The translations under genes and the position numbers were made by a program. This document shows positions 1 through 44,715 of a DNA stretch of 44,715 bases, piece after piece (position 1 is the first letter of the stretch; each line of letters opens with the position of its first letter). The notes under the pieces are model-generated. The model did not search any database. It was not told the DNA's origin and saw only the letters and a list, made by a program, of their open reading frames with translations. The DNA comes from a virus, in IMG/VR virus record IMGVR_UViG_3300030060_005751, positions 1-44,715 of that record; one strand, written 5' to 3'.

Positions 1-342
1 TTTGAAATCTGATGTTGGTTCTATGTAGATAGTATCTGAATCTACATTATAATCTGCTTTAGTTCCTTTTCTTTTAGCAAACACTACCTTTGATTTTAGT
101 CCAGATTTCTTGACTATCTGTTTTGCTGTATCATAAAAGTCCACTCTTTCTTTTATTTCGTTTTTTGGTGATATTCTAAAATTCACAACCTTTTTTCCAT
201 TTATTGTTGGCATACCATGTTCATCTTTTCCTATGGATTTGACAACAACTTTTTTGTTTTTGAATCTACCAGCTAATATAACATCGCCAACCTTAACATC
301 CAAGACAATTTTTTCAGTAATTAAATTTAATAACTTAATCAT
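1..342 (-). CDS. Unknown protein with capsid-targeting-like N-terminus (3' end beyond window)
   Basis: Reading the minus strand from the ATG at 342 gives an open frame of 114 codons that runs off the left edge without a stop. I do not recognise the family. The N-terminus MIKLLNLITE closely matches those of the genes at 760, 1503 and 2977 and has Glu at residue 10, like the T4 capsid-targeting peptide. The body is Lys/Val-rich with a beta-like, basic composition and a G-x-V-I-L-A-G-R-F stretch near residues 19-27. The start overlaps the end of the upstream gene by 8 nt, so it is the last visible gene of the 2977-to-1 operon. Its length is unknown because of truncation. Confidence 0.75.
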   Translation of the reverse strand, partial: MIKLLNLITEKIVLDVKVGDVILAGRFKNKKVVVKSIGKDEHGMPTINGKKVVNFRISPKNEIKERVDFYDTAKQIVKKSGLKSKVVFAKRKGTKADYNVDSDTIYIEPTSDFK

Positions 343-760
343 CTTCCTTTTCACCAAATGCTTTCTTACCCCATATATAAGAAATCTTATCGTCTTTAAT
401 AGGACCACCTTTTGCCCAAGTATTACAAGAACGAGCAGAATGACATTTGAAATGATGCATCCAACAATATCCTAAAACACCTGAATCATCTGATACTTCA
501 CCTGGCATACACTCCAACATTCTTGGTGATATATCAAATGCTGTACAATTACCACAGAGAGATGTTCTAGCAGCCTCTACCGTTGTGTTCCATTGGTCAG
601 CAACTTTTTTCCAATAATCACCAGGCTCATCTGTGTTAAGAGGACCATAGTTATGGTTCTTTACAGTCGCATCTCTGTTTTTTGTATTAAGGTCTACATC
701 TTGAGTTGCTGGTGGACACTCTTTAAATTTTTGTTCTAATAAATCTTGTAGTCTTATCAT
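335..760 (-). CDS. Cys-rich marine-phage protein of unknown function
   Basis: 141 residues. The central and C-terminal part carries C-x-N-C-x-A-F-D, a later G-Y-C-W-M-H, F-K-C and S-C-x-T-W-A-x-G-G-P-I, seven cysteines in all from residue 69 on plus one near the N-terminus. This pattern, with the preceding Y-G-P-x-N and D-Y-W motifs, is one I associate with small proteins of unknown function in marine T4-like phages; metal or Fe-S binding is a guess from cysteine spacing. The N-terminus MIRLQDLLEQ belongs to the repeated capsid-targeting-like set. The start ATG overlaps the stop of the kinase-like gene as ATGA, with a good AAAGGA ribosome site, so translation is coupled. Confidence 0.85.
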   Translation of the reverse strand: MIRLQDLLEQKFKECPPATQDVDLNTKNRDATVKNHNYGPLNTDEPGDYWKKVADQWNTTVEAARTSLCGNCTAFDISPRMLECMPGEVSDDSGVLGYCWMHHFKCHSARSCNTWAKGGPIKDDKISYIWGKKAFGEKEDD

Positions 761-1503
761 TTTATTCCTTTAAGTATCAATTGTCTTTCTACCCATTTTT
801 TACCACGATAGTTTTTAACAGGTTTTTTTATAAAAGAACCAATACCTTTTTTGACTAACATATTGAATTTTTTGGTTGCTTGTTTTTCACTTAAGGTATT
901 TGAATTATCAACCATCATAAAATTTGCATTTCCAAAAAGACCTTGAAAATATATTTTATTTTTCTGAACCTCATTCCAAGACTCTTCTACTAATTCAGGA
1001 TTAAGTTTTCTAGGTCTTTCCATATTTCTTTTTTGTGCTACTTCTAAATCTGTATGAACAAATACCATAAAACAATCATATCCTATTTCTTCTAATTCTA
1101 ACTTTCTTTTTCTTATCTTTTCAAACTTGTGGCCTGTACCATCTATTATCATACCCAAACGACCTTCCATATAAAGTTTTTGTCTGTCTTTGGTAAGTTC
1201 TTTAGCTCTACTTCTTAAACCACTATAATCCTCGTAATCAGGATCTGTTAATTGTCTAAATAGTTCCTCTGGCATATCATCTAAGTCTGTACCAAATCCA
1301 TACTTGTTTAACATACGAACTAATTCTTTGTCTTGATTTACAAGTTTTAATCCTTGAGCAGATACATTAATTTTTTTTGGTATTCCAAATAATCCTTGAC
1401 CAACAAAACCTTTACCACTACCAGGTCCTCCAGCAAGAAATACTGCTTTAAGAATACCTGGATCCATAACACCTTCTGTTAGTAAGTCTTTTAATTTTAC
1501 CAT
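757..1503 (-). CDS. P-loop kinase-like (zeta-toxin-type) protein
   Basis: 248 residues. A Walker A motif GGPGSGKG lies at residues 25-32 (the usual final Ser/Thr is Gly), preceded by a hydrophobic strand. Residues 118-125 (M-I-I-D-G-T-G-H) look like the second acidic motif, and N-M-E-R-P-R-K at 160-166 resembles the lid arginines of small-molecule kinases and zeta-toxin-like proteins. Such P-loop proteins are widespread in marine T4-like phages; the substrate is not known. The N-terminus MVKLKDLLTE|G fits the T4 prohead-protease cleavage pattern L-x-E|G, so it may be packaged in the head and delivered with DNA (inference). It sits within a coupled operon, overlapping its upstream neighbour by 7 nt and its downstream neighbour by 4 nt. 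Confidence 0.82.
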   Translation of the reverse strand: MVKLKDLLTEGVMDPGILKAVFLAGGPGSGKGFVGQGLFGIPKKINVSAQGLKLVNQDKELVRMLNKYGFGTDLDDMPEELFRQLTDPDYEDYSGLRSRAKELTKDRQKLYMEGRLGMIIDGTGHKFEKIRKRKLELEEIGYDCFMVFVHTDLEVAQKRNMERPRKLNPELVEESWNEVQKNKIYFQGLFGNANFMMVDNSNTLSEKQATKKFNMLVKKGIGSFIKKPVKNYRGKKWVERQLILKGIK

Positions 1504-2630
1504 TTTTTACAACTCCAATAACGAGCTTTCCATCTTGGTCCTGGATTATCACAATTATGGCGTGCCCTAAATGACTTACGAGCTTTAGGATTAGACTTTC
1601 TAATTTTCATAGTTTTACCTTTTGCTGAAGAACCGCCGTGACCAAAATTAACTTTAACAACATTTCCTTTATCGTTCTTTACATACACTTTAAACTTTTT
1701 AGAGTCACCTTGCATTGGCTTACCAAGTTTGACTTTACGACCTTGATACTCGGCTTCCATTAAACCAGTCATTGTGTATCCAAATGAACCGTCTTCTGCC
1801 CATATATCATATGATTCTTTTTTACTTTTATTACCCCAATTTTTAGCACCTACCTTACGACATTTTACGAGAGCACCACTAGCATATGCTGATGGCCATA
1901 CATCGTAACGAGCTTTGACCTTATGATAACAAGCATCCTTTTTACCGGCAGCTTCATCAAATTGTTCCTCTGTAAGAACTTTTCCAACTACTTCTTCTAA
2001 CTTTAAACTCATCTTATTCTCTCGTTTTTTTCTTCCAGCACAATGTGCTTTTTGACTAAATCCTTTTGGGTTATTACAGTCGATACTTTTCTTATACTTG
2101 TCCGACCAACCTTCATTTCGTTGTTTAGTCTTCTTCTTCATTTGGTTAATAAATTTTCTATACACAGCAGCCTGAGATGACTTACCCATCTCCCTAGCTC
2201 TTTGTTCCATAGCAACAGCTGCTTGTATTTTATGAGCATGAGACTTACCACTACCTTTTATTTTAGATACTGACTTTTCAGCATCCTTGACAGTAGCAAA
2301 CTTCAGCCCCTTTATTGTACCTTTTGGATTTTCATCCGTATACAAATCTGAATGGTTTGGTGAGTTCCTATGTTGACCTTTCTTACGAGGTTTTCTTGGA
2401 GCTTCATCCATCTTTAATTTTTTTCGTAAAACAGAAATCTGTTTTATTATCTTTTTTTGATTGGCTGAACCAGGTATCATTTTCATAGCTTTGTTATACA
2501 ACTTTATTAACTCTACCTTATCATCTCCTTCACCCATTTTCATAATCATACCCAATGGTCTTCCACCACACCTTTTTCTGTATTGTGCTACAGTCTCAGT
2601 ATTTTTTTTATGTCCACATGGTATAGACAT
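1497..2630 (-). CDS. Modular basic phage protein (DUF3008-like and Cys/Trp-rich modules)
   Basis: 377 residues, strongly Lys/Arg-rich. Visible modules in order: an N-terminal Cys-containing segment; a DUF3008-like helical segment at about 110-165 (A-V-A-M-E-Q-R-A-R-E-M-G-K); a C-N-N-P-K-G-F-S-Q-K-A-H-C motif at 185-197; an internal MSLKLEEVVGKVLTEE at 207-222 that resembles a gene start; D-A-C-Y-H-K-V-K-A-R-Y-x-V-W-P-S-A-Y-A-S-G-A at 232-253; a strand-rich segment; and a C-terminal F-R-A-R-H-N-C-D-N-P-G-P...Y-W-S-C at 355-374. I associate these modules with structural or internal-head proteins of marine phages. The internal Met 207 (position 2012) could be a second start or mark a fusion. The start overlaps the upstream stop as TAATG. 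Confidence 0.83.
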   Translation of the reverse strand: MSIPCGHKKNTETVAQYRKRCGGRPLGMIMKMGEGDDKVELIKLYNKAMKMIPGSANQKKIIKQISVLRKKLKMDEAPRKPRKKGQHRNSPNHSDLYTDENPKGTIKGLKFATVKDAEKSVSKIKGSGKSHAHKIQAAVAMEQRAREMGKSSQAAVYRKFINQMKKKTKQRNEGWSDKYKKSIDCNNPKGFSQKAHCAGRKKRENKMSLKLEEVVGKVLTEEQFDEAAGKKDACYHKVKARYDVWPSAYASGALVKCRKVGAKNWGNKSKKESYDIWAEDGSFGYTMTGLMEAEYQGRKVKLGKPMQGDSKKFKVYVKNDKGNVVKVNFGHGGSSAKGKTMKIRKSNPKARKSFRARHNCDNPGPRWKARYWSCKKW

Positions 2631-2977
2631 TACTTCTTTGGTTTGGTATTAACTCTTATTGGTTTCTTACCACCACCTTTTAATGAAGAAGTTCCACCTC
2701 TTCCAGCTTTATTTTGTGCTGCTCTTTTTCTACGAGTAGCAGATTGTTTTTGTTTTTTACTCATACCAGCAGCTTTACTTGCTGGTACACATTTAGCATA
2801 CCCTCTTTTTTTACCACTTGTTCCACATGGTGGATGTTTACCTGATTTATCTTTTTTACCGATGTTTACCCACTTGTCACTAAACCATTTTTTTAGATTT
2901 TCATCTACAATATTTCCACAATGAATACAGGTATTGTCTTCTATCAGTTCGTTGAATATGTCTTTTAGATGTACCAT
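2630..2977 (-). CDS. Small basic phage protein with Cys motifs
   Basis: 115 residues. The N-terminus MVHLKDIFNE has Glu at residue 10 and belongs to the capsid-targeting-like group. It is followed by C-I-H-C-G-N, then W-F-S-D-K-W-V-N-I, P-P-C-G-T-S-G-K-K-R-G-Y-A-K-C and a long Lys/Arg/Gly-rich tail without predicted fold. The P-C-G...Y-x-K-C module recurs in marine phage proteins of unknown function; a metal-binding, nucleic-acid-coating role would fit the charge but is inference. It is the first gene of the 2977-to-1 cluster. There is no clear Shine-Dalgarno site; TATATTTATA lies 6 nt upstream of the ATG. Confidence 0.8.
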   Translation of the reverse strand: MVHLKDIFNELIEDNTCIHCGNIVDENLKKWFSDKWVNIGKKDKSGKHPPCGTSGKKRGYAKCVPASKAAGMSKKQKQSATRRKRAAQNKAGRGGTSSLKGGGKKPIRVNTKPKK

Positions 2978-2983
2978 TACATT

Positions 2984-2993
2984 TATAAATATA
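2984..2993 (-). promoter_or_regulatory. Start-proximal TATATTTATA element (candidate late promoter)
   Basis: On the minus strand TATATTTATA ends 6 nt before the ATG at 2977. The same exact 10-mer precedes the genes at 12004 and 30270. Read on the plus strand it contains TATAAATA, the T4 late-promoter core, so the functional orientation is uncertain. Confidence 0.35.
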
Positions 2994-3015
2994 ATGAAAA
3001 TAGGAAAGAAATATG

Positions 3016-3636
3016 TTAAACTTTTTTCAATTTGTTTTTTAACTGTACAATATAACCATCTATTTTTTTAGCATCACTATCATCATCCGACATTTTTTCT
3101 CTTCTGATTATTAACTTACCTAATGCTTTTTGTATTTGTAATTTAGACAACCCTTTCATCGACCTTCTGTAATATAAATGTTGTAGTGCTTCATCTTCTG
3201 CTTCTGCTCCACGAACACCAGCAACTGCTGTTATATATTCTGTCTCGTATACTTCTGCGTCTGCTACACTTTCGATTTCTTTCCAAACAGTATTATCCCA
3301 CATAGCATCTAAATCTAAATTATCTACCTCTGCTAATGCTTCTTGTGTATCGATACTATCTTGTTTTGCCTTTTCTATCTGTTGTTTTTTTCTACGAACT
3401 GCAAACTCTGCATCGTAGTATGTAGTTGATATAGAATCACACTCACTTAACCATGAACCATAATTTTTCCAATTAGGTCTACCATTAGAATTTCTATATT
3501 CTGTATCATCACATTCTGTACCCATAAAGGTAGATGTTTTAAACCTAGATACTCTGATTGTATCTTGACTATAACTTAATTGGAAGCTCAGACAAAATAA
3601 AATTAGTGGAATCATATGTGAAATACCAAATCTCAT
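3016..3636 (-). CDS. Secreted protein of unknown function, pilin-cluster member
   Basis: 206 residues. The N-terminus is a Sec signal peptide with a hydrophobic core at residues 9-22 and an S-Y-S-Q-D junction around 21-25, typical of FCB-group exported proteins. The mature part is acidic and helical with coiled-coil potential (residues 75-105 and 160-206) and two cysteines. An alternative start is Met 8. The gene overlaps the end of the pilin-like gene upstream by 68 nt and is the last gene of the pilin cluster, so it may work in the periplasm with the pilins, for example as a chaperone or tip factor (inference). I recognise no family. Confidence 0.75.
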   Translation of the reverse strand: MRFGISHMIPLILFCLSFQLSYSQDTIRVSRFKTSTFMGTECDDTEYRNSNGRPNWKNYGSWLSECDSISTTYYDAEFAVRRKKQQIEKAKQDSIDTQEALAEVDNLDLDAMWDNTVWKEIESVADAEVYETEYITAVAGVRGAEAEDEALQHLYYRRSMKGLSKLQIQKALGKLIIRREKMSDDDSDAKKIDGYIVQLKNKLKKV

Positions 3637-3964
3637 TATTCATTCTCCTGTGATATAGTTTAGTTCCATCAAATTGCCATTCATTATCTTCATCAGGTAT
3701 TCCTAATGGTAAAGTAATAATGACACCTCTTGTACGACCTAAAACAGAAAGTGGATTAGATGGCCAACTTTCTATTCCTGTTAATTCTAATTGTTCTTTA
3801 GCGTGTAATTCTAATTCTTTCCATATCTGATAAGTAAATTTCTTTTCAGATTTTAATTCTTCTAATTCAATTCTTTCTGCATATCTTGGTAAAGCTATAG
3901 CACTTAATATACCAATAACAAGAATAACTACAACTAATTCAATCATAGTATATCCTTTGCTCAT
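3569..3964 (-). CDS. Type IV pilin/pseudopilin-like protein
   Basis: 131 residues. A class III (prepilin) signal is clear: short leader MSKG, then YTMIELVVV with Glu at mature position 5, and a hydrophobic helix to about residue 25 ending L-P-R-Y. The C-terminal domain shares S-W-P-S-N-P and E-W-x-F-x...H-R-R-x-N-N with the gene at 4422-4853, so the two are paralogues. Family knowledge: such proteins are cleaved by a prepilin peptidase after Gly and assembled into type IV pili or type II secretion pseudopili. No peptidase, ATPase or platform gene is visible here, so host machinery would be needed. It starts by TAATG coupling to the upstream pilin. Confidence 0.88.
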   Translation of the reverse strand: MSKGYTMIELVVVILVIGILSAIALPRYAERIELEELKSEKKFTYQIWKELELHAKEQLELTGIESWPSNPLSVLGRTRGVIITLPLGIPDEDNEWQFDGTKLYHRRMNNEIWYFTYDSTNFILSELPIKL

Positions 3965-4410
3965 TAAATTTCTCCGATTATGTATTCCTCATACGATGGG
4001 CTATCTTCATCCACATCACTAATAATAAATAGTTTAGTTATATATCCTTGAGATGAAGTATCGGATGTTATCTCATATTCAAATGGATTATTATTAGAAT
4101 TAAATGGTAAGTCACCGCTAAATAAATGATTAGGTGTTCTACCATCAGATAAAATTATATCACGATAATCTTCATCTAATAAATTGTTTTCTGGCTCAGT
4201 AGGAAGTTGTGGATTACCTTTTATATGAGTCTCTTGATAATATCTCAAAAAAGTATCTCTAATAATTGACATATTAGCAAGATTGATTTGTCTTTGAGTA
4301 TCCATCGTTAAATTACTAAAAGTGGGAATAGCAAAAGACATCACTATTCCCACCAAAGCAATACTAACTACTAACTCTGCCAATGTGAAACCATCAGTTG
4401 AGTTTCTCAT
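3964..4410 (-). CDS. Type IV pilin/pseudopilin-like protein
   Basis: 148 residues. Prepilin leader MRNSTDG is followed by FTLAELVVS with Glu at mature position 5 and a transmembrane-type helix to about residue 32 (A-I-P-T-F). The globular part differs from the two W-P-containing paralogues. It has a helix with Q-R-Q-I-N-L-A-N-M, an acidic middle and a C-terminal strand-rich segment ending Y-I-I-G-E-I, the layout of a minor pilin. It lies between other pilin genes in one direction with an 11-nt gap upstream and TAATG overlap downstream, which supports one operon and joint assembly. Confidence 0.87.
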   Translation of the reverse strand: MRNSTDGFTLAELVVSIALVGIVMSFAIPTFSNLTMDTQRQINLANMSIIRDTFLRYYQETHIKGNPQLPTEPENNLLDEDYRDIILSDGRTPNHLFSGDLPFNSNNNPFEYEITSDTSSQGYITKLFIISDVDEDSPSYEEYIIGEI

Positions 4411-4421
4411 TGGTATCTCCC

Positions 4422-4853
4422 TTAGTCTACGATAGCTTCTCTAGCACCAATTGAACCAACAACAGCATTATCGCCTGATTGAACACCTTTGTCGTATGCC
4501 CAAGCATAACGAGTGTTATCTTTTCGTTGGTGTGTGATTTTGTTGGTTGTGGTGTTGAATGTCCACTCACCATCGGTATCAGCATTATCAACATCTGTTG
4601 AATCGTATCCTACTGGTACTTGGTCTAAAGCATCAAAAGGATGGGTTGGCCAACTCTTTCTACCATTATCAAGAAGTTGTTCAACAGCGTAGTTTTCAAG
4701 ACCAGCTTTCACAGATGCCATTATAGCATCTTCTGCTGCTTGTTCTGCTTTGTCTACCACACCGACATATCTTGGTATGGCTACAGCTGCAAGAATTCCT
4801 AAAATGATAGTAACCATTATTAGTTCTATTAATGTGAATCCTTTGTTGTTCAT
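4422..4853 (-). CDS. Type IV pilin/type II secretion major-pseudopilin-like protein
   Basis: 143 residues. The prepilin signal is textbook: MNNKG|FTLIELIMV with Glu 5, then the helix with I-L-G-I-L-A-A-V-A-I-P-R-Y. The head domain has S-W-P-T-H-P, an acidic loop with D-V-D-N-A-D-T-D-G-E-W, and H-Q-R-K-D-N-T-R-Y-A-W. The acidic loop could be a Ca-binding loop as in GspG-type pseudopilins (inference). It is paralogous to 3569-3964. This is the most canonical pilin in the cluster and a likely major subunit. Confidence 0.9.
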   Translation of the reverse strand: MNNKGFTLIELIMVTIILGILAAVAIPRYVGVVDKAEQAAEDAIMASVKAGLENYAVEQLLDNGRKSWPTHPFDALDQVPVGYDSTDVDNADTDGEWTFNTTTNKITHQRKDNTRYAWAYDKGVQSGDNAVVGSIGAREAIVD

Positions 4854-4883
4854 TGTATTCTCCGCTCGATTTCGAGTCTGATT

Positions 4884-5519
4884 TTAAGGTTGTAGTTTTT
4901 TGTTGAAGTTTAATGGACTTTCCAAGTCTGCAATATACAGAATAGGAGAGTAAGATTGTTGTCCACTTCCACCACCAGCAACTACTGTGTAGATGTAGTG
5001 ACCATCCTGGAAAGGACTCTTAATGGCGTTTCCACCAAACTCGTTTAGGAACTCTTCAGCACCAACTGATACATCAAATGAACCATCTCCATTATCATCT
5101 TCTGATGTACTTAATTGATTACCACTAGGAGCTGGCGATTCAACATTAACTGTTCCAAATACGGAAGCCCAATTACCTGCTTCACTACTTTCATATGTTT
5201 CGAATTCATCTAAACTTGTAAGTAGTGCGTCTTCGTTAGCATATCCACCAGCATCAGGTACAGATTCATTGTACTTTACTTGTCCTGGAAACCGACCACG
5301 ACCTTCATCAGTTACTCTAGCGTTATAGAAGTTATTAGCTGATTTCATTATCTTATCGATATCAGCAAGTGTTTTCTTTTCCTTAGCACCTTCTCCAACA
5401 CCGGAAAATTTAGGTGCAGCAGTAGTAGCAAGTGTAGCCATCATAGCAGTTGTTACTGCAAATTCAGCGAGTGACTGACCACTACGGCCTTTTAGTTTTT
5501 TTCTTAGTGATTTGAACAT
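4884..5519 (-). CDS. Atypical pilin-like protein (Q-S-L-A-E-F type)
   Basis: 211 residues. A basic leader MFKSLRKKLKGRSG is followed by QSLAEFAVTTAMM, giving a prepilin-like cleavage site after Gly with Glu at mature position 5. The helix is Ala/Thr-rich (T-T-A-A-P-K-F) and less hydrophobic than in the other three. The mature domain is acidic, with a D-D-N-G-D-G-S-F-D segment near 140-149 that looks like a Ca-binding loop, and a Gly-rich C-terminal part. It is first in the pilin operon, with a strong AAGGAGA ribosome site. It could be a Flp/Tad-like or divergent type IV pilin. Confidence 0.8.
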   Translation of the reverse strand: MFKSLRKKLKGRSGQSLAEFAVTTAMMATLATTAAPKFSGVGEGAKEKKTLADIDKIMKSANNFYNARVTDEGRGRFPGQVKYNESVPDAGGYANEDALLTSLDEFETYESSEAGNWASVFGTVNVESPAPSGNQLSTSEDDNGDGSFDVSVGAEEFLNEFGGNAIKSPFQDGHYIYTVVAGGGSGQQSYSPILYIADLESPLNFNKKLQP

Positions 5520-5555
5520 TTCAGTTCTCCTTCAAGTTGTTATTGTTACCTATAT

Positions 5556-5572
5556 GGTACAATAATTGTACC
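5556..5572. promoter_or_regulatory. 17-bp perfect palindrome upstream of pilin operon
   Basis: GGTACAATAATTGTACC is an 8-bp perfect inverted repeat around a single central base, 37 nt upstream of the first pilin gene start. Its place and symmetry suit a dimeric-repressor operator overlapping a promoter (TACAAT could be a -10). A small hairpin is the alternative. Confidence 0.45.
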
Positions 5573-5642
5573 ACAACCTGTTATTTTACAAACTTTTTTT
5601 TTATTTTTTTATTTGTGTTGATATTGTTGAACTTAGAGTATA

Positions 5643-5672
5643 AAATAAAAAACCCCACTAAAAAGTGAGGTT
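5643..5672 (-). terminator. Rho-independent terminator of the 9385-5702 envelope operon
   Basis: On the minus strand AACCTCACT pairs with AGTGGGGTT (9 bp with one mismatch, short T-rich loop) and is followed directly by TTTTTTATTTTA. It sits 30 nt past the stop of the gene at 5702, so it ends the envelope operon and separates it from the pilin operon. Confidence 0.75.
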
Positions 5673-5701
5673 TCAAAATGTTACATATGTTACAAACTGT
5701 A

Positions 5702-5968
5702 TCAATAAATTACAAATGGTAATTTTGCTGTAACAAATTCCCAAATAATCATTCCTACAAATGTAAATAAACCACCCAACATTGTTGCTAAAGCATCTTT
5801 ATTACTCCATCCACTTGTTGCATAATAAACATCATATAGTTCTTTACCAAATGAAACTATTAACATTACTATCCATGATTCGGTAATTCCATATACTGCT
5901 GCACCACCCATAAAGTGTAGGAACTTATCTGTTCCCCATTGTAACATAAAATCATTAAATTTACTCAT
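5702..5968 (-). CDS. Small integral membrane protein (D-K-x-x-H-F family-like)
   Basis: 88 residues with two to three hydrophobic segments (about 22-40, 55-75). The pattern D-K-F-L-H-F-x-G-G near residue 14, G-K-E-L-Y-D-V-Y near 41 and a later N-K-D-A-L-A-T-M-L-G-G resembles the DUF2279/YfiM and VanZ-like membrane families, whose His, Glu/Asp and Asp residues lie at similar places. The function in phage is unknown. It is the last gene of the envelope operon; the start overlaps the lipoprotein stop as TAATG. Compare the gene at 8975, a similar membrane protein. Confidence 0.78.
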   Translation of the reverse strand: MSKFNDFMLQWGTDKFLHFMGGAAVYGITESWIVMLIVSFGKELYDVYYATSGWSNKDALATMLGGLFTFVGMIIWEFVTAKLPFVIY

Positions 5969-6537
5969 TAATATACTCCTTGATAAAATGTAGCTTCTGG
6001 ATCTGTACCCACTTCTAAGTTTTGAAAAATAATTATACCATGTTGCATTATGTCAGCATATGGATTATAAAAATAACCATCCACCATACCATCTACCTTA
6101 CCATCCTCGTACTTAGTAACTGCACCTTGTCCAAATTCTGTGTAATCGGATAGACCTACAATTTCTAGTGTTACTCTACCACTTGTAGTTTCTAATAATG
6201 ATGGATCAGCTTCTGTACCACCTATGTATATCTTCTCATCTATAAGTTGTCCATTGTCTGCTCCATTATTATCATACATAATCAAAGCATAATGTTCTTT
6301 TTCAGGTGAGACTCTACCAAACTCTTTTTGAAAGTGAACCACAAATATCTTTTTTATAGAACCATCTTCTTGTACTGTAGATGCTCCATATGTAGTTACA
6401 CTTTCATAATATTCACGAGGTACAATTTCTGAACCATTAACATACATTTGAATGTTTTCTTCTAACGGTTCTTCTACTCTGTCATCTTCACAACTAAGTG
6501 AAAATAATAAAAAAGAAAGTAAAAGTAGTTTTTTCAT
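5968..6537 (-). CDS. Lipoprotein of unknown function
   Basis: 189 residues. The signal peptide ends in a lipobox L-F-S-L-S-C with the lipid cysteine at residue 16, followed by E-D-D, which resembles the acidic export signal of surface lipoproteins in Bacteroidota-type hosts. The mature domain is acidic and beta-rich (strand-turn patterns with many Tyr/Gly). I recognise no family. It probably sits on the outer membrane, facing either side. Operon member between a thioredoxin-fold protein (9-nt gap) and a membrane protein (TAATG overlap). Confidence 0.8.
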   Translation of the reverse strand: MKKLLLLSFLLFSLSCEDDRVEEPLEENIQMYVNGSEIVPREYYESVTTYGASTVQEDGSIKKIFVVHFQKEFGRVSPEKEHYALIMYDNNGADNGQLIDEKIYIGGTEADPSLLETTSGRVTLEIVGLSDYTEFGQGAVTKYEDGKVDGMVDGYFYNPYADIMQHGIIIFQNLEVGTDPEATFYQGVY

Positions 6538-6546
6538 TTTTTTCTC

Positions 6547-6921
6547 CTAAAATACATCTTCTGATAAAATATCATCTATGGCACCTTTTATATCTTTATT
6601 ATTGATATCTAATTCACCATCCATATCAGCCTTCCAAGTTTCTTTCTTAGAACCATCATAGAATAATGCCATTGATGGAAAGTTTCTAAATCTTAATTTC
6701 TTTACAACCTTTGGAGCATTTTCACTCTTGACTCTAATTATTTTACAATCTTGATATCCACTAACACCCTTAAGTATCTTTTCATCGACATCCTGTTCTT
6801 GCCATTCAGATGAAAAGATAGCAACTACTATTCCACCATTAATTTCTGATTTAAAGTTCTTGTCATTTACTTGTGAAAATGCAACAGACAGGAATAGTAA
6901 TAATGTTAATATGTTTTTCAT
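6547..6921 (-). CDS. Exported thioredoxin-fold protein lacking the CxxC active site
   Basis: 124 residues. The signal peptide ends V-A-F-S-Q near residue 17. The rest follows the thioredoxin layout: strand I-V-V-A-I-F, the active-site position S-S-E-W-Q-E-Q-D at 37-44 where W-C-x-x-C would be expected, a second strand with I-I-R-V-K-S-E-N, and the cis-proline loop R-N-F-P-S-M-A-L-F-Y-D-G at 79-90. Both catalytic cysteines are absent (W40 followed by Q-E-Q-D), so disulfide exchange is not possible; a binding or scaffold role in the periplasm is more likely. The only Cys is at 59. Confidence 0.78.
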   Translation of the reverse strand: MKNILTLLLFLSVAFSQVNDKNFKSEINGGIVVAIFSSEWQEQDVDEKILKGVSGYQDCKIIRVKSENAPKVVKKLRFRNFPSMALFYDGSKKETWKADMDGELDINNKDIKGAIDDILSEDVF

Positions 6922-6930
6922 AACAAACTC

Positions 6931-7587
6931 CTATTTATCCCTTTTCCTTCGTTCAAGATCTTTGATATCTTTTTGTAATTCTTTGATGAGTTCTTCATAC
7001 TCATCTAATACATCATATACAGCATCCATATCTTCTTGTAGACCTCCAACTTGGTTCTTATATTGTTCATATGACCGTGGCCAGTTGTGACCATCAGGTT
7101 TGGATGGATATTCATCCGTAAAAATCTTTTCTATGTCTATCTTTGGTAGTTCCTTTGCCTCTTCAATCTCACCTTGTAGTGTGTACCACATACCAATCAA
7201 TGATGCTAAACCAGTTCCAGCTGCTATCATCGTTTGAACAGATAATGTAAATTTAGTATCCAATACTTTATCCTCTGATAACTCAATTGGTTCTTTTTTC
7301 TTAGGCTTTTCAACTGAAGGTATATCCTTTACCTCAGGTTTTATTTGTACAGATATTGGTTCGTTATGAATTTCTTCGTGTTTCTCTTCGTGTTTTTCTG
7401 TGTCTGAATCGTGGTTTAATAATGCGTTAGTGATGTCATCAAAATCACAAAACCCTTGATCTACAAGTATTTCACCAAGAGTGCGTTTGTCACCCTTAAC
7501 TTGAACTTGTAAGGCTTTGTTGAGTTGTCTTTTAGTAATAATATCCTCATCACACAACAACTTACCGATTTTGATGTCACCATTCAT
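6931..7587 (-). CDS. Membrane protein with GspE/PilB N-terminal (MshEN-like) domain and coiled coil
   Basis: 218 residues. Residues 6-58 (I-G-K-L-L...I-I-T-K-R-Q-L-N-K-A-L-Q-V-Q...L-G-E-I-L-V-D-Q-G-F...I-T-N-A-L) match the helical-repeat domain found at the N-terminus of type II secretion/type IV pilus ATPases (GspE, PilB, MshE), some of which bind c-di-GMP. Here no ATPase follows. Instead there is a charged linker (60-110), one transmembrane helix (about 114-136) and a C-terminal coiled coil (about 180-218). It could mimic the ATPase N-domain and dock on the host secretion or pilus platform (inference). It begins directly after the stop of the Cys-rich peptide (TAAATG). Confidence 0.75.
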   Translation of the reverse strand: MNGDIKIGKLLCDEDIITKRQLNKALQVQVKGDKRTLGEILVDQGFCDFDDITNALLNHDSDTEKHEEKHEEIHNEPISVQIKPEVKDIPSVEKPKKKEPIELSEDKVLDTKFTLSVQTMIAAGTGLASLIGMWYTLQGEIEEAKELPKIDIEKIFTDEYPSKPDGHNWPRSYEQYKNQVGGLQEDMDAVYDVLDEYEELIKELQKDIKDLERRKRDK

Positions 7588-7644
7588 TTAATTACCACAA
7601 TTACAATTTACACAATCACAATTGTTACCACAACATTCACACAT
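7588..7644 (-). CDS. 18-residue Cys-rich micropeptide
   Basis: The peptide is MCECCGNNCDCVNCNCGN, with seven cysteines in 18 residues (2, 4, 5, 9, 11, 14, 16). An ATG with a good AGGAGA ribosome site 6 nt upstream, and a stop that abuts the next ATG, suggest a real, translationally coupled gene rather than chance. Cysteine density is metallothionein-like; metal binding, or a leader peptide sensing Cys-tRNA, are both possible. The phage also carries tRNA-Cys. Too short for standard gene callers. Confidence 0.6.
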   Translation of the reverse strand: MCECCGNNCDCVNCNCGN

Positions 7645-7653
7645 AATTATCTC

Positions 7654-8949
7654 CTAGTTTAAGAATTGATAATTAAGACCAAATTTAATATCATATGCTG
7701 GTCTTTCCCAATAATACAGATAACGACCTTCGGTAAAGACACCTAAGTTCTCTTTTATTTTTACACCTAAGATAGCACCAATATCATAATCATTCCAATC
7801 GTGCCACATTGGATCCATATACATAAAATCACTTGCTTCACCACCCTCTTCTAAATGAGTTTGATAATGAGCAGCATTATGATAGGCATGTTTTGAATGA
7901 CCATAGTGATAAGGTAGCCAATTACCCCAAGCGTGTAACCACCATTTTTCATCATAGTGATACCAATCAACACCTAAAACTAAAGATGTTTCACTTTGAT
8001 ATCCTAAATCTTTTTTAACACCACCTATGTAATTTTCTAACATTTTTGGAAAGTGGTAAATAAAATATTCTCTATCTGTATAAGCAAATATTCTACCTTC
8101 TTCATCTCTCCACAACCAATCGTGTCCCCAATACTCTCCACCTTCATTCCAAAAAGGACCAGAACCCTCTACCTCTCTGATTTCACCTGTTTCAGGATCA
8201 ACCTCGTATAGTGTTCTCTTCTTCCAACCAGTGGGTGAGTTCGGGTCAATCATAGTTGAGTCATACCACATATTATCATCTATACCAAAAGCATCTTCAG
8301 CAAAGTTCCACCATTGACCTTTATACCAAGTAGTATCTAATACCATAGCATCAAATCCATACACAGGATGTTGTCTGTGTTTTAGACCAACAGAGAAATG
8401 TAGTTTGTTTCCTAATGCTTCTGGTGTTAGATGTAATCTAATGTCACCTTGTCCATAAGCAATATCTTCAAGACCTAACTCAGTCCATCCAACTTTTGCC
8501 ATAACAAAGTCACCAATATATCTCAACCAATATTCTTGGTTTAAATATTCGTTACCCCATTGTCTACCTTCTGAAAATTTTATTAAGTATTCCCAACCCT
8601 TTACAGGACCAAATGTAGCACTTTCATTTGCGTTCTGTTCTGAACCATCATACCAAACACCACCTTTTCCCGCAGACTTTACACCTCTTTTAGCTTCGTA
8701 CTGAAATCTACCAATCTTACGAAGTCCAAATGAGGTTTGGAAATCAGGTTTTAATTCTCTTTCAGTTCGTTCTACTTGCAACACACCAGTTGATAGACCA
8801 CCAACAATGGCAAATCTATCGTCTTGATAGCGAGGAGCATTTAAACTAAAACTTGAATAAGCTGTGGAATACTTAAAAAAGTTAGTAAAAAAGTTCTGAC
8901 TAAACAAAGATGAGGATAGCAGTATCCCTAATATAATTTTCTTTAACAT
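7654..8949 (-). CDS. Predicted outer-membrane beta-barrel protein
   Basis: 431 residues from the chosen start; a longer reading to 9018 adds 23 residues that would bury the signal peptide. The ATG at 8949 has a GGGAG ribosome site and gives MLKKIILGILLSSSLFSQ, a Sec signal with S-Q junction. The mature protein is rich in Tyr, Trp, Gly and alternating aromatic strands and ends in Y-Q-F-L-N, consistent with a C-terminal barrel strand. A His/Trp-rich segment (residues about 325-395) has clusters such as H-S-K-H-A-Y-H-N-A-A-H that could bind metal. The family is not recognised. Possible roles are porin, receptor masking or uptake; this is inference. Confidence 0.72.
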   Translation of the reverse strand: MLKKIILGILLSSSLFSQNFFTNFFKYSTAYSSFSLNAPRYQDDRFAIVGGLSTGVLQVERTERELKPDFQTSFGLRKIGRFQYEAKRGVKSAGKGGVWYDGSEQNANESATFGPVKGWEYLIKFSEGRQWGNEYLNQEYWLRYIGDFVMAKVGWTELGLEDIAYGQGDIRLHLTPEALGNKLHFSVGLKHRQHPVYGFDAMVLDTTWYKGQWWNFAEDAFGIDDNMWYDSTMIDPNSPTGWKKRTLYEVDPETGEIREVEGSGPFWNEGGEYWGHDWLWRDEEGRIFAYTDREYFIYHFPKMLENYIGGVKKDLGYQSETSLVLGVDWYHYDEKWWLHAWGNWLPYHYGHSKHAYHNAAHYQTHLEEGGEASDFMYMDPMWHDWNDYDIGAILGVKIKENLGVFTEGRYLYYWERPAYDIKFGLNYQFLN

Positions 8950-8974
8950 CTGTTTTCTCCCAATAGTTTTTAAT

Positions 8975-9268
8975 TTACCATACCATCCAAGCTGCAGCTG
9001 CTGTTTCAACAAAAACATCTGCCGCTGTATTATATGCCCATTTCTTTTTTGTTCCGTAGGTTTCTTCTGTTCCCTCTACGAATACTTCAAAAATTTCCCA
9101 AGCTATACCTATAATTAATACCCAAAGTACAGCCCACAAATCAGTAGCACCTAACCATTGTGCTACTTTAGCAATAAACAAACCAGCCGCTAAATGATAT
9201 GATGTCCATCCATCTAACTGACCACTTGATACTTGCCAACTATATAATTTTGCTAAAGGATTGTCCAT
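8975..9268 (-). CDS. Small integral membrane protein, VanZ-like layout
   Basis: 97 residues with hydrophobic segments at about 25-40, 44-60 and 83-97. S-Y-H-L-A-A-G near residue 24, A-W-E-I-F-E-V-F near 55 and N-T-A-A-D near 80 repeat the His...Glu...Asp layout of VanZ/DUF2279-type proteins and of the gene at 5702. No function is known. Good ribosome site (GGAG) before the ATG; 25-nt gap to the barrel gene downstream. Confidence 0.75.
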   Translation of the reverse strand: MDNPLAKLYSWQVSSGQLDGWTSYHLAAGLFIAKVAQWLGATDLWAVLWVLIIGIAWEIFEVFVEGTEETYGTKKKWAYNTAADVFVETAAAAWMVW

Positions 9269-9283
9269 TTTAATCTCCTATAC

Positions 9284-9385
9284 TTAATAAGTTAATATAC
9301 CATTAGCTGCACAAAGAGCAGCACATACAAATCCTACTACCCAACCAATTCCTATATTAATCCAATCTTTTACATTTAATTTCAT
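9284..9385 (-). CDS. 33-residue membrane micropeptide
   Basis: An open frame of 33 codons beginning MKLNVKDWINIGIGWVVG, with one hydrophobic helix (about 10-27) and two cysteines, preceded by AGGAGA 6 nt before the ATG. It is first in the envelope operon, 15 nt before the gene at 9268. A single-pass inner-membrane peptide is likely; no function is assigned. Confidence 0.6.
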   Translation of the reverse strand: MKLNVKDWINIGIGWVVGFVCAALCAANGILTY

Positions 9386-9417
9386 TTTATATCTCCTATA
9401 AGTTACACTAATAAGTA

Positions 9418-10254
9418 TTAGTAATCCATTCTTAATAAAAATTTCATTCTCAATTTCTGACTTTTTGGAATTGCTTTTGATAATTTGGCATATCCAACCA
9501 AACTATTTTGGTCATCATACAATCCAACTTCTGTTATGTAAGTTGGATAATTACTACTTGTTAAATTATCTTTTAATTGACCAAGACCATTTGAATTAAA
9601 AACAGTAGCATTTGTTGTGTTATTCAACTCATTTGGTTGTATGTCACAAGTCCATTCATAAGTATTTATGACAGTTGTTCCTTGATATGAAAGTGTATAA
9701 TTACCACTTGTCACATCTGTATAATCTTTATTTGAACCACTTGGCGATATACTTATACCATCAAATGAACCAGTTTCTGTAATAGAAAAAACTCCTACAT
9801 TGTAAAAAATATTTCCAACATAATTATCGGATGATGATAGAGCCGATACAGATTGTGAATGTGCAGCATTTGTAGAATAGAGATTTCCATTACCGTCATC
9901 AACTATTCTTGCTCCTGTTGTAGTATCTGTTAAAACAAAACTACCTCTTTTTATTTCTTCATCAAATTTATTTTGTGGAATAAAAACAATTGAGCCTGTA
10001 TCATAAAACTTTGTTAAAAAAGTATCTCTACCAGAACCATCATTTCCTATATTAAATTGACTGCTATAATTATCAGAAGTAGAACCACTCAAATAAAAAT
10101 TTACACGAGCAAAGTCATAATAACTTTTAGATACTTCGTTTGATGAATTGTTTAAAAACTGATGTCGTGTGACATCTGCTTGACTTAAAGTAAATGACTT
10201 GTGTGCCTTGTACTCGTAAGTGTTCTGATTTTCAGATGTAAATTGTTTAAACAT
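9418..10254 (-). CDS. Tail-fibre/adhesin-like structural protein
   Basis: 278 residues, Ser/Thr/Asn-rich and beta-strand-rich, with repeated S-G-S type turns seen also in the downstream-acting tail genes. The C-terminal 45 residues (Y-I-T-E-V-G-L-Y-D-D-Q-N-S-L-V) are homologous to the end of the protein at 10264-11322, so both share an end module. The location beside baseplate and fibre genes supports a virion role, probably a short tail fibre or fibre-tip subunit. No enzyme motif seen. Confidence 0.7.
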   Translation of the reverse strand: MFKQFTSENQNTYEYKAHKSFTLSQADVTRHQFLNNSSNEVSKSYYDFARVNFYLSGSTSDNYSSQFNIGNDGSGRDTFLTKFYDTGSIVFIPQNKFDEEIKRGSFVLTDTTTGARIVDDGNGNLYSTNAAHSQSVSALSSSDNYVGNIFYNVGVFSITETGSFDGISISPSGSNKDYTDVTSGNYTLSYQGTTVINTYEWTCDIQPNELNNTTNATVFNSNGLGQLKDNLTSSNYPTYITEVGLYDDQNSLVGYAKLSKAIPKSQKLRMKFLLRMDY

Positions 10255-10263
10255 TCCATGACA

Positions 10264-11322
10264 TTAGTAAGTCAAACGAACCTTAACGATTGCTTCAGAA
10301 CTAAAGTTTTTATTTATCGGTGAACTTAATCTACCAACAGCAACTAATGAGTTTTGACCATCATACAATCCAACTTCACTAATATAGACTTGAGGGTTGG
10401 TTACCATATCACTATGTCTTATCTCATAAGTTGAACCACTCCAAAAAGTTAAGTTTTGTGAAAGATTAAACTCATTTGACTTAGCTCTACAGAAATAATC
10501 ATAAACATATTGTTGTTCTTCTGAACGAAGTGTTGTTGTGCCTAATAATAAAGCTCTTGTTAATTTATGTGCATTATCAACAGCATCAGCAACTCTTGTA
10601 TCTGATGCTAATCCAGTACCACCTCCGGTATGAGAACTTCCACTTTGAATAAACCCATCATCACCAGGTAAACTTGATGAAAGAGCATTAGCACTAAACA
10701 CCATCAAACCAGCATCAGGATAAAAGAATCCATAATTTTTTGTTGTAGCAGCAGTTTGAACAGTACCAGCAGAACCAGATACAATATTATATCTTGGACC
10801 AAATGGAACAGATGTCGCATCTACAGTTTTAGAATCATCTGTTAGTTCTAAATTTTTAGCAACACCAGCAGTATTAGAACCAGAAAGAGTTATTGTCCAA
10901 GTACCAGGATTTAATCTATCTTTCATTTGTAGTCTTTCAGCTGTCAAGATATAGACATCATTTTGAGTTACAGCATTAATTCCATCAGTTCCATCAACTA
11001 TAGACCAACCAGCATCATCTCTTATATTATCAGCATTTGGTTCTACAAAATTAAAAAACTGTTTGTAAATAGCTTGAGTTGTTCCCTCTGTAGTTGTTGA
11101 TTGTACAGCAGAGCCACTTCCACCCTTATGTCCATAAGTTATACTAAAGTGATCTTTAGAATTATATTGTAGATTATAATAATAAGATTTCTGTGTAGCA
11201 GATAACGAAGATGTAGAAAGGTTAGAACCAGCAAGTGTTCCAACACCACCATCGAAAAATCCGTTGGTCACAGTAATCTGTGTTGTTATAGTATCTTCTG
11301 CTATATTAAATGTTTTCATCAT
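10264..11322 (-). CDS. Tail-fibre/adhesin-like structural protein
   Basis: 352 residues, strand-rich, Ser/Thr/Gly-rich. The C-terminus Y-I-S-E-V-G-L-Y-D-G-Q-N-S-L-V-A-V-G-R-L-S matches the paralogue at 9418-10254; the rest differs, suggesting swapped receptor or shaft domains on a common base. Two adjacent ATG codons occur at the start. It lies 9-10 nt from both neighbours, so all three genes (9418-12004) form one operon. Confidence 0.7.
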   Translation of the reverse strand: MMKTFNIAEDTITTQITVTNGFFDGGVGTLAGSNLSTSSLSATQKSYYYNLQYNSKDHFSITYGHKGGSGSAVQSTTTEGTTQAIYKQFFNFVEPNADNIRDDAGWSIVDGTDGINAVTQNDVYILTAERLQMKDRLNPGTWTITLSGSNTAGVAKNLELTDDSKTVDATSVPFGPRYNIVSGSAGTVQTAATTKNYGFFYPDAGLMVFSANALSSSLPGDDGFIQSGSSHTGGGTGLASDTRVADAVDNAHKLTRALLLGTTTLRSEEQQYVYDYFCRAKSNEFNLSQNLTFWSGSTYEIRHSDMVTNPQVYISEVGLYDGQNSLVAVGRLSSPINKNFSSEAIVKVRLTY

Positions 11323-11332
11323 GGTTCAAACC

Positions 11333-12004
11333 CTACGCTGTTGTGTTATTTACATTACCGGTTACAGTTACAAATGCTGGAGCAGCACCTTCTCTTGTCA
11401 CCTCTACCCCTATTGACCTTTGAGAAGTGAATTGTTGAGGAGCAGCATTCAATGTTAAGGTCGAAACACCACTTATAGTAGCAATAACAGGATCTGGATG
11501 GTCAAATGGTGGTAGATCCCTTAGACTAAATTCTCTACCTATATTTACATTTCCTCTTGGTCCAAGACCTTCAACAACTAAACCTCTCATATCTAAAATT
11601 TTAAAATCAAAATTAGCATTTCTAACATTTGGAAAAACTCTTGGAATAATTGTAACAGGATTACTTTCAGTTTCTCCAGCAATTTTTGTTATAGTAACAG
11701 AAGTTCCACTTGTTATAGTAATAAAAGAAAAGTTCTGTACGTTCCTTTCACCTTCTCCATATAATTTAAATCTTAAAAATACATTGTCATCTGGTACAGC
11801 TTCTAACATTGGAAGAGAGGTAATAGCACTTCCATATGAATCTGAACCACTTGGGTGGTCAGCGTTGTAAAGAGTATAATCAACTCCTGTGTCTCCAAAC
11901 GCATATTGTGAAACACCTAGTGGTTGCCCATTAGCTAACTTCTGACGACCTAATTTGGTTAGAATGGCATCAACTATTACTGTATCATTATCTAAAATTC
12001 CCAT
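11333..12004 (-). CDS. Tail/baseplate structural protein
   Basis: 223 residues. The N-terminus has V-D-A-I-L-T-K-L-G-R-Q-K-L-A-N-G, a motif I associate with structural proteins near the tail genes of marine T4-like phages; the rest is beta-rich with a Pro/Asp loop (D-L-P-P-F-D-H-P-D-P). The function is unassigned; perhaps it joins fibres to the baseplate. It starts its own transcription unit: a 57-nt gap upstream holds a TATATTTATA element and an AAAGGA ribosome site. Confidence 0.72.
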   Translation of the reverse strand: MGILDNDTVIVDAILTKLGRQKLANGQPLGVSQYAFGDTGVDYTLYNADHPSGSDSYGSAITSLPMLEAVPDDNVFLRFKLYGEGERNVQNFSFITITSGTSVTITKIAGETESNPVTIIPRVFPNVRNANFDFKILDMRGLVVEGLGPRGNVNIGREFSLRDLPPFDHPDPVIATISGVSTLTLNAAPQQFTSQRSIGVEVTREGAAPAFVTVTGNVNNTTA

Positions 12005-12038
12005 AATTGTAATCCTTTAAGTTATAATATTACTCATC

Positions 12039-12048
12039 TATAAATATA
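12039..12048 (-). promoter_or_regulatory. TATATTTATA element upstream of fibre operon (candidate late promoter)
   Basis: The exact 10-mer also found before the genes at 2977 and 30270. Here it lies 35 nt upstream of the ATG, with an AAAGGA ribosome site between, a normal promoter-to-gene distance. Its orientation is ambiguous because the plus strand reads TATAAATA. Confidence 0.4.
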
Positions 12049-12061
12049 TCCAAAAAATATT

Positions 12062-15000
12062 TTACCTTATTACTTTTAACTTCTTTGTAGTATCTGAACC
12101 ACCTACATTAATTGTGTATGCTGGTATTTTAGGTGATGTATCTAATTCAGGATCAAATTGTGGTGGGTTACTACCGTTATTTTGTGTTCCCTTGTAAATA
12201 AGATTTACTAAACCATCTTTACTTGTGCCTACCTTAAAGTAATGATTTATTGGATATGTGATGTTTCCATCCGCATCTGTTTTAAAGAAAAGTGTTCTAC
12301 CTACCATTCTACCATCTACAGTAGCATCATCACTACCAAAGAAAGATGAGTAGGTATATCCACTTTCACTATCTACATAATAACGATTCCCAAAATGTCT
12401 AAAGTTATCATGATGATTAAAAGGTTGTTTGGCATTTGTACCTGTTCTATTTTTATACGAACCACTTGTTGGAAAAAACTCTTCTGTATCACCAATTGTT
12501 CTAAAGAAAACTCTACCATCGTATCTGTATGTGTTATAGTCTCCGACACTACCTTGTTTAGCAGATTTAAAGAAAGTTTGGTTTTCACTTGTTCCAGCAT
12601 TTTTATAAAACTCGTTTTTAGAACCTAACAACAAACCAGTAAAGTTATCTAAAGTGATGTTAAACACAGTTTGATTTGATGATTTTGATAAATCAATAAT
12701 ATCCAACGGAGCAGAATTATTTGTATGTACCTTATCATTTGCAGTAGAAGTTATTCCTACATCAGACATAATATTAATAGTATCTTCTTTTAAATTTTCA
12801 TTAACAAGAGCAGATACGGATAGTTCATCAGTTGGAACATCAATAGATTTTTCGTATTTGTTTTCGTTAAAATTTATACTAACATCAGGTTCTGTTAAAT
12901 TAGTAGAACCCTCTGCTTTGTTAGGATTAAGTTGTGTTTGTAAAGAGGCTCTTTTAATTCTTGGTCTAAAAAGTGTATCGTTTTTTACCGTATAGGAAAA
13001 TTCAATTTTTGTTTTTGCTGGAACTAAAGTTTCTATTTGTTCTAGTAAACCTGTCCCATCTGCTTTTTTCTCCACCGAAGATAAGTTTGTTGGTATATCA
13101 ATCGATACCAATCTCTCATCAATTAATTGTTTTCTTAAAGTTAATAAGTCATCATAAATTCCATTATTATCATAATCATCTAAATAATCGTCTAATTGAA
13201 AATCAGCTAATGCATCAATTACAATAGAATCTATAGCATCCACATAAGAAAAATCTTTTCCTATTTTTGGTATAACTTTTACTTTTGGTTCATTTGTTCC
13301 TGATTTGACAGGTTGTTTTAAAGTAGCTGTTTTATCACTAAGACCACCGATAGTTTTCAAGTCACTTCCAATTTTAATTTGTTTATCACTTTTAATTTCA
13401 TCAACGCCTCTAACTTGAAAACTAAAATTTTTAACTGTAGAAATACTACTTTTTACCTCATCAAAATTTGGTTGAGATGATATTGTTTTATTAAAGTTTT
13501 TGATTTTACTTGGTGAGGAAACATCTTTTATAATTGTAGCACCTACATTATCATTTAATTTATAATGGTAAATTAAATTATCTCTAGGTGCTGTTGCTGT
13601 CCCACCAACAAGACTATTGTAATTAAGAATATGTTGTTTAAATTTAGACATACTAATGTAAGCATCCCAAGCTCTAATTTGAGCAACTGAACCTGACATA
13701 GTTTCGCCAAAAAACAAATTGTTACCAGCAGAGTTTTGAGCAGCTGAAGATGTAATAAAGTTTCTATTGGCATCATTATCAAATGAAGACATGCTGATAA
13801 ATTGAATGTTTTTGATTTTATCGTTGTCTTTCCTACCAACAAACATATGATATGATTGAGTAATAGCATATTCAGAAGTTACTGTATTTTTTTGTAACAT
13901 TACATTAAAATATTTAGAATTGTTTATGTCATTAATATATCCAGTTGACATTGATATAGCATTAGTAGCAATAGCACTTCCACCATTTGCACTATTATTT
14001 AATCTAAACTCTAAACTACCAGTTGTTTCCGATGAACCAGATGGTACAATTCTCAAATCCCATAAATCATTAGAACCGCTAACCCTAACAATAGTCTGAG
14101 TATTATTTGTTTCAGTAGTTCTAAATATAAACTCAATGCCATTTGGTTGTGCATCGTTTGACCACCAATCTAATGCTAGATTATTAGAGCCAGAAGACAG
14201 ACTTAGTGATTTTAATTGATCTGTTTTTTCTCTAAAAGAAACATTACCGGTAGTATTTCGTAATCCATTATCTAAATCATTAGTAGTTGAATTAGTAACA
14301 ACACTTGGATTATGTTCATCATCAGAACCACCATATTCAGTTAAATTAAAAGAGTTTGTATCATACCCATAAAGATTTAATAAAGTATTTAAACTTTCAT
14401 GTGTTCCTTTTGTTTTGTAGATGTAGATAATATTATTTAATATCTTTGTCCATAAAGAAGCAATAGCTTTTTTATCACCAACTTCGTCTCCACTTGTTGA
14501 CTCTAAATAGTTGTCTAAACTACCTGTAATCGGATTATATAAATCAAATCCAAGAGAACTTCCAATAATTGGTAAAAGGTTATCTGGCATAGCATTTGGA
14601 TTCTTATATCCAAGTTTATAAATGTTATGGTAGTTATCAATATAACTTCTCAACAAGTCAAATTGCTCCGCTAACATATTTACAAAATCACGAAGAACTT
14701 TATGTTCATCACCAGTTCTTAATGTTGTTGGTAAATTGTTTACAAGGGAGTGAATATTATTGGTATCATAATCTTCAGCAATAGTTTCCATCGTATTATA
14801 CCAATCATTCCATTCAGATGAACCAGCATAGCTACCACTCGGTGGTCTATAAATTTTTGAAAAAGGATGAATGTTTGTGGGATTATTTTTTGTCACAACC
14901 ACATCAGTAAAAGAAATTTCTTTATCATCAGCTGCATTAGAAAAAACAGGAAATAAATCACCTTGTGGTAATATAATAGCTTTAGCAGCTCCTATATCAT

Positions 15001-16645
15001 TTAGTAAAGATTCATTATTAAGTTGATTTGGAAAAAAATAAGGTTCAAATTTTCCTGTATTATCTACTATTCCACTTGAAAAAGGTGCTATTACATTTGA
15101 GCCTGATAATATTGTCCAAAATAAAGATTCTTGAGCTTGACTATACTTGAACTCGTTAGTTATTATTTTTACCTTTGGTTTAAAGTAATTTTGTTGAGCT
15201 TTAAAAATAAATCTTCTATATTCAGATCCAGTTATTTGAGGGTTTTGTAAAGCAGAACCACTCCACGCACTAAATGGTATTTGTCTTTCATTATAATATT
15301 TATAACTACCCAAAGCAGAAATATCGTTTCTGGAATTATAATTAGCATTTGCTAATCCACCACTAATATTCAAAGAATATTTTTTAGAGCTACCATCAGT
15401 ATCTCCTTTTGCTATAAAAGATAAATAAAAGAAATCGTTGGAATTATAAAAAGGTGGTTGCTCTACATTATACACATCCGTAAAAACATGAAGAGAATTA
15501 CCATCGTCTTCTTTTTTATGAACTTTATCAAAGCCGTCAAGGTTTTGAAGAACTGTATTTGTATTTGTAGAATTATTTCTAAAATTATTTCCAGCTAAAT
15601 TACTACCAATGCCAGGTGCAGATGAAGTAGAATAACTCTGACCATCATGATACATAAAATGTTCAAAATGAGTAAACTCATCTTCCACTTGTCTTATTTC
15701 TTTAAATAAGTGTTGTCTTCTTTCTATAACTTTTAGACTACTTGAAAAAGTAAGAGATGAACTTATTTGATTATATAATCCCTCTAACTTTACGGCTTTA
15801 GTTTTAAAGTTTTGTAATTTTGATTTTGCCGAACCAAAGAAAACATGACCATCAAATTTTTCATAATCAATGTTTAGGTTAAGGTCTTTTTGTTGACGAA
15901 CAATTTCCTCTACTAAATTTAACCCAGCCGAGCCTGTTATAGAATTATAGTTATCATATGAATCTGTTGTTGAAACAGGTTCACTAATATACCCCTCGTC
16001 AATTGATAACCCCAATCCACTTACAGCAAGACCTTCTCTATCAATAAAAAATACTGTTTCAGTTTGTGATGATAAAAATTTATTTGATATATTAAAATTA
16101 GTTGATAAAACTGATACATCACCTGGTAGTGGTTCATTTAATTTTAATACCAAAGTTCTTTTATTACCAGTTACATTATCAAAAGCATATCCGTTAATAG
16201 GAATTAATCTTCCTTGTGACAATTCTAAGTAAGAATTAAACTGATAGGTATTTTCATTACCTTGCATAAATGAAACAATATCATCTTGAGTATTTATAGA
16301 ACCACTCGCTACACTTAATCTTATTTCGTTACGACTTGGTGATACTTGAGATAAATGTAAATCATCAGTATTCAATCTATCTAAGAAATCATATTGTAAA
16401 TTATAGTTACCTTCACTAAAACCGTTTCTATCTAAAAACTCATTAGGTTTAAGAAAAAGGTCATTGTCTCTTACATAAAAGTCAACACCCTCTTCTAATA
16501 TAGAAAAGTCTAAAAATCCACCAACATCCGAGAACACCGATAGTTTTATTACACCATTCTCTAACAAATCAGGTGTGAATTCATATGAAGTTTCATCTGA
16601 TATTAATTGTAAAGTATTATTATTATATGGTTGTAATATTTCCAT
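12062..16645 (-). CDS. Large baseplate/tail protein (tail protein I-like segment plus LamG domain)
   Basis: 1527 residues, the largest gene. The middle region (about 635-780), with L-R-T-G-D-E-H-K-V-L-R-D-F, I-D-N-Y-H-N-I-Y, N-L-L-P-I-I-G-S-S-L-G-F-D-L and Y-K-T-K-G-T-H-E-S-L-N-T-L-L-N-L-Y-G, follows the pattern of P2 gpI-type tail proteins, which link the baseplate wedge to fibres. Residues about 830-1000 look like a LamG/concanavalin-like lectin fold (F-I-F-R-T-T-E-T...I-V-R-V...L-R-I-V). The C-terminal part is beta-rich and probably exposed. A gp7-like wedge role is plausible. It overlaps the next gene by 1 nt. Confidence 0.78.
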   Translation of the reverse strand: MEILQPYNNNTLQLISDETSYEFTPDLLENGVIKLSVFSDVGGFLDFSILEEGVDFYVRDNDLFLKPNEFLDRNGFSEGNYNLQYDFLDRLNTDDLHLSQVSPSRNEIRLSVASGSINTQDDIVSFMQGNENTYQFNSYLELSQGRLIPINGYAFDNVTGNKRTLVLKLNEPLPGDVSVLSTNFNISNKFLSSQTETVFFIDREGLAVSGLGLSIDEGYISEPVSTTDSYDNYNSITGSAGLNLVEEIVRQQKDLNLNIDYEKFDGHVFFGSAKSKLQNFKTKAVKLEGLYNQISSSLTFSSSLKVIERRQHLFKEIRQVEDEFTHFEHFMYHDGQSYSTSSAPGIGSNLAGNNFRNNSTNTNTVLQNLDGFDKVHKKEDDGNSLHVFTDVYNVEQPPFYNSNDFFYLSFIAKGDTDGSSKKYSLNISGGLANANYNSRNDISALGSYKYYNERQIPFSAWSGSALQNPQITGSEYRRFIFKAQQNYFKPKVKIITNEFKYSQAQESLFWTILSGSNVIAPFSSGIVDNTGKFEPYFFPNQLNNESLLNDIGAAKAIILPQGDLFPVFSNAADDKEISFTDVVVTKNNPTNIHPFSKIYRPPSGSYAGSSEWNDWYNTMETIAEDYDTNNIHSLVNNLPTTLRTGDEHKVLRDFVNMLAEQFDLLRSYIDNYHNIYKLGYKNPNAMPDNLLPIIGSSLGFDLYNPITGSLDNYLESTSGDEVGDKKAIASLWTKILNNIIYIYKTKGTHESLNTLLNLYGYDTNSFNLTEYGGSDDEHNPSVVTNSTTNDLDNGLRNTTGNVSFREKTDQLKSLSLSSGSNNLALDWWSNDAQPNGIEFIFRTTETNNTQTIVRVSGSNDLWDLRIVPSGSSETTGSLEFRLNNSANGGSAIATNAISMSTGYINDINNSKYFNVMLQKNTVTSEYAITQSYHMFVGRKDNDKIKNIQFISMSSFDNDANRNFITSSAAQNSAGNNLFFGETMSGSVAQIRAWDAYISMSKFKQHILNYNSLVGGTATAPRDNLIYHYKLNDNVGATIIKDVSSPSKIKNFNKTISSQPNFDEVKSSISTVKNFSFQVRGVDEIKSDKQIKIGSDLKTIGGLSDKTATLKQPVKSGTNEPKVKVIPKIGKDFSYVDAIDSIVIDALADFQLDDYLDDYDNNGIYDDLLTLRKQLIDERLVSIDIPTNLSSVEKKADGTGLLEQIETLVPAKTKIEFSYTVKNDTLFRPRIKRASLQTQLNPNKAEGSTNLTEPDVSINFNENKYEKSIDVPTDELSVSALVNENLKEDTINIMSDVGITSTANDKVHTNNSAPLDIIDLSKSSNQTVFNITLDNFTGLLLGSKNEFYKNAGTSENQTFFKSAKQGSVGDYNTYRYDGRVFFRTIGDTEEFFPTSGSYKNRTGTNAKQPFNHHDNFRHFGNRYYVDSESGYTYSSFFGSDDATVDGRMVGRTLFFKTDADGNITYPINHYFKVGTSKDGLVNLIYKGTQNNGSNPPQFDPELDTSPKIPAYTINVGGSDTTKKLKVIR

Positions 16646-19197
16646 TAGAATGCTTGTTTGTCATTATCTGTTTCTAAAAGTGGAGTTTGCATCACACCTT
16701 GTTTTTGAACTCTACTATCTTTTGGTTGATTGACTTTATAGTCTCCAATCAATATTCCTTGTTCTTTTGTTCCCATTTGATTTTGTATTGTAAGAAATTC
16801 AGAGTTAGTTGGGTTTAAATCAACAACACATTTATCATCTCTTATAAATATGTCGGTTGCTAAACTATTGAGTGACAAACTACCTGAACCATTGTTTATC
16901 CACTCTAATTTATCACCACCTATGAAATCGTATATGTCCCTTGGCTCTGTAAAAACTCTTGTTTGACTTAAATCTAATTGACCTGGTGTTTTTCCTAATA
17001 TTCCATCATTAAATTTTCGTATGTAATCTTTTGACGATACTGTTTCTAAATAATCTTCTTCAACAAAATTATCATCTTTAACAATTTTAGAAACAGAATT
17101 GTTATAATTAGAATCTTCGTCTAATCCACCTATGATTGCTTGATTCTCACCAATCGGTAAAAAATTAAAATCAGTTCCACCGAATATTGAAAAGTCTTGA
17201 CTTAATAAATTACCATCATTAATTACTATATTTTTTGTAACCAAATAAGTTTGTAAAATAAAAGAACCATCTTTGGTTATTCTGCTGATTATAATTTTTA
17301 TACTCTTTACTCCAGGAGTATTGTATACATGAGTATTTATTTCTTCAATTGGTTTAAAATCATAAAATTGATCTATACTTAATTTATTTAAAGAATAGTT
17401 ATCTTTGCTTGGATAACTATCCATGTTATATATATCAAAAAAATATGTATTTTCAATTTGTTCATCTGTTAACTGAACATCCTCATCACCCCATTGTATA
17501 ACTTTATACCTATAATGGTGACTTTCAATTCCAACCGGACCACCATCTTCTACTGAAGCGCTTATTTGATTTTTAAAAAATTCAGTATTTGAAAATTGAT
17601 AATTGATACCTTGATTTTCTTCTTCATCAGGAAAATAACTTGATATGTATGTGAGGTCGGTCAAACTTAAGTTAAATAGATTTTCTATTAATTCATTATT
17701 AAATTGTTGATTTTCATATAATAATATGTTTAATGAAATTTTTAACGGATAAGAAGTATCAATGTAATTTTGAATATTGCTGTTATAATATAAAAGTTGT
17801 TTAGCATTTGCAGCATCAGAACCAGAGGTTTCTACATTTACTATATAGTCTACATTTTCAAAACCAAAACTATTATTTAAAGTTCCAAGTATAACTTCTT
17901 CGTTTGGTTTAAAAAAAGGTGCACCAAGTTCATACCACTCGTCAGCATTGTTGTTTAGAGCTTGATTAGGTCCATACGCAGCTCTAATAGTTCTATCAAG
18001 TGTAAATGCCCGAGAGGAAATATCCAAAGGTGGAAAATAATTGGCATCATATGGTATTTTTAATGGATAATAAACTCTATTTCTACTTGGCATCATTTGA
18101 ATTATAGGGGATATTGATGATGGTGAACCTTTTTCTGGTTTTAATTCACTTTTCAAACCAAGAGTTCTTGGGAAAAATATTTGATGTGTCCAATCTTCAT
18201 TATCAATATAGTCTTTTATAGGTTCGTCACCCACTTCTCTTTCAAAAATTAAATTTCTGTACTTTTCTAATAAACTATCATCTAATAAAATATCAAAAGG
18301 ACCCTTTCTTGGTTCATCTAAATAATCGTCTGGTCTAGCTTGAATATAACCAAACCCATCATCAGGTAATATTTTTATATCTGATTTTAATCCATAAAAT
18401 TTAAAAGCATATCTTATGTTTCCCCCACCCATATCATCTTCTTTAACCATATCATCAGGTAAATCAACATTAGCATTAATTAAAATGTCAACTAATTCTT
18501 GGTCTTGATCTGTTAAACAGTAGTGACTTAAAACTTCTACCTGCATATCTCTTCTTAGTTGTACATCATCGTTAGGTTCTTGATTAGCATAAGATAGTGG
18601 AATTAATCCTTTCATTCCAAGAGAATTTCTTTCTTGTTCAGGAAATATTTCCTCATCAGTATTATAAAAACTGTCATCATAACCATAAGTGTTGAAATTT
18701 TGTGAACCTGGCGCACCTACTCTTTGCATAACTTCATTTGGAAAGAGAAAAAACAATTCTGGTATTTGATACTCAAATTCATCATCGTAGCTAAATCGAC
18801 CATTTTCATCTCTACTGTTATTTGGATTAAACTGTCTAGCTTGTGGTTGTCCACTTACTGTTTCTTCTTGACCTGCTACATCTATTATTCTACCCTCACT
18901 ATCTTTTTTAATTAAAAGCATAATCAAAGGAGCTTCTCGAAGTAAACCTAATTGACCTCTTACAGCAGTAAAAATATCGTCATCAAACTGAAGTTGAACA
19001 GGTCTTCCTCTACTATCCAAGTCAATTAACGAAGCATTAGCAAGCAATATTTTACTATCTTCAACAATAGAATTCCAATTACCCAAAGAAAACTTTTCTA
19101 AGTCATCATTGTTTAAACCAAGTTCTTTTATAGAACCAGATGGATAAACACCTGGTTTTTTATAAGATGGATAATTATTTATTTTCTCGAATGCCAT
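16645..19197 (-). CDS. Large baseplate/tail structural protein, family not recognised
   Basis: 850 residues, acidic, Asn/Asp/Tyr-rich. No enzymatic motif is visible. It begins MAFEKINNYPSYKKPGVYP and ends D-N-D-K-Q-A-F, matching the D-N-S-E-Q-A-F end of the next protein, which suggests a shared C-terminal anchor or pairing. It is flanked by tail genes with single-nucleotide overlaps on both sides, supporting a role in the same baseplate assembly. Confidence 0.72.
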   Translation of the reverse strand: MAFEKINNYPSYKKPGVYPSGSIKELGLNNDDLEKFSLGNWNSIVEDSKILLANASLIDLDSRGRPVQLQFDDDIFTAVRGQLGLLREAPLIMLLIKKDSEGRIIDVAGQEETVSGQPQARQFNPNNSRDENGRFSYDDEFEYQIPELFFLFPNEVMQRVGAPGSQNFNTYGYDDSFYNTDEEIFPEQERNSLGMKGLIPLSYANQEPNDDVQLRRDMQVEVLSHYCLTDQDQELVDILINANVDLPDDMVKEDDMGGGNIRYAFKFYGLKSDIKILPDDGFGYIQARPDDYLDEPRKGPFDILLDDSLLEKYRNLIFEREVGDEPIKDYIDNEDWTHQIFFPRTLGLKSELKPEKGSPSSISPIIQMMPSRNRVYYPLKIPYDANYFPPLDISSRAFTLDRTIRAAYGPNQALNNNADEWYELGAPFFKPNEEVILGTLNNSFGFENVDYIVNVETSGSDAANAKQLLYYNSNIQNYIDTSYPLKISLNILLYENQQFNNELIENLFNLSLTDLTYISSYFPDEEENQGINYQFSNTEFFKNQISASVEDGGPVGIESHHYRYKVIQWGDEDVQLTDEQIENTYFFDIYNMDSYPSKDNYSLNKLSIDQFYDFKPIEEINTHVYNTPGVKSIKIIISRITKDGSFILQTYLVTKNIVINDGNLLSQDFSIFGGTDFNFLPIGENQAIIGGLDEDSNYNNSVSKIVKDDNFVEEDYLETVSSKDYIRKFNDGILGKTPGQLDLSQTRVFTEPRDIYDFIGGDKLEWINNGSGSLSLNSLATDIFIRDDKCVVDLNPTNSEFLTIQNQMGTKEQGILIGDYKVNQPKDSRVQKQGVMQTPLLETDNDKQAF

Positions 19198-19832
19198 TAG
19201 AATGCCTGCTCTGAATTATCTTTTTCTATACCATCTGGTATAATAAAAGTATCTGTTTTTAATCTTAAATTATCATCAAGTGAAAGTTCAAAATCTTGAT
19301 TGTAATGGAGTTTACTAAAATCGGTTTTATCAAATAAACTGTCTGTTGTATTTACCCCAAAATCAACATCTAATATTAAATTATTATCAACTTCGTTTAA
19401 ATTTGTTATTGGAGCATCACTTTTACCATATGAGTCTTCTACATTTACATCTTCAACAAACTCTCCAAATTTACTTACCTTTGGTAATATAGGATAAAGG
19501 TAATTGTCGTCCCATACTTGTTCATCATCTTCGTTTATAATTATTTCTTTGTAAGGTGTTCTTGGTGTTCTTGAACCTATCATTGGATCTTCACCATCTT
19601 GTATTTTAATTCCACTTTTATTTAAAAAATCAAATTCACTTGGTATTATATTATTCCAATAAAAAGCTGTAATTGGTGAATCACTATCATCACTTTCAAA
19701 ACCGAGTTGCTCCCACATTGGCTTAACACCCTTGTAAATTCTAGTGGTTGCCAAATCAAAATTATTTAAACTCGTATCCTTTAAAGAGTTGGTTAATTTT
19801 TTATTAATAAATCCGTTATGTGTTGTTGACAT
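19197..19832 (-). CDS. Tail structural protein with shared Q-A-F C-terminus
   Basis: 211 residues, acidic. The N-terminal part contains L-A-T-T-R-I-Y-K-G-V-K-P-M-W-E-Q-L-G-F, a motif-like segment of unknown family. It ends D-N-S-E-Q-A-F, nearly the same as the neighbouring 850-residue protein. Its start is 12 nt past the stop of the PKD-containing protein. Likely a virion protein that pairs with its neighbour. Confidence 0.7.
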   Translation of the reverse strand: MSTTHNGFINKKLTNSLKDTSLNNFDLATTRIYKGVKPMWEQLGFESDDSDSPITAFYWNNIIPSEFDFLNKSGIKIQDGEDPMIGSRTPRTPYKEIIINEDDEQVWDDNYLYPILPKVSKFGEFVEDVNVEDSYGKSDAPITNLNEVDNNLILDVDFGVNTTDSLFDKTDFSKLHYNQDFELSLDDNLRLKTDTFIIPDGIEKDNSEQAF

Positions 19833-19844
19833 TAGAATCCCACC

Positions 19845-21674
19845 TTAAAAATTTAATTCAGGATCTGATTCAGGATCAATGTCTGTGTCACCTGGTTGTT
19901 TACCACCTGTTCCACCACCACCTCCACCACCAGTTTCGTCACCACCAGTTTCGTCACCACCAGTTTCGTCACCACCAGTGTCATCGCCAGTATCCACTTC
20001 ATTTTCGAAGAAAATAGCTCTAATTTGAATAGTACCAAAATTATTAGAGTCGGCATCTTTATTTATAGTTAATATAGTTTGAGGTGAATTCAAACTACTT
20101 AATTCTATTGTATCATTTTCAAAATTATCACCGCTTACTATTTCCCAATTCTGAAAGACGCTTTCCCCCATTCCCTCATTTTGTATTTCTGTGGCATTTA
20201 ATACTATTTGAACATTATCATCACTCAAAACTTCATATGGTATTGTTGGATTATTACCATTAATTTGAGAACCATTAACATAAGCCTGTGTGTTTCCAAG
20301 AGGTGCTATGCCAATCACATTAACTTCAAATTCTATAATTGGTAAGAAAGCCGTTGCTGTTATTTCAACATCTTGACTAGGCATTATAAATTTATATCTT
20401 GCATTTCTGTATTCAGTTCCCCAATCGCTTGTAAATGAATTATCTTCGATTAACTCTATATTTAAATTTTCAGGTGTCGTAATAAACGGTCTTAACTGAA
20501 CATCAGAAGGTAAATGGTCGTAACCAGTCACAAAAAATACAACAAGCTCGATTTCATCTCCTTCAATATAAGGCTCAGATTGATTAATATTAAAATTAAT
20601 CAAATCAATACTTACGCCATCATCAACTCCAGCTTCACTTATTTCATTTAATGTAATATCATAAGCATTACCAAATTGTATAATTGAAGTATTATCAAAT
20701 TCTTGAGAGTAAGGTGTTAGTAAATCTATAAATTTATCTAAAAAAGAATCTGACATTTTATTTAAAAAATTAAATAATTGTAACTTATCAAGTAAATTAA
20801 ATTTCTCTATATTTTCAGATGATGCTTTTTCAATATCTAATGTATTAATAGGATTAATACCAATAGTGTTTAGTGATGATTTAATCAAAGATGAATCTAA
20901 ATCAATACCACCTATTGTTGCAAAATTATCATAGTCATATAAATTAAATTCATAGTTCTTTGATGGGTTCAATAATATATTTGTTTCAAACCTTTCGTAC
21001 CCACCTATTGATTGTTGGCCTTCTGGTGAATAAAGAGCATACACGGTACCAGAAATAGTATAGAAACCTGGTTTTTCATAATAGTGTTCTAATAATACAG
21101 ACTTCTCTAATAACTTCGGTCTATCTATATACTCTATAGTAGAACCATCACCCCAATTTAATTTAAATAAATAAAATCCAGTATCACCTACATTTTGAGC
21201 ATAACTGTCAAATCTATTCAAAGTGTTTCTTGTAGAGTAGTTATCTATATGACCATCTGGCGTTGGTCTTCCACTTTCTCTAGCATACAGATAATAATTT
21301 ATCTTACCTTCTGTTGCTAAATAATATTCTGTGGAATTATTTTTTTTATCATAGTATTCATCTAACCTTATTATTTCGTCACCATTATTAGGATCTGTAA
21401 CAAACGGTAGGGCATCCACAGAATACTGATATACTACAGAAGTTTCTATGTTTCTACGATACACTATCCCATCTCTAACTTCAGTTTTTAATGTCTCTAA
21501 TTTACCAGTTAGATGAGGTTGAAAGGTATCTTGGTTAAAATTTATATTTTCCCAATAATCTCTATTGTCGAGAGTTTTTGTTCCCAATTCAACACGACCA
21601 TGTTCTGGTAGAGAACCAACAATAGATTGATATGCTTGATTTATCAAGTTTTCTATAGTGGTAAATTTTGCCAC
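19845..21674 (-). CDS. Tail adhesin with PKD-like domain and Gly-Asp-Glu repeat tail
   Basis: 609 residues. Residues about 165-235 contain W-G-D-G-S-T and H-Y-Y-E-K-P-G-F-Y-T-I-S-G-T, the PKD-fold signature. Residues about 365-450 have F-I-M-P-S-Q-D-V-E-I-T-A-T-A-F, as in bacterial surface repeat domains (InlB B-repeat type). The C-terminus carries G-G-D-E-T repeats and poly-Gly, a flexible linker. These are cell-surface adhesion modules, probably used to contact the host. It starts by 1-nt overlap with the next PKD protein. Confidence 0.78.
   Translation of the reverse strand: MAKFTTIENLINQAYQSIVGSLPEHGRVELGTKTLDNRDYWENINFNQDTFQPHLTGKLETLKTEVRDGIVYRRNIETSVVYQYSVDALPFVTDPNNGDEIIRLDEYYDKKNNSTEYYLATEGKINYYLYARESGRPTPDGHIDNYSTRNTLNRFDSYAQNVGDTGFYLFKLNWGDGSTIEYIDRPKLLEKSVLLEHYYEKPGFYTISGTVYALYSPEGQQSIGGYERFETNILLNPSKNYEFNLYDYDNFATIGGIDLDSSLIKSSLNTIGINPINTLDIEKASSENIEKFNLLDKLQLFNFLNKMSDSFLDKFIDLLTPYSQEFDNTSIIQFGNAYDITLNEISEAGVDDGVSIDLINFNINQSEPYIEGDEIELVVFFVTGYDHLPSDVQLRPFITTPENLNIELIEDNSFTSDWGTEYRNARYKFIMPSQDVEITATAFLPIIEFEVNVIGIAPLGNTQAYVNGSQINGNNPTIPYEVLSDDNVQIVLNATEIQNEGMGESVFQNWEIVSGDNFENDTIELSSLNSPQTILTINKDADSNNFGTIQIRAIFFENEVDTGDDTGGDETGGDETGGDETGGGGGGGTGGKQPGDTDIDPESDPELNF
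19926..19985. repeat. 15-bp tandem repeat, four units
   Basis: Units of ACCACCAGTTTCGTC at 19926, 19941 and 19956 are identical; the fourth at 19971 has two changes. They encode G-G-D-E-T repeats in the adhesin tail. Copy number could vary by slippage. Confidence 0.9.
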
Positions 21675-22219
21675 TAGTAACCTCCACTATATCTAGTTCT
21701 ACGAGTTCTCTTCCTAACTCTTATTTCTTGATTTGTTTTTTGTTTTGGTTCTTCTACCTCTTCTCCATCTTTATCTTGTTTATCCTCCCCCTCTTCTTCC
21801 TCTTCTTGCTCATCTGTTATTTCATCACCTTCACCCTCTTCCTCTTGTTCTCTCTCTTCCTCTTCTTCTTCGTCTGTTGGTGGTTCACCAGGATCATATG
21901 TATCTGGTTCAATTGGATCTTCCTCTTCAATTACATCAATACCAGGTATTTCCTCTCCTATACCACTTACAGTTATAGTTTGTTCAATAGAGGCTTCACC
22001 GAAATCATTAAAGCCAGTAAAAATAACAGTAAATTCTCCATTAGTAGTATAGTTGTGTATAGGATTTCTTTCTGTTGATGTATTACCATCACCGAAATCC
22101 CAACGAACACTATCTGCTCCAGCAGACTCATCTGTGAACTCAACTGGTTCTATTTCTTTAATTGTTACTATATCTTGTCCAACATCAGTTTCAGTTGTTG
22201 GTGATATTACATCTGCCAT
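21674..22219 (-). CDS. PKD-domain surface protein with acidic tail
   Basis: 181 residues. Residues 17-86 form one PKD domain: V-E-F-T-D-E-S, the diagnostic W-D-F-G-D-G at 40-45, N-P-I-H-N-Y, and I-T-V-S-G at the end. Residues about 90-155 are almost all Glu with Pro, Asp and Gly, and the last 20 are basic (R-V-R-K-R-T-R-R-T-R). The opposite charges could bind partners or cations. No signal peptide, consistent with a virion protein. AGGAGA ribosome site; sits between LamG and PKD adhesins. Confidence 0.85.
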   Translation of the reverse strand: MADVISPTTETDVGQDIVTIKEIEPVEFTDESAGADSVRWDFGDGNTSTERNPIHNYTTNGEFTVIFTGFNDFGEASIEQTITVSGIGEEIPGIDVIEEEDPIEPDTYDPGEPPTDEEEEEEREQEEEGEGDEITDEQEEEEEGEDKQDKDGEEVEEPKQKTNQEIRVRKRTRRTRYSGGY

Positions 22220-22228
22220 ATTATTCTC

Positions 22229-24343
22229 CTATACCTGAAACTCTTCTTCTACTATCTCCACAGCATCCTGAACTGCAAGTAATAAAAATGAAAAATTCAT
22301 GGATGGTGGGTTGCCTTGTTCAAAAGGTGCAACGGTATCTGTTTCATCTACATCTGTAGGTGTTACACTTAAATCACCAATCTTGTATCCACGAGCTCTT
22401 AATAAATCAGAACGGCTTATTACTTCTACTTTACATTTAGCACCAAATCCACTATTAGCAACTATCTCATTATCATTAAGTGGATTAACATGATTTAACC
22501 AATATTGTTTGTTAGTTAAATAATTTGTATAGTCAAATTCCGAATCCCCTTCAACTGAATACTGAATGGCAAAGTTAAATTCATAATCAAAACCACCTTG
22601 ATGCTCAGGATTAAAAATTACATCAGTTACGCCTGTATTTAATCTAATCACATCCTCAGAAAAATTAACATTAATGATTTCATATTCATTATTATTTATA
22701 GTAATAATCATACCAACTGAAATATCTGAAATTGAATATGGTTCATTAATATTAATATAAAATGATATTGGATTAATAGAATTGACTGTGCCAGTTATTA
22801 TTATATCTCCCCCAAAAGATGGTGTTTCTAATATGGTAGGATCGTAAGTAGCACAAATAAAAAACCACTCGTTTAAATCATCAGTCGGTATTTCTGGATA
22901 AAGACGATGCCAAAGGTATGATGGTCTATAATCTGGTATTGGTAAAGATTGTTGACCAGTTCTTCGAGGGTAACCACTTGTACCCCAATGATTATCTCTT
23001 AATCTAGTTCCATTACTATCTTTTACTACCAACCTCAAAATTCTTTTATATTCACCATTATTATCAATACTAGTTCTAGTTTCTAATCTAAATCCTTCTC
23101 CATCTTCTTGTAATGGATTTTTATAATTAAAAAGAGTTCCCTCTGATGTTTTACTAACAAACCTAACCCACATGGTTATTGTAAAACCATCAATTAGATA
23201 AGAGTTATTTTTTTGAAATTCTAATAGGTCATCACCTGGTGCTCTTATTATTATTGCTTGATTTGGTTTTCTTATTTTTAAAAAACCATCTGAAATGTTT
23301 TGATACTCAGGTCTATCATCCTCTAGTGTTTCAATAATATTGTCAACATCACCAAGATAAGTATTAAGTCGGTTTCTCATTGACTCAAGAGTTTTACCTT
23401 GATTGACACTACTACCTTCTGCCTGTTCATCTAATCTTGTTATAAAGGCATTTGATTGATTTTCATAACTAATACGAGACTGTTCGTCTTGTTCTTTATT
23501 TTGTATATCTTCTCCAACACCATCTCCGTCTACATCTTGAAATGTTGGTGTTGGTCCTATCAGACTATCAAACTCTGTGAAGAAGTCATTTACTTGATCT
23601 TGACGAGTTGTTTGATTTGGAAGTAACTCAAATATATTTGTATCTAATATTTCACGAGCTTTATCTACATCTATTTTATTTCCAAACTTCGGTTTTGTAA
23701 GTTGACTTAAATTTAATATATCTATAAAAGTATCTCCTACTTTTTTAGCTACATCAATATCAAACACATTACCACTATGATTAAATAATATTTTATATTG
23801 AATAACATCATTTTCATTTTCCGGTGGTAACTCTACTAATGTAAGTTCTAAGTAATTTTCTAAATCAATAATTTCTTGACTAAAGATATATTGACACATT
23901 TGCTCAAATGTATCACCAACTATATCTTTTCTATTTTCTAAAGTATTTCTATCTTTCTTATAAAATACAAGAGGTTCGTCTTCATTACGACCTGTTTGTT
24001 TTATACCATCACGAATGGTGGTTTGCATTGAAAGTATTTCTTCTTCAGATAATGTATTTGATTCAAACCATAACTTATAAAAAATATCACTAACTCTTTC
24101 GCGGGTGTCTTGTATATCTTGATAAGAGATTTTTCTAAAAATAATTTCATCAGGAATTAATTCATGGTCAACTCCTAACACACCCCTACCAATCATTAAA
24201 GTTCCATCTTCATGTCGATGATAAAAACCTATATATTGTTCTTCAGGATTAGTTTCAAAATAAAAATTATCGTTTTCTTTTGCCTGTAAATTAATTTCTA
24301 CTATAGGATTTGATGTATCAATTCCTGGATTTCCATAACCCAT
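22229..24343 (-). CDS. Tail adhesin with LamG/concanavalin-like domain
   Basis: 704 residues. The N-terminal half is helical and acidic (attachment part). From about 365 to 570, I-T-M-W-V-R-F-V, G-T-L-F-N-Y-K, G-F-R-L-E and N-E-W-F-F-I-C-A-T-Y-D are the typical strands of a LamG/pentraxin-like lectin fold, suggesting carbohydrate binding. Next to DNRLRE and PKD proteins it probably forms part of the host-recognition apparatus around the baseplate. Confidence 0.76.
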   Translation of the reverse strand: MGYGNPGIDTSNPIVEINLQAKENDNFYFETNPEEQYIGFYHRHEDGTLMIGRGVLGVDHELIPDEIIFRKISYQDIQDTRERVSDIFYKLWFESNTLSEEEILSMQTTIRDGIKQTGRNEDEPLVFYKKDRNTLENRKDIVGDTFEQMCQYIFSQEIIDLENYLELTLVELPPENENDVIQYKILFNHSGNVFDIDVAKKVGDTFIDILNLSQLTKPKFGNKIDVDKAREILDTNIFELLPNQTTRQDQVNDFFTEFDSLIGPTPTFQDVDGDGVGEDIQNKEQDEQSRISYENQSNAFITRLDEQAEGSSVNQGKTLESMRNRLNTYLGDVDNIIETLEDDRPEYQNISDGFLKIRKPNQAIIIRAPGDDLLEFQKNNSYLIDGFTITMWVRFVSKTSEGTLFNYKNPLQEDGEGFRLETRTSIDNNGEYKRILRLVVKDSNGTRLRDNHWGTSGYPRRTGQQSLPIPDYRPSYLWHRLYPEIPTDDLNEWFFICATYDPTILETPSFGGDIIITGTVNSINPISFYININEPYSISDISVGMIITINNNEYEIINVNFSEDVIRLNTGVTDVIFNPEHQGGFDYEFNFAIQYSVEGDSEFDYTNYLTNKQYWLNHVNPLNDNEIVANSGFGAKCKVEVISRSDLLRARGYKIGDLSVTPTDVDETDTVAPFEQGNPPSMNFSFLLLAVQDAVEIVEEEFQV

Positions 24344-24345
24344 AA

Positions 24346-25440
24346 TTAAGTCCTCAGTATAAATTCAAAATCGTTGTCGTATATTATCTCTTGACCATCA
24401 TCATTATTAATCTTTATCAAAATCTTATAAGCACGATTAGGTTCAAAAGAATTTAGGTCTTGTTTAAAATAGTTAGAAGTTGTATCACAACTCATTGTTG
24501 TGTAAGCACTAAATGGAACAACTGATTCGTTTGTTGCCATATCTATGATAGAATAAGAACCTGAACCATGTGGTATAAAACTACCACTTACAGTTTGAAC
24601 TGATGTTGTAAATGATTTTTGTATATATCTTTTACGAGCACCAAATCTAAACTTAACAGTTTCAGTTTCTTTGTATGCTTCTCTAAAATGTATTGGATAT
24701 AAATAGTTTTCACTATTACCACTCACATCTAAAGAAGTTAAACTACCTGTATTTGAGCCAGTTGCTGGTAGATGGTCATCCCATTTAAGTTCTAATTTTG
24801 GAGAATAAATGGTGTTAGTTTGTCTTGAGAAAAATTTAAGGTCTTCAAAACTACCACTTGATGTTTCTCTACTACCAGAAAGTCTAAGTAGTACACCATA
24901 ATTATTGTTAGTCGAGTTAAACCATTTTTTAGCAATAGTTGTGATGTCCATGTTGATATCAGGCGACTCAGATGAAAATGCCTGTGTAACTTCATCCCCA
25001 GCAATATATGTACCACCCGCAGTAGCCCATTCTATCTCAGAAGCTCCTTCTCTGTTTTGTCTAAACTTCCAACTACATCCATCTGTTGTTTTTGGAACAT
25101 CTGACTCTTTACCAACACCCTCATCCCAAGATTCACTTATAGGATAAGCAGCGATTGTATACTCTTCACTTAAACCACTTGTACCTTCCGTTTCGTATAG
25201 TCTAAGATTAACTTTATAATCATTAGGTAAGACAGATGAACTAATATAATTTTCTATTTCTGTGGCATTAAACTGAACAAGAATACGAGTTGGATGGTGA
25301 AATGCCCTATCAAAAAAAACTTTTTTTAGTTCAAGAACTTCGTCTTGCCCAACATTTTTGTCTTTGAAATCTTCACCCGTAAGTTCATTTGAACCACTAT
25401 TAATAAAAGTGTCCTTAGTTGTAAAAAAATATCTATGCAT
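24346..25440 (-). CDS. DNRLRE/CBM96-like domain tail protein
   Basis: 364 residues. The N-terminal 215 residues match the DNRLRE-domain layout: D-T-F-I-N near the start, F-D...R-I-L-V-Q-F as the core strand, N-L-R-L-Y-E-T, P-I-S-E-S-W-D-E-G, M-D-I-T-T-I-A-K-K-W and G-V-L-L-R-L-S-G-S...Y-S-P-K-L-E-L-K-W. Such domains occur in secreted carbohydrate-binding proteins. The C-terminal half is beta-rich. The gene lies directly before the gp6-like gene, pointing to a baseplate-attached adhesin. 1-nt overlap at its start. Confidence 0.75.
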   Translation of the reverse strand: MHRYFFTTKDTFINSGSNELTGEDFKDKNVGQDEVLELKKVFFDRAFHHPTRILVQFNATEIENYISSSVLPNDYKVNLRLYETEGTSGLSEEYTIAAYPISESWDEGVGKESDVPKTTDGCSWKFRQNREGASEIEWATAGGTYIAGDEVTQAFSSESPDINMDITTIAKKWFNSTNNNYGVLLRLSGSRETSSGSFEDLKFFSRQTNTIYSPKLELKWDDHLPATGSNTGSLTSLDVSGNSENYLYPIHFREAYKETETVKFRFGARKRYIQKSFTTSVQTVSGSFIPHGSGSYSIIDMATNESVVPFSAYTTMSCDTTSNYFKQDLNSFEPNRAYKILIKINNDDGQEIIYDNDFEFILRT

Positions 25441-27374
25441 TATACTACCTTTCCATATATGTCTTGATTAGAATTTTTCAACTCAAATACCGATGGTGTT
25501 ATTGATGGTCTATAAACTCCATCCACAAGAGCATTTTCAAAATTATATTGAAATCCATAGTCTGTTTCTCCACCAGATACAGCTTCCCCATCTCCTTGTA
25601 AATTATATAATTTTCTACCACTAGCATATTCATCGGTGCCATCTTGAAATAGTTTTAGTTCTTTAACTCCGATTACACCATCTAACCCTAAGATATTATA
25701 TTGTAAATCATTGAGATTTATTGATTGTCTAAACTGCATTTTTTCTATCTTAAAGAAATCTTTTATTACTTGAATTACATTTAGTTTCACTTCTGTTAGA
25801 TTAAATCTTCTATCACCATTAACTACGAATCTAACACCAAAGTTTACTACATAGCCAGAATATAAAGAATTTCTTATTGTAAATCCAAAATCTACCTGAT
25901 CGTTTACCATTCTAAACTGACTCAGATAAGTAGAAATATTTTGTAATACAAGTTGTGGTGTTTGGACTAATTGTTTATTTTGATTATAAGAAAGAGTAGA
26001 AACTAAAAGAGTTCCACCATCCAATCTTTCAACATAACACTTAGCAATACTACCAAATTTTTGTGGAAGAGATAATATTCTTGCCTGATAATCTTCTTTA
26101 GTTACACAACGAAGTTGAGAAGCAAAGAAAGCAGAAGCATTGTTTCTTATCTCATCTACTGTTTGACCATCTGTCCCACCAACACTTGGTTCATCATTTG
26201 TTACGGTTATGGAAACACCAGCTGGTGAGTTATTTACAGTTGTAAGTTCTCCGGCTTGAATATTCGAATCAGCTCCACCGCCAACTCTATAAGTAAAAGT
26301 TAGTGCCGTGTTAGATGGTGTTTCACCTAAGTTAAGGTTGTTACCTATGGTGGTGTTTCCAAAACTACCTATATCAGATAGATTTACTCCATTTATCGTT
26401 ACACCAGCTTGTTCCACAGGATCTACGTTTGAACCAGAGTTACTAAATCTAAATAATCCATTTCCAAATTGTACTTTATATGTTTGTGTATCTTCGTCAA
26501 ATTTAGATGTGAATTTTTTATTTGTCTTTATATATTCAGCAACATAAGGTATGGGTATGGATGAAACAGTATCAGTAGATTCACCTTGGTCATAAGCAGA
26601 TGTTCTAACACCAGATGTTGTTTCTTCATTTGAATCACTATAGTGAGTTTCTTTTAAAACTTTTTCTTGTGCTAAATAATCTACTTCATACCATTTTTGA
26701 CCTGAGGCATCTTCACATTTAATTATTTCAATTACATCATCCTCACCCAAGTCTAACTCTAAAAATTTAGTCGGACTTGTTACATTAAATGTTTTTGTTT
26801 TAGTTTGACCAGACACAGCTCTTACAAATCTTGTTAAAGTATATGAACTAGCTTCTCCATTACCATCAAGTATCGGAGCACTTACAGCAGGATCACCTGA
26901 ACCACTTGCTGTAAAATCTATTTCATCAGTTGTTTCAAAAAGAATCTGTGAGTCTATGTTTGAAGCAATCTGTAATCCACTATCTATCGAGGATGGAGCT
27001 TCACCAAATAAAGGTTCGCCTGTTGTTCCGTCAGCATTTATTGTTGTCTCTACTTTTAACTTAACAACCGATGGTGTTTTGTTTGGAGTTTTATATCCAA
27101 GAAATTCTGACAACCTACGGATGTTTCTTTTTTCTGTTGCTGTTGCTAATAAATTTTCTTTGTAATTATAATCTATGTAATAAGAAAGTACATCACCTAC
27201 ATAACTCGACAACTCTATCAACATCATACCAGGTGATGTTTCGTTAAAGTCTTTGTATGTATCAGGAAAGTAAGATTTAGTATACTCAATCAAATCAGCT
27301 TTTATTGAACTAAAATCTTTACTTGTGTAGTTCACATTCGTTGGTACTAATTTTTGTTTCTCTGTATATGCCAT
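25440..27374 (-). CDS. gp6: Baseplate wedge subunit, gp6/baseplate J-like
   Basis: 644 residues from the ATG at 27374 (a longer reading to 27446 lies inside the gp25 gene and is unlikely). The N-terminal segment Y-T-S-K-D-F, F-N-E-T-S-P-G-M-M-L-I-E-L-S-S-Y-V-G-D and L-S-E-F-L-G-Y is the hallmark of T4 gp6-like wedge proteins. The middle has a beta-rich insert and the C-terminal third has F-R-M-V-N-D-Q-V-D-F-G-F and R-F-N-L-T-E-V-K, as in baseplate J proteins. gp6 dimers form the wedge core and change shape on contraction. It starts 1 nt after the gp25 stop. Confidence 0.9.
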   Translation of the reverse strand: MAYTEKQKLVPTNVNYTSKDFSSIKADLIEYTKSYFPDTYKDFNETSPGMMLIELSSYVGDVLSYYIDYNYKENLLATATEKRNIRRLSEFLGYKTPNKTPSVVKLKVETTINADGTTGEPLFGEAPSSIDSGLQIASNIDSQILFETTDEIDFTASGSGDPAVSAPILDGNGEASSYTLTRFVRAVSGQTKTKTFNVTSPTKFLELDLGEDDVIEIIKCEDASGQKWYEVDYLAQEKVLKETHYSDSNEETTSGVRTSAYDQGESTDTVSSIPIPYVAEYIKTNKKFTSKFDEDTQTYKVQFGNGLFRFSNSGSNVDPVEQAGVTINGVNLSDIGSFGNTTIGNNLNLGETPSNTALTFTYRVGGGADSNIQAGELTTVNNSPAGVSITVTNDEPSVGGTDGQTVDEIRNNASAFFASQLRCVTKEDYQARILSLPQKFGSIAKCYVERLDGGTLLVSTLSYNQNKQLVQTPQLVLQNISTYLSQFRMVNDQVDFGFTIRNSLYSGYVVNFGVRFVVNGDRRFNLTEVKLNVIQVIKDFFKIEKMQFRQSINLNDLQYNILGLDGVIGVKELKLFQDGTDEYASGRKLYNLQGDGEAVSGGETDYGFQYNFENALVDGVYRPSITPSVFELKNSNQDIYGKVV

Positions 27375-27375
27375 T

Positions 27376-27852
27376 TTAATATGCTCCACCAGTTTCTTGT
27401 GTTGTTGATTCTCCACCACCAACACCATCAAATGTAACTTGAACACTTTCTAAACTATTGGGTGCTCTTCTTATATTAAATTCTATATTAATTTTTGTTT
27501 GATTTGCCTCGTTTCTTCGTTCTACATTTATATTTCTTAACTCGACAAAAGGCAACCATCTTTCAAACACATCTACAATATTATTTTCTATTTGTATTGT
27601 TAAGTCTTCGGTCATAGGTTCAAACAAAAGGTTTCTTAAATTCATTCCCAAGTTTGGTTGAAATAATCTTTCACCTTGATTAGTTTGTAGAAGAAGTTTA
27701 ATATTGTTTTTTATAGCATCTATCGTTGTCTTTGTAGTTTTAAAATATCCATCGCCATTACCAACTCTACCAAAAGGAAAGTCAATCCCTACAGACACTC
27801 TTGTATCTTGGTCTTCTACAAATCTATCTTTTCTTCTGTCTAGTATTGGCAT
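27376..27852 (-). CDS. gp25: Baseplate wedge subunit gp25-like
   Basis: 158 residues. The gp25/TssE-like core is clear: A-I-K-N-N-I-K-L-L-L-Q-T-N-Q-G-E-R-L-F-Q-P-N-L-G, then L-L-F-E-P-M-T-E-D (the E-P motif that docks the sheath), and a C-terminal strand pair with I-N-I-E-F-N-I-R-R. In T4 this protein joins the sheath to the wedge and starts sheath growth. The C-terminal tail is Gly/Thr-rich. 1-nt overlap with the upstream gene and 1-nt gap to gp6 downstream: classic order. Confidence 0.93.
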   Translation of the reverse strand: MPILDRRKDRFVEDQDTRVSVGIDFPFGRVGNGDGYFKTTKTTIDAIKNNIKLLLQTNQGERLFQPNLGMNLRNLLFEPMTEDLTIQIENNIVDVFERWLPFVELRNINVERRNEANQTKINIEFNIRRAPNSLESVQVTFDGVGGGESTTQETGGAY

Positions 27853-28211
27853 TATACAATTCCGCTTTTGTCTCTGTTTATATTCTTATCAACTTTAACC
27901 ACAGACTGAAGAGAGTTTGGTGTGTCTGTAATACCCTTTGGATTATCTTGACTGACTTTGACTGATACTTGTAAAGGATTAACATTAGGACCTGCTGCTG
28001 TTTGTATTGTACCAGGTAAAATAATAGTATCAGCTTTTAAGTCGTGAACTCTAAAAACTAAGTCGTCAATATAATCTCTTATTGCCATGGCTAATTGTTC
28101 CGATAATACCTTTACCTTTTCACCACCCTCTTCAGAAACTTTAAAGTTCTTATCCTTTGTGGGTGTTAAATTCTGCAACAATGCAGTTTCTATAGCAGAT
28201 TTAAGCGCCAT
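27852..28211 (-). CDS. Small baseplate-region protein of unknown function
   Basis: 119 residues. The N-terminal half is helical (A-I-E-T-A-L-L-Q-N-L and L-S-E-Q-L-A-M-A-I-R-D-Y-I-D-D-L-V); the C-terminal half is Pro/Asn/Val-rich. It lies between the gp5-like and gp25-like genes, overlapping both neighbours. Position suggests a hub or wedge accessory protein. The family is not recognised. Confidence 0.75.
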   Translation of the reverse strand: MALKSAIETALLQNLTPTKDKNFKVSEEGGEKVKVLSEQLAMAIRDYIDDLVFRVHDLKADTIILPGTIQTAAGPNVNPLQVSVKVSQDNPKGITDTPNSLQSVVKVDKNINRDKSGIV

Positions 28212-28629
28212 TCTTAAACCTTGCCTTTTCTTCTACTTTTTGCATTACTTGTGAATAATCTTTGTTAAGAGCATTTGCCAGATGTTCAGGTAATCCTTGA
28301 GTATTTTCTGTTACAGATTGAACTTGTGGTTCTTCGGTTATTTTTTTCCAATCATCATTTGCTGCTGTTTCAGCAAGAATATCATTTAATATTGCATCTT
28401 TTGTTAGTGCAGTATTAGTTGATGGTAATGTCGGAGTCGGAACTCGTGACTGAGTATTTGTTTTTTCAGTCGAAGATGCGGTAAGTTGTGGCGCTCTATC
28501 TTCTACTATACTATTAGATCTACTTCTAACTAACACTTCATCTAACTTTTTTTCAAGTGCAGAAAATTTATAATCTAACTCTTCTCTTACTACTTCTCTT
28601 ATTAACTTCTTAAATATATTAACCTTCAT
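28201..28629 (-). CDS. Small helical baseplate-region protein
   Basis: 142 residues. The N-terminal 35 residues form a charged amphipathic helix (F-K-K-L-I-R-E-V-V-R-E-E-L), then a Ser/Thr/Pro linker and a helical C-terminus with L-P-E-H-L-A-N-A-L-N-K-D-Y-S. This layout occurs in several marine phage hub-region proteins, but the function is unknown. It overlaps the gp5-like gene by 11 nt and the next gene by 11 nt. Confidence 0.75.
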   Translation of the reverse strand: MKVNIFKKLIREVVREELDYKFSALEKKLDEVLVRSRSNSIVEDRAPQLTASSTEKTNTQSRVPTPTLPSTNTALTKDAILNDILAETAANDDWKKITEEPQVQSVTENTQGLPEHLANALNKDYSQVMQKVEEKARFKNGA

Positions 28630-29872
28630 TGTTCTGTTCCCTCTTGTTTATTTCTATAAAATGGTGTTTACTTAAAAATCGTGTTCTCTTTCCTACTATG
28701 TTATCATCTTGATAAATTTTATTTTCATCTTCCTCTCTTGTTTGTAGTTCATCAATTAAATTTTGTATTCTTTGAAACATCGGCTCTGAGTTTTGGTCAA
28801 CAAATGGAATCGGAACTCCTTGAACTAATGCTCTTGAATCTTGTAATATATTCATAATATCTAATAATAATGCTCTCAGTTCATCACCTAATACCAACGG
28901 TTCTTTTTTAGACTTTGCTGGTACTCCTAAATAAATATTACCAGAATTAATAACTGAGTTACCTTGATTGTTTAATGTGAAATTCTTTTTAGCACCAAAA
29001 TTTATATTTCTCTGTGATGATACAGTAAAATCTCCTTGTGGATCTCTAGCATCAAATGTTATCTTATCAGATGCTATTATTATTTGATTAAATGTAGTTC
29101 CTTCATCTAATTTACCATAATCATAATTAAATACTTCTTCTGTGTTATCATTACCTAAATTTAATTTAAAAAGAGGATTGTCATTTTCTGTTAATATATC
29201 TGTTGATAATCTAAATCCACTATTAAGAGTAAAGTTTTCTTCTAAAGAGCCATTTGATAACATCGATACTATTGAACCTCTGCTCAATCCTTCTTCAGTA
29301 TTTGTATTAGCATTACTTATATTTAAAGTTGGAAATACACTTCTTGAACCTATTCTAATACCATTACCATGCCTTCCCTCTAATATTAAATCAGAGTGTT
29401 TAGATGTTTCATTGTCACCTAATAAATCTATAGTCTCATTTCTTCTTTTCCCTAATTTTTTTACTCTATCAAATGGATAATCAGTTCCATAACCAGACTT
29501 TGTATCCACATCCTCTTTTCTATCAAAACCTCTACTTTCTAATTTACTGCTATAAAAATTAGCATATGAAAAATTAGGATTATTAAAAGTATTTAAAGGT
29601 CCCATATAATAAAACTTTTTTGATATCAATGTAAATAAAACAATATCACCTCTGGTTATAGAGTCACTTATGCCTCTAAATAAAGGTCTAGCTTTTACTT
29701 TTCTGTGAACAGTAGGTAGTGTCGTATTAAAAGGTTTTAACTCAACTATCTGAGATGATTGAAATTCTTCATCTTGTTTATCGGTTTGACTTAAAAAAAC
29801 CTTATTAACAAATCCTAAATTAAACTCTATAGATTTAGTTGCTAAATCATCAAAAATTCTACCTAAAGGCAT
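28619..29872 (-). CDS. gp5: Baseplate hub/spike protein, gp5-like without lysozyme domain
   Basis: 417 residues. An N-terminal OB-like part (V-K-A-R-P-L-F-R-G-I-S-D-S-I-T-R-G-D-I-V-L-F) is followed by the motif D-L-I-L-E-G-R-H-G-N-G-I-R-I-G-S-R and a repetitive strand region with N-I-N-F-G-A-K-K-N-F-T-L-N-N-Q-G-N-S-V, as in the spike beta-helix of gp5/VgrG-type proteins. No lysozyme domain is visible, unlike T4 gp5. It probably forms the central trimeric spike below the tail tube. Peptidoglycan cutting may be supplied by another protein. TAATG coupling at the start. Confidence 0.8.
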   Translation of the reverse strand: MPLGRIFDDLATKSIEFNLGFVNKVFLSQTDKQDEEFQSSQIVELKPFNTTLPTVHRKVKARPLFRGISDSITRGDIVLFTLISKKFYYMGPLNTFNNPNFSYANFYSSKLESRGFDRKEDVDTKSGYGTDYPFDRVKKLGKRRNETIDLLGDNETSKHSDLILEGRHGNGIRIGSRSVFPTLNISNANTNTEEGLSRGSIVSMLSNGSLEENFTLNSGFRLSTDILTENDNPLFKLNLGNDNTEEVFNYDYGKLDEGTTFNQIIIASDKITFDARDPQGDFTVSSQRNINFGAKKNFTLNNQGNSVINSGNIYLGVPAKSKKEPLVLGDELRALLLDIMNILQDSRALVQGVPIPFVDQNSEPMFQRIQNLIDELQTREEDENKIYQDDNIVGKRTRFLSKHHFIEINKREQNNEG

Positions 29873-30270
29873 TATGAATCACCATACTTTTGTCTTATCT
29901 CAGTCATATCAACCATGTCGTCTTTCTTCTTCTGTAAGTCTTCTGCTACATCTTCTAAAGAAGCCATTAGTTGTTCTTTTTCTTCTTCTGATAAAAATCC
30001 AACATCACTTTCATCTACAGTTTGCTTGGACATTATCCTCTGATATAGAGTGGCTAGTTTGACAAGGTTGTCATCATTCTTGATACCCACATCCATTAGT
30101 TCCTTAATAATAGGACCTACGATAGCGATATCTTCAATACCTTGTATGTAACCATGTACCTCTTGGATTAACAAGTCGATTTGAGTTTTCTTTAACTTGT
30201 TATTCTCGTATATCTCTTGGGATAAATCCGAGAAGTTTTTGTCACCGAATATTTTTATATCATTGTCCAT
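29872..30270 (-). CDS. Helical virion-region protein of unknown function
   Basis: 132 residues, acidic, nearly all helical, with coiled-coil potential at about 100-125. No known motif. It leads the long structural operon from 30270 to 12062. TATATTTATA ends only 3 nt before the ATG, with no clear ribosome site, so either translation is leaderless or the transcript begins further upstream. Confidence 0.72.
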   Translation of the reverse strand: MDNDIKIFGDKNFSDLSQEIYENNKLKKTQIDLLIQEVHGYIQGIEDIAIVGPIIKELMDVGIKNDDNLVKLATLYQRIMSKQTVDESDVGFLSEEEKEQLMASLEDVAEDLQKKKDDMVDMTEIRQKYGDS

Positions 30271-30273
30271 ACA

Positions 30274-30283
30274 TATAAATATA
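30274..30283 (-). promoter_or_regulatory. Start-proximal TATATTTATA element (candidate late promoter)
   Basis: Exact third copy of the 10-mer seen at 2984 and 12039, placed in the 27-nt gap between the sigma factor gene and the structural operon. The plus strand reads TATAAATATA. Confidence 0.38.
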
Positions 30284-30297
30284 GTATGGTTACAATA

Positions 30298-31005
30298 TTA
30301 CACTAAAGAACCTGTATATCTTAGGTTATCTATGTGACCTCTTGTAAGCACTTCTTCTTGGATTTTAGGATATATTTTACGGAATGTATTCGTAATCTGA
30401 GTTATTTTAGATGTTTTAACATCTGTCATCTCACGAATCATTATATAGATTGCTTTCTTATTAAAGTTATCTATGTTATCTTTATTTCTACAAAGATATA
30501 ATATAGACTCAGCAATTTCTCTGTCTTGGTCCTTTGGAAAGAGTCTTTCTATATTTGACTCAAAATAATCAATAGTCTTTTTAAATACATCAGATGATGG
30601 ATTTTTGTTTATAACTTCATCATCATGACCGTGGTCATATAAAACATCTATGTCGTCATGTATCTTCATCTTCTTATAGTTAGCATTATTATTTAAGATA
30701 AGATAATTTTTTGCTACCACAGAAAAATAACTAAAAGCTTTACTCCCCTTTGTTTCATCAAATTTGTGCATGTTAAGAACAAGGTTAGAAACAACCTCTT
30801 CTTGTAAGTCTCTAAACCCATAACTAAAATAACTAAACTTAAAAGTATTAATTATATTTTCTGCTAACTTAAGAAATGCTGTATGTATTTCCTCAGTATA
30901 AATTTTATTTCTCTCTGATGGGCTACCAGAGTGATTATATCTTACAATAGCATCGTGTACAGGTGTACCAAAATATATTTTACTTTTCTTTCGTCTCTTT
31001 TTCAT
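30298..31005 (-). CDS. gp55: gp55-like late sigma factor
   Basis: 235 residues from the ATG at 31005, which has a GAGG ribosome site; an upstream TTG at 31026 is less likely. Residues about 58-120 resemble sigma-70 region 2: Y-G-F-R-D-L-Q-E-E-V-V-S-N-L-V, K-F-D-E-T-K-G-S-K-A-F-S-Y-F-S-V-V-A-K-N-Y-L. The N-terminus is very basic. A helical C-terminal part has no clear region 4, as in T4 gp55, which recognises only the late -10 element. It overlaps the end of the membrane-protein gene upstream by 26 nt. It is expected to direct late transcription of the structural genes to its left. Confidence 0.82.
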   Translation of the reverse strand: MKKRRKKSKIYFGTPVHDAIVRYNHSGSPSERNKIYTEEIHTAFLKLAENIINTFKFSYFSYGFRDLQEEVVSNLVLNMHKFDETKGSKAFSYFSVVAKNYLILNNNANYKKMKIHDDIDVLYDHGHDDEVINKNPSSDVFKKTIDYFESNIERLFPKDQDREIAESILYLCRNKDNIDNFNKKAIYIMIREMTDVKTSKITQITNTFRKIYPKIQEEVLTRGHIDNLRYTGSLV

Positions 31006-31270
31006 TTTCTTCAACCTCGGTTTCAAATAAATTATCTAAGTCTTTTCCAAGTTGTTTTACTTCTTCAAAGAAGAAACCAACCTCATCGTCTGATTCAAAT
31101 GTACCTTTATCGTCTATTACTTTAAGTTGAAGTTTTATTGATTCTATTGTATTGCTTATGTTTAGTATTATGTTTTCGTATGCGGTGATACGGCGTAATG
31201 CGTAAAAAGTTACTATTCCTAAAAAGGTAGCAACAATTCCTAATGTAACTGTAATAATGTAATGTAACAA
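30980..31270 (-). CDS. Small single-pass membrane protein
   Basis: 96 residues starting with TTG directly after the upstream stop (TAA-TTG). One N-terminal transmembrane helix (about 3-24), then a basic patch and a long acidic coiled-coil cytoplasmic part (30-96). Such proteins often sit next to gp55-like genes in marine phages, but the function is not known. It overlaps the sigma gene start. Confidence 0.68.
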   Translation of the reverse strand: MLHYIITVTLGIVATFLGIVTFYALRRITAYENIILNISNTIESIKLQLKVIDDKGTFESDDEVGFFFEEVKQLGKDLDNLFETEVEENEKETKEK

Positions 31271-31414
31271 TTATGACTCTAATTCGATAATTTTATTATC
31301 TATTAAATCTATGACTTCTATAAGTATTTCGTTTTGGTCTTCTTCATGGTGTGTATCTATTTCTAATAACAAAGCTTTTAAATCTTCTAAAAAGATTATC
31401 ATCTCGTGATTCAT
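31271..31414 (-). CDS. 47-residue acidic helical protein
   Basis: Begins MNHEMIIFLEDLKALLLEID and ends I-I-E-L-E-S. The start overlaps the upstream stop as TAATG and the stop abuts the next start codon, so the frame is held by translational coupling on both sides. Amphipathic helices with Leu/Ile repeats suggest a small coiled-coil dimer. No family recognised. Confidence 0.65.
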   Translation of the reverse strand: MNHEMIIFLEDLKALLLEIDTHHEEDQNEILIEVIDLIDNKIIELES

Positions 31415-31743
31415 TAAGCATCTCCTACTATTTGACTAAAGAGTTGAAAAAGTTCTTCATCATCCCACTCAACTAACTCTTCAATATGTTTATCTATTGT
31501 CGAAACCATATCTTTCAAATGACCATCTTCGAATTGTTGCATCGTCTTATTATACAATTCAGGATTTTCTATTTCTAAGACATCAAGTATTTGATTTATT
31601 AAATCATTGGCATCTGTAAGATTCTTACGAACCTTATAAAACATTTCTTTATGTCTTGATTGCTCAATTTCTAATGAATCTAAACGACTCATTATGAAAG
31701 ATAATACTTTAATGATTTGTTCGTTATTTTCTTTTATTTCCAT
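31414..31743 (-). CDS. Coiled-coil protein of unknown function
   Basis: 109 residues from the ATG at 31743; a TTG at 31773 would add ten residues but lacks a ribosome site. The sequence is helical (L-S-F-I-M-S-R-L-D-S-L-E-I-E-Q) with an acidic C-terminus. A TATTTATGA element lies just upstream of the ATG, similar to the candidate late elements. Function unknown. Confidence 0.7.
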   Translation of the reverse strand: MEIKENNEQIIKVLSFIMSRLDSLEIEQSRHKEMFYKVRKNLTDANDLINQILDVLEIENPELYNKTMQQFEDGHLKDMVSTIDKHIEELVEWDDEELFQLFSQIVGDA

Positions 31744-31807
31744 ACACTCATAAATATTCTGCCATTCAACCAAATCACTTATATTTAAGTATTAAGATTT
31801 TAGATTT

Positions 31808-32044
31808 TTAATACACATCCATTCCAATATCACCTAATGTTTTTAAGTCTTCACGACCATCACATTCGGAGTAATCATTAACAGCAATGTCATCTAATTC
31901 ATCCTCATTAAAGTAATCAAGATTAACTCTCTTGTTTTCTTTATAATTAGGAGTAGATGATGAATGTTTATCCATAGACTTCATTTGTCTTTTATCATCT
32001 GCTGTTAATTCAAATTGAGAAATATCAATTGTTTTAGTTTTCAT
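31808..32044 (-). CDS. Small acidic protein of unknown function
   Basis: 78 residues, Asp/Glu/Lys-rich and probably partly disordered, with D-E-L-D-D-I-A-V-N-D-Y and a C-terminal L-G-D-I-G-M-D-V-Y. It has a clear AAGAGG ribosome site and its own promoter at 32177-32205 with a structured 130-nt leader. Family not recognised; an early regulatory or anti-host role is possible from context only. Confidence 0.7.
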   Translation of the reverse strand: MKTKTIDISQFELTADDKRQMKSMDKHSSSTPNYKENKRVNLDYFNEDELDDIAVNDYSECDGREDLKTLGDIGMDVY

Positions 32045-32076
32045 GTTTAACCTCTTGTTTTATTATTTAAATTTTA

Positions 32077-32126
32077 GGGGCATAGAAGAAAGGAAGAAAG
32101 AACTATGCCCCATAAGAACCTCTTAT
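32077..32126 (-). promoter_or_regulatory. Structured leader with pyrimidine-loop hairpin
   Basis: On the minus strand ATAAGAGGTTCTTAT (6-bp stem) is followed by GGGGCATAG...CTATGCCCC, a perfect 9-bp stem whose 17-nt loop is all C and T. No T-run follows, so it is not a standard terminator. The loop contains CCTTTCTT, complementary to purine-rich ribosome sites. Confidence 0.55.
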
Positions 32127-32176
32127 AAATGAGATTCAATTCTTTGAGAACGATAACCTATTTAAGTATCCATAAT

Positions 32177-32205
32177 AATATACAAACAAATAACCATTAA
32201 GTCAA
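32177..32205 (-). promoter_or_regulatory. Early-type promoter TTGACT-17-TATATT
   Basis: -35 TTGACT at 32200-32205, 17-bp spacer, -10 TATATT at 32177-32182, preceded by AATGC. It drives the gene at 32044. One of a family of near-identical promoters in the right part of the window. Confidence 0.8.
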
Positions 32206-32208
32206 GCA

Positions 32209-32862
32209 TTATTTTTGAGAACTTGAAACTAAATTGTTAGAAACTTGTTCACTTAAAAGTGATTGTATTGTGAAATATAAAGAGGGATTTCGTTTCAACA
32301 AATCCTTAAAATCTTTTTGTGGCCAGACTAAACATTCCGTAGTGTGTGCAACTTTACAAGTAGCAGTAGCTGGTTTCTCTGTAAGAAAAGACATCTCTCC
32401 TACAAACTGACCATCTTTTAGTTCAGCTACTTTATTATCATTAACTAAAATATCAACCATGCCATTGTAAATTAAAATTAAATCATTGACAGGTTTACCT
32501 TGTTGAATAATTGGTAAAGGTGATTTGAATTTTTTCCATTGAGCAATTTTAGTAATCTTTAGAAACTCTACTGGTGATAAACCACGAAACATAGTTTCGT
32601 ATAATTCTTTTTCTTTAGAAGACATCTTAACAGGTCTCTTTTCGTAAATGATAACTGCTATGTGATAGATATTAACTAAAATAAATATGATGTTCCAATT
32701 TATCGCTAACCACATAGGTTCTACTGGTATGTAAAAATTATAAAGAACAGAGAACAAACTAGCTAGTATAGATAGTATTCTAAGATACAGTATATCCTTT
32801 ACCAAAAAAGAAAAGGCAATAAGACCAAAGGCTAAGTGTCCAGCTAAAGTTGCTATATTCAT
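32209..32862 (-). CDS. Popeye-like membrane protein with cyclic-nucleotide-binding fold
   Basis: 217 residues. Three hydrophobic helices fill residues about 5-75, followed by a cNMP-binding fold at about 95-210: P-I-I-Q-Q-G-K-P-V-N-D-L-I-L-I-Y-N-G, D-G-Q-F-V-G-E-M-S-F-L-T at 150-161 and P-A-T-A-T at 164-168. The order (three-helix membrane part, then cNMP fold) matches Popeye-domain proteins and some bacterial relatives. The phosphate-binding Arg usual in the P-R-A-A-T motif is absent, so ligand binding may differ or be lost. The gene overlaps the transglycosylase stop by 4 nt. It may sense or sequester a second messenger at the membrane. Confidence 0.75.
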   Translation of the reverse strand: MNIATLAGHLAFGLIAFSFLVKDILYLRILSILASLFSVLYNFYIPVEPMWLAINWNIIFILVNIYHIAVIIYEKRPVKMSSKEKELYETMFRGLSPVEFLKITKIAQWKKFKSPLPIIQQGKPVNDLILIYNGMVDILVNDNKVAELKDGQFVGEMSFLTEKPATATCKVAHTTECLVWPQKDFKDLLKRNPSLYFTIQSLLSEQVSNNLVSSSQK

Positions 32863-33434
32863 TTTAGATTCTTTTGAACTCTCTTTACATAAAAGTTATT
32901 ACTAATATAATTATTAGAATATTTTTTTGTGACGGTAGGACCGTGACTATATGCAGTAAGTGTTGATTCTAAATCATCGAAGTGTTCGTTAAGTTGAGAT
33001 AGATATTTTATGCCGACAGTAACATTTACATACGGATCAAACAAGTCTTGTTTAGGTGTTTGAAACTCGGACATAGCCGTTGATGGTAATATCTGCATTA
33101 AACCAATCGCTCCACTTGTGGAAACGGCTTTATAATTCCAATCGGATTCAGTTTGTATAACGGCTTTAACCATTTCATAATCAACCCCATACTCCCAACA
33201 GAGAGCCTCTATATAAATAAGTATGTGTTTAAGTTTAGATTTATTCAAAGAAGATTTAATCTCCTCTGCCTGTAATTCGTAGTCACTTGGAGCAAACGGT
33301 ACATTAACCATACGAACAACTGTTTCGGTTTTTGTTTGTATTGGTATATCAGGTTCTATTATCTCTACATAAACCATAACAGACACAGCAGTTGTTAATA
33401 CACCTAATAGGTAATATAGTTTATTTACTGACAT
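32859..33434 (-). CDS. Membrane-anchored lytic transglycosylase (SLT type)
   Basis: 191 residues. One N-terminal membrane anchor (about 6-26), a periplasmic linker, then an SLT domain at about 75-185: V-K-A-V-I-Q-T-E-S-D-W with catalytic Glu 96, A-V-S-T-S-G-A-I-G-L-M-Q-I-L-P-S-T-A, and G-I-K-Y-L...L-T-A-Y-S-H-G-P. These enzymes cleave the glycan MurNAc-GlcNAc bond of peptidoglycan. It may help lysis or tail-like complex assembly through the wall; the anchor suggests action from the inner membrane of the infected cell. It has an AAAGGA ribosome site behind a TATATTTATT element. Confidence 0.88.
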   Translation of the reverse strand: MSVNKLYYLLGVLTTAVSVMVYVEIIEPDIPIQTKTETVVRMVNVPFAPSDYELQAEEIKSSLNKSKLKHILIYIEALCWEYGVDYEMVKAVIQTESDWNYKAVSTSGAIGLMQILPSTAMSEFQTPKQDLFDPYVNVTVGIKYLSQLNEHFDDLESTLTAYSHGPTVTKKYSNNYISNNFYVKRVQKNLK

Positions 33435-33463
33435 TGTATTTCCTTTCTTTATTAATAAATATA

Positions 33464-33524
33464 AGGTGGCACTTCTTCTTTTAAGTCGTTGACTATTTGA
33501 GGACTAAAGAATTAGTACCACCTT
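33464..33524 (-). promoter_or_regulatory. 61-nt extended hairpin between genes
   Basis: Outer arms AAGGTGGTACT / AGTGCCACCTT pair over 11 bp (one G-T), then a 2x2 loop, TTCTTT/AAAGAA, a one-base bulge, and AGTC/GACT with a 14-nt loop. It begins at the stop of the gene at 33523. Possible RNase III site, attenuator or mRNA stabiliser. Confidence 0.6.
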
Positions 33525-34083
33525 ATGAATTGTTTTCTAACTTCTTGAAAAACTTTTTTTCTTTTGAGGACATCATTTGTAGTTTAGAAAGGTTGTCAAT
33601 CATCTTACCTTTTTGAACTAATGATATTTTATCTTGTGAATATAACTCGTTTACTTTGTCTACTGCCCGTTGATAACCCCATTCGATGAATTCTTTTACG
33701 ATATTTTGGTAGAGTGTTTCGGTCTTCATATGAGAGAACTTTTGAGAGATTTTTTTTAAAGATTTTTTCGCTGCCTGTTTGTTATATATATTATCATAAT
33801 ACTTTTCCAACCACCTATCCCAACTATTATCAGCAAAGATACCTTTGGCAGTTCGTCCACCATTAGCAGACCTTCGGTCTAATCTCTGAATATTTCTTTT
33901 AGTATCTTCTTGGACAGGTTGGACAATCGCACCTGTTTTGTGTGGATACACGACATGTGCTGAATACTTTTGAGTATCAGAACATTTAATACAAGTGTAT
34001 AGACCGAGTTGAACTCGTGATGAATCCAACTCAATCGAACACTCTTTACATACTATATCACTTGTCGTCTGCAAACCTATCAA
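33523..34083 (-). CDS. Zinc-finger-type protein of unknown function
   Basis: 186 residues. No ATG gives the N-terminal finger, so a TTG at 34083 is the likely start. C-x-x-C at 12-15 and C-x-x-C at 31-34 form a rubredoxin-like zinc knuckle; then Y-S-A-H-V-V-Y-P-H-K-T-G-A-I-V-Q-P-V resembles a small conserved segment in marine phage proteins. The rest is basic and helical (65-186). It may bind nucleic acid. It overlaps the upstream gene by 26 nt, and a long hairpin starts at its stop. Confidence 0.68.
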   Translation of the reverse strand: MIGLQTTSDIVCKECSIELDSSRVQLGLYTCIKCSDTQKYSAHVVYPHKTGAIVQPVQEDTKRNIQRLDRRSANGGRTAKGIFADNSWDRWLEKYYDNIYNKQAAKKSLKKISQKFSHMKTETLYQNIVKEFIEWGYQRAVDKVNELYSQDKISLVQKGKMIDNLSKLQMMSSKEKKFFKKLENNS

Positions 34084-34273
34084 ACGGGTCTAACTTCTTA
34101 TCAGTTATAATGGCTTTCTCTATCTCGTCTTTGAGATAATACAAGTCACACCTAGCGCCGTCTATATAACCTTGTGAATCCACATTAGCATTATATTCTG
34201 GTAAGGTGTTCATAGCATCATCTAACTGACTTTCTATCGATGTTAATGTGTCTAGTATTTTTTTATAATCCAT
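34058..34273 (-). CDS. Small helical protein of unknown function
   Basis: 71 residues, MDYKKILDTLTSIESQLDDA..., helical and acidic. It overlaps neighbours by 11 nt upstream and 26 nt downstream, consistent with a compact early operon. No recognised family. Confidence 0.65.
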   Translation of the reverse strand: MDYKKILDTLTSIESQLDDAMNTLPEYNANVDSQGYIDGARCDLYYLKDEIEKAIITDKKLDPFDRFADDK

Positions 34274-34541
34274 AACTTGGCATATCCCTATCTAAATCAA
34301 CTTCTGTATCAAAGCCTGTGCTCTGTAAACCATCCATATAACTACCGCACATCCTATCGGTCATATCTTTTTCTAACCTAGCCATCAACGCCTTATTACC
34401 TTCAGGACTCATCCAATTAGTCCTATGGAACTTACCATTAACCCACATATCAACCACTTTGATTGAATCTGTAATACTGCTATGGCAATACTCCACTTTA
34501 ACATTGTCATTACCGACAACATATTCATACACATATGTCAT
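34263..34541 (-). CDS. Small protein of unknown function
   Basis: 92 residues; starts MTYVYEYVVGNDNVKVEY with strand-like N-terminus and has W-V-N-G-K-F-H-R-T-N-W and an acidic C-terminus. AGGAG ribosome site. It follows its upstream neighbour by 1 nt. Not recognised. Confidence 0.65.
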   Translation of the reverse strand: MTYVYEYVVGNDNVKVEYCHSSITDSIKVVDMWVNGKFHRTNWMSPEGNKALMARLEKDMTDRMCGSYMDGLQSTGFDTEVDLDRDMPSYGL

Positions 34542-34542
34542 A

Positions 34543-34869
34543 TTAATTGACTCCTTTTACTTTACTGAAAAATTCATCCTTAGTGATACCAAGATTACCG
34601 TTGGTTTTCCTACCCCAAGAATAGTCATCTTTTAGTCTTCTATTAGCTAAGACATCAACGAAGAAATCATTTGTAGGATTAGTACAAATAAAGTCATAGT
34701 TTTTTAGAAACCTCTGAACCGCATCACCTCTGAAGTGATAACTTCTTTCCCACCTAAGATTACAAGTATTAGCCCATAGAGTAGGATTGCCACTCCAATC
34801 GGTATCTTGTAGAACATGGTGAATAGTACCACTTCTTTTATTAACCCAATAACCATTTAAGTTCTTCAT
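34543..34869 (-). CDS. Small protein of unknown function, first in early operon
   Basis: 108 residues starting MKNLNGYWVNKRSGTIHHV. Two upstream Met codons in frame (34926, 34887) lie in or next to the promoter at 34893-34922, so only the ATG at 34869, with an AAAGGA-type ribosome site, fits the transcript. The protein is aromatic and basic (W-x-x-R-x-Y-H-F-R-G-D-A-V). No family recognised. Confidence 0.7.
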   Translation of the reverse strand: MKNLNGYWVNKRSGTIHHVLQDTDWSGNPTLWANTCNLRWERSYHFRGDAVQRFLKNYDFICTNPTNDFFVDVLANRRLKDDYSWGRKTNGNLGITKDEFFSKVKGVN

Positions 34870-34892
34870 ATTTTTCCTTTTCTTCATATGTG

Positions 34893-34922
34893 AATATACT
34901 ATAGAATTAGTATATGTGTCAA
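34893..34922 (-). promoter_or_regulatory. Early-type promoter TTGACA-18-TATATT
   Basis: -35 TTGACA at 34917-34922, 18-bp spacer, -10 TATATT at 34893-34898. Drives the operon beginning at 34869. Confidence 0.8.
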
Positions 34923-34929
34923 GCACTTT

Positions 34930-35265
34930 TTATAAATAATTTGGACCTGTCCAAGAATACCAATTACTATTAGTGTCAAAGATAGAACCTCTTGACCACT
35001 TTGCCGGTGCTCTCCAACCAGCGGCTTTGAACACATCACCTTTCTTGTGTGGTATCCCTTTGTGAACTCCATCAGTTTTAGCGATGAAACCCCAAACCCT
35101 ATTCTGTTCAATAACCTTATCAAATTTCCTACCAGAACTTATTTTTAAACCACTCCTAAATTGATTGACTCTATCTGTATTTGGTGAATTTAATCCTTTA
35201 TTCCAATTAGCATAACTATGCCCAATACCATCAAGTAAGTTATCTACTGCTTTATTATATACCAT
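34930..35265 (-). CDS. Small conserved phage protein of unknown function
   Basis: 111 residues. The C-terminal half (G-F-I-A-K...G-I-P-H-K-K-G-D-V-F-K-A-A-G-W-R-A-P-A-K-W-S-R-G and Y-S-W-T-G-P-N-Y-L) matches a small basic domain I associate with several marine phages; function unknown. An 11-nt overlap with the upstream gene indicates coupling. Confidence 0.72.
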   Translation of the reverse strand: MVYNKAVDNLLDGIGHSYANWNKGLNSPNTDRVNQFRSGLKISSGRKFDKVIEQNRVWGFIAKTDGVHKGIPHKKGDVFKAAGWRAPAKWSRGSIFDTNSNWYSWTGPNYL

Positions 35266-35515
35266 AAGCCAACTCCGCTCTCATAGCATAATACTCAGCT
35301 GCTGTTTGCTCCAATAAATTATCGGTTGGATTACCCAAGATATCTTCTATAATGTCTATGTCGTCTTGACTAAGAGCATCAAAGAACTCTTCGTTCTCTA
35401 TGTCATTAATATGTACACCAGCAAAGATGTCATAACCACCATCGACTAACATTGGATAAGTCACGCCATTTTCATCGATGACATTTCCAACACTATTTAA
35501 TTCAATCAAGTTCAT
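35255..35515 (-). CDS. Small acidic protein of unknown function
   Basis: 86 residues, acidic, beginning MNLIELNSVGNVIDENGV; the C-terminal half is helical (D-D-I-D-I-I-E-D-I-L-G-N-P). 1-nt TAATG overlap with the gene upstream. No family recognised. Confidence 0.68.
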   Translation of the reverse strand: MNLIELNSVGNVIDENGVTYPMLVDGGYDIFAGVHINDIENEEFFDALSQDDIDIIEDILGNPTDNLLEQTAAEYYAMRAELAYGI

Positions 35516-35685
35516 TACTTATTTCCTTTTTTTCTATTAAATAAAAAATCTAATATATTATCAGCAGTTCTATTCTCTTCGACTATCTCATTAAGATTAT
35601 CAAATAGATTTAACTGATTCTTGTGATTACCATAGTCAGTTCTTTCAACTACATCACCGAAAGCATTTATCATTAAGTTCTTCAT
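35515..35685 (-). CDS. Small protein of unknown function
   Basis: 56 residues from the ATG at 35685 with an AAGGG ribosome site; an upstream GTG at 35703 would start at or before the expected transcription start and is rejected. Acidic and helical with a basic end N-R-K-K-G-N-K. First gene behind the promoter at 35709-35737. Confidence 0.68.
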   Translation of the reverse strand: MKNLMINAFGDVVERTDYGNHKNQLNLFDNLNEIVEENRTADNILDFLFNRKKGNK

Positions 35686-35708
35686 GTTTATCCCTTTATT
35701 CACACCTA

Positions 35709-35737
35709 AAAATACAAAGAATAATCGAGAAAGTCAA
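35709..35737 (-). promoter_or_regulatory. Early-type promoter TTGACT-17-TATTTT
   Basis: -35 TTGACT at 35732-35737 preceded by AATGC, 17-bp spacer, -10 TATTTT at 35709-35714. Drives the operon from 35685 leftwards. Confidence 0.78.
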
Positions 35738-35740
35738 GCA

Positions 35741-36067
35741 TTATTTAAAACTTTTTTTATTTTTATTTACTATATAAGTGTAGTTCCATTTACCATCTTC
35801 GTCTTTTCGGTAAACTGCTTGAATGTTCTCCCAATCATAATGAAAGGAGCAGTATTGTGTAAGTTTTTTATTGTCATTTGGGAATATAAAACTATCGAAG
35901 TTATCGGTGTATTTATGTTCCACTCCTTTATAGTCCACAAGTGGATAGCTAGTTACCTTTGTTGGAACTCTTGCTATTGGAACTTTTATATTTGTAGCAC
36001 ATCCAATAATACTGAACATTATGAATCCACATAAAAAGAATAATATAAATCTCTGCGTGTTTGTCAT
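35741..36067 (-). CDS. Small lipoprotein of unknown function
   Basis: 108 residues. Hydrophobic signal with lipobox F-S-I-I-G-C (lipid Cys 23), then A-T-N-I-K-V-P-I. The mature part is Lys/Tyr/Asp-rich with W-N-Y-T-Y-I-V-N near the end. There is a GAGG ribosome site. It lies just downstream of the two tRNA genes. Anchored in the periplasm or outer membrane; a lysis (spanin-like) or exclusion role is possible but there is no direct support. Confidence 0.72.
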   Translation of the reverse strand: MTNTQRFILFFLCGFIMFSIIGCATNIKVPIARVPTKVTSYPLVDYKGVEHKYTDNFDSFIFPNDNKKLTQYCSFHYDWENIQAVYRKDEDGKWNYTYIVNKNKKSFK

Positions 36068-36082
36068 TTGATTACCTCGTTG

Positions 36083-36153
36083 AGTCGTGGGTGAGAATCG
36101 AACTCACTTAGACGGGTTTGCAATCCGTTGCCTAACCATTCGGCCACCACGAC
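36083..36153 (-). tRNA. tRNA-Cys (GCA)
   Basis: On the minus strand the acceptor arms GTCGTGG and CCACGAC pair fully, the D arm is GCCGAATGGTTAGGC, the anticodon loop TTGCAAA holds GCA, and the T arm is GTGAG-TTCGATT-CTCAC. No CCA is encoded. The anticodon stem has one A-C mismatch. Confidence 0.93.
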
Positions 36154-36160
36154 ATTTAAG

Positions 36161-36233
36161 TGGAGCTGACTGGACTCGAACCAGCGACTTCCTCCGTGCA
36201 AGGGAGGCGTTCTCCCAACTGAACTACAGCCCC
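36161..36233 (-). tRNA. tRNA-Ala (TGC)
   Basis: Acceptor GGGGCTG pairs with CAGCTCC, anticodon stem CCTCC/GGAGG encloses CTTGCAC with anticodon TGC, and the T arm contains GGTTCGAGTCC. No encoded CCA. Separated from tRNA-Cys by 7 nt and co-oriented. Confidence 0.95.
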
Positions 36234-36238
36234 ATTAA

Positions 36239-36763
36239 TTAAAAATCACCAGGTGCTACTTGGAAACAAGTAAGACCTTCAGCTCTCCACATATCCACGA
36301 CCTTTTGTCTGTCATCAACTGTCATAAGAACATCGTCTTTGTCTACAAATATATCCAACATCTTCTTCTTTAAAATTTCATCAGGCATAAATCTCATTTC
36401 AGGTGTGGCTGGATTGCCATCAGCAATTGGCCAAGACTTATCCTTGAACTTATCAGGTCTCATAACCAAAAGGTCAAATGGTACATCCCACCAAACTAAC
36501 CAGTCTATAGTTGCTTCATAACTCCTATCGTTTCTACCTGAGAAGATAACGATTTTGTATCCATCTTGATGAAATGTTTGAGCCATCTTGATGACAGGTA
36601 TGTTTGGTTCATCTAGCTTGATGTTATCAGCATCAAAGAATACATCCCAATCCATCTTAGATTGAGTTGGTTTATCACCGGTGGGTGAACCAGCTTTTAT
36701 TCTTCTCTTTTCTATAATAGCCAAAGTTCCATCCAAATCAAATATAACAGTTTTCTTATTCAC
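36239..36763 (-). CDS. HAD-family polynucleotide 3'-phosphatase-like protein
   Basis: 174 residues, GTG start that overlaps the upstream stop (TAGTG). HAD motifs: F-D-L-D-G-T-L with catalytic Asp 9 and Asp 11, motif II V-I-F-S-G-R-N-D with Ser 75, a helical cap with R-P-D-K, and V-D-D-R-Q-K-V-V-D-M-W-R (Asp 150/151), ending Q-V-A-P-G-D-F. This layout matches the phosphatase half of T4 PseT (Pnkp) without the kinase half. Removing 3'-phosphates from RNA or DNA ends would suit repair of cleaved tRNAs, and two tRNA genes follow immediately. The substrate assignment is inference. Confidence 0.85.
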   Translation of the reverse strand: MNKKTVIFDLDGTLAIIEKRRIKAGSPTGDKPTQSKMDWDVFFDADNIKLDEPNIPVIKMAQTFHQDGYKIVIFSGRNDRSYEATIDWLVWWDVPFDLLVMRPDKFKDKSWPIADGNPATPEMRFMPDEILKKKMLDIFVDKDDVLMTVDDRQKVVDMWRAEGLTCFQVAPGDF

Positions 36764-36876
36764 TACTTATCCTTTTTATTAAATCTTTTTCCTACAACAC
36801 CAAAATTCATATCAGGTAAATTATTGTGTTTCCATCTACCTACGAGTACGATTGGTTTTTGATTCTTAACTTTCAT
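36763..36876 (-). CDS. 37-residue basic micropeptide
   Basis: MKVKNQKPIVLVGRWKHN begins the frame, which ends K-R-F-N-K-K-D-K. An AAGGAGA ribosome site precedes the ATG, and the stop shares a base with the GTG of the phosphatase gene, so it is coupled. It follows the promoter at 36900-36929. Basic; function unknown. Confidence 0.65.
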   Translation of the reverse strand: MKVKNQKPIVLVGRWKHNNLPDMNFGVVGKRFNKKDK

Positions 36877-36899
36877 TTTTTATCTCCTTATTACCCCTA

Positions 36900-36929
36900 A
36901 AGCTAATAAAGAAAATGTATATAAGTCAA
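36900..36929 (-). promoter_or_regulatory. Early-type promoter, TTGACT with weak -10
   Basis: -35 TTGACT at 36924-36929 in the same TTGC context as its relatives. The -10 is poor: TAGCTT at 36900-36905 with an 18-bp spacer, the same hexamer as the promoter at 40569-40597. Expected to drive micropeptide, phosphatase and tRNAs. Confidence 0.55.
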
Positions 36930-37123
36930 GCAATTTCTTTCTTTAAATCAATTTTTTCTTGTTGTCGTGATTTGCGTTTTTTACTTTTAATCACTTTAGT
37001 GGTGGGTATCGGAAAGTCTGACATCTTTGGTTTGAATATCCTATCGTAGTTCTTATCGTATTTCTTTTTATCTTTCACTCTACTCTTATCACCTTTTCCA
37101 GCTTCTGAGTATTTCTTTTTCAT
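36926..37123 (-). CDS. Small basic phage protein (G-K-G-D family)
   Basis: 65 residues from the ATG at 37123, which overlaps the upstream stop as ATGA. A-G-K-G-D-K-S-R-V-K-D-K-K-K-Y-D-K-N-Y-D-R-I-F is a short motif known to recur in small phage proteins of unknown role. Lys-rich tail suggests nucleic acid contact. Confidence 0.72.
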   Translation of the reverse strand: MKKKYSEAGKGDKSRVKDKKKYDKNYDRIFKPKMSDFPIPTTKVIKSKKRKSRQQEKIDLKKEIA

Positions 37124-37194
37124 TCCCATTTCCATCCATTGTTTATTTGCATTAATACAATAATAAGTATAACACCTAACAATATATAACTCAT
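37120..37194 (-). CDS. 24-residue membrane micropeptide
   Basis: MSYILLGVILIIVLMQIN then G-W-K-W-E: one hydrophobic helix with a short polar end. GGAG lies directly before the ATG, and both ends overlap neighbours by 4 nt as ATGA, a strong sign of a true coupled gene. A single-pass inner-membrane peptide. Confidence 0.62.
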   Translation of the reverse strand: MSYILLGVILIIVLMQINNGWKWE

Positions 37195-37568
37195 CTCCAA
37201 TCCGACCTTAGATATGGTCTGTGCCATAACTCACCTGTATTTGGTAATCTAATTAGATAATAGTATCTTTCATCTATTATGAACATCTCACTAGAAGAAT
37301 GTGGATTGACTACTTCAAATACTATTCTTTCCCTTAGTATCTCTCTAATCTCATCAGAGTAAACCTCAACCATATTGTTAAAACTTGCCGGTTCAATTAT
37401 CTCAATTTCAATATTACATTGTAAGTCGTTACTTGGAACTAAACGATAGGGCACCATTTCAACAGGTGTTGTTGCGTTTGGATATCCTTGTCCTTTAAGA
37501 CTAATACCAAATGCAAATGCTAATATTGCTATTACTATATGTAGTATAGATAATGTCGACTTCTTCAT
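37191..37568 (-). CDS. Membrane-anchored protein of unknown function
   Basis: 125 residues from the ATG at 37568 (TAATG with the upstream gene); an earlier TTG at 37574 is unneeded. One N-terminal transmembrane or signal helix (about 5-22), then a periplasmic alpha/beta-like domain with I-E-I-E-I-I-E-P-A, R-E-I-L-R-E-R-I-V-F-E-V and Y-Y-L-I-R-L-P. Family not recognised. Confidence 0.7.
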   Translation of the reverse strand: MKKSTLSILHIVIAILAFAFGISLKGQGYPNATTPVEMVPYRLVPSNDLQCNIEIEIIEPASFNNMVEVYSDEIREILRERIVFEVVNPHSSSEMFIIDERYYYLIRLPNTGELWHRPYLRSDWR

Positions 37569-37651
37569 TACCAATCCCTAAAGTAATCTTTGTAAAGATA
37601 GAATGTTAATGCTATAATCATTACAGCAGTTGCTAATCCAAATTCAATCAT
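37568..37651 (-). CDS. 27-residue membrane micropeptide
   Basis: MIEFGLATAVMIIALTFYLY then K-D-Y-F-R-D-W: one transmembrane helix and a charged end. A GGAG ribosome site and TAATG overlap with the next gene support it. Function unknown; similar in size to the other membrane micropeptides here. Confidence 0.62.
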   Translation of the reverse strand: MIEFGLATAVMIIALTFYLYKDYFRDW

Positions 37652-37659
37652 GTTGACTC

Positions 37660-37980
37660 CTATTTTATTTGTAAATTCTTTAGTTTATCTGGTACATTCT
37701 GTTGTATGTAATGTTGTATTACAAATGCTTCTGCTATATGAGAGAAGAACCAAAAGAATGTAAGTATCGGAACATATATTCTAAAGTCCAATCCCATCAC
37801 AGAAACTCCCAACCAAGTAAAAAATATCATACCCATTGACTTAGTTAGAAAACTTATACCAGTAAATCCTAATGACATAACACTACCTCTAGCAACCACA
37901 ACATACACACCTAAAGCTAGATGTATTAAGTTAAGAAAAGATGGCGCTATAACTCCCATTAAAAAATATTCTGCTATCAT
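37660..37980 (-). CDS. Multi-pass membrane protein of unknown function
   Basis: 106 residues with three to four hydrophobic segments (about 3-25, 30-60, 68-90) and a charged C-terminus V-P-D-K-L-K-N-L-Q-I-K. AAAGG ribosome site; first gene after the promoter at 38010-38039. No family recognised. Confidence 0.7.
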   Translation of the reverse strand: MIAEYFLMGVIAPSFLNLIHLALGVYVVVARGSVMSLGFTGISFLTKSMGMIFFTWLGVSVMGLDFRIYVPILTFFWFFSHIAEAFVIQHYIQQNVPDKLKNLQIK

Positions 37981-38009
37981 TTAAATGACCTTTTCTATTT
38001 AATTACCAT

Positions 38010-38039
38010 AATATACGAAAAAAAATATATTCGTGTCAA
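38010..38039 (-). promoter_or_regulatory. Early-type promoter TTGACA-18-TATATT
   Basis: -35 TTGACA at 38034-38039, 18-bp spacer, -10 TATATT at 38010-38015. Drives the 37980-to-36926 membrane operon and is back-to-back with the plus-strand unit. Confidence 0.8.
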
Positions 38040-38073
38040 GTGTTTTTTGTAACAATTTTCGTTATTTATTAGT

Positions 38074-38100
38074 GGTAGGGGAAAGTCCTCTACCTTTTTC
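38074..38100 (+). promoter_or_regulatory. Hairpin plus T-run in leader of plus-strand gene
   Basis: GGTAGGGGA / TCCTCTACC pairs over 8 of 9 positions (one mismatch) around AAG and is followed by TTTTT. It lies 28 nt before the gene at 38123, behind a TTATTTATT element. It looks like a terminator or attenuator in the 5' leader. Confidence 0.55.
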
Positions 38101-38122
38101 CTTTAACTAACGGAGAATAAAC

Positions 38123-38344
38123 ATGAAGGAAGTAATAACAATGGTCAAAGGATATGTAGATGACATAGCTCATCTTATGATGTCCTTTGTTGCCATAGGT
38201 GCTATATCTGAAGTAATCTTTGGAACTGGTGTCTTTGGTGTCAAAGTTATTGGAAACCTAACATCAATTATCGGTACATTCGGCGAGTCCGGATTTGCTG
38301 GACTTGTCGCTTTATTGGTGTTGGTGGGTTTATTTCGTAAGTAG
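38123..38344 (+). CDS. Two-helix small membrane protein (holin-like size)
   Basis: 73 residues on the plus strand with a CGGAG ribosome site. Hydrophobic segments at about 14-36 and 52-70, Gly-rich, ending L-F-R-K. Length, two helices and charged ends fit a small holin, but they also fit other phage membrane proteins, and no family motif proves it. One of only two plus-strand genes in the window. It ends before a strong shared terminator. Confidence 0.75.
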   Translation: MKEVITMVKGYVDDIAHLMMSFVAIGAISEVIFGTGVFGVKVIGNLTSIIGTFGESGFAGLVALLVLVGLFRK

Positions 38345-38355
38345 GTAAAGATAAA

Positions 38356-38387
38356 AAGGGATGGCATACCTACTTGTGCCATCCCTT
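38356..38387. terminator. Terminator between convergent genes
   Basis: AAGGGATGGCA / TGCCATCCCTT is a perfect 11-bp stem with a 10-nt loop. On the minus strand it is followed by TTTTT, ending the TonB-domain gene. It also lies 12 nt after the plus-strand gene, so it can serve both directions. Confidence 0.85.
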
Positions 38388-38399
38388 CGGTTATAAACT

Positions 38400-38732
38400 T
38401 TATTTAAATAATATAGGTAACTTATATCTCACTCTAACAGGTCTTCCATTTTGTAACGCTGGTTTAAATTCTAAACACATTACTTTATCGATTATCGTCT
38501 CGTTTAACTTAAAATTAAAAGTATCTACTATATTGGGTTCTATAACTTTACCTTCTGTATCTACTGTAAACTCTACTAATACATTACCAACAAAAGACAT
38601 TGTATCTATATGCTGAACATCATAGTAACTAAGATTAAAAGGTTTCTTTACTTTGGGGTGTCGACTCTTACCTATCGGTAAGTCTTGGGCTATCAACGAG
38701 CCCATGAGTAACATACTCATCAGGACTCTCAT
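38400..38732 (-). CDS. Secreted TonB C-terminal-domain protein
   Basis: 110 residues. A signal peptide ends S-L-I-A-Q-D at about 17. Residues 45-110 match a TonB C-terminal domain: G-N-V-L-V-E-F-T-V-D-T-E-G-K-V-I-E-P, I-D-K-V-M-C-L-E-F-K-P-A-L-Q-N-G-R-P-V-R-V-R-Y and ending L-P-I-L-F-K. There is no proline-rich spanning region and no cytoplasmic anchor, so it cannot carry energy from ExbBD. Free in the periplasm it might compete with host TonB for TonB-boxes of outer-membrane receptors (inference), or form a barrier to other phages. AGGAG ribosome site. Confidence 0.82.
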   Translation of the reverse strand: MRVLMSMLLMGSLIAQDLPIGKSRHPKVKKPFNLSYYDVQHIDTMSFVGNVLVEFTVDTEGKVIEPNIVDTFNFKLNETIIDKVMCLEFKPALQNGRPVRVRYKLPILFK

Positions 38733-38822
38733 GGTTCTTCTCCTACTTATGAGGGTTATTAACTATCGCTTCTATAAGTAAATATAAAAGATATTAAAAT
38801 AATATGTCGCCAGACATATAAA

Positions 38823-38844
38823 AAAAAGCGCTATAGGTAAAAAA
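38823..38844. repeat. 22-bp direct repeat, left copy
   Basis: AAAAAGCGCTATAGGTAAAA plus AA; 21 of 22 positions match the copy at 39189-39210. An inverted copy of TATAGGTAAAA occurs at 38888-38898. The pair brackets the plus-strand gene at 38945. Confidence 0.85.
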
Positions 38845-38944
38845 ATACTCCCAAAATTTTTTTGTATAGGGTGTTAGTAAAAAAACATTTTACCTATACC
38901 ACATTTTATGATTAGATTTAGGTATCAAAGATAAGGAAAAAACA

Positions 38945-39190
38945 ATGAAGTTATACAAATCATCAAGACAAACAAACCTATTTCCTCAAGGTATTAAGAA
39001 ACAAAAATGGAATAGGGGGAATCCACTAACAAAGAAAGATAAGTTATATAGAATATCTACTTACAATAATATAAGAAGTAATGGTGGTACTTTAAGAGAT
39101 GTGGCCATAGCGTGGGGTATGTCACCAAATAGTTGTGGTACAGTACATTACAAAGTTTGGGATTATAAAGAAGAGTTAGGAATAAAATAA
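38945..39190 (+). CDS. Small basic protein, possible HTH, flanked by repeats
   Basis: 81 residues, plus strand, AAGGAA ribosome site. The N-terminal half is basic (S-S-R-Q-T-N-L-F-P-Q). The C-terminal G-G-T-L-R-D-V-A-I-A-W-G-M-S-P-N-S-C-G-T-V-H-Y-K-V-W has the rhythm of a helix-turn-helix (A-x-x-W-G-M-S-x-x-S). It may bind the flanking repeats as a regulator, or be the protein of a small mobile unit. No known family recognised. Confidence 0.68.
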   Translation: MKLYKSSRQTNLFPQGIKKQKWNRGNPLTKKDKLYRISTYNNIRSNGGTLRDVAIAWGMSPNSCGTVHYKVWDYKEELGIK

Positions 39191-39210
39191 AAAGCGCTAT
39201 GGGTAAAAAA
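39189..39210. repeat. 22-bp direct repeat, right copy
   Basis: AAAAAGCGCTATGGGTAAAA plus AA, one mismatch to the left copy at 38823, beginning in the stop codon of the plus-strand gene. Confidence 0.85.
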
Positions 39211-39241
39211 GCAACCTCGGGATCCATACGACCTTAGCCGG

Positions 39242-39420
39242 GCTAAAGTATTACTTTAGCGTTTTGGAAAACCAAATGAAGATTAGGTATAGGAGGGGGG
39301 TACAGCAATAGGGCTGGTCAAAGGAGATTGAAACCCAGCCCTACGCCGTTTAAATGTGAGCCACCCACCTCGGAGGCCTTTTAACTCATGTCAGACACAA
39401 GAACCTCGGAGGTAGGGTGG
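39242..39420. ncRNA. GC-rich structured non-coding segment, three hairpins
   Basis: Three hairpins in series in an otherwise AT-rich genome: GCTAAAGTA/TACTTTAGC (39242-39260); TAGGGCTGG/CCAGCCCTA (39309-39343), whose loop holds AAAGGAG; and a 16-bp arm pair starting CCACCC and ending GGGTGG (39361-39420) with one bulge and one mismatch. No open frame fits. Strand is uncertain: downstream of the plus gene or 3' tail of the ATPase transcript. Confidence 0.5.
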
Positions 39421-39427
39421 ATATCTT

Positions 39428-39739
39428 TTAGTTGTTGTCCTCTATCTCGTGGTCGGTGAATAACTCTTCGTCACTACCATCAGACACGAACTTCTGTACT
39501 ATCTGTTTGACAAAGGTACGTTCACTATCCACACCACCTGTCGGGTCATACTGAGGGTAGATGGTGATGTCAGCAGCTTCCATTAGACTAAATCCATCGA
39601 AGAGTAACCCAGCAATCTCTACTGAGGTTCTTGTTGATACTCCACTCGTTATACGAGGGTTATCGGTTTGAGCCTCTGTACGAGTTAGATGGGTAATGGA
39701 CGATAAGCTCTTCTTCGTCATTAAGTAAGTCCATCTCAA
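39428..39739 (-). CDS. CobS/MoxR-like ATPase, C-terminal lid part (after frameshift)
   Basis: Only the part from about 39700 down is likely translated as ATPase sequence: T-H-L-T-R-T-E...I-T-S-G-V-S-T-R-T-S-V-E-I-A-G-L-L-F-D-G-F-S-L-M-E-A-A-D is the expected C-terminal lid of MoxR/CobS ATPases, including the sensor-2-type S-T-R motif. It continues the ATPase in the +1 frame relative to the upstream part, so the two together make one protein of about 370 residues. Whether by programmed frameshift, mutation or sequencing error cannot be decided here. Confidence 0.75.
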   Translation of the reverse strand: MRWTYLMTKKSLSSITHLTRTEAQTDNPRITSGVSTRTSVEIAGLLFDGFSLMEAADITIYPQYDPTGGVDSERTFVKQIVQKFVSDGSDEELFTDHEIEDNN

Positions 39740-40541
39740 TGACAGTAAATCTATCCATAAGAGCCTTATCTAGCTGACGAGTCGCTGTGTATTCATTACC
39801 TATATTAGCAGTCGCAATAAAGGTAACTCCATCAGCCACTTTAATGGTATCTTGACCATCTGCTTCGTCCAACCTTAAGTATCTCTGACCTTGGTCGAGA
39901 ACCGTCATTAAGATGTTCCAAGCATCAGGATGAGCCCTTGTTAACTCGTCTAAGAGGATAACAGCATTCTCTGTCTGAATAGCCTTGACAAAGAGAGACT
40001 CAGAAAAGAAAGTACCTTTCTTCTTGTCGAAATGAACATTACCGATTAGAGATGCTCTCGGGTCTTGAGTAGCACCCAAGTTGAAGTAAAAGTCAGGTCT
40101 GTCAAGGGCATTGACAAGTGATTTAGCCGCCATAGTCTTACCACAACCGGCTTGACCTGTCATCATGATATTCTTACCTCTGACGGCTGACCTAATAAGG
40201 TACTTCCACTTCAACTCTTTCATAACGAGCCCTTGTGGTTTTAAACCATAGGAATTAGAAATAAAATCTACGATAGCCTCATGACCATCAGGTATCTCTA
40301 CATCGGAAGGGGCTTCAGGTACATGGGATACTACACCAAATTGTTCCATTGGTACTTTCCACCAATAGATACGACCATTCTTGCCCTCTCGACATTCAAG
40401 AGCCATACCAGCGTTATACGCTTTTTTCCTCGTGCCAGTCCTTATAGCAGAGGTATATTTTTTACCATCACTATCGACAGCGTTATATCGATTACCCGAT
40501 TTAACGACTTGAACGACAGTTCCAACAGTTGGTTTATTCAT
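39660..40541 (-). CDS. CobS/MoxR-like AAA+ ATPase, N-terminal part (frameshifted)
   Basis: 293 codons. The N-terminal about 70 residues form a small basic domain. AAA+ core: Walker A GQAGCGKT at 129-136, Walker B V-I-L-L-D-E at 194-199, sensor-1 A-T-A-N-I-G with Asn 246, and arginine finger D-R-F at 263-265. Homology ends near E-E-E-L (residue 279); the last residues V-H-Y-P-S-N-S-Y-R-G are out of frame with the family, and the lid lies in the next frame. In marine T4-like phages CobS-like ATPases pair with a CobT-like VWA protein, as seen at 43469. Probably remodels or loads a protein target by ATP hydrolysis. Confidence 0.85.
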   Translation of the reverse strand: MNKPTVGTVVQVVKSGNRYNAVDSDGKKYTSAIRTGTRKKAYNAGMALECREGKNGRIYWWKVPMEQFGVVSHVPEAPSDVEIPDGHEAIVDFISNSYGLKPQGLVMKELKWKYLIRSAVRGKNIMMTGQAGCGKTMAAKSLVNALDRPDFYFNLGATQDPRASLIGNVHFDKKKGTFFSESLFVKAIQTENAVILLDELTRAHPDAWNILMTVLDQGQRYLRLDEADGQDTIKVADGVTFIATANIGNEYTATRQLDKALMDRFTVIEMDLLNDEEELIVHYPSNSYRGSNR

Positions 40542-40568
40542 CCTTTTTTTCTCCTTTATTTACAGTTA

Positions 40569-40597
40569 AAGCTACGAAGAATAATGGTTAAAGTCAA
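40569..40597 (-). promoter_or_regulatory. Early-type promoter TTGACT-17-TAGCTT for ATPase gene
   Basis: -35 TTGACT at 40592-40597 preceded by AATGC, 17-bp spacer, -10 TAGCTT at 40569-40574. It lies 28 nt before the ATPase ATG. Confidence 0.68.
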
Positions 40598-40842
40598 GCA
40601 TTTTCTTCAATTATTTTTGGGACGCCAGAAGTATTTCTACTAGCAGTGACTCTTAATCCTAGTCCCTAACTGTAGTGTGGTGGGGACTTGAACCCCACAG
40701 CCGCTCTGAGTGTGCCTCAACGAACTATTCAGAGAATCACTTCCTTTCGTTCTACGACTCCACTAGGCTAGATAGGTGATTAATCCATCCAATACCCTTC
40801 ACACCAACCTCTTTGGGGAGCACATCCCCTCAAGGATACCTA
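40598..40842 (-). ncRNA. Candidate structured RNA with tRNA-like T arm
   Basis: Starts just after a strong promoter and is much richer in G/C than its flanks. Minus strand order: GGGGA-TGTGC-TCCCC hairpin (40815-40829), AACGAA/TTCGTT and CTCTGA/TCAGAG pairings, a canonical T arm TGGGG-TTCAAGT-CCCCA (40681-40697) followed by CCACACT, and a closed GGGAC...GTCCC domain (40619-40666). No full tRNA cloverleaf or tmRNA signature fits. It may be a decayed tRNA, an intron-bearing tRNA or a new small RNA. Confidence 0.5.
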
Positions 40843-40872
40843 AATATAACACGAAAAAGCAATACAAGTCAA
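40843..40872 (-). promoter_or_regulatory. Early-type promoter TTGACT-18-TATATT for RNA candidate
   Basis: -35 TTGACT at 40867-40872 preceded by AATGC, 18-bp spacer, -10 TATATT at 40843-40848. No gene start follows; transcription would enter the structured RNA segment. Confidence 0.78.
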
Positions 40873-40942
40873 GCATTAATTAGCGTTTTTCTGGAATAAA
40901 TTGGCGTAATCAATCCAACGCTAACTTAACGCCCATAGTCGG

Positions 40943-40972
40943 AATATAACACTAAAACAGCATATAAGTCAA
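40943..40972 (-). promoter_or_regulatory. Early-type promoter TTGACT-18-TATATT, tandem copy
   Basis: Same geometry exactly 100 bp upstream of the previous one: -35 at 40967-40972, -10 TATATT at 40943-40948. A TTAGCGTT/AACGCTAA inverted repeat lies between the two. Confidence 0.75.
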
Positions 40973-41025
40973 GTAAAATGCTATAAAACCTATAGAAAAA
41001 TAATTTTTGCTAAGTGTGTGTGAGC

Positions 41026-41055
41026 ACTATATGATTCGATGTGTCATATAGTCAA
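41026..41055 (-). promoter_or_regulatory. Possible promoter TTGACT-18-TATAGT
   Basis: -35 TTGACT at 41050-41055 and -10 TATAGT at 41026-41031 with an 18-bp spacer, but lacking the AATGC context of the other family members. Confidence 0.45.
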
Positions 41056-41355
41056 TAATCAGTAGATTTGTCAGATGTATAGTCTTATATTGCTGCGAAA
41101 TTACCCACGACTCCCCACCTGTAACCATTTAGATGAAGTATTATATTGAATATTTTGTGTGTATCCCTCGATAGAGGGTAAGAAGTGTTATAAATAAGAA
41201 AGTGCTAACTATTGAATATGTCTCGTTCTAACTCACGAGAAAGTCGGTAAGATACGAATACAACAACAAGGTAAAAGATAACTTCTACCATAACTCATCC
41301 ACTATCTGGTCAAGTAGCCACAATATAAAACATACCGTTATACATTCCAATAACA

Positions 41356-41628
41356 TCATTCCCCCCTTCCATCATTTATAATACCTATCAAATCTGCTAC
41401 TAGGGGATGATACTCAGGATGTTGAGCAAGTGTACTTATTAACTTTTCCACATACTCTGCTGGTATATGTCCAATCTCAGGATGGTCTACTAATATTTTA
41501 CCCGCGTGAAAAAAACTATCAATGGCTTTATGTACATCATCGGGATGGTCACCCTTAATACGAGCTTTCCCATCCACATAGTCGTTGATGAGAGATTCAT
41601 AATATTCTTTATCTATCTTTTTTTCCAT
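41356..41628 (-). CDS. Small helical protein of unknown function
   Basis: 90 residues, with Y-Y-E-S-L-I-N-D-Y-V-D-G, His-rich stretches (D-H-P-D-D-V-H, D-H-P-E-I-G-H, A-Q-H-P-E-Y-H) and helices. GAGG ribosome site; overlaps the GIY-YIG gene by 16 nt. The repeated H-P-[DE] pattern could bind metal. Not recognised. Confidence 0.68.
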   Translation of the reverse strand: MEKKIDKEYYESLINDYVDGKARIKGDHPDDVHKAIDSFFHAGKILVDHPEIGHIPAEYVEKLISTLAQHPEYHPLVADLIGIINDGRGE

Positions 41629-42143
41629 AATTTCCTCTTGTCTTTAGGAGTTAATCCTTTGATACGATACTCTTCTTTGAGAGCTTCACTTGCTGTAAAA
41701 CCTGACTTATACCATTTTAATTCAAATGGTAGTCTACTTCGTACATATTTACTTCCCTTACCACTTTGATGTTCCTTCATCCTTCTATCTATATCACCCT
41801 TACATATACCTGTATAAATACTTCTATCATTACACTCTAATTGGTAAACAGACCATTCCGCAACCATAGGTTTCTTTGTAAACGGGTCTTTCTTTATCTT
41901 TTCATTGTTCATCATATTTAATTTATCCGTCGCACTTAGTAGACCTAAATGGTCTTTTATGTCAAGCAAATCCGATTCTATTTTATCCAATTTCTTGGTC
42001 ACCTTTTCCATTTCTTTAATCGAGACAACTCCATGACCATAGACCTTATGAGGTCGTTTAATTATTTGTAGGATTTGTCTAATAGACTTCTCTACATTTA
42101 ACTTTGGTTTTAATTCTTTTAACTTGTCAAGGTTACTACTCAT
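41613..42143 (-). CDS. GIY-YIG endonuclease-domain protein
   Basis: 176 residues. The N-terminal about 95 residues are helical/coiled-coil. The GIY-YIG domain at 97-172 has S-V-Y-Q-L (GIY position), S-I-Y-T-G-I (YIG position) at 108-113, D-I-D-R-R-M-K-E-H with catalytic-type Arg 120, G-K-G-S-K-Y-V-R, and E-A-L-K-E-E-Y-R-I-K with the conserved Glu. It is closest to the UvrC/YhbQ-like group. It could be a homing or DNA-processing nuclease; the N-terminal extension may give target specificity. Its start overlaps the upstream micropeptide. Confidence 0.85.
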   Translation of the reverse strand: MSSNLDKLKELKPKLNVEKSIRQILQIIKRPHKVYGHGVVSIKEMEKVTKKLDKIESDLLDIKDHLGLLSATDKLNMMNNEKIKKDPFTKKPMVAEWSVYQLECNDRSIYTGICKGDIDRRMKEHQSGKGSKYVRSRLPFELKWYKSGFTASEALKEEYRIKGLTPKDKRKLWKKR

Positions 42144-42243
42144 CTTTACTTCTATCCCTACGATTAGCCCAATATACCCATAAGGTTACCATAACAATAG
42201 GACTTACCAACACACCCAATATCACCAACAAAAAGCTAAACAT
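42136..42243 (-). CDS. 35-residue membrane micropeptide
   Basis: From the ATG at 42243: M-F-S-F-L-L-V-I-L-G-V-L-V-S-P-I-V-M-V-T then W-V-Y-W-A-N-R-R-D-R. One hydrophobic helix with a basic cytoplasmic end. Three in-frame ATG codons (42249, 42246, 42243) follow an AAAGGG site. It overlaps genes on both sides by 8 nt, consistent with coupling. Confidence 0.6.
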   Translation of the reverse strand: MFSFLLVILGVLVSPIVMVTLWVYWANRRDRSKDE

Positions 42244-42460
42244 CATCATCCCTTTCATCCCAATAGCGGTCAAATAAGTCTTCTTTGCTTGTGTCATCCC
42301 AATCCATCCCATAATTAAAATAGTCTCTTATATAACTATCTATATCGGAACGATTAAAATAAAGTCCACGAATGTTTGGTGGACGAGTCTTTCTATATTG
42401 TTCTTGGTCTTGGTTGATACGCTTCCAAAGGTAATAACCCAACTTATTCGCGTTTTGCAT
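42236..42460 (-). CDS. Small acidic/aromatic protein of unknown function
   Basis: 74 residues with Y-Y-L-W-K-R-I-N-Q-D-Q-E-Q-Y-R-K-T-R-P-P-N-I-R-G-L and a C-terminal acidic tail. 17-nt overlap with the upstream gene. Not recognised. Confidence 0.65.
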   Translation of the reverse strand: MQNANKLGYYLWKRINQDQEQYRKTRPPNIRGLYFNRSDIDSYIRDYFNYGMDWDDTSKEDLFDRYWDERDDDV

Positions 42461-42662
42461 TTGTCCATTTACCCTTCGTCATTGTTACATCATCCTTCGG
42501 ATACCACAATCCAATGCCTGAATCTCCACCTTCCATCACAAATACCATTTCTACACCATCAATAGTTTTTCTTTCTTGAGCATAACCACGGCGTTCTACT
42601 ATATGAACACCATCGGGTTTATACTCCACTTTCTTTACTCTACACGGATTACGTTTTGTCAT
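42444..42662 (-). CDS. Small beta-rich protein of unknown function
   Basis: 72 residues, MTKRNPCRVKKVEYKPDGVH..., strand-rich with W-Y-P-K-D-D-V-T. Overlaps neighbours by 4 nt upstream and 17 nt downstream. Not recognised. Confidence 0.65.
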   Translation of the reverse strand: MTKRNPCRVKKVEYKPDGVHIVERRGYAQERKTIDGVEMVFVMEGGDSGIGLWYPKDDVTMTKGKWTNAKRE

Positions 42663-43000
42663 TTTGACTCCTCTTCGTCATCATCCCAACTTGGTAGATT
42701 CATCCCTAATTCCCATATGATTTCATCTAAACCTTTTGCTGGATGTTTATTAATTTCTTCTCTTTCTTTTTGATTTAACTTTGCTAAGTCAGCTAGTTCA
42801 TCAAGATGGCGCTCAATAGATGTTCTTGGTCTTGGTTCAAAGTCAAACGGATTATCTTCATTATATGGGTAAAGGTCATACATCTTGGAATAAAATGGCA
42901 TAATCATTTCATTGTATTCGGGATGTAACTTCATAAGATGTTTTACACAAAACATCATACGAACCCAATCTTTTGGTTTGACTTGAATTGGTTTACGCAA
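42659..43000 (-). CDS. Small protein of unknown function
   Basis: 113 residues with a likely TTG start at 43000 overlapping the upstream gene by 8 nt. Basic N-terminus (R-K-P-I-Q-V-K-P-K-D-W-V-R-M-M-F), then F-E-P-R-P-R-T-S-I-E-R-H-L-D-E-L-A-D-L-A and an acidic end. Not recognised. Confidence 0.65.
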   Translation of the reverse strand: MRKPIQVKPKDWVRMMFCVKHLMKLHPEYNEMIMPFYSKMYDLYPYNEDNPFDFEPRPRTSIERHLDELADLAKLNQKEREEINKHPAKGLDEIIWELGMNLPSWDDDEEESK

Positions 43001-43217
43001 AACCTAAACTTTGACTTAATAGCGAATGAACCATAAGTTTCTCGTATTCATCATCACTTATTTTGTCCACACTTTTAACCAATAAACCTTGTAATTCTCC
43101 ATCGGTCATACTTGATACGATATAGTCGATGGCATCATCAAGAGATTTACGAGCTTCATCGGGCATCTCTTCGGTTGATAATTCTATTAAACTATCGATT
43201 AGTTCGGGTAATGTCAT
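42993..43217 (-). CDS. Small acidic helical protein of unknown function
   Basis: 74 residues, MTLPELIDSLIELSTEEM..., all-helical and acidic. AAGGAG ribosome site; first gene after a 68-nt gap that contains an A/T-rich run (TTATATATATAAATC on the minus strand). Confidence 0.68.
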   Translation of the reverse strand: MTLPELIDSLIELSTEEMPDEARKSLDDAIDYIVSSMTDGELQGLLVKSVDKISDDEYEKLMVHSLLSQSLGFA

Positions 43218-43285
43218 TTTAACTCCTTATTAATAATTATGATTTATATATATAACCCACAAAAAAAATTTCCCAAATTTCTCAA

Positions 43286-43468
43286 TTAACTCTTCCAAAA
43301 TTTCACTCTCGTACTCGTTCCATTTACAAATGCCTCCCAACTACACTCATCCCATAAACAATTCCAATAGTGGTCGAAACCCTTTCGCGTGGCTGGTTTC
43401 ATTCTCCAGCCACACGGACACATAGGGTTGTTTTTGAGTTTTTTATTGTGTAACCATTTTCGAATCAT
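43286..43468 (-). CDS. Small zinc-ribbon-like protein
   Basis: 60 residues. C-P-C-G-W at 17-21 and N-C-L-W-D-E-C at 36-42 provide four cysteines in a zinc-ribbon arrangement, with basic flanks. Possibly nucleic acid or protein binding. It starts immediately after the VWA protein stop (TAA-ATG), so it is coupled to the CobT-like gene. Confidence 0.72.
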   Translation of the reverse strand: MIRKWLHNKKLKNNPMCPCGWRMKPATRKGFDHYWNCLWDECSWEAFVNGTSTRVKFWKS

Positions 43469-44715
43469 TTACTTCTGAAGGAACTTGTCATTCATTGTTT
43501 TGGCAACATTCATCATGTTAGTACAATCGATGAAACTCGCATCCTTACCATACATTCTTTTGAAAGTATTTTCATCATTTTCACTTCTGTAACCCTCAGA
43601 GATAAAGTAACTCATGATTTTGATTCCATTATTCTTCATCATTTTTACCATTCTTCTGGTGTGGTCAATAGCTCTGTCACCAGCATAATAAACATCATGA
43701 CTAGCGTATCTTCTACCACCAGTAGAGAACCAAGGCGCTCCATCTGAATAGTTGATGAAATAGTTATCTTCACCATTTGAACCTTGTAACCACTTCTTCA
43801 TAATGGCTTCGTAACATAGTGACTCAGGAGTAACTCCACCAGGCTGAAGAGCCTTCCAAAGAGTTTTGATTTTAGTCAACTTATCTTTCTTACTGTTGTA
43901 AATAATCACAACAATCGGCTTATCTTTGTTAGTCCATCTAACATCAACAGTAACTTGAATGTTTCCAGCCATATCAGCAGCTTTACACATCGCAACAGCA
44001 GACTTAATGGCTTTCTCAAACTTTCCACCACTCATAGAACCAGAACCATCAATTGACAAGTGTAAGTTAGCTTTATTGTATCTTTCTTTCTGAATCTGTG
44101 AAAAGACATTCTCATTACCAAAACCTAACTCAGAGATTAATCTCTTATTGATTTTACCTGTGTTTTGTCTCGTGAAAATCAAATCTTTCTCTTCACCACG
44201 AATCTTAAGTTTTCTACCGAGAATAGCACCGAGTCTGAAACCTTCGTTGATTGCCTCAACCATTTGAACACCACCACTCCAATTGTATCTACCATCGTAA
44301 TAAGAGTCATCAAGAGAACGAAAGAAAGGAAAGGCACCACTCTCAATAAGTTCTTTAGTTAGTGAAGGAATCACAACAGTTCCAACTTTACCAATTCTAC
44401 CATCACCAACCTCGACCAACTCTGTATTTGAGTTTGATAGAGCATTGACAATCTCTGAATCTTTTTTGGTCAAAGTAGATTTTGGAGTTTGACCATCCAA
44501 GAACTCTTTTTGTTTATCAAACATATTCTGAATTTGTTTCTGTTGTTGTGGAGTCAACTCATCACCGTTTGACTTTGTAGGAGCTCCATCATCAGGAGTC
44601 ATCTGAGCATCACCAGTGTCAACCTCAGTTCCATCTCCATCAGAACTACCTTCAGACTCTTTATTTTCACCACTCTCGGTATTTTCGTTGTTACCTTGAC
44701 TATTACCCTCTTCAG
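43469..44715 (-). CDS. CobT-like VWA-domain protein (5' end beyond window)
   Basis: The frame stays open to the right edge, so the N-terminus is missing. An internal ATG at 44602 lies after an acidic Asn/Glu/Ser/Gly-rich linker, the typical CobT linker, so it is probably not the start. Counted from that ATG, the VWA domain at about 178-290 has the MIDAS D-G-S-G-S (185-189), Thr 258 in G-G-V-T-P-E and D-G-A-P-W at 287. CobT-type VWA proteins work with a CobS-type AAA+ ATPase; that partner lies at 39428-40541. In the family the pair inserts metal or remodels a partner protein; the phage target is unknown. Confidence 0.85.
   Translation of the reverse strand, partial: EEGNSQGNNENTESGENKESEGSSDGDGTEVDTGDAQMTPDDGAPTKSNGDELTPQQQKQIQNMFDKQKEFLDGQTPKSTLTKKDSEIVNALSNSNTELVEVGDGRIGKVGTVVIPSLTKELIESGAFPFFRSLDDSYYDGRYNWSGGVQMVEAINEGFRLGAILGRKLKIRGEEKDLIFTRQNTGKINKRLISELGFGNENVFSQIQKERYNKANLHLSIDGSGSMSGGKFEKAIKSAVAMCKAADMAGNIQVTVDVRWTNKDKPIVVIIYNSKKDKLTKIKTLWKALQPGGVTPESLCYEAIMKKWLQGSNGEDNYFINYSDGAPWFSTGGRRYASHDVYYAGDRAIDHTRRMVKMMKNNGIKIMSYFISEGYRSENDENTFKRMYGKDASFIDCTNMMNVAKTMNDKFLQK

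Follow-up and report, generated by a model that had tools for sequence, protein, structure and literature searches.

Why do neighbouring phage proteins with unrelated bodies begin with almost the same ten residues? The question is posed by the left end of a 44,715-nucleotide stretch of DNA (the window, meaning here the whole sequence analysed), a 44.7-kb fragment of an uncultured ocean T4-like phage according to the IMG/VR classification of the virus record. Five minus-strand genes, overlapping or almost abutting, lie at this end, and the initial annotation took at least four of their products for head-packaged, injected proteins with capsid-targeting-like N-termini. Our data indicate that the shared N-termini are very probably capsid-targeting leaders of the T4 type, cut by a gp21-type protease, and that they occur alongside probable polyproteins cut at domain borders. 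This reading passes all computational tests that were run and is supported, on the level of sequence, by a protease in related contigs, the T4 register of the leaders, their clustering with head genes, the junctions ahead of a kinase-like domain, the maturation sites of capsid proteins and a cyanophage protein found in virions. The window carries gp25- and gp6-like baseplate wedge families and tail genes in its middle part; capsid, scaffold or other recognised head genes were not seen on the 44.7-kb fragment.

The leader proteins of the window

The four N-termini begin exactly where they had been reported, at positions 342, 760, 1503 and 2977, all on the minus strand. Protein 1 (1-342, minus strand) consists of the leader MIKLLNLITE (313-342; ITE^K, the caret marking the predicted cut) and a module, M1 (KIVLDVKVGDVILAGRFKNKKVVVKSI...), which is truncated by the window end and which also occurs within large proteins of relatives. 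Orthologues in the related contigs G002 and G003 carry the same leader type and favour the ATG at 342, for which reason a GTG at 408 (stretch 1-408) was rejected as the start. Protein 2 (335-760, minus strand; 141 residues) is cysteine-rich and has no family match; its leader MIRLQDLLEQ (731-760) has its predicted cut after Glu 9 (LLE^Q), and orthologues begin with MISLIKLLEQ and MIKLTDLLEQ. The kinase-like protein (757-1503, minus strand; 248 residues) starts with MVKLKDLLTE (1474-1503; LTE^G), in which Glu 10 and the following Gly 11 are invariant among 23 homologues. A Cys/Lys-rich protein of 115 residues (2630-2977, minus strand), with a weak DUF5872 match under the curated cut-off, opens with MVHLKDIFNE (2948-2977), its orthologue in G002 with MVHLKDIFLE. 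Searches against Pfam and PHROGs left most leader proteins without any family, and no similarity among the four could be detected (phmmer, E<=10), in agreement with the earlier description of their bodies as unrelated.

Glu stands at residue 10 in three of the four leaders, as first noticed, and protein 2 has Glu 9-Gln 10. The claim that they match the prohead-protease consensus [LI]xE was correct in part: the consensus is strict at residues 8-10 in two leaders (ITE, LTE) and shifted in protein 2 (LLE, ending at residue 9), and it fails in the leader at 2977, where FNE ending at residue 10 places Phe at P3 and LIE follows at 11-13 instead. Leu 4 and Leu/Ile 7, the targeting positions of the T4 type, are present in all four.

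The kinase-like member of the set is confirmed by matches to Pfam AAA_33 and Zeta_toxin above the cut-off, and the Walker A motif GGPGSGK is invariant. An AlphaFold2 model (mean pLDDT 81) shows a short helix at residues 4-9, a loop and then the first strand of the P-loop kinase; the best Foldseek matches are adenylate, zeta and polynucleotide kinases, their TM (by query length) not exceeding 0.5, and a profile made from the kinase alignment matched no solved structure. The protein is P-loop kinase-like, of the zeta-toxin/polynucleotide-kinase type, and a nucleotide, nucleic acid or repair-related substrate would be a guess only.

Register and location of the leaders in related contigs

In T4 the ten N-terminal residues of IPIII are enough for packaging. 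Mutations identified its positions 4 and 7 as important for targeting and 8 and 10 for processing, and gp21 cuts after L/I-x-E (PMC9026906). The present group has the register L4, [LI]7, [LI]8, E10, equal to the IPIII positions. Among 66 leaders, selected by a pattern that already fixed Leu 4, hydrophobic residues at 7 and 8 and Glu/Gln at 10, Glu 10 is found in 64 of 66, residues 7 and 8 are nearly always Leu/Ile, and residue 9 is free.

A search for the 10-residue pattern through the proteins of the phage and its relatives, as the initial annotation had suggested, returned 60 distinct N-termini in about 26 related contigs, compared with 0.72 expected (200 residue shuffles, maximum 4), by a pattern that was taken from the finding itself. 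Because of this origin of the pattern, a second test used genes picked by position alone, those lying between the protease and scaffold genes, and a looser class pattern (hydrophobic 4, 7 and 8 plus Glu 10): 28 of 106 matched, with 0.5 expected (maximum 3). The 55 other window genes, i.e. those beyond base 3000, contained not a single match, and the motif was thus not encountered there on clearly non-virion early proteins.

The leader genes cluster near hallmarks of head and cargo genes (54/563 near vs 7/352 elsewhere; Fisher p 2e-6), and the same tendency appears if only [LIVM]xE ending at residue 10 is required, with no start pattern imposed (52/374 near vs 13/276 far genes). A comparison of residue classes position by position between genes near to and far from head genes gave a weak difference, since many near genes have other leaders or none. 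Five of the seven distant matches lie in a second cargo cluster, which resembles that of the window and is situated near primase-like and recombination-like genes; one (in G021) adjoins a cargo module, and one appears chance-like. In leader pairs that share the motif, the codons of identical residues often differ (up to 3 of 4), and a recent duplication of gene-start DNA was therefore rejected as their origin.

Predicted cut signals between the modules of cargo proteins

The initial annotation had noticed a leader-like sequence inside the fifth gene product, and this holds: the 377-residue protein encoded at 1497-2630 (minus strand), which has its own start without a leader, contains LKLEEVVGKVLTEE, with an in-frame ATG upstream of it, at 2012. 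The internal leader (1968-2012, minus strand; MSLKLEEVVGKVLTE^E) is the N-terminus of a separate homologous gene in the related contig G026, suggesting that 1497-2630 is either a gene fusion or a gene with a second start inside it. It comprises the four modules M2, M3, M4 and M5, several unrelated domains in one polypeptide being a trait of polyvalent proteins. Predicted junction Glu residues precede M2 (2403-2405; MDE^APRKPRKKGQHR) and M5 (1755-1757; GLME^AEYQGRKVKL), both with [LIVM]xE at -1; a Glu ahead of M3 (2112-2114; QRNE^GWSDKYKKS) has no strict [LI]xE. All three are on the minus strand.

The same signal is found at module borders throughout the group. If upstream contexts count as distinct only when they differ from one another at five or more of their ten residues, the kinase-like domain starts right after [LIV]xE in all 15 of 15. 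These contexts include the window leader, MSLKKLVEEITKPFLEE, MDKLTKYLTEPFLIEE and other modules inside proteins of about 1,000-1,400 residues, single proteins of relatives that combine kinase, M1, M2, nucleotidyltransferase and M10 modules. The kinase junction reads MIPFILKE^G in Pelagibacter phage HTVC008M and SEVTE^G in the Agrobacterium jumbo phage Atu_ph07, where it lies within a 778-residue protein. For the other modules the signal stands exactly at -1 in 11/12 (M5), 15/16 (M10), 8/11 (M2), 8/14 (M1) and 3/4 (M4) distinct contexts, which are partly related by descent and whose module starts were picked by eye; at other offsets it is near zero, giving a sharp peak. LLLM replaces LxE in part of the M10 contexts, and the standalone M1 proteins L011, L027 and L172 of relatives begin at the module itself, without a leader.

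Upstream of most internal junctions nothing resembles a leader (K-L..L), and [LIV]xE is still kept, which suggests that cutting and targeting are separable. The simplest reading of these sequences is that the protease that would remove the leaders also separates the modules, and the presence of the same cut signal at module borders in the larger cargo proteins makes head-packaged polyproteins probable.

Proposed processing and packaging, and comparison with known systems

A gp21-like protease, for which the initial annotation proposed to search the genome, is missing from the window's own record and was found among its relatives: of 20 related contigs, 13 have a PF03420 match that exceeds the cut-off. 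One of these is the close relative G003, in which the kinase shares 96 percent identity with that of the window. The related proteases keep the motifs GELDHPES and ISSRG in alignment, where we place the catalytic His and Ser in view of what is generally known of this protease family. Most members have a conserved [VM]NE at the C-terminus, which would fit C-terminal self-cleavage by analogy with T4 gp21 and SPN3US gp245 (PMC9026906, PMC10052503). The major capsid proteins contain the same signal as the leaders, [IV]xE, in the region in which T4 gp23 matures, in all 14 of 14 checked.

Evidence from virions comes from cultured relatives. The cytidylyltransferase T4-GC190 of cyanophage S-SM1 was detected in purified virions (PMC3037559). 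Its N-terminus, MKKFSAFLNE, and that of the S-SM2 orthologue, MKSFFQFLSE, are both in the leader register, and they are the sole register matches among the 24 and 67 genes scanned, respectively (for S-SM1 the genes around it). GC190 and the nucleotidyltransferase module of a large G003 protein match the same broad Pfam family, CTP_transf_like. In the two stretches of the S-SM2 GenBank record that were considered, the note 'similar to Synechococcus phage S-SM1 protein' marks head, neck and tail proteins and, besides these, GC190 and GC119; judged by these notes, GC119 is probably a virion protein too. GC119 resembles the protein at 1497-2630 in possessing module M4 and an [LI]xE^GxKDACYHK junction. 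The kinase protein of Atu_ph07, gp053, carries the leader MKWNDLNE and its neighbours gp054-gp058 begin with M[KR]WEQL[TN]E, and 29 proteins of the gene block CDS 31-76, which spans this locus, were found in virions (PMC6102473). The exact 10-residue register is absent from the cargo-like genes of HTVC008M.

On the targeting and processing reading, the protein would attach to the prohead core through residues 4 and 7, together with a short helix at residues 4-9. Once the shell has formed, a gp21-type protease would cleave it C-terminal to [LIV]-x-Glu, the Glu being residue 9 or 10. The freed body would stay in the head and could be ejected with the DNA, injection into the host being suggested by analogy with T4, and might then act as an effector. 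The internal [LIV]xE borders, in 1497-2630 as in the proteins of about 1,000-1,400 residues of relatives, would be cut as well, releasing separate domains. For marine T4-like phages at large we regard as evenly balanced the wider proposal that large multi-enzyme precursors are imported by one leader, split at [LIV]xE by the prohead protease and delivered as enzymes with the DNA, the same domains also occurring singly with leaders of their own.

Several other explanations have to be weighed against this reading. The leader proteins might be prohead core proteins like T4 gp67 and gp68, which would be imported, cut and mostly expelled, and would shape the head rather than act as injected effectors. 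The interval from protease to scaffold gene does hold many leader genes, and the T4 core proteins are fragmented by cutting, the fragments mostly leaving the head (PMC9026906). However, folded enzyme domains are intact behind the junction, in the window kinase as in a relative's Nudix protein, and the enzyme GC190 remains in S-SM1 virions; as a general explanation this is unlikely in our view, and some leader proteins could nevertheless be core proteins that do not survive in the virion. It is possible, if rather doubtful, that the internal [LIV]xE are relics of gene fusion at which cleavage has ceased, the large proteins functioning uncut. That the internal leader of 1497-2630 begins a gene of its own in G026 would suit such an origin, and the N4 virion RNA polymerase, a polyvalent protein, is packaged uncut (PMC5512222); relics would fit less well with the many junctions that have nothing leader-like upstream, yet show the signal exactly at -1 in unrelated contexts.

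Two further possibilities concern the N-termini alone. They could be a site of protease recognition or another amphipathic docking tag, for example for membrane or host machinery, with no role in head import, and that internal junctions have [LIV]xE without the K-L..L part agrees with this; given the clustering with the head module, the T4 register at positions 4 and 7 and the cyanophage protein found in virions, we consider it very improbable. The likeness might also stem from the copying of gene-start regions by recombination, with no selection acting on the protein, as different leaders have indeed been exchanged ahead of the same kinase domain. The chance of this seems close to negligible, because neighbouring leaders encode identical residues by different codons, positions 7 and 8 are kept as Leu/Ile and 10 as Glu while 9 varies, and internal copies retain just the cut signal.

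Capsid-targeting sequences and cleavage by gp21 are already known from T4, and would here extend to many more proteins. T4 IPI, IPII, IPIII and Alt are comparable in having unrelated bodies, a gp21-type protease and, in the IPs, a 10-residue N-terminal leader, with aromatic or hydrophobic residues at 4 and 7 and [LI]-x-E ending at 10 (PMC9026906); cyanophage GC190 (S-SM1, S-SM2) shares this 10-residue register. T4 has three IP leaders, whereas distinct leader proteins number in the dozens in the present phage group; their leader is rich in Lys and Leu (MIKLKDLLxE), and junctions also lie within multi-domain proteins. The head and ejection proteins of SPN3US and phiKZ are likewise packaged in the head and have Glu-ending propeptides and a gp21-related protease, but the SPN3US motif is A-x-E, its propeptides measure 20-254 residues (PMC10052503), and no common short leader is described there. 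In the open-access literature we found no account of marine or Far-T4-like phages with the Lys-Leu leader, of multi-domain cargo proteins with internal borders for the prohead protease, or of capsid-targeting leaders on GC190 or GC119; leaders of the present type are not described in the passages of Far-T4 and jumbo phage papers that were consulted, and no paper on Microcystis phage Mel-JY01 was found. If the reading is true, a leader plus an [LIV]xE border provides a simple rule for the proteins of ocean T4-like phages that travel in the head, and among many unassigned proteins it would point to those that probably enter the host first. The mechanism of a few T4 proteins would thereby be extended to dozens, and polyproteins would be suggested in tailed phages.

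Multi-domain injected 'polyvalent' proteins are a known class (PMC5512222), and the cargo proteins resemble them in their multi-domain architecture with shuffled enzyme domains, polyvalent proteins having been inferred to be packaged and injected (Iyer et al. 2017, PMC5512222). Their release is attributed to an internal metallopeptidase, whereas the present junctions fit the prohead protease instead. A metallopeptidase of the polyvalent type was not seen in the window proteins; one relative's leader protein combines a Nudix domain with a weak MPTase-PolyVal match (E 0.0035, under the cut-off).

Modules of the cargo proteins

The M10 module of the large cargo proteins (L058:7812-10337, where L058 is a sequence handle) carries the motif GGAYGHMxHPFDD...EKxDGQN and, by this motif only, looks like an RNA-ligase-type nucleotidyltransferase. 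Module M3, which is present in the window protein 1497-2630, forms the C-terminal end of SSM2_108, a small protein of cyanophage S-SM2 (L207:5377-5805) with the leader MKTLKQFLKE. After this leader SSM2_108 reads TPTNSVGNGGYTSAGGQTVAGYD, and the near-identical PTNAVGNGGYTSSGGQTVAGFD lies near the start of the S-SM2 major capsid protein.

Leader families in Atu_ph07 and Mel-JY01

Six adjacent proteins of the Agrobacterium jumbo phage Atu_ph07, gp053-gp058 (L206:656-7590), all begin with an 8-residue leader that fits the pattern M[KR]W[EN][QD]L[TN]E, and one of them possesses the P-loop kinase-like domain. All six also contain a YRGM motif reminiscent of ADP-ribosyltransferases. Two similar proteins of Microcystis phage Mel-JY01 (L093:10276-10926 and L093:12056-12718) begin with MIKLxSLxxE leaders followed by ISDRVWHxT; a Pfam and PHROG search with one of the two returned no match, and the pair is encoded far from the head genes.

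Genes beside the protease and the cargo cluster

Directly behind the gp21-type protease gene, many relatives (G003, G008, G012, G011 and others) encode a protein with a lysine-rich N-terminal segment, MP[SAF]..SKxQ(Q/R)(K/R)(F/W)M, and a highly variable length (216-718 residues). Type IV prepilin- or pseudopilin-like N-termini occur on four adjacent proteins of this T4-like phage (window positions 3569-5519, minus strand), namely GFTLIELIMVTIILGILAAVAIPRY, GFTLAELVVSIALVGIVMSFAIPTF, GYTMIELVVVILVIGILSAIALPRY and a variant of SLAEFAVTTAMMATLATTAAPKFSG. Genes resembling these prepilin-like ones adjoin the cargo cluster in the related contigs G003 and G008.

Follow-up and report, generated by a model that had tools for sequence, protein, structure and literature searches.

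Phages and bacteriocins commonly enter through TonB-dependent receptors, which are also the main route of iron and vitamins. T5 Llp, an outer-membrane lipoprotein, is a receptor-inactivating exclusion protein unrelated in sequence to the phage protein described here. Competition of a free TonB C-terminal domain (CTD) with anchored TonB was reportedly described for E. coli by Howard et al. in 2001. The Cor protein of phages phi80 and N15 is a phage exclusion protein that inactivates the TonB-dependent receptor FhuA (PMC11436027). The open-access literature searched yielded nothing specific on phage-encoded TonB or TonB-dependent receptors, and no paper describing phage-borne pseudopilins or a phage-borne receptor.

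We have analysed a stretch of 44,715 nucleotides, IMG/VR record IMGVR_UViG_3300030060_005751 (G000; hereafter the window). A preliminary description held that it contains a phage-encoded gene for a signal peptide plus TonB CTD without the anchor and spanning region. The phage origin is corroborated by the record itself, a virus record with T4-like baseplate genes gp6 and gp25 and a late-sigma-like gene. The gene and its immediate flanks are as follows.

38400..38732, minus strand: free TonB C-terminal-domain protein of 110 aa (Pfam TonB_C, 32-record family, structural model, dN/dS)
38733..38800, minus strand: upstream region containing ATATTTACTTAT, an AT-rich element also seen in close relatives, and the AGGAG ribosome-binding site; putative promoter of its own
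38353..38390, minus strand: hairpin with a U-run, likely an intrinsic terminator just downstream of the gene (RNA fold -19 kcal/mol, z -3.4)

The open reading frame begins with ATG, preceded by AGGAG 9-13 nt upstream, and its translated product is MRVLMSMLLMGSLIAQDLPIGKSRHPKVKKPFNLSYYDVQHIDTMSFVGNVLVEFTVDTEGKVIEPNIVDTFNFKLNETIIDKVMCLEFKPALQNGRPVRVRYKLPILFK. Residues 1-15 are signal-peptide-like, residues 16-31 form a linker and residues 32-110 constitute the TonB-CTD. The Pfam TonB_C model matches residues 48-110 (3.7e-9; 37.3 bits against a cut-off of 24.6). The NCBIfam model tonB_Cterm (TIGR01352) scores the protein at 24.1 bits, under its cut-off of 27.1, and a free CTD from the likely host phylum at 38.7 bits. 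The N-terminus, MRVLMSMLLMGSLIA followed by Q, carries a hydrophobic block of 14-16 residues, whereas the block in anchored TonB of the likely host phylum spans 23. No membrane anchor such as that of a full TonB transducer is seen, the block being short and ending in a conserved Ala; across the family alignment, Ala is nearly invariant at the presumed cleavage site, where we infer that the signal segment would be removed. Between signal segment and domain there are about 10-20 residues, with 1-5 Pro in residues 17-48, so there is no Pro-rich periplasm-spanning region. Anchor and spacer are missing from every aligned family member. The Pfam match, the short N-terminal block and the fold together bear out the architecture claimed in the preliminary description, with cleavage as a prediction, and the protein is a free TonB-CTD that probably resides in the periplasm.

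The fold was addressed with an AlphaFold model of the mature protein built on 44 aligned relatives (pLDDT 86.2, pTM 0.75), for which an earlier fold from nine close relatives (pLDDT 59) was discarded. After Foldseek and VIA-align, the best eleven VIA-align matches are all TonB-family CTDs, with Z of 7.9-10.5. The top match is FoxA-bound P. aeruginosa TonB (6i97_D; Z 10.5, rmsd 2.2 over 85), and others are FusB 7zc8 (Z 9.4), BtuB:TonB 2gsk_B (Z 9.4) and E. coli TonB 1u07 (Z 9.2); TolA domains rank below TonB CTDs, at Z 6.5 or less. Structure prediction, the check put forward at the outset against a fold unlike that of TonB, thus returned a TonB-CTD fold nearest to receptor-bound TonB. Searching the PDB with the single sequence placed TonB2 first, at E 0.07 only, while the family profile retrieved only TonB-family chains, down to E 3.3e-9. 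No match was found among the viral structures of BFVD, absence from which proves little. The conserved TonB 'YP' motif has lost its Pro, the phage family having Y-x-D where solved TonBs have YP, and the receptor contacts of the phage protein may therefore differ.

Relatives of the protein, sharing 46-89% identity with it across all or most of their sequence, are encoded on 30 IMG/VR contigs and on one contig assigned to the MAG bacterium TMED198. The latter contig is phage DNA binned with the MAG, as it bears several genes of the phage group. Including the window, the family comprises 32 records of one T4-like marine phage group, and all 31 relatives share the architecture of signal segment and TonB-CTD. 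All 18 of 18 records tested lie above the Pfam TonB_C cut-off, with one match per record. Among close relatives dN/dS is 0.14-0.32, the signal segment being mostly looser than the mature part; the family is under purifying selection, which together with the conserved architecture rules out chance and decay. Strong conservation of the C-terminal strand was left out of the evidence because the search patterns had selected for that strand. The protein has no PADLOC match and no PHROG of known function. TonB_C matches in human-gut 'phage' sequences were set aside; one of them, MT836022, belongs to a long protein of several domains that resembles a host BlaR1/M56 sensor.

Upstream of the gene, sigma-70-like matches are no more frequent than chance and the T4-late TATAAATA is absent, and an AT-rich motif learned from relatives fails to discriminate the gene starts of the window. 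Downstream, the hairpin has a loop of 10, which exceeds the loop limit of the terminator scan and explains why it is missing from the scan list. Beyond it lies a convergent gene for a small membrane protein; the hairpin and this convergent gene make the TonB-CTD gene look monocistronic in the window.

The surrounding DNA has several features of its own. A strand-switch region at 38820-39400 contains repeated 'gcgctatrggtaaaaaa' motifs and a non-coding stretch, has no Rfam match, and encloses a small winged-helix-like ORF at 38945-39190. A MoxR-like AAA ATPase follows at 39428-40541, divided between overlapping frames of 293 and 103 aa; its counterpart in relatives is a single gene of 379-395 aa, and the split is a frameshift or an assembly error. 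A von Willebrand-type partner of this ATPase may sit at 43469-44602. On the other side, a membrane protein at 32209-32862, with a C-terminal stretch reading like a cyclic-nucleotide-binding domain, adjoins a lytic transglycosylase (SLT) gene at 32859-33434, and adjacent tRNA-Cys and tRNA-Ala genes occupy 36082-36233 on the minus strand.

A cassette of pseudopilin-like and secreted proteins occupies 3.0-9.0 kb of the window, 30 kb away from the TonB-CTD gene.

3016..3636, minus strand: secreted protein fam 2, signal peptide ..SYSQ; no Pfam match; in several relatives its gene is immediately next to that of the TonB-CTD
3569..3964, minus strand: pseudopilin-like protein (N_methyl; Pfam PF07963, 2e-5)
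3964..4410, minus strand: pseudopilin-like protein (N_methyl; Pfam PF07963, 5.1e-6), 38% identical to a pilin of a cellular secretion/pilus operon
4422..4853, minus strand: major pseudopilin-like protein with a GspG-type N-terminus (PF07963, 1.8e-7; partial GspG match below cut-off), 60% identical to a host pilin
4884..5519, minus strand: pilin-like protein (..GQSLAEFAVTTAMMATLATTAAPKF..); proteins encoded in pilus/type II secretion operons of cells from the likely host phylum are 62-66% identical to it
5968..6537, minus strand: lipoprotein with an ..LFSLSC lipobox, in the pilin cassette; order conserved in G001, G012 and L068
6547..6921, minus strand: secreted thioredoxin-like protein of the pilin cassette (Pfam Thioredoxin 0.001, below cut-off)
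7654..9018, minus strand: secreted, possibly outer-membrane protein of the pilin cassette, signal peptide ..SLFSQ; no family match; conserved in G001, G012 and L068

The four consecutive pilin-like genes at 3569-5519 are ordered like the pilins of type II secretion/pilus operons in cells of the likely host phylum. Cellular operons with homologues of the 4884-5519 pilin are found in genomes of the TMED198 phylum, and the better-preserved among them hold prepilin peptidase, GspE-like and GspF-like genes together with pilins in an order matching the phage cassette. Four relatives (L066:10336-10671, L007, L067 and L069) have, at the end of the TonB-CTD gene, a small lipoprotein gene that overlaps it or comes shortly after, which suggests translational coupling.

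The linkage to pseudopilins brings in a different role, that of an adaptor in a phage pseudopilus or secretion module, in which the CTD would tether some periplasmic or outer-membrane component encoded by the pilin cassette and receptors would not be the main target. The TonB-CTD gene adjoins the fam 2 gene directly in 8 records and is one gene away in 2 more, and in at least 6 of those 10 the pseudopilin genes are contiguous with the pair. Pilins are present in 6 of the 7 contigs of at least 44 kb (the window and the L059, G015, G016, L063 and L068 records), the seventh, G001, ending inside the module, at its edge; the phage pilins also agree with those of host pilus/type II secretion operons in both type and order. 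However, a long distance separates the TonB-CTD gene from the pilins in the window, G016, L063 and others, with an apparent terminator of its own in the window, and neither a secretin nor GspE, GspF or other motor genes were seen in the phage pilin cassette. We also know of no pilus system that uses a TonB-CTD adaptor, and count this against the adaptor, which we regard as unlikely while giving it appreciable weight.

Two relatives carry a complete TonB-dependent receptor (CarboxypepD-reg plus Plug, 918-929 aa) about 8 kb from the TonB-CTD gene.

L218:3138-5894 (G015): phage-borne receptor
L219:2268-5057 (G263): phage-borne receptor; this second carrier is also given as the L068 record

Both genes are located downstream of ribonucleotide reductase, among other phage replication genes, and the receptor shares 67-68% identity from end to end with those of the likely host phylum, where homologues occur in 171 of 245 genomes. 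The CTD might be the partner of a receptor supplied by the phage, altering nutrient uptake during infection, a reading for which these two relatives speak. Yet no Plug domain was found in 17 other records, among them G016 (73 kb) and G262 (96 kb), all of which keep the TonB-CTD, and a free CTD alone cannot transmit proton-motive force; we consider such a partnership very improbable. No ExbD was detected in 19 phage records either, a soft absence given that many are fragments, and on this result the phage would have no motor of its own to energise the TonB-CTD.

The host-like pilin (62-66%) and the host-like phage-borne receptor (67-68%) point to the TMED198 phylum, which we take to be possibly Marinimicrobia/SAR406, as the likely host. 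TonB_C is present in 144 of 149 genomes of this phylum; with receptor homologues also widespread there, a Ton system is present to act on. When the phage-family profile was run against these genomes, the best of a class of short secreted TonB-CTD proteins of 112-142 aa outscored almost all full-length TonBs, the top cellular matches lying in open frames of 117-142 aa. In a tree the 32 phage proteins form one group (81/90), beside the cellular free CTDs and apart from full-length TonBs (95/91), a placement that lends support and is no proof, resting on about 97 columns with long branches meeting. The cellular anchorless CTDs are the closest cellular relatives, and the free TonB-CTD is therefore no phage invention; by sequence, the phage gene looks like a captured host gene from an existing cellular class.

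Such kinship raises the question of whether the phage CTD simply acts as the cellular free CTDs do, for instance as a local regulator or docking subunit of particular receptors, and thus serves as an auxiliary gene supporting host physiology. The profile scores and the position of the phage group in the tree speak for this, and a model of the myxobacterial receptor MxcH has a similar N-terminal domain, so receptor-partnered anchorless CTDs may exist. On the other hand, the gene neighbours of the cellular free CTDs vary, the tree is short in columns and long in branches, and the YP region of the phage lineage is divergent; we think this role rather unlikely.

The reading we prefer, somewhat short of an even chance in our judgement, is that the secreted, unanchored TonB-CTD competes with host TonB at receptors, within a set of genes that remodels the envelope. 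It draws on the TonB_C match, a model nearest to TonB in receptor complexes, the lack of anchor and spacer, purifying selection, the failure to find ExbD in 19 phage records and the Ton system of the likely host phylum, with Howard et al. and Cor as precedents. A free CTD would have been captured by the phage from the host's class of anchorless TonB-CTD proteins, and during infection it would be made and exported to the periplasm. There it would occupy the TonB-boxes of host outer-membrane receptors with no link to the ExbBD motor, and would compete with the host's anchored TonB, so that TonB-dependent transport would be damped or redirected. The logic of this step is that a CTD without an anchor cannot itself transmit proton-motive force and, if its TonB-box affinity is kept, would compete with anchored TonB. 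Host receptors would be the target, given that the available DNA of most relatives encodes no receptor. TonB-box binding, competition and any payoff are all predictions. The main doubts come from the change in the YP motif and from the pseudopilin linkage, both of which are reasons to entertain the adaptor; the receptor carried by some relatives also counts against competition, because it would be strange to supply a receptor and block TonB-boxes at once.

One possible payoff of competition would be the blocking of rival phages or bacteriocins. Superinfection exclusion, put forward in the preliminary description, is by our analysis one option among several, and we doubt that it is the right one: the cellular free-CTD class, the pilin cassette and the receptor in relatives make general remodelling of the envelope and the Ton system at least as likely. 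The TonB-CTD would then belong to a group of phage genes for altering the outer envelope, together with pseudopilins, lipoproteins and, in some relatives, a receptor. More broadly, and quite tentatively, marine T4-like phages may carry a coordinated, host-derived set (a competing free CTD, four pseudopilins, lipoproteins and in some cases a receptor) that rewires Ton uptake and pilus/type II secretion of an uncultured phylum during infection. If the preferred reading is true, phages act upon the Ton system from within the periplasm by means of a protein that mimics its motor arm. A natural, selected, anchorless phage TonB-CTD would also be a ready-made inhibitor and a probe of the grip of TonB on its receptors. 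The combination of TonB-CTD, phage-borne pseudopilins and receptor suggests that marine phages regularly target machines of the outer envelope.

In sequence family and fold the phage protein is like TonB itself (PF03544; E. coli 2GSK/2GRX, P. aeruginosa 6I97), but it has neither the membrane anchor nor the Pro-rich spacer and its YP motif is altered; it would not couple to ExbBD in the usual way. The cellular CTD-only proteins of the TMED198 phylum (L125, L127, L129 and L130) share with it a comparable size, a signal-like start, TonB_C and a ..VKYKLPV.F end; in contrast to the phage gene they are chromosomal, mostly keep YP and have neighbours other than pilins, at about 30-37% identity. The 'TonB-like protein' WMC01252.1 of inovirus D_HF35_23 is likewise phage-encoded and has a TonB_C domain, but it is 168 aa long, with an N-terminal segment resembling a membrane anchor and a long linker, and it is encoded by a filamentous phage next to Zot. 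With Cor, the phage TonB-CTD would share the disabling of receptors from the periplasmic or outer-membrane side; the two are unrelated in sequence, and the phage TonB-CTD would act as a mimic of TonB.
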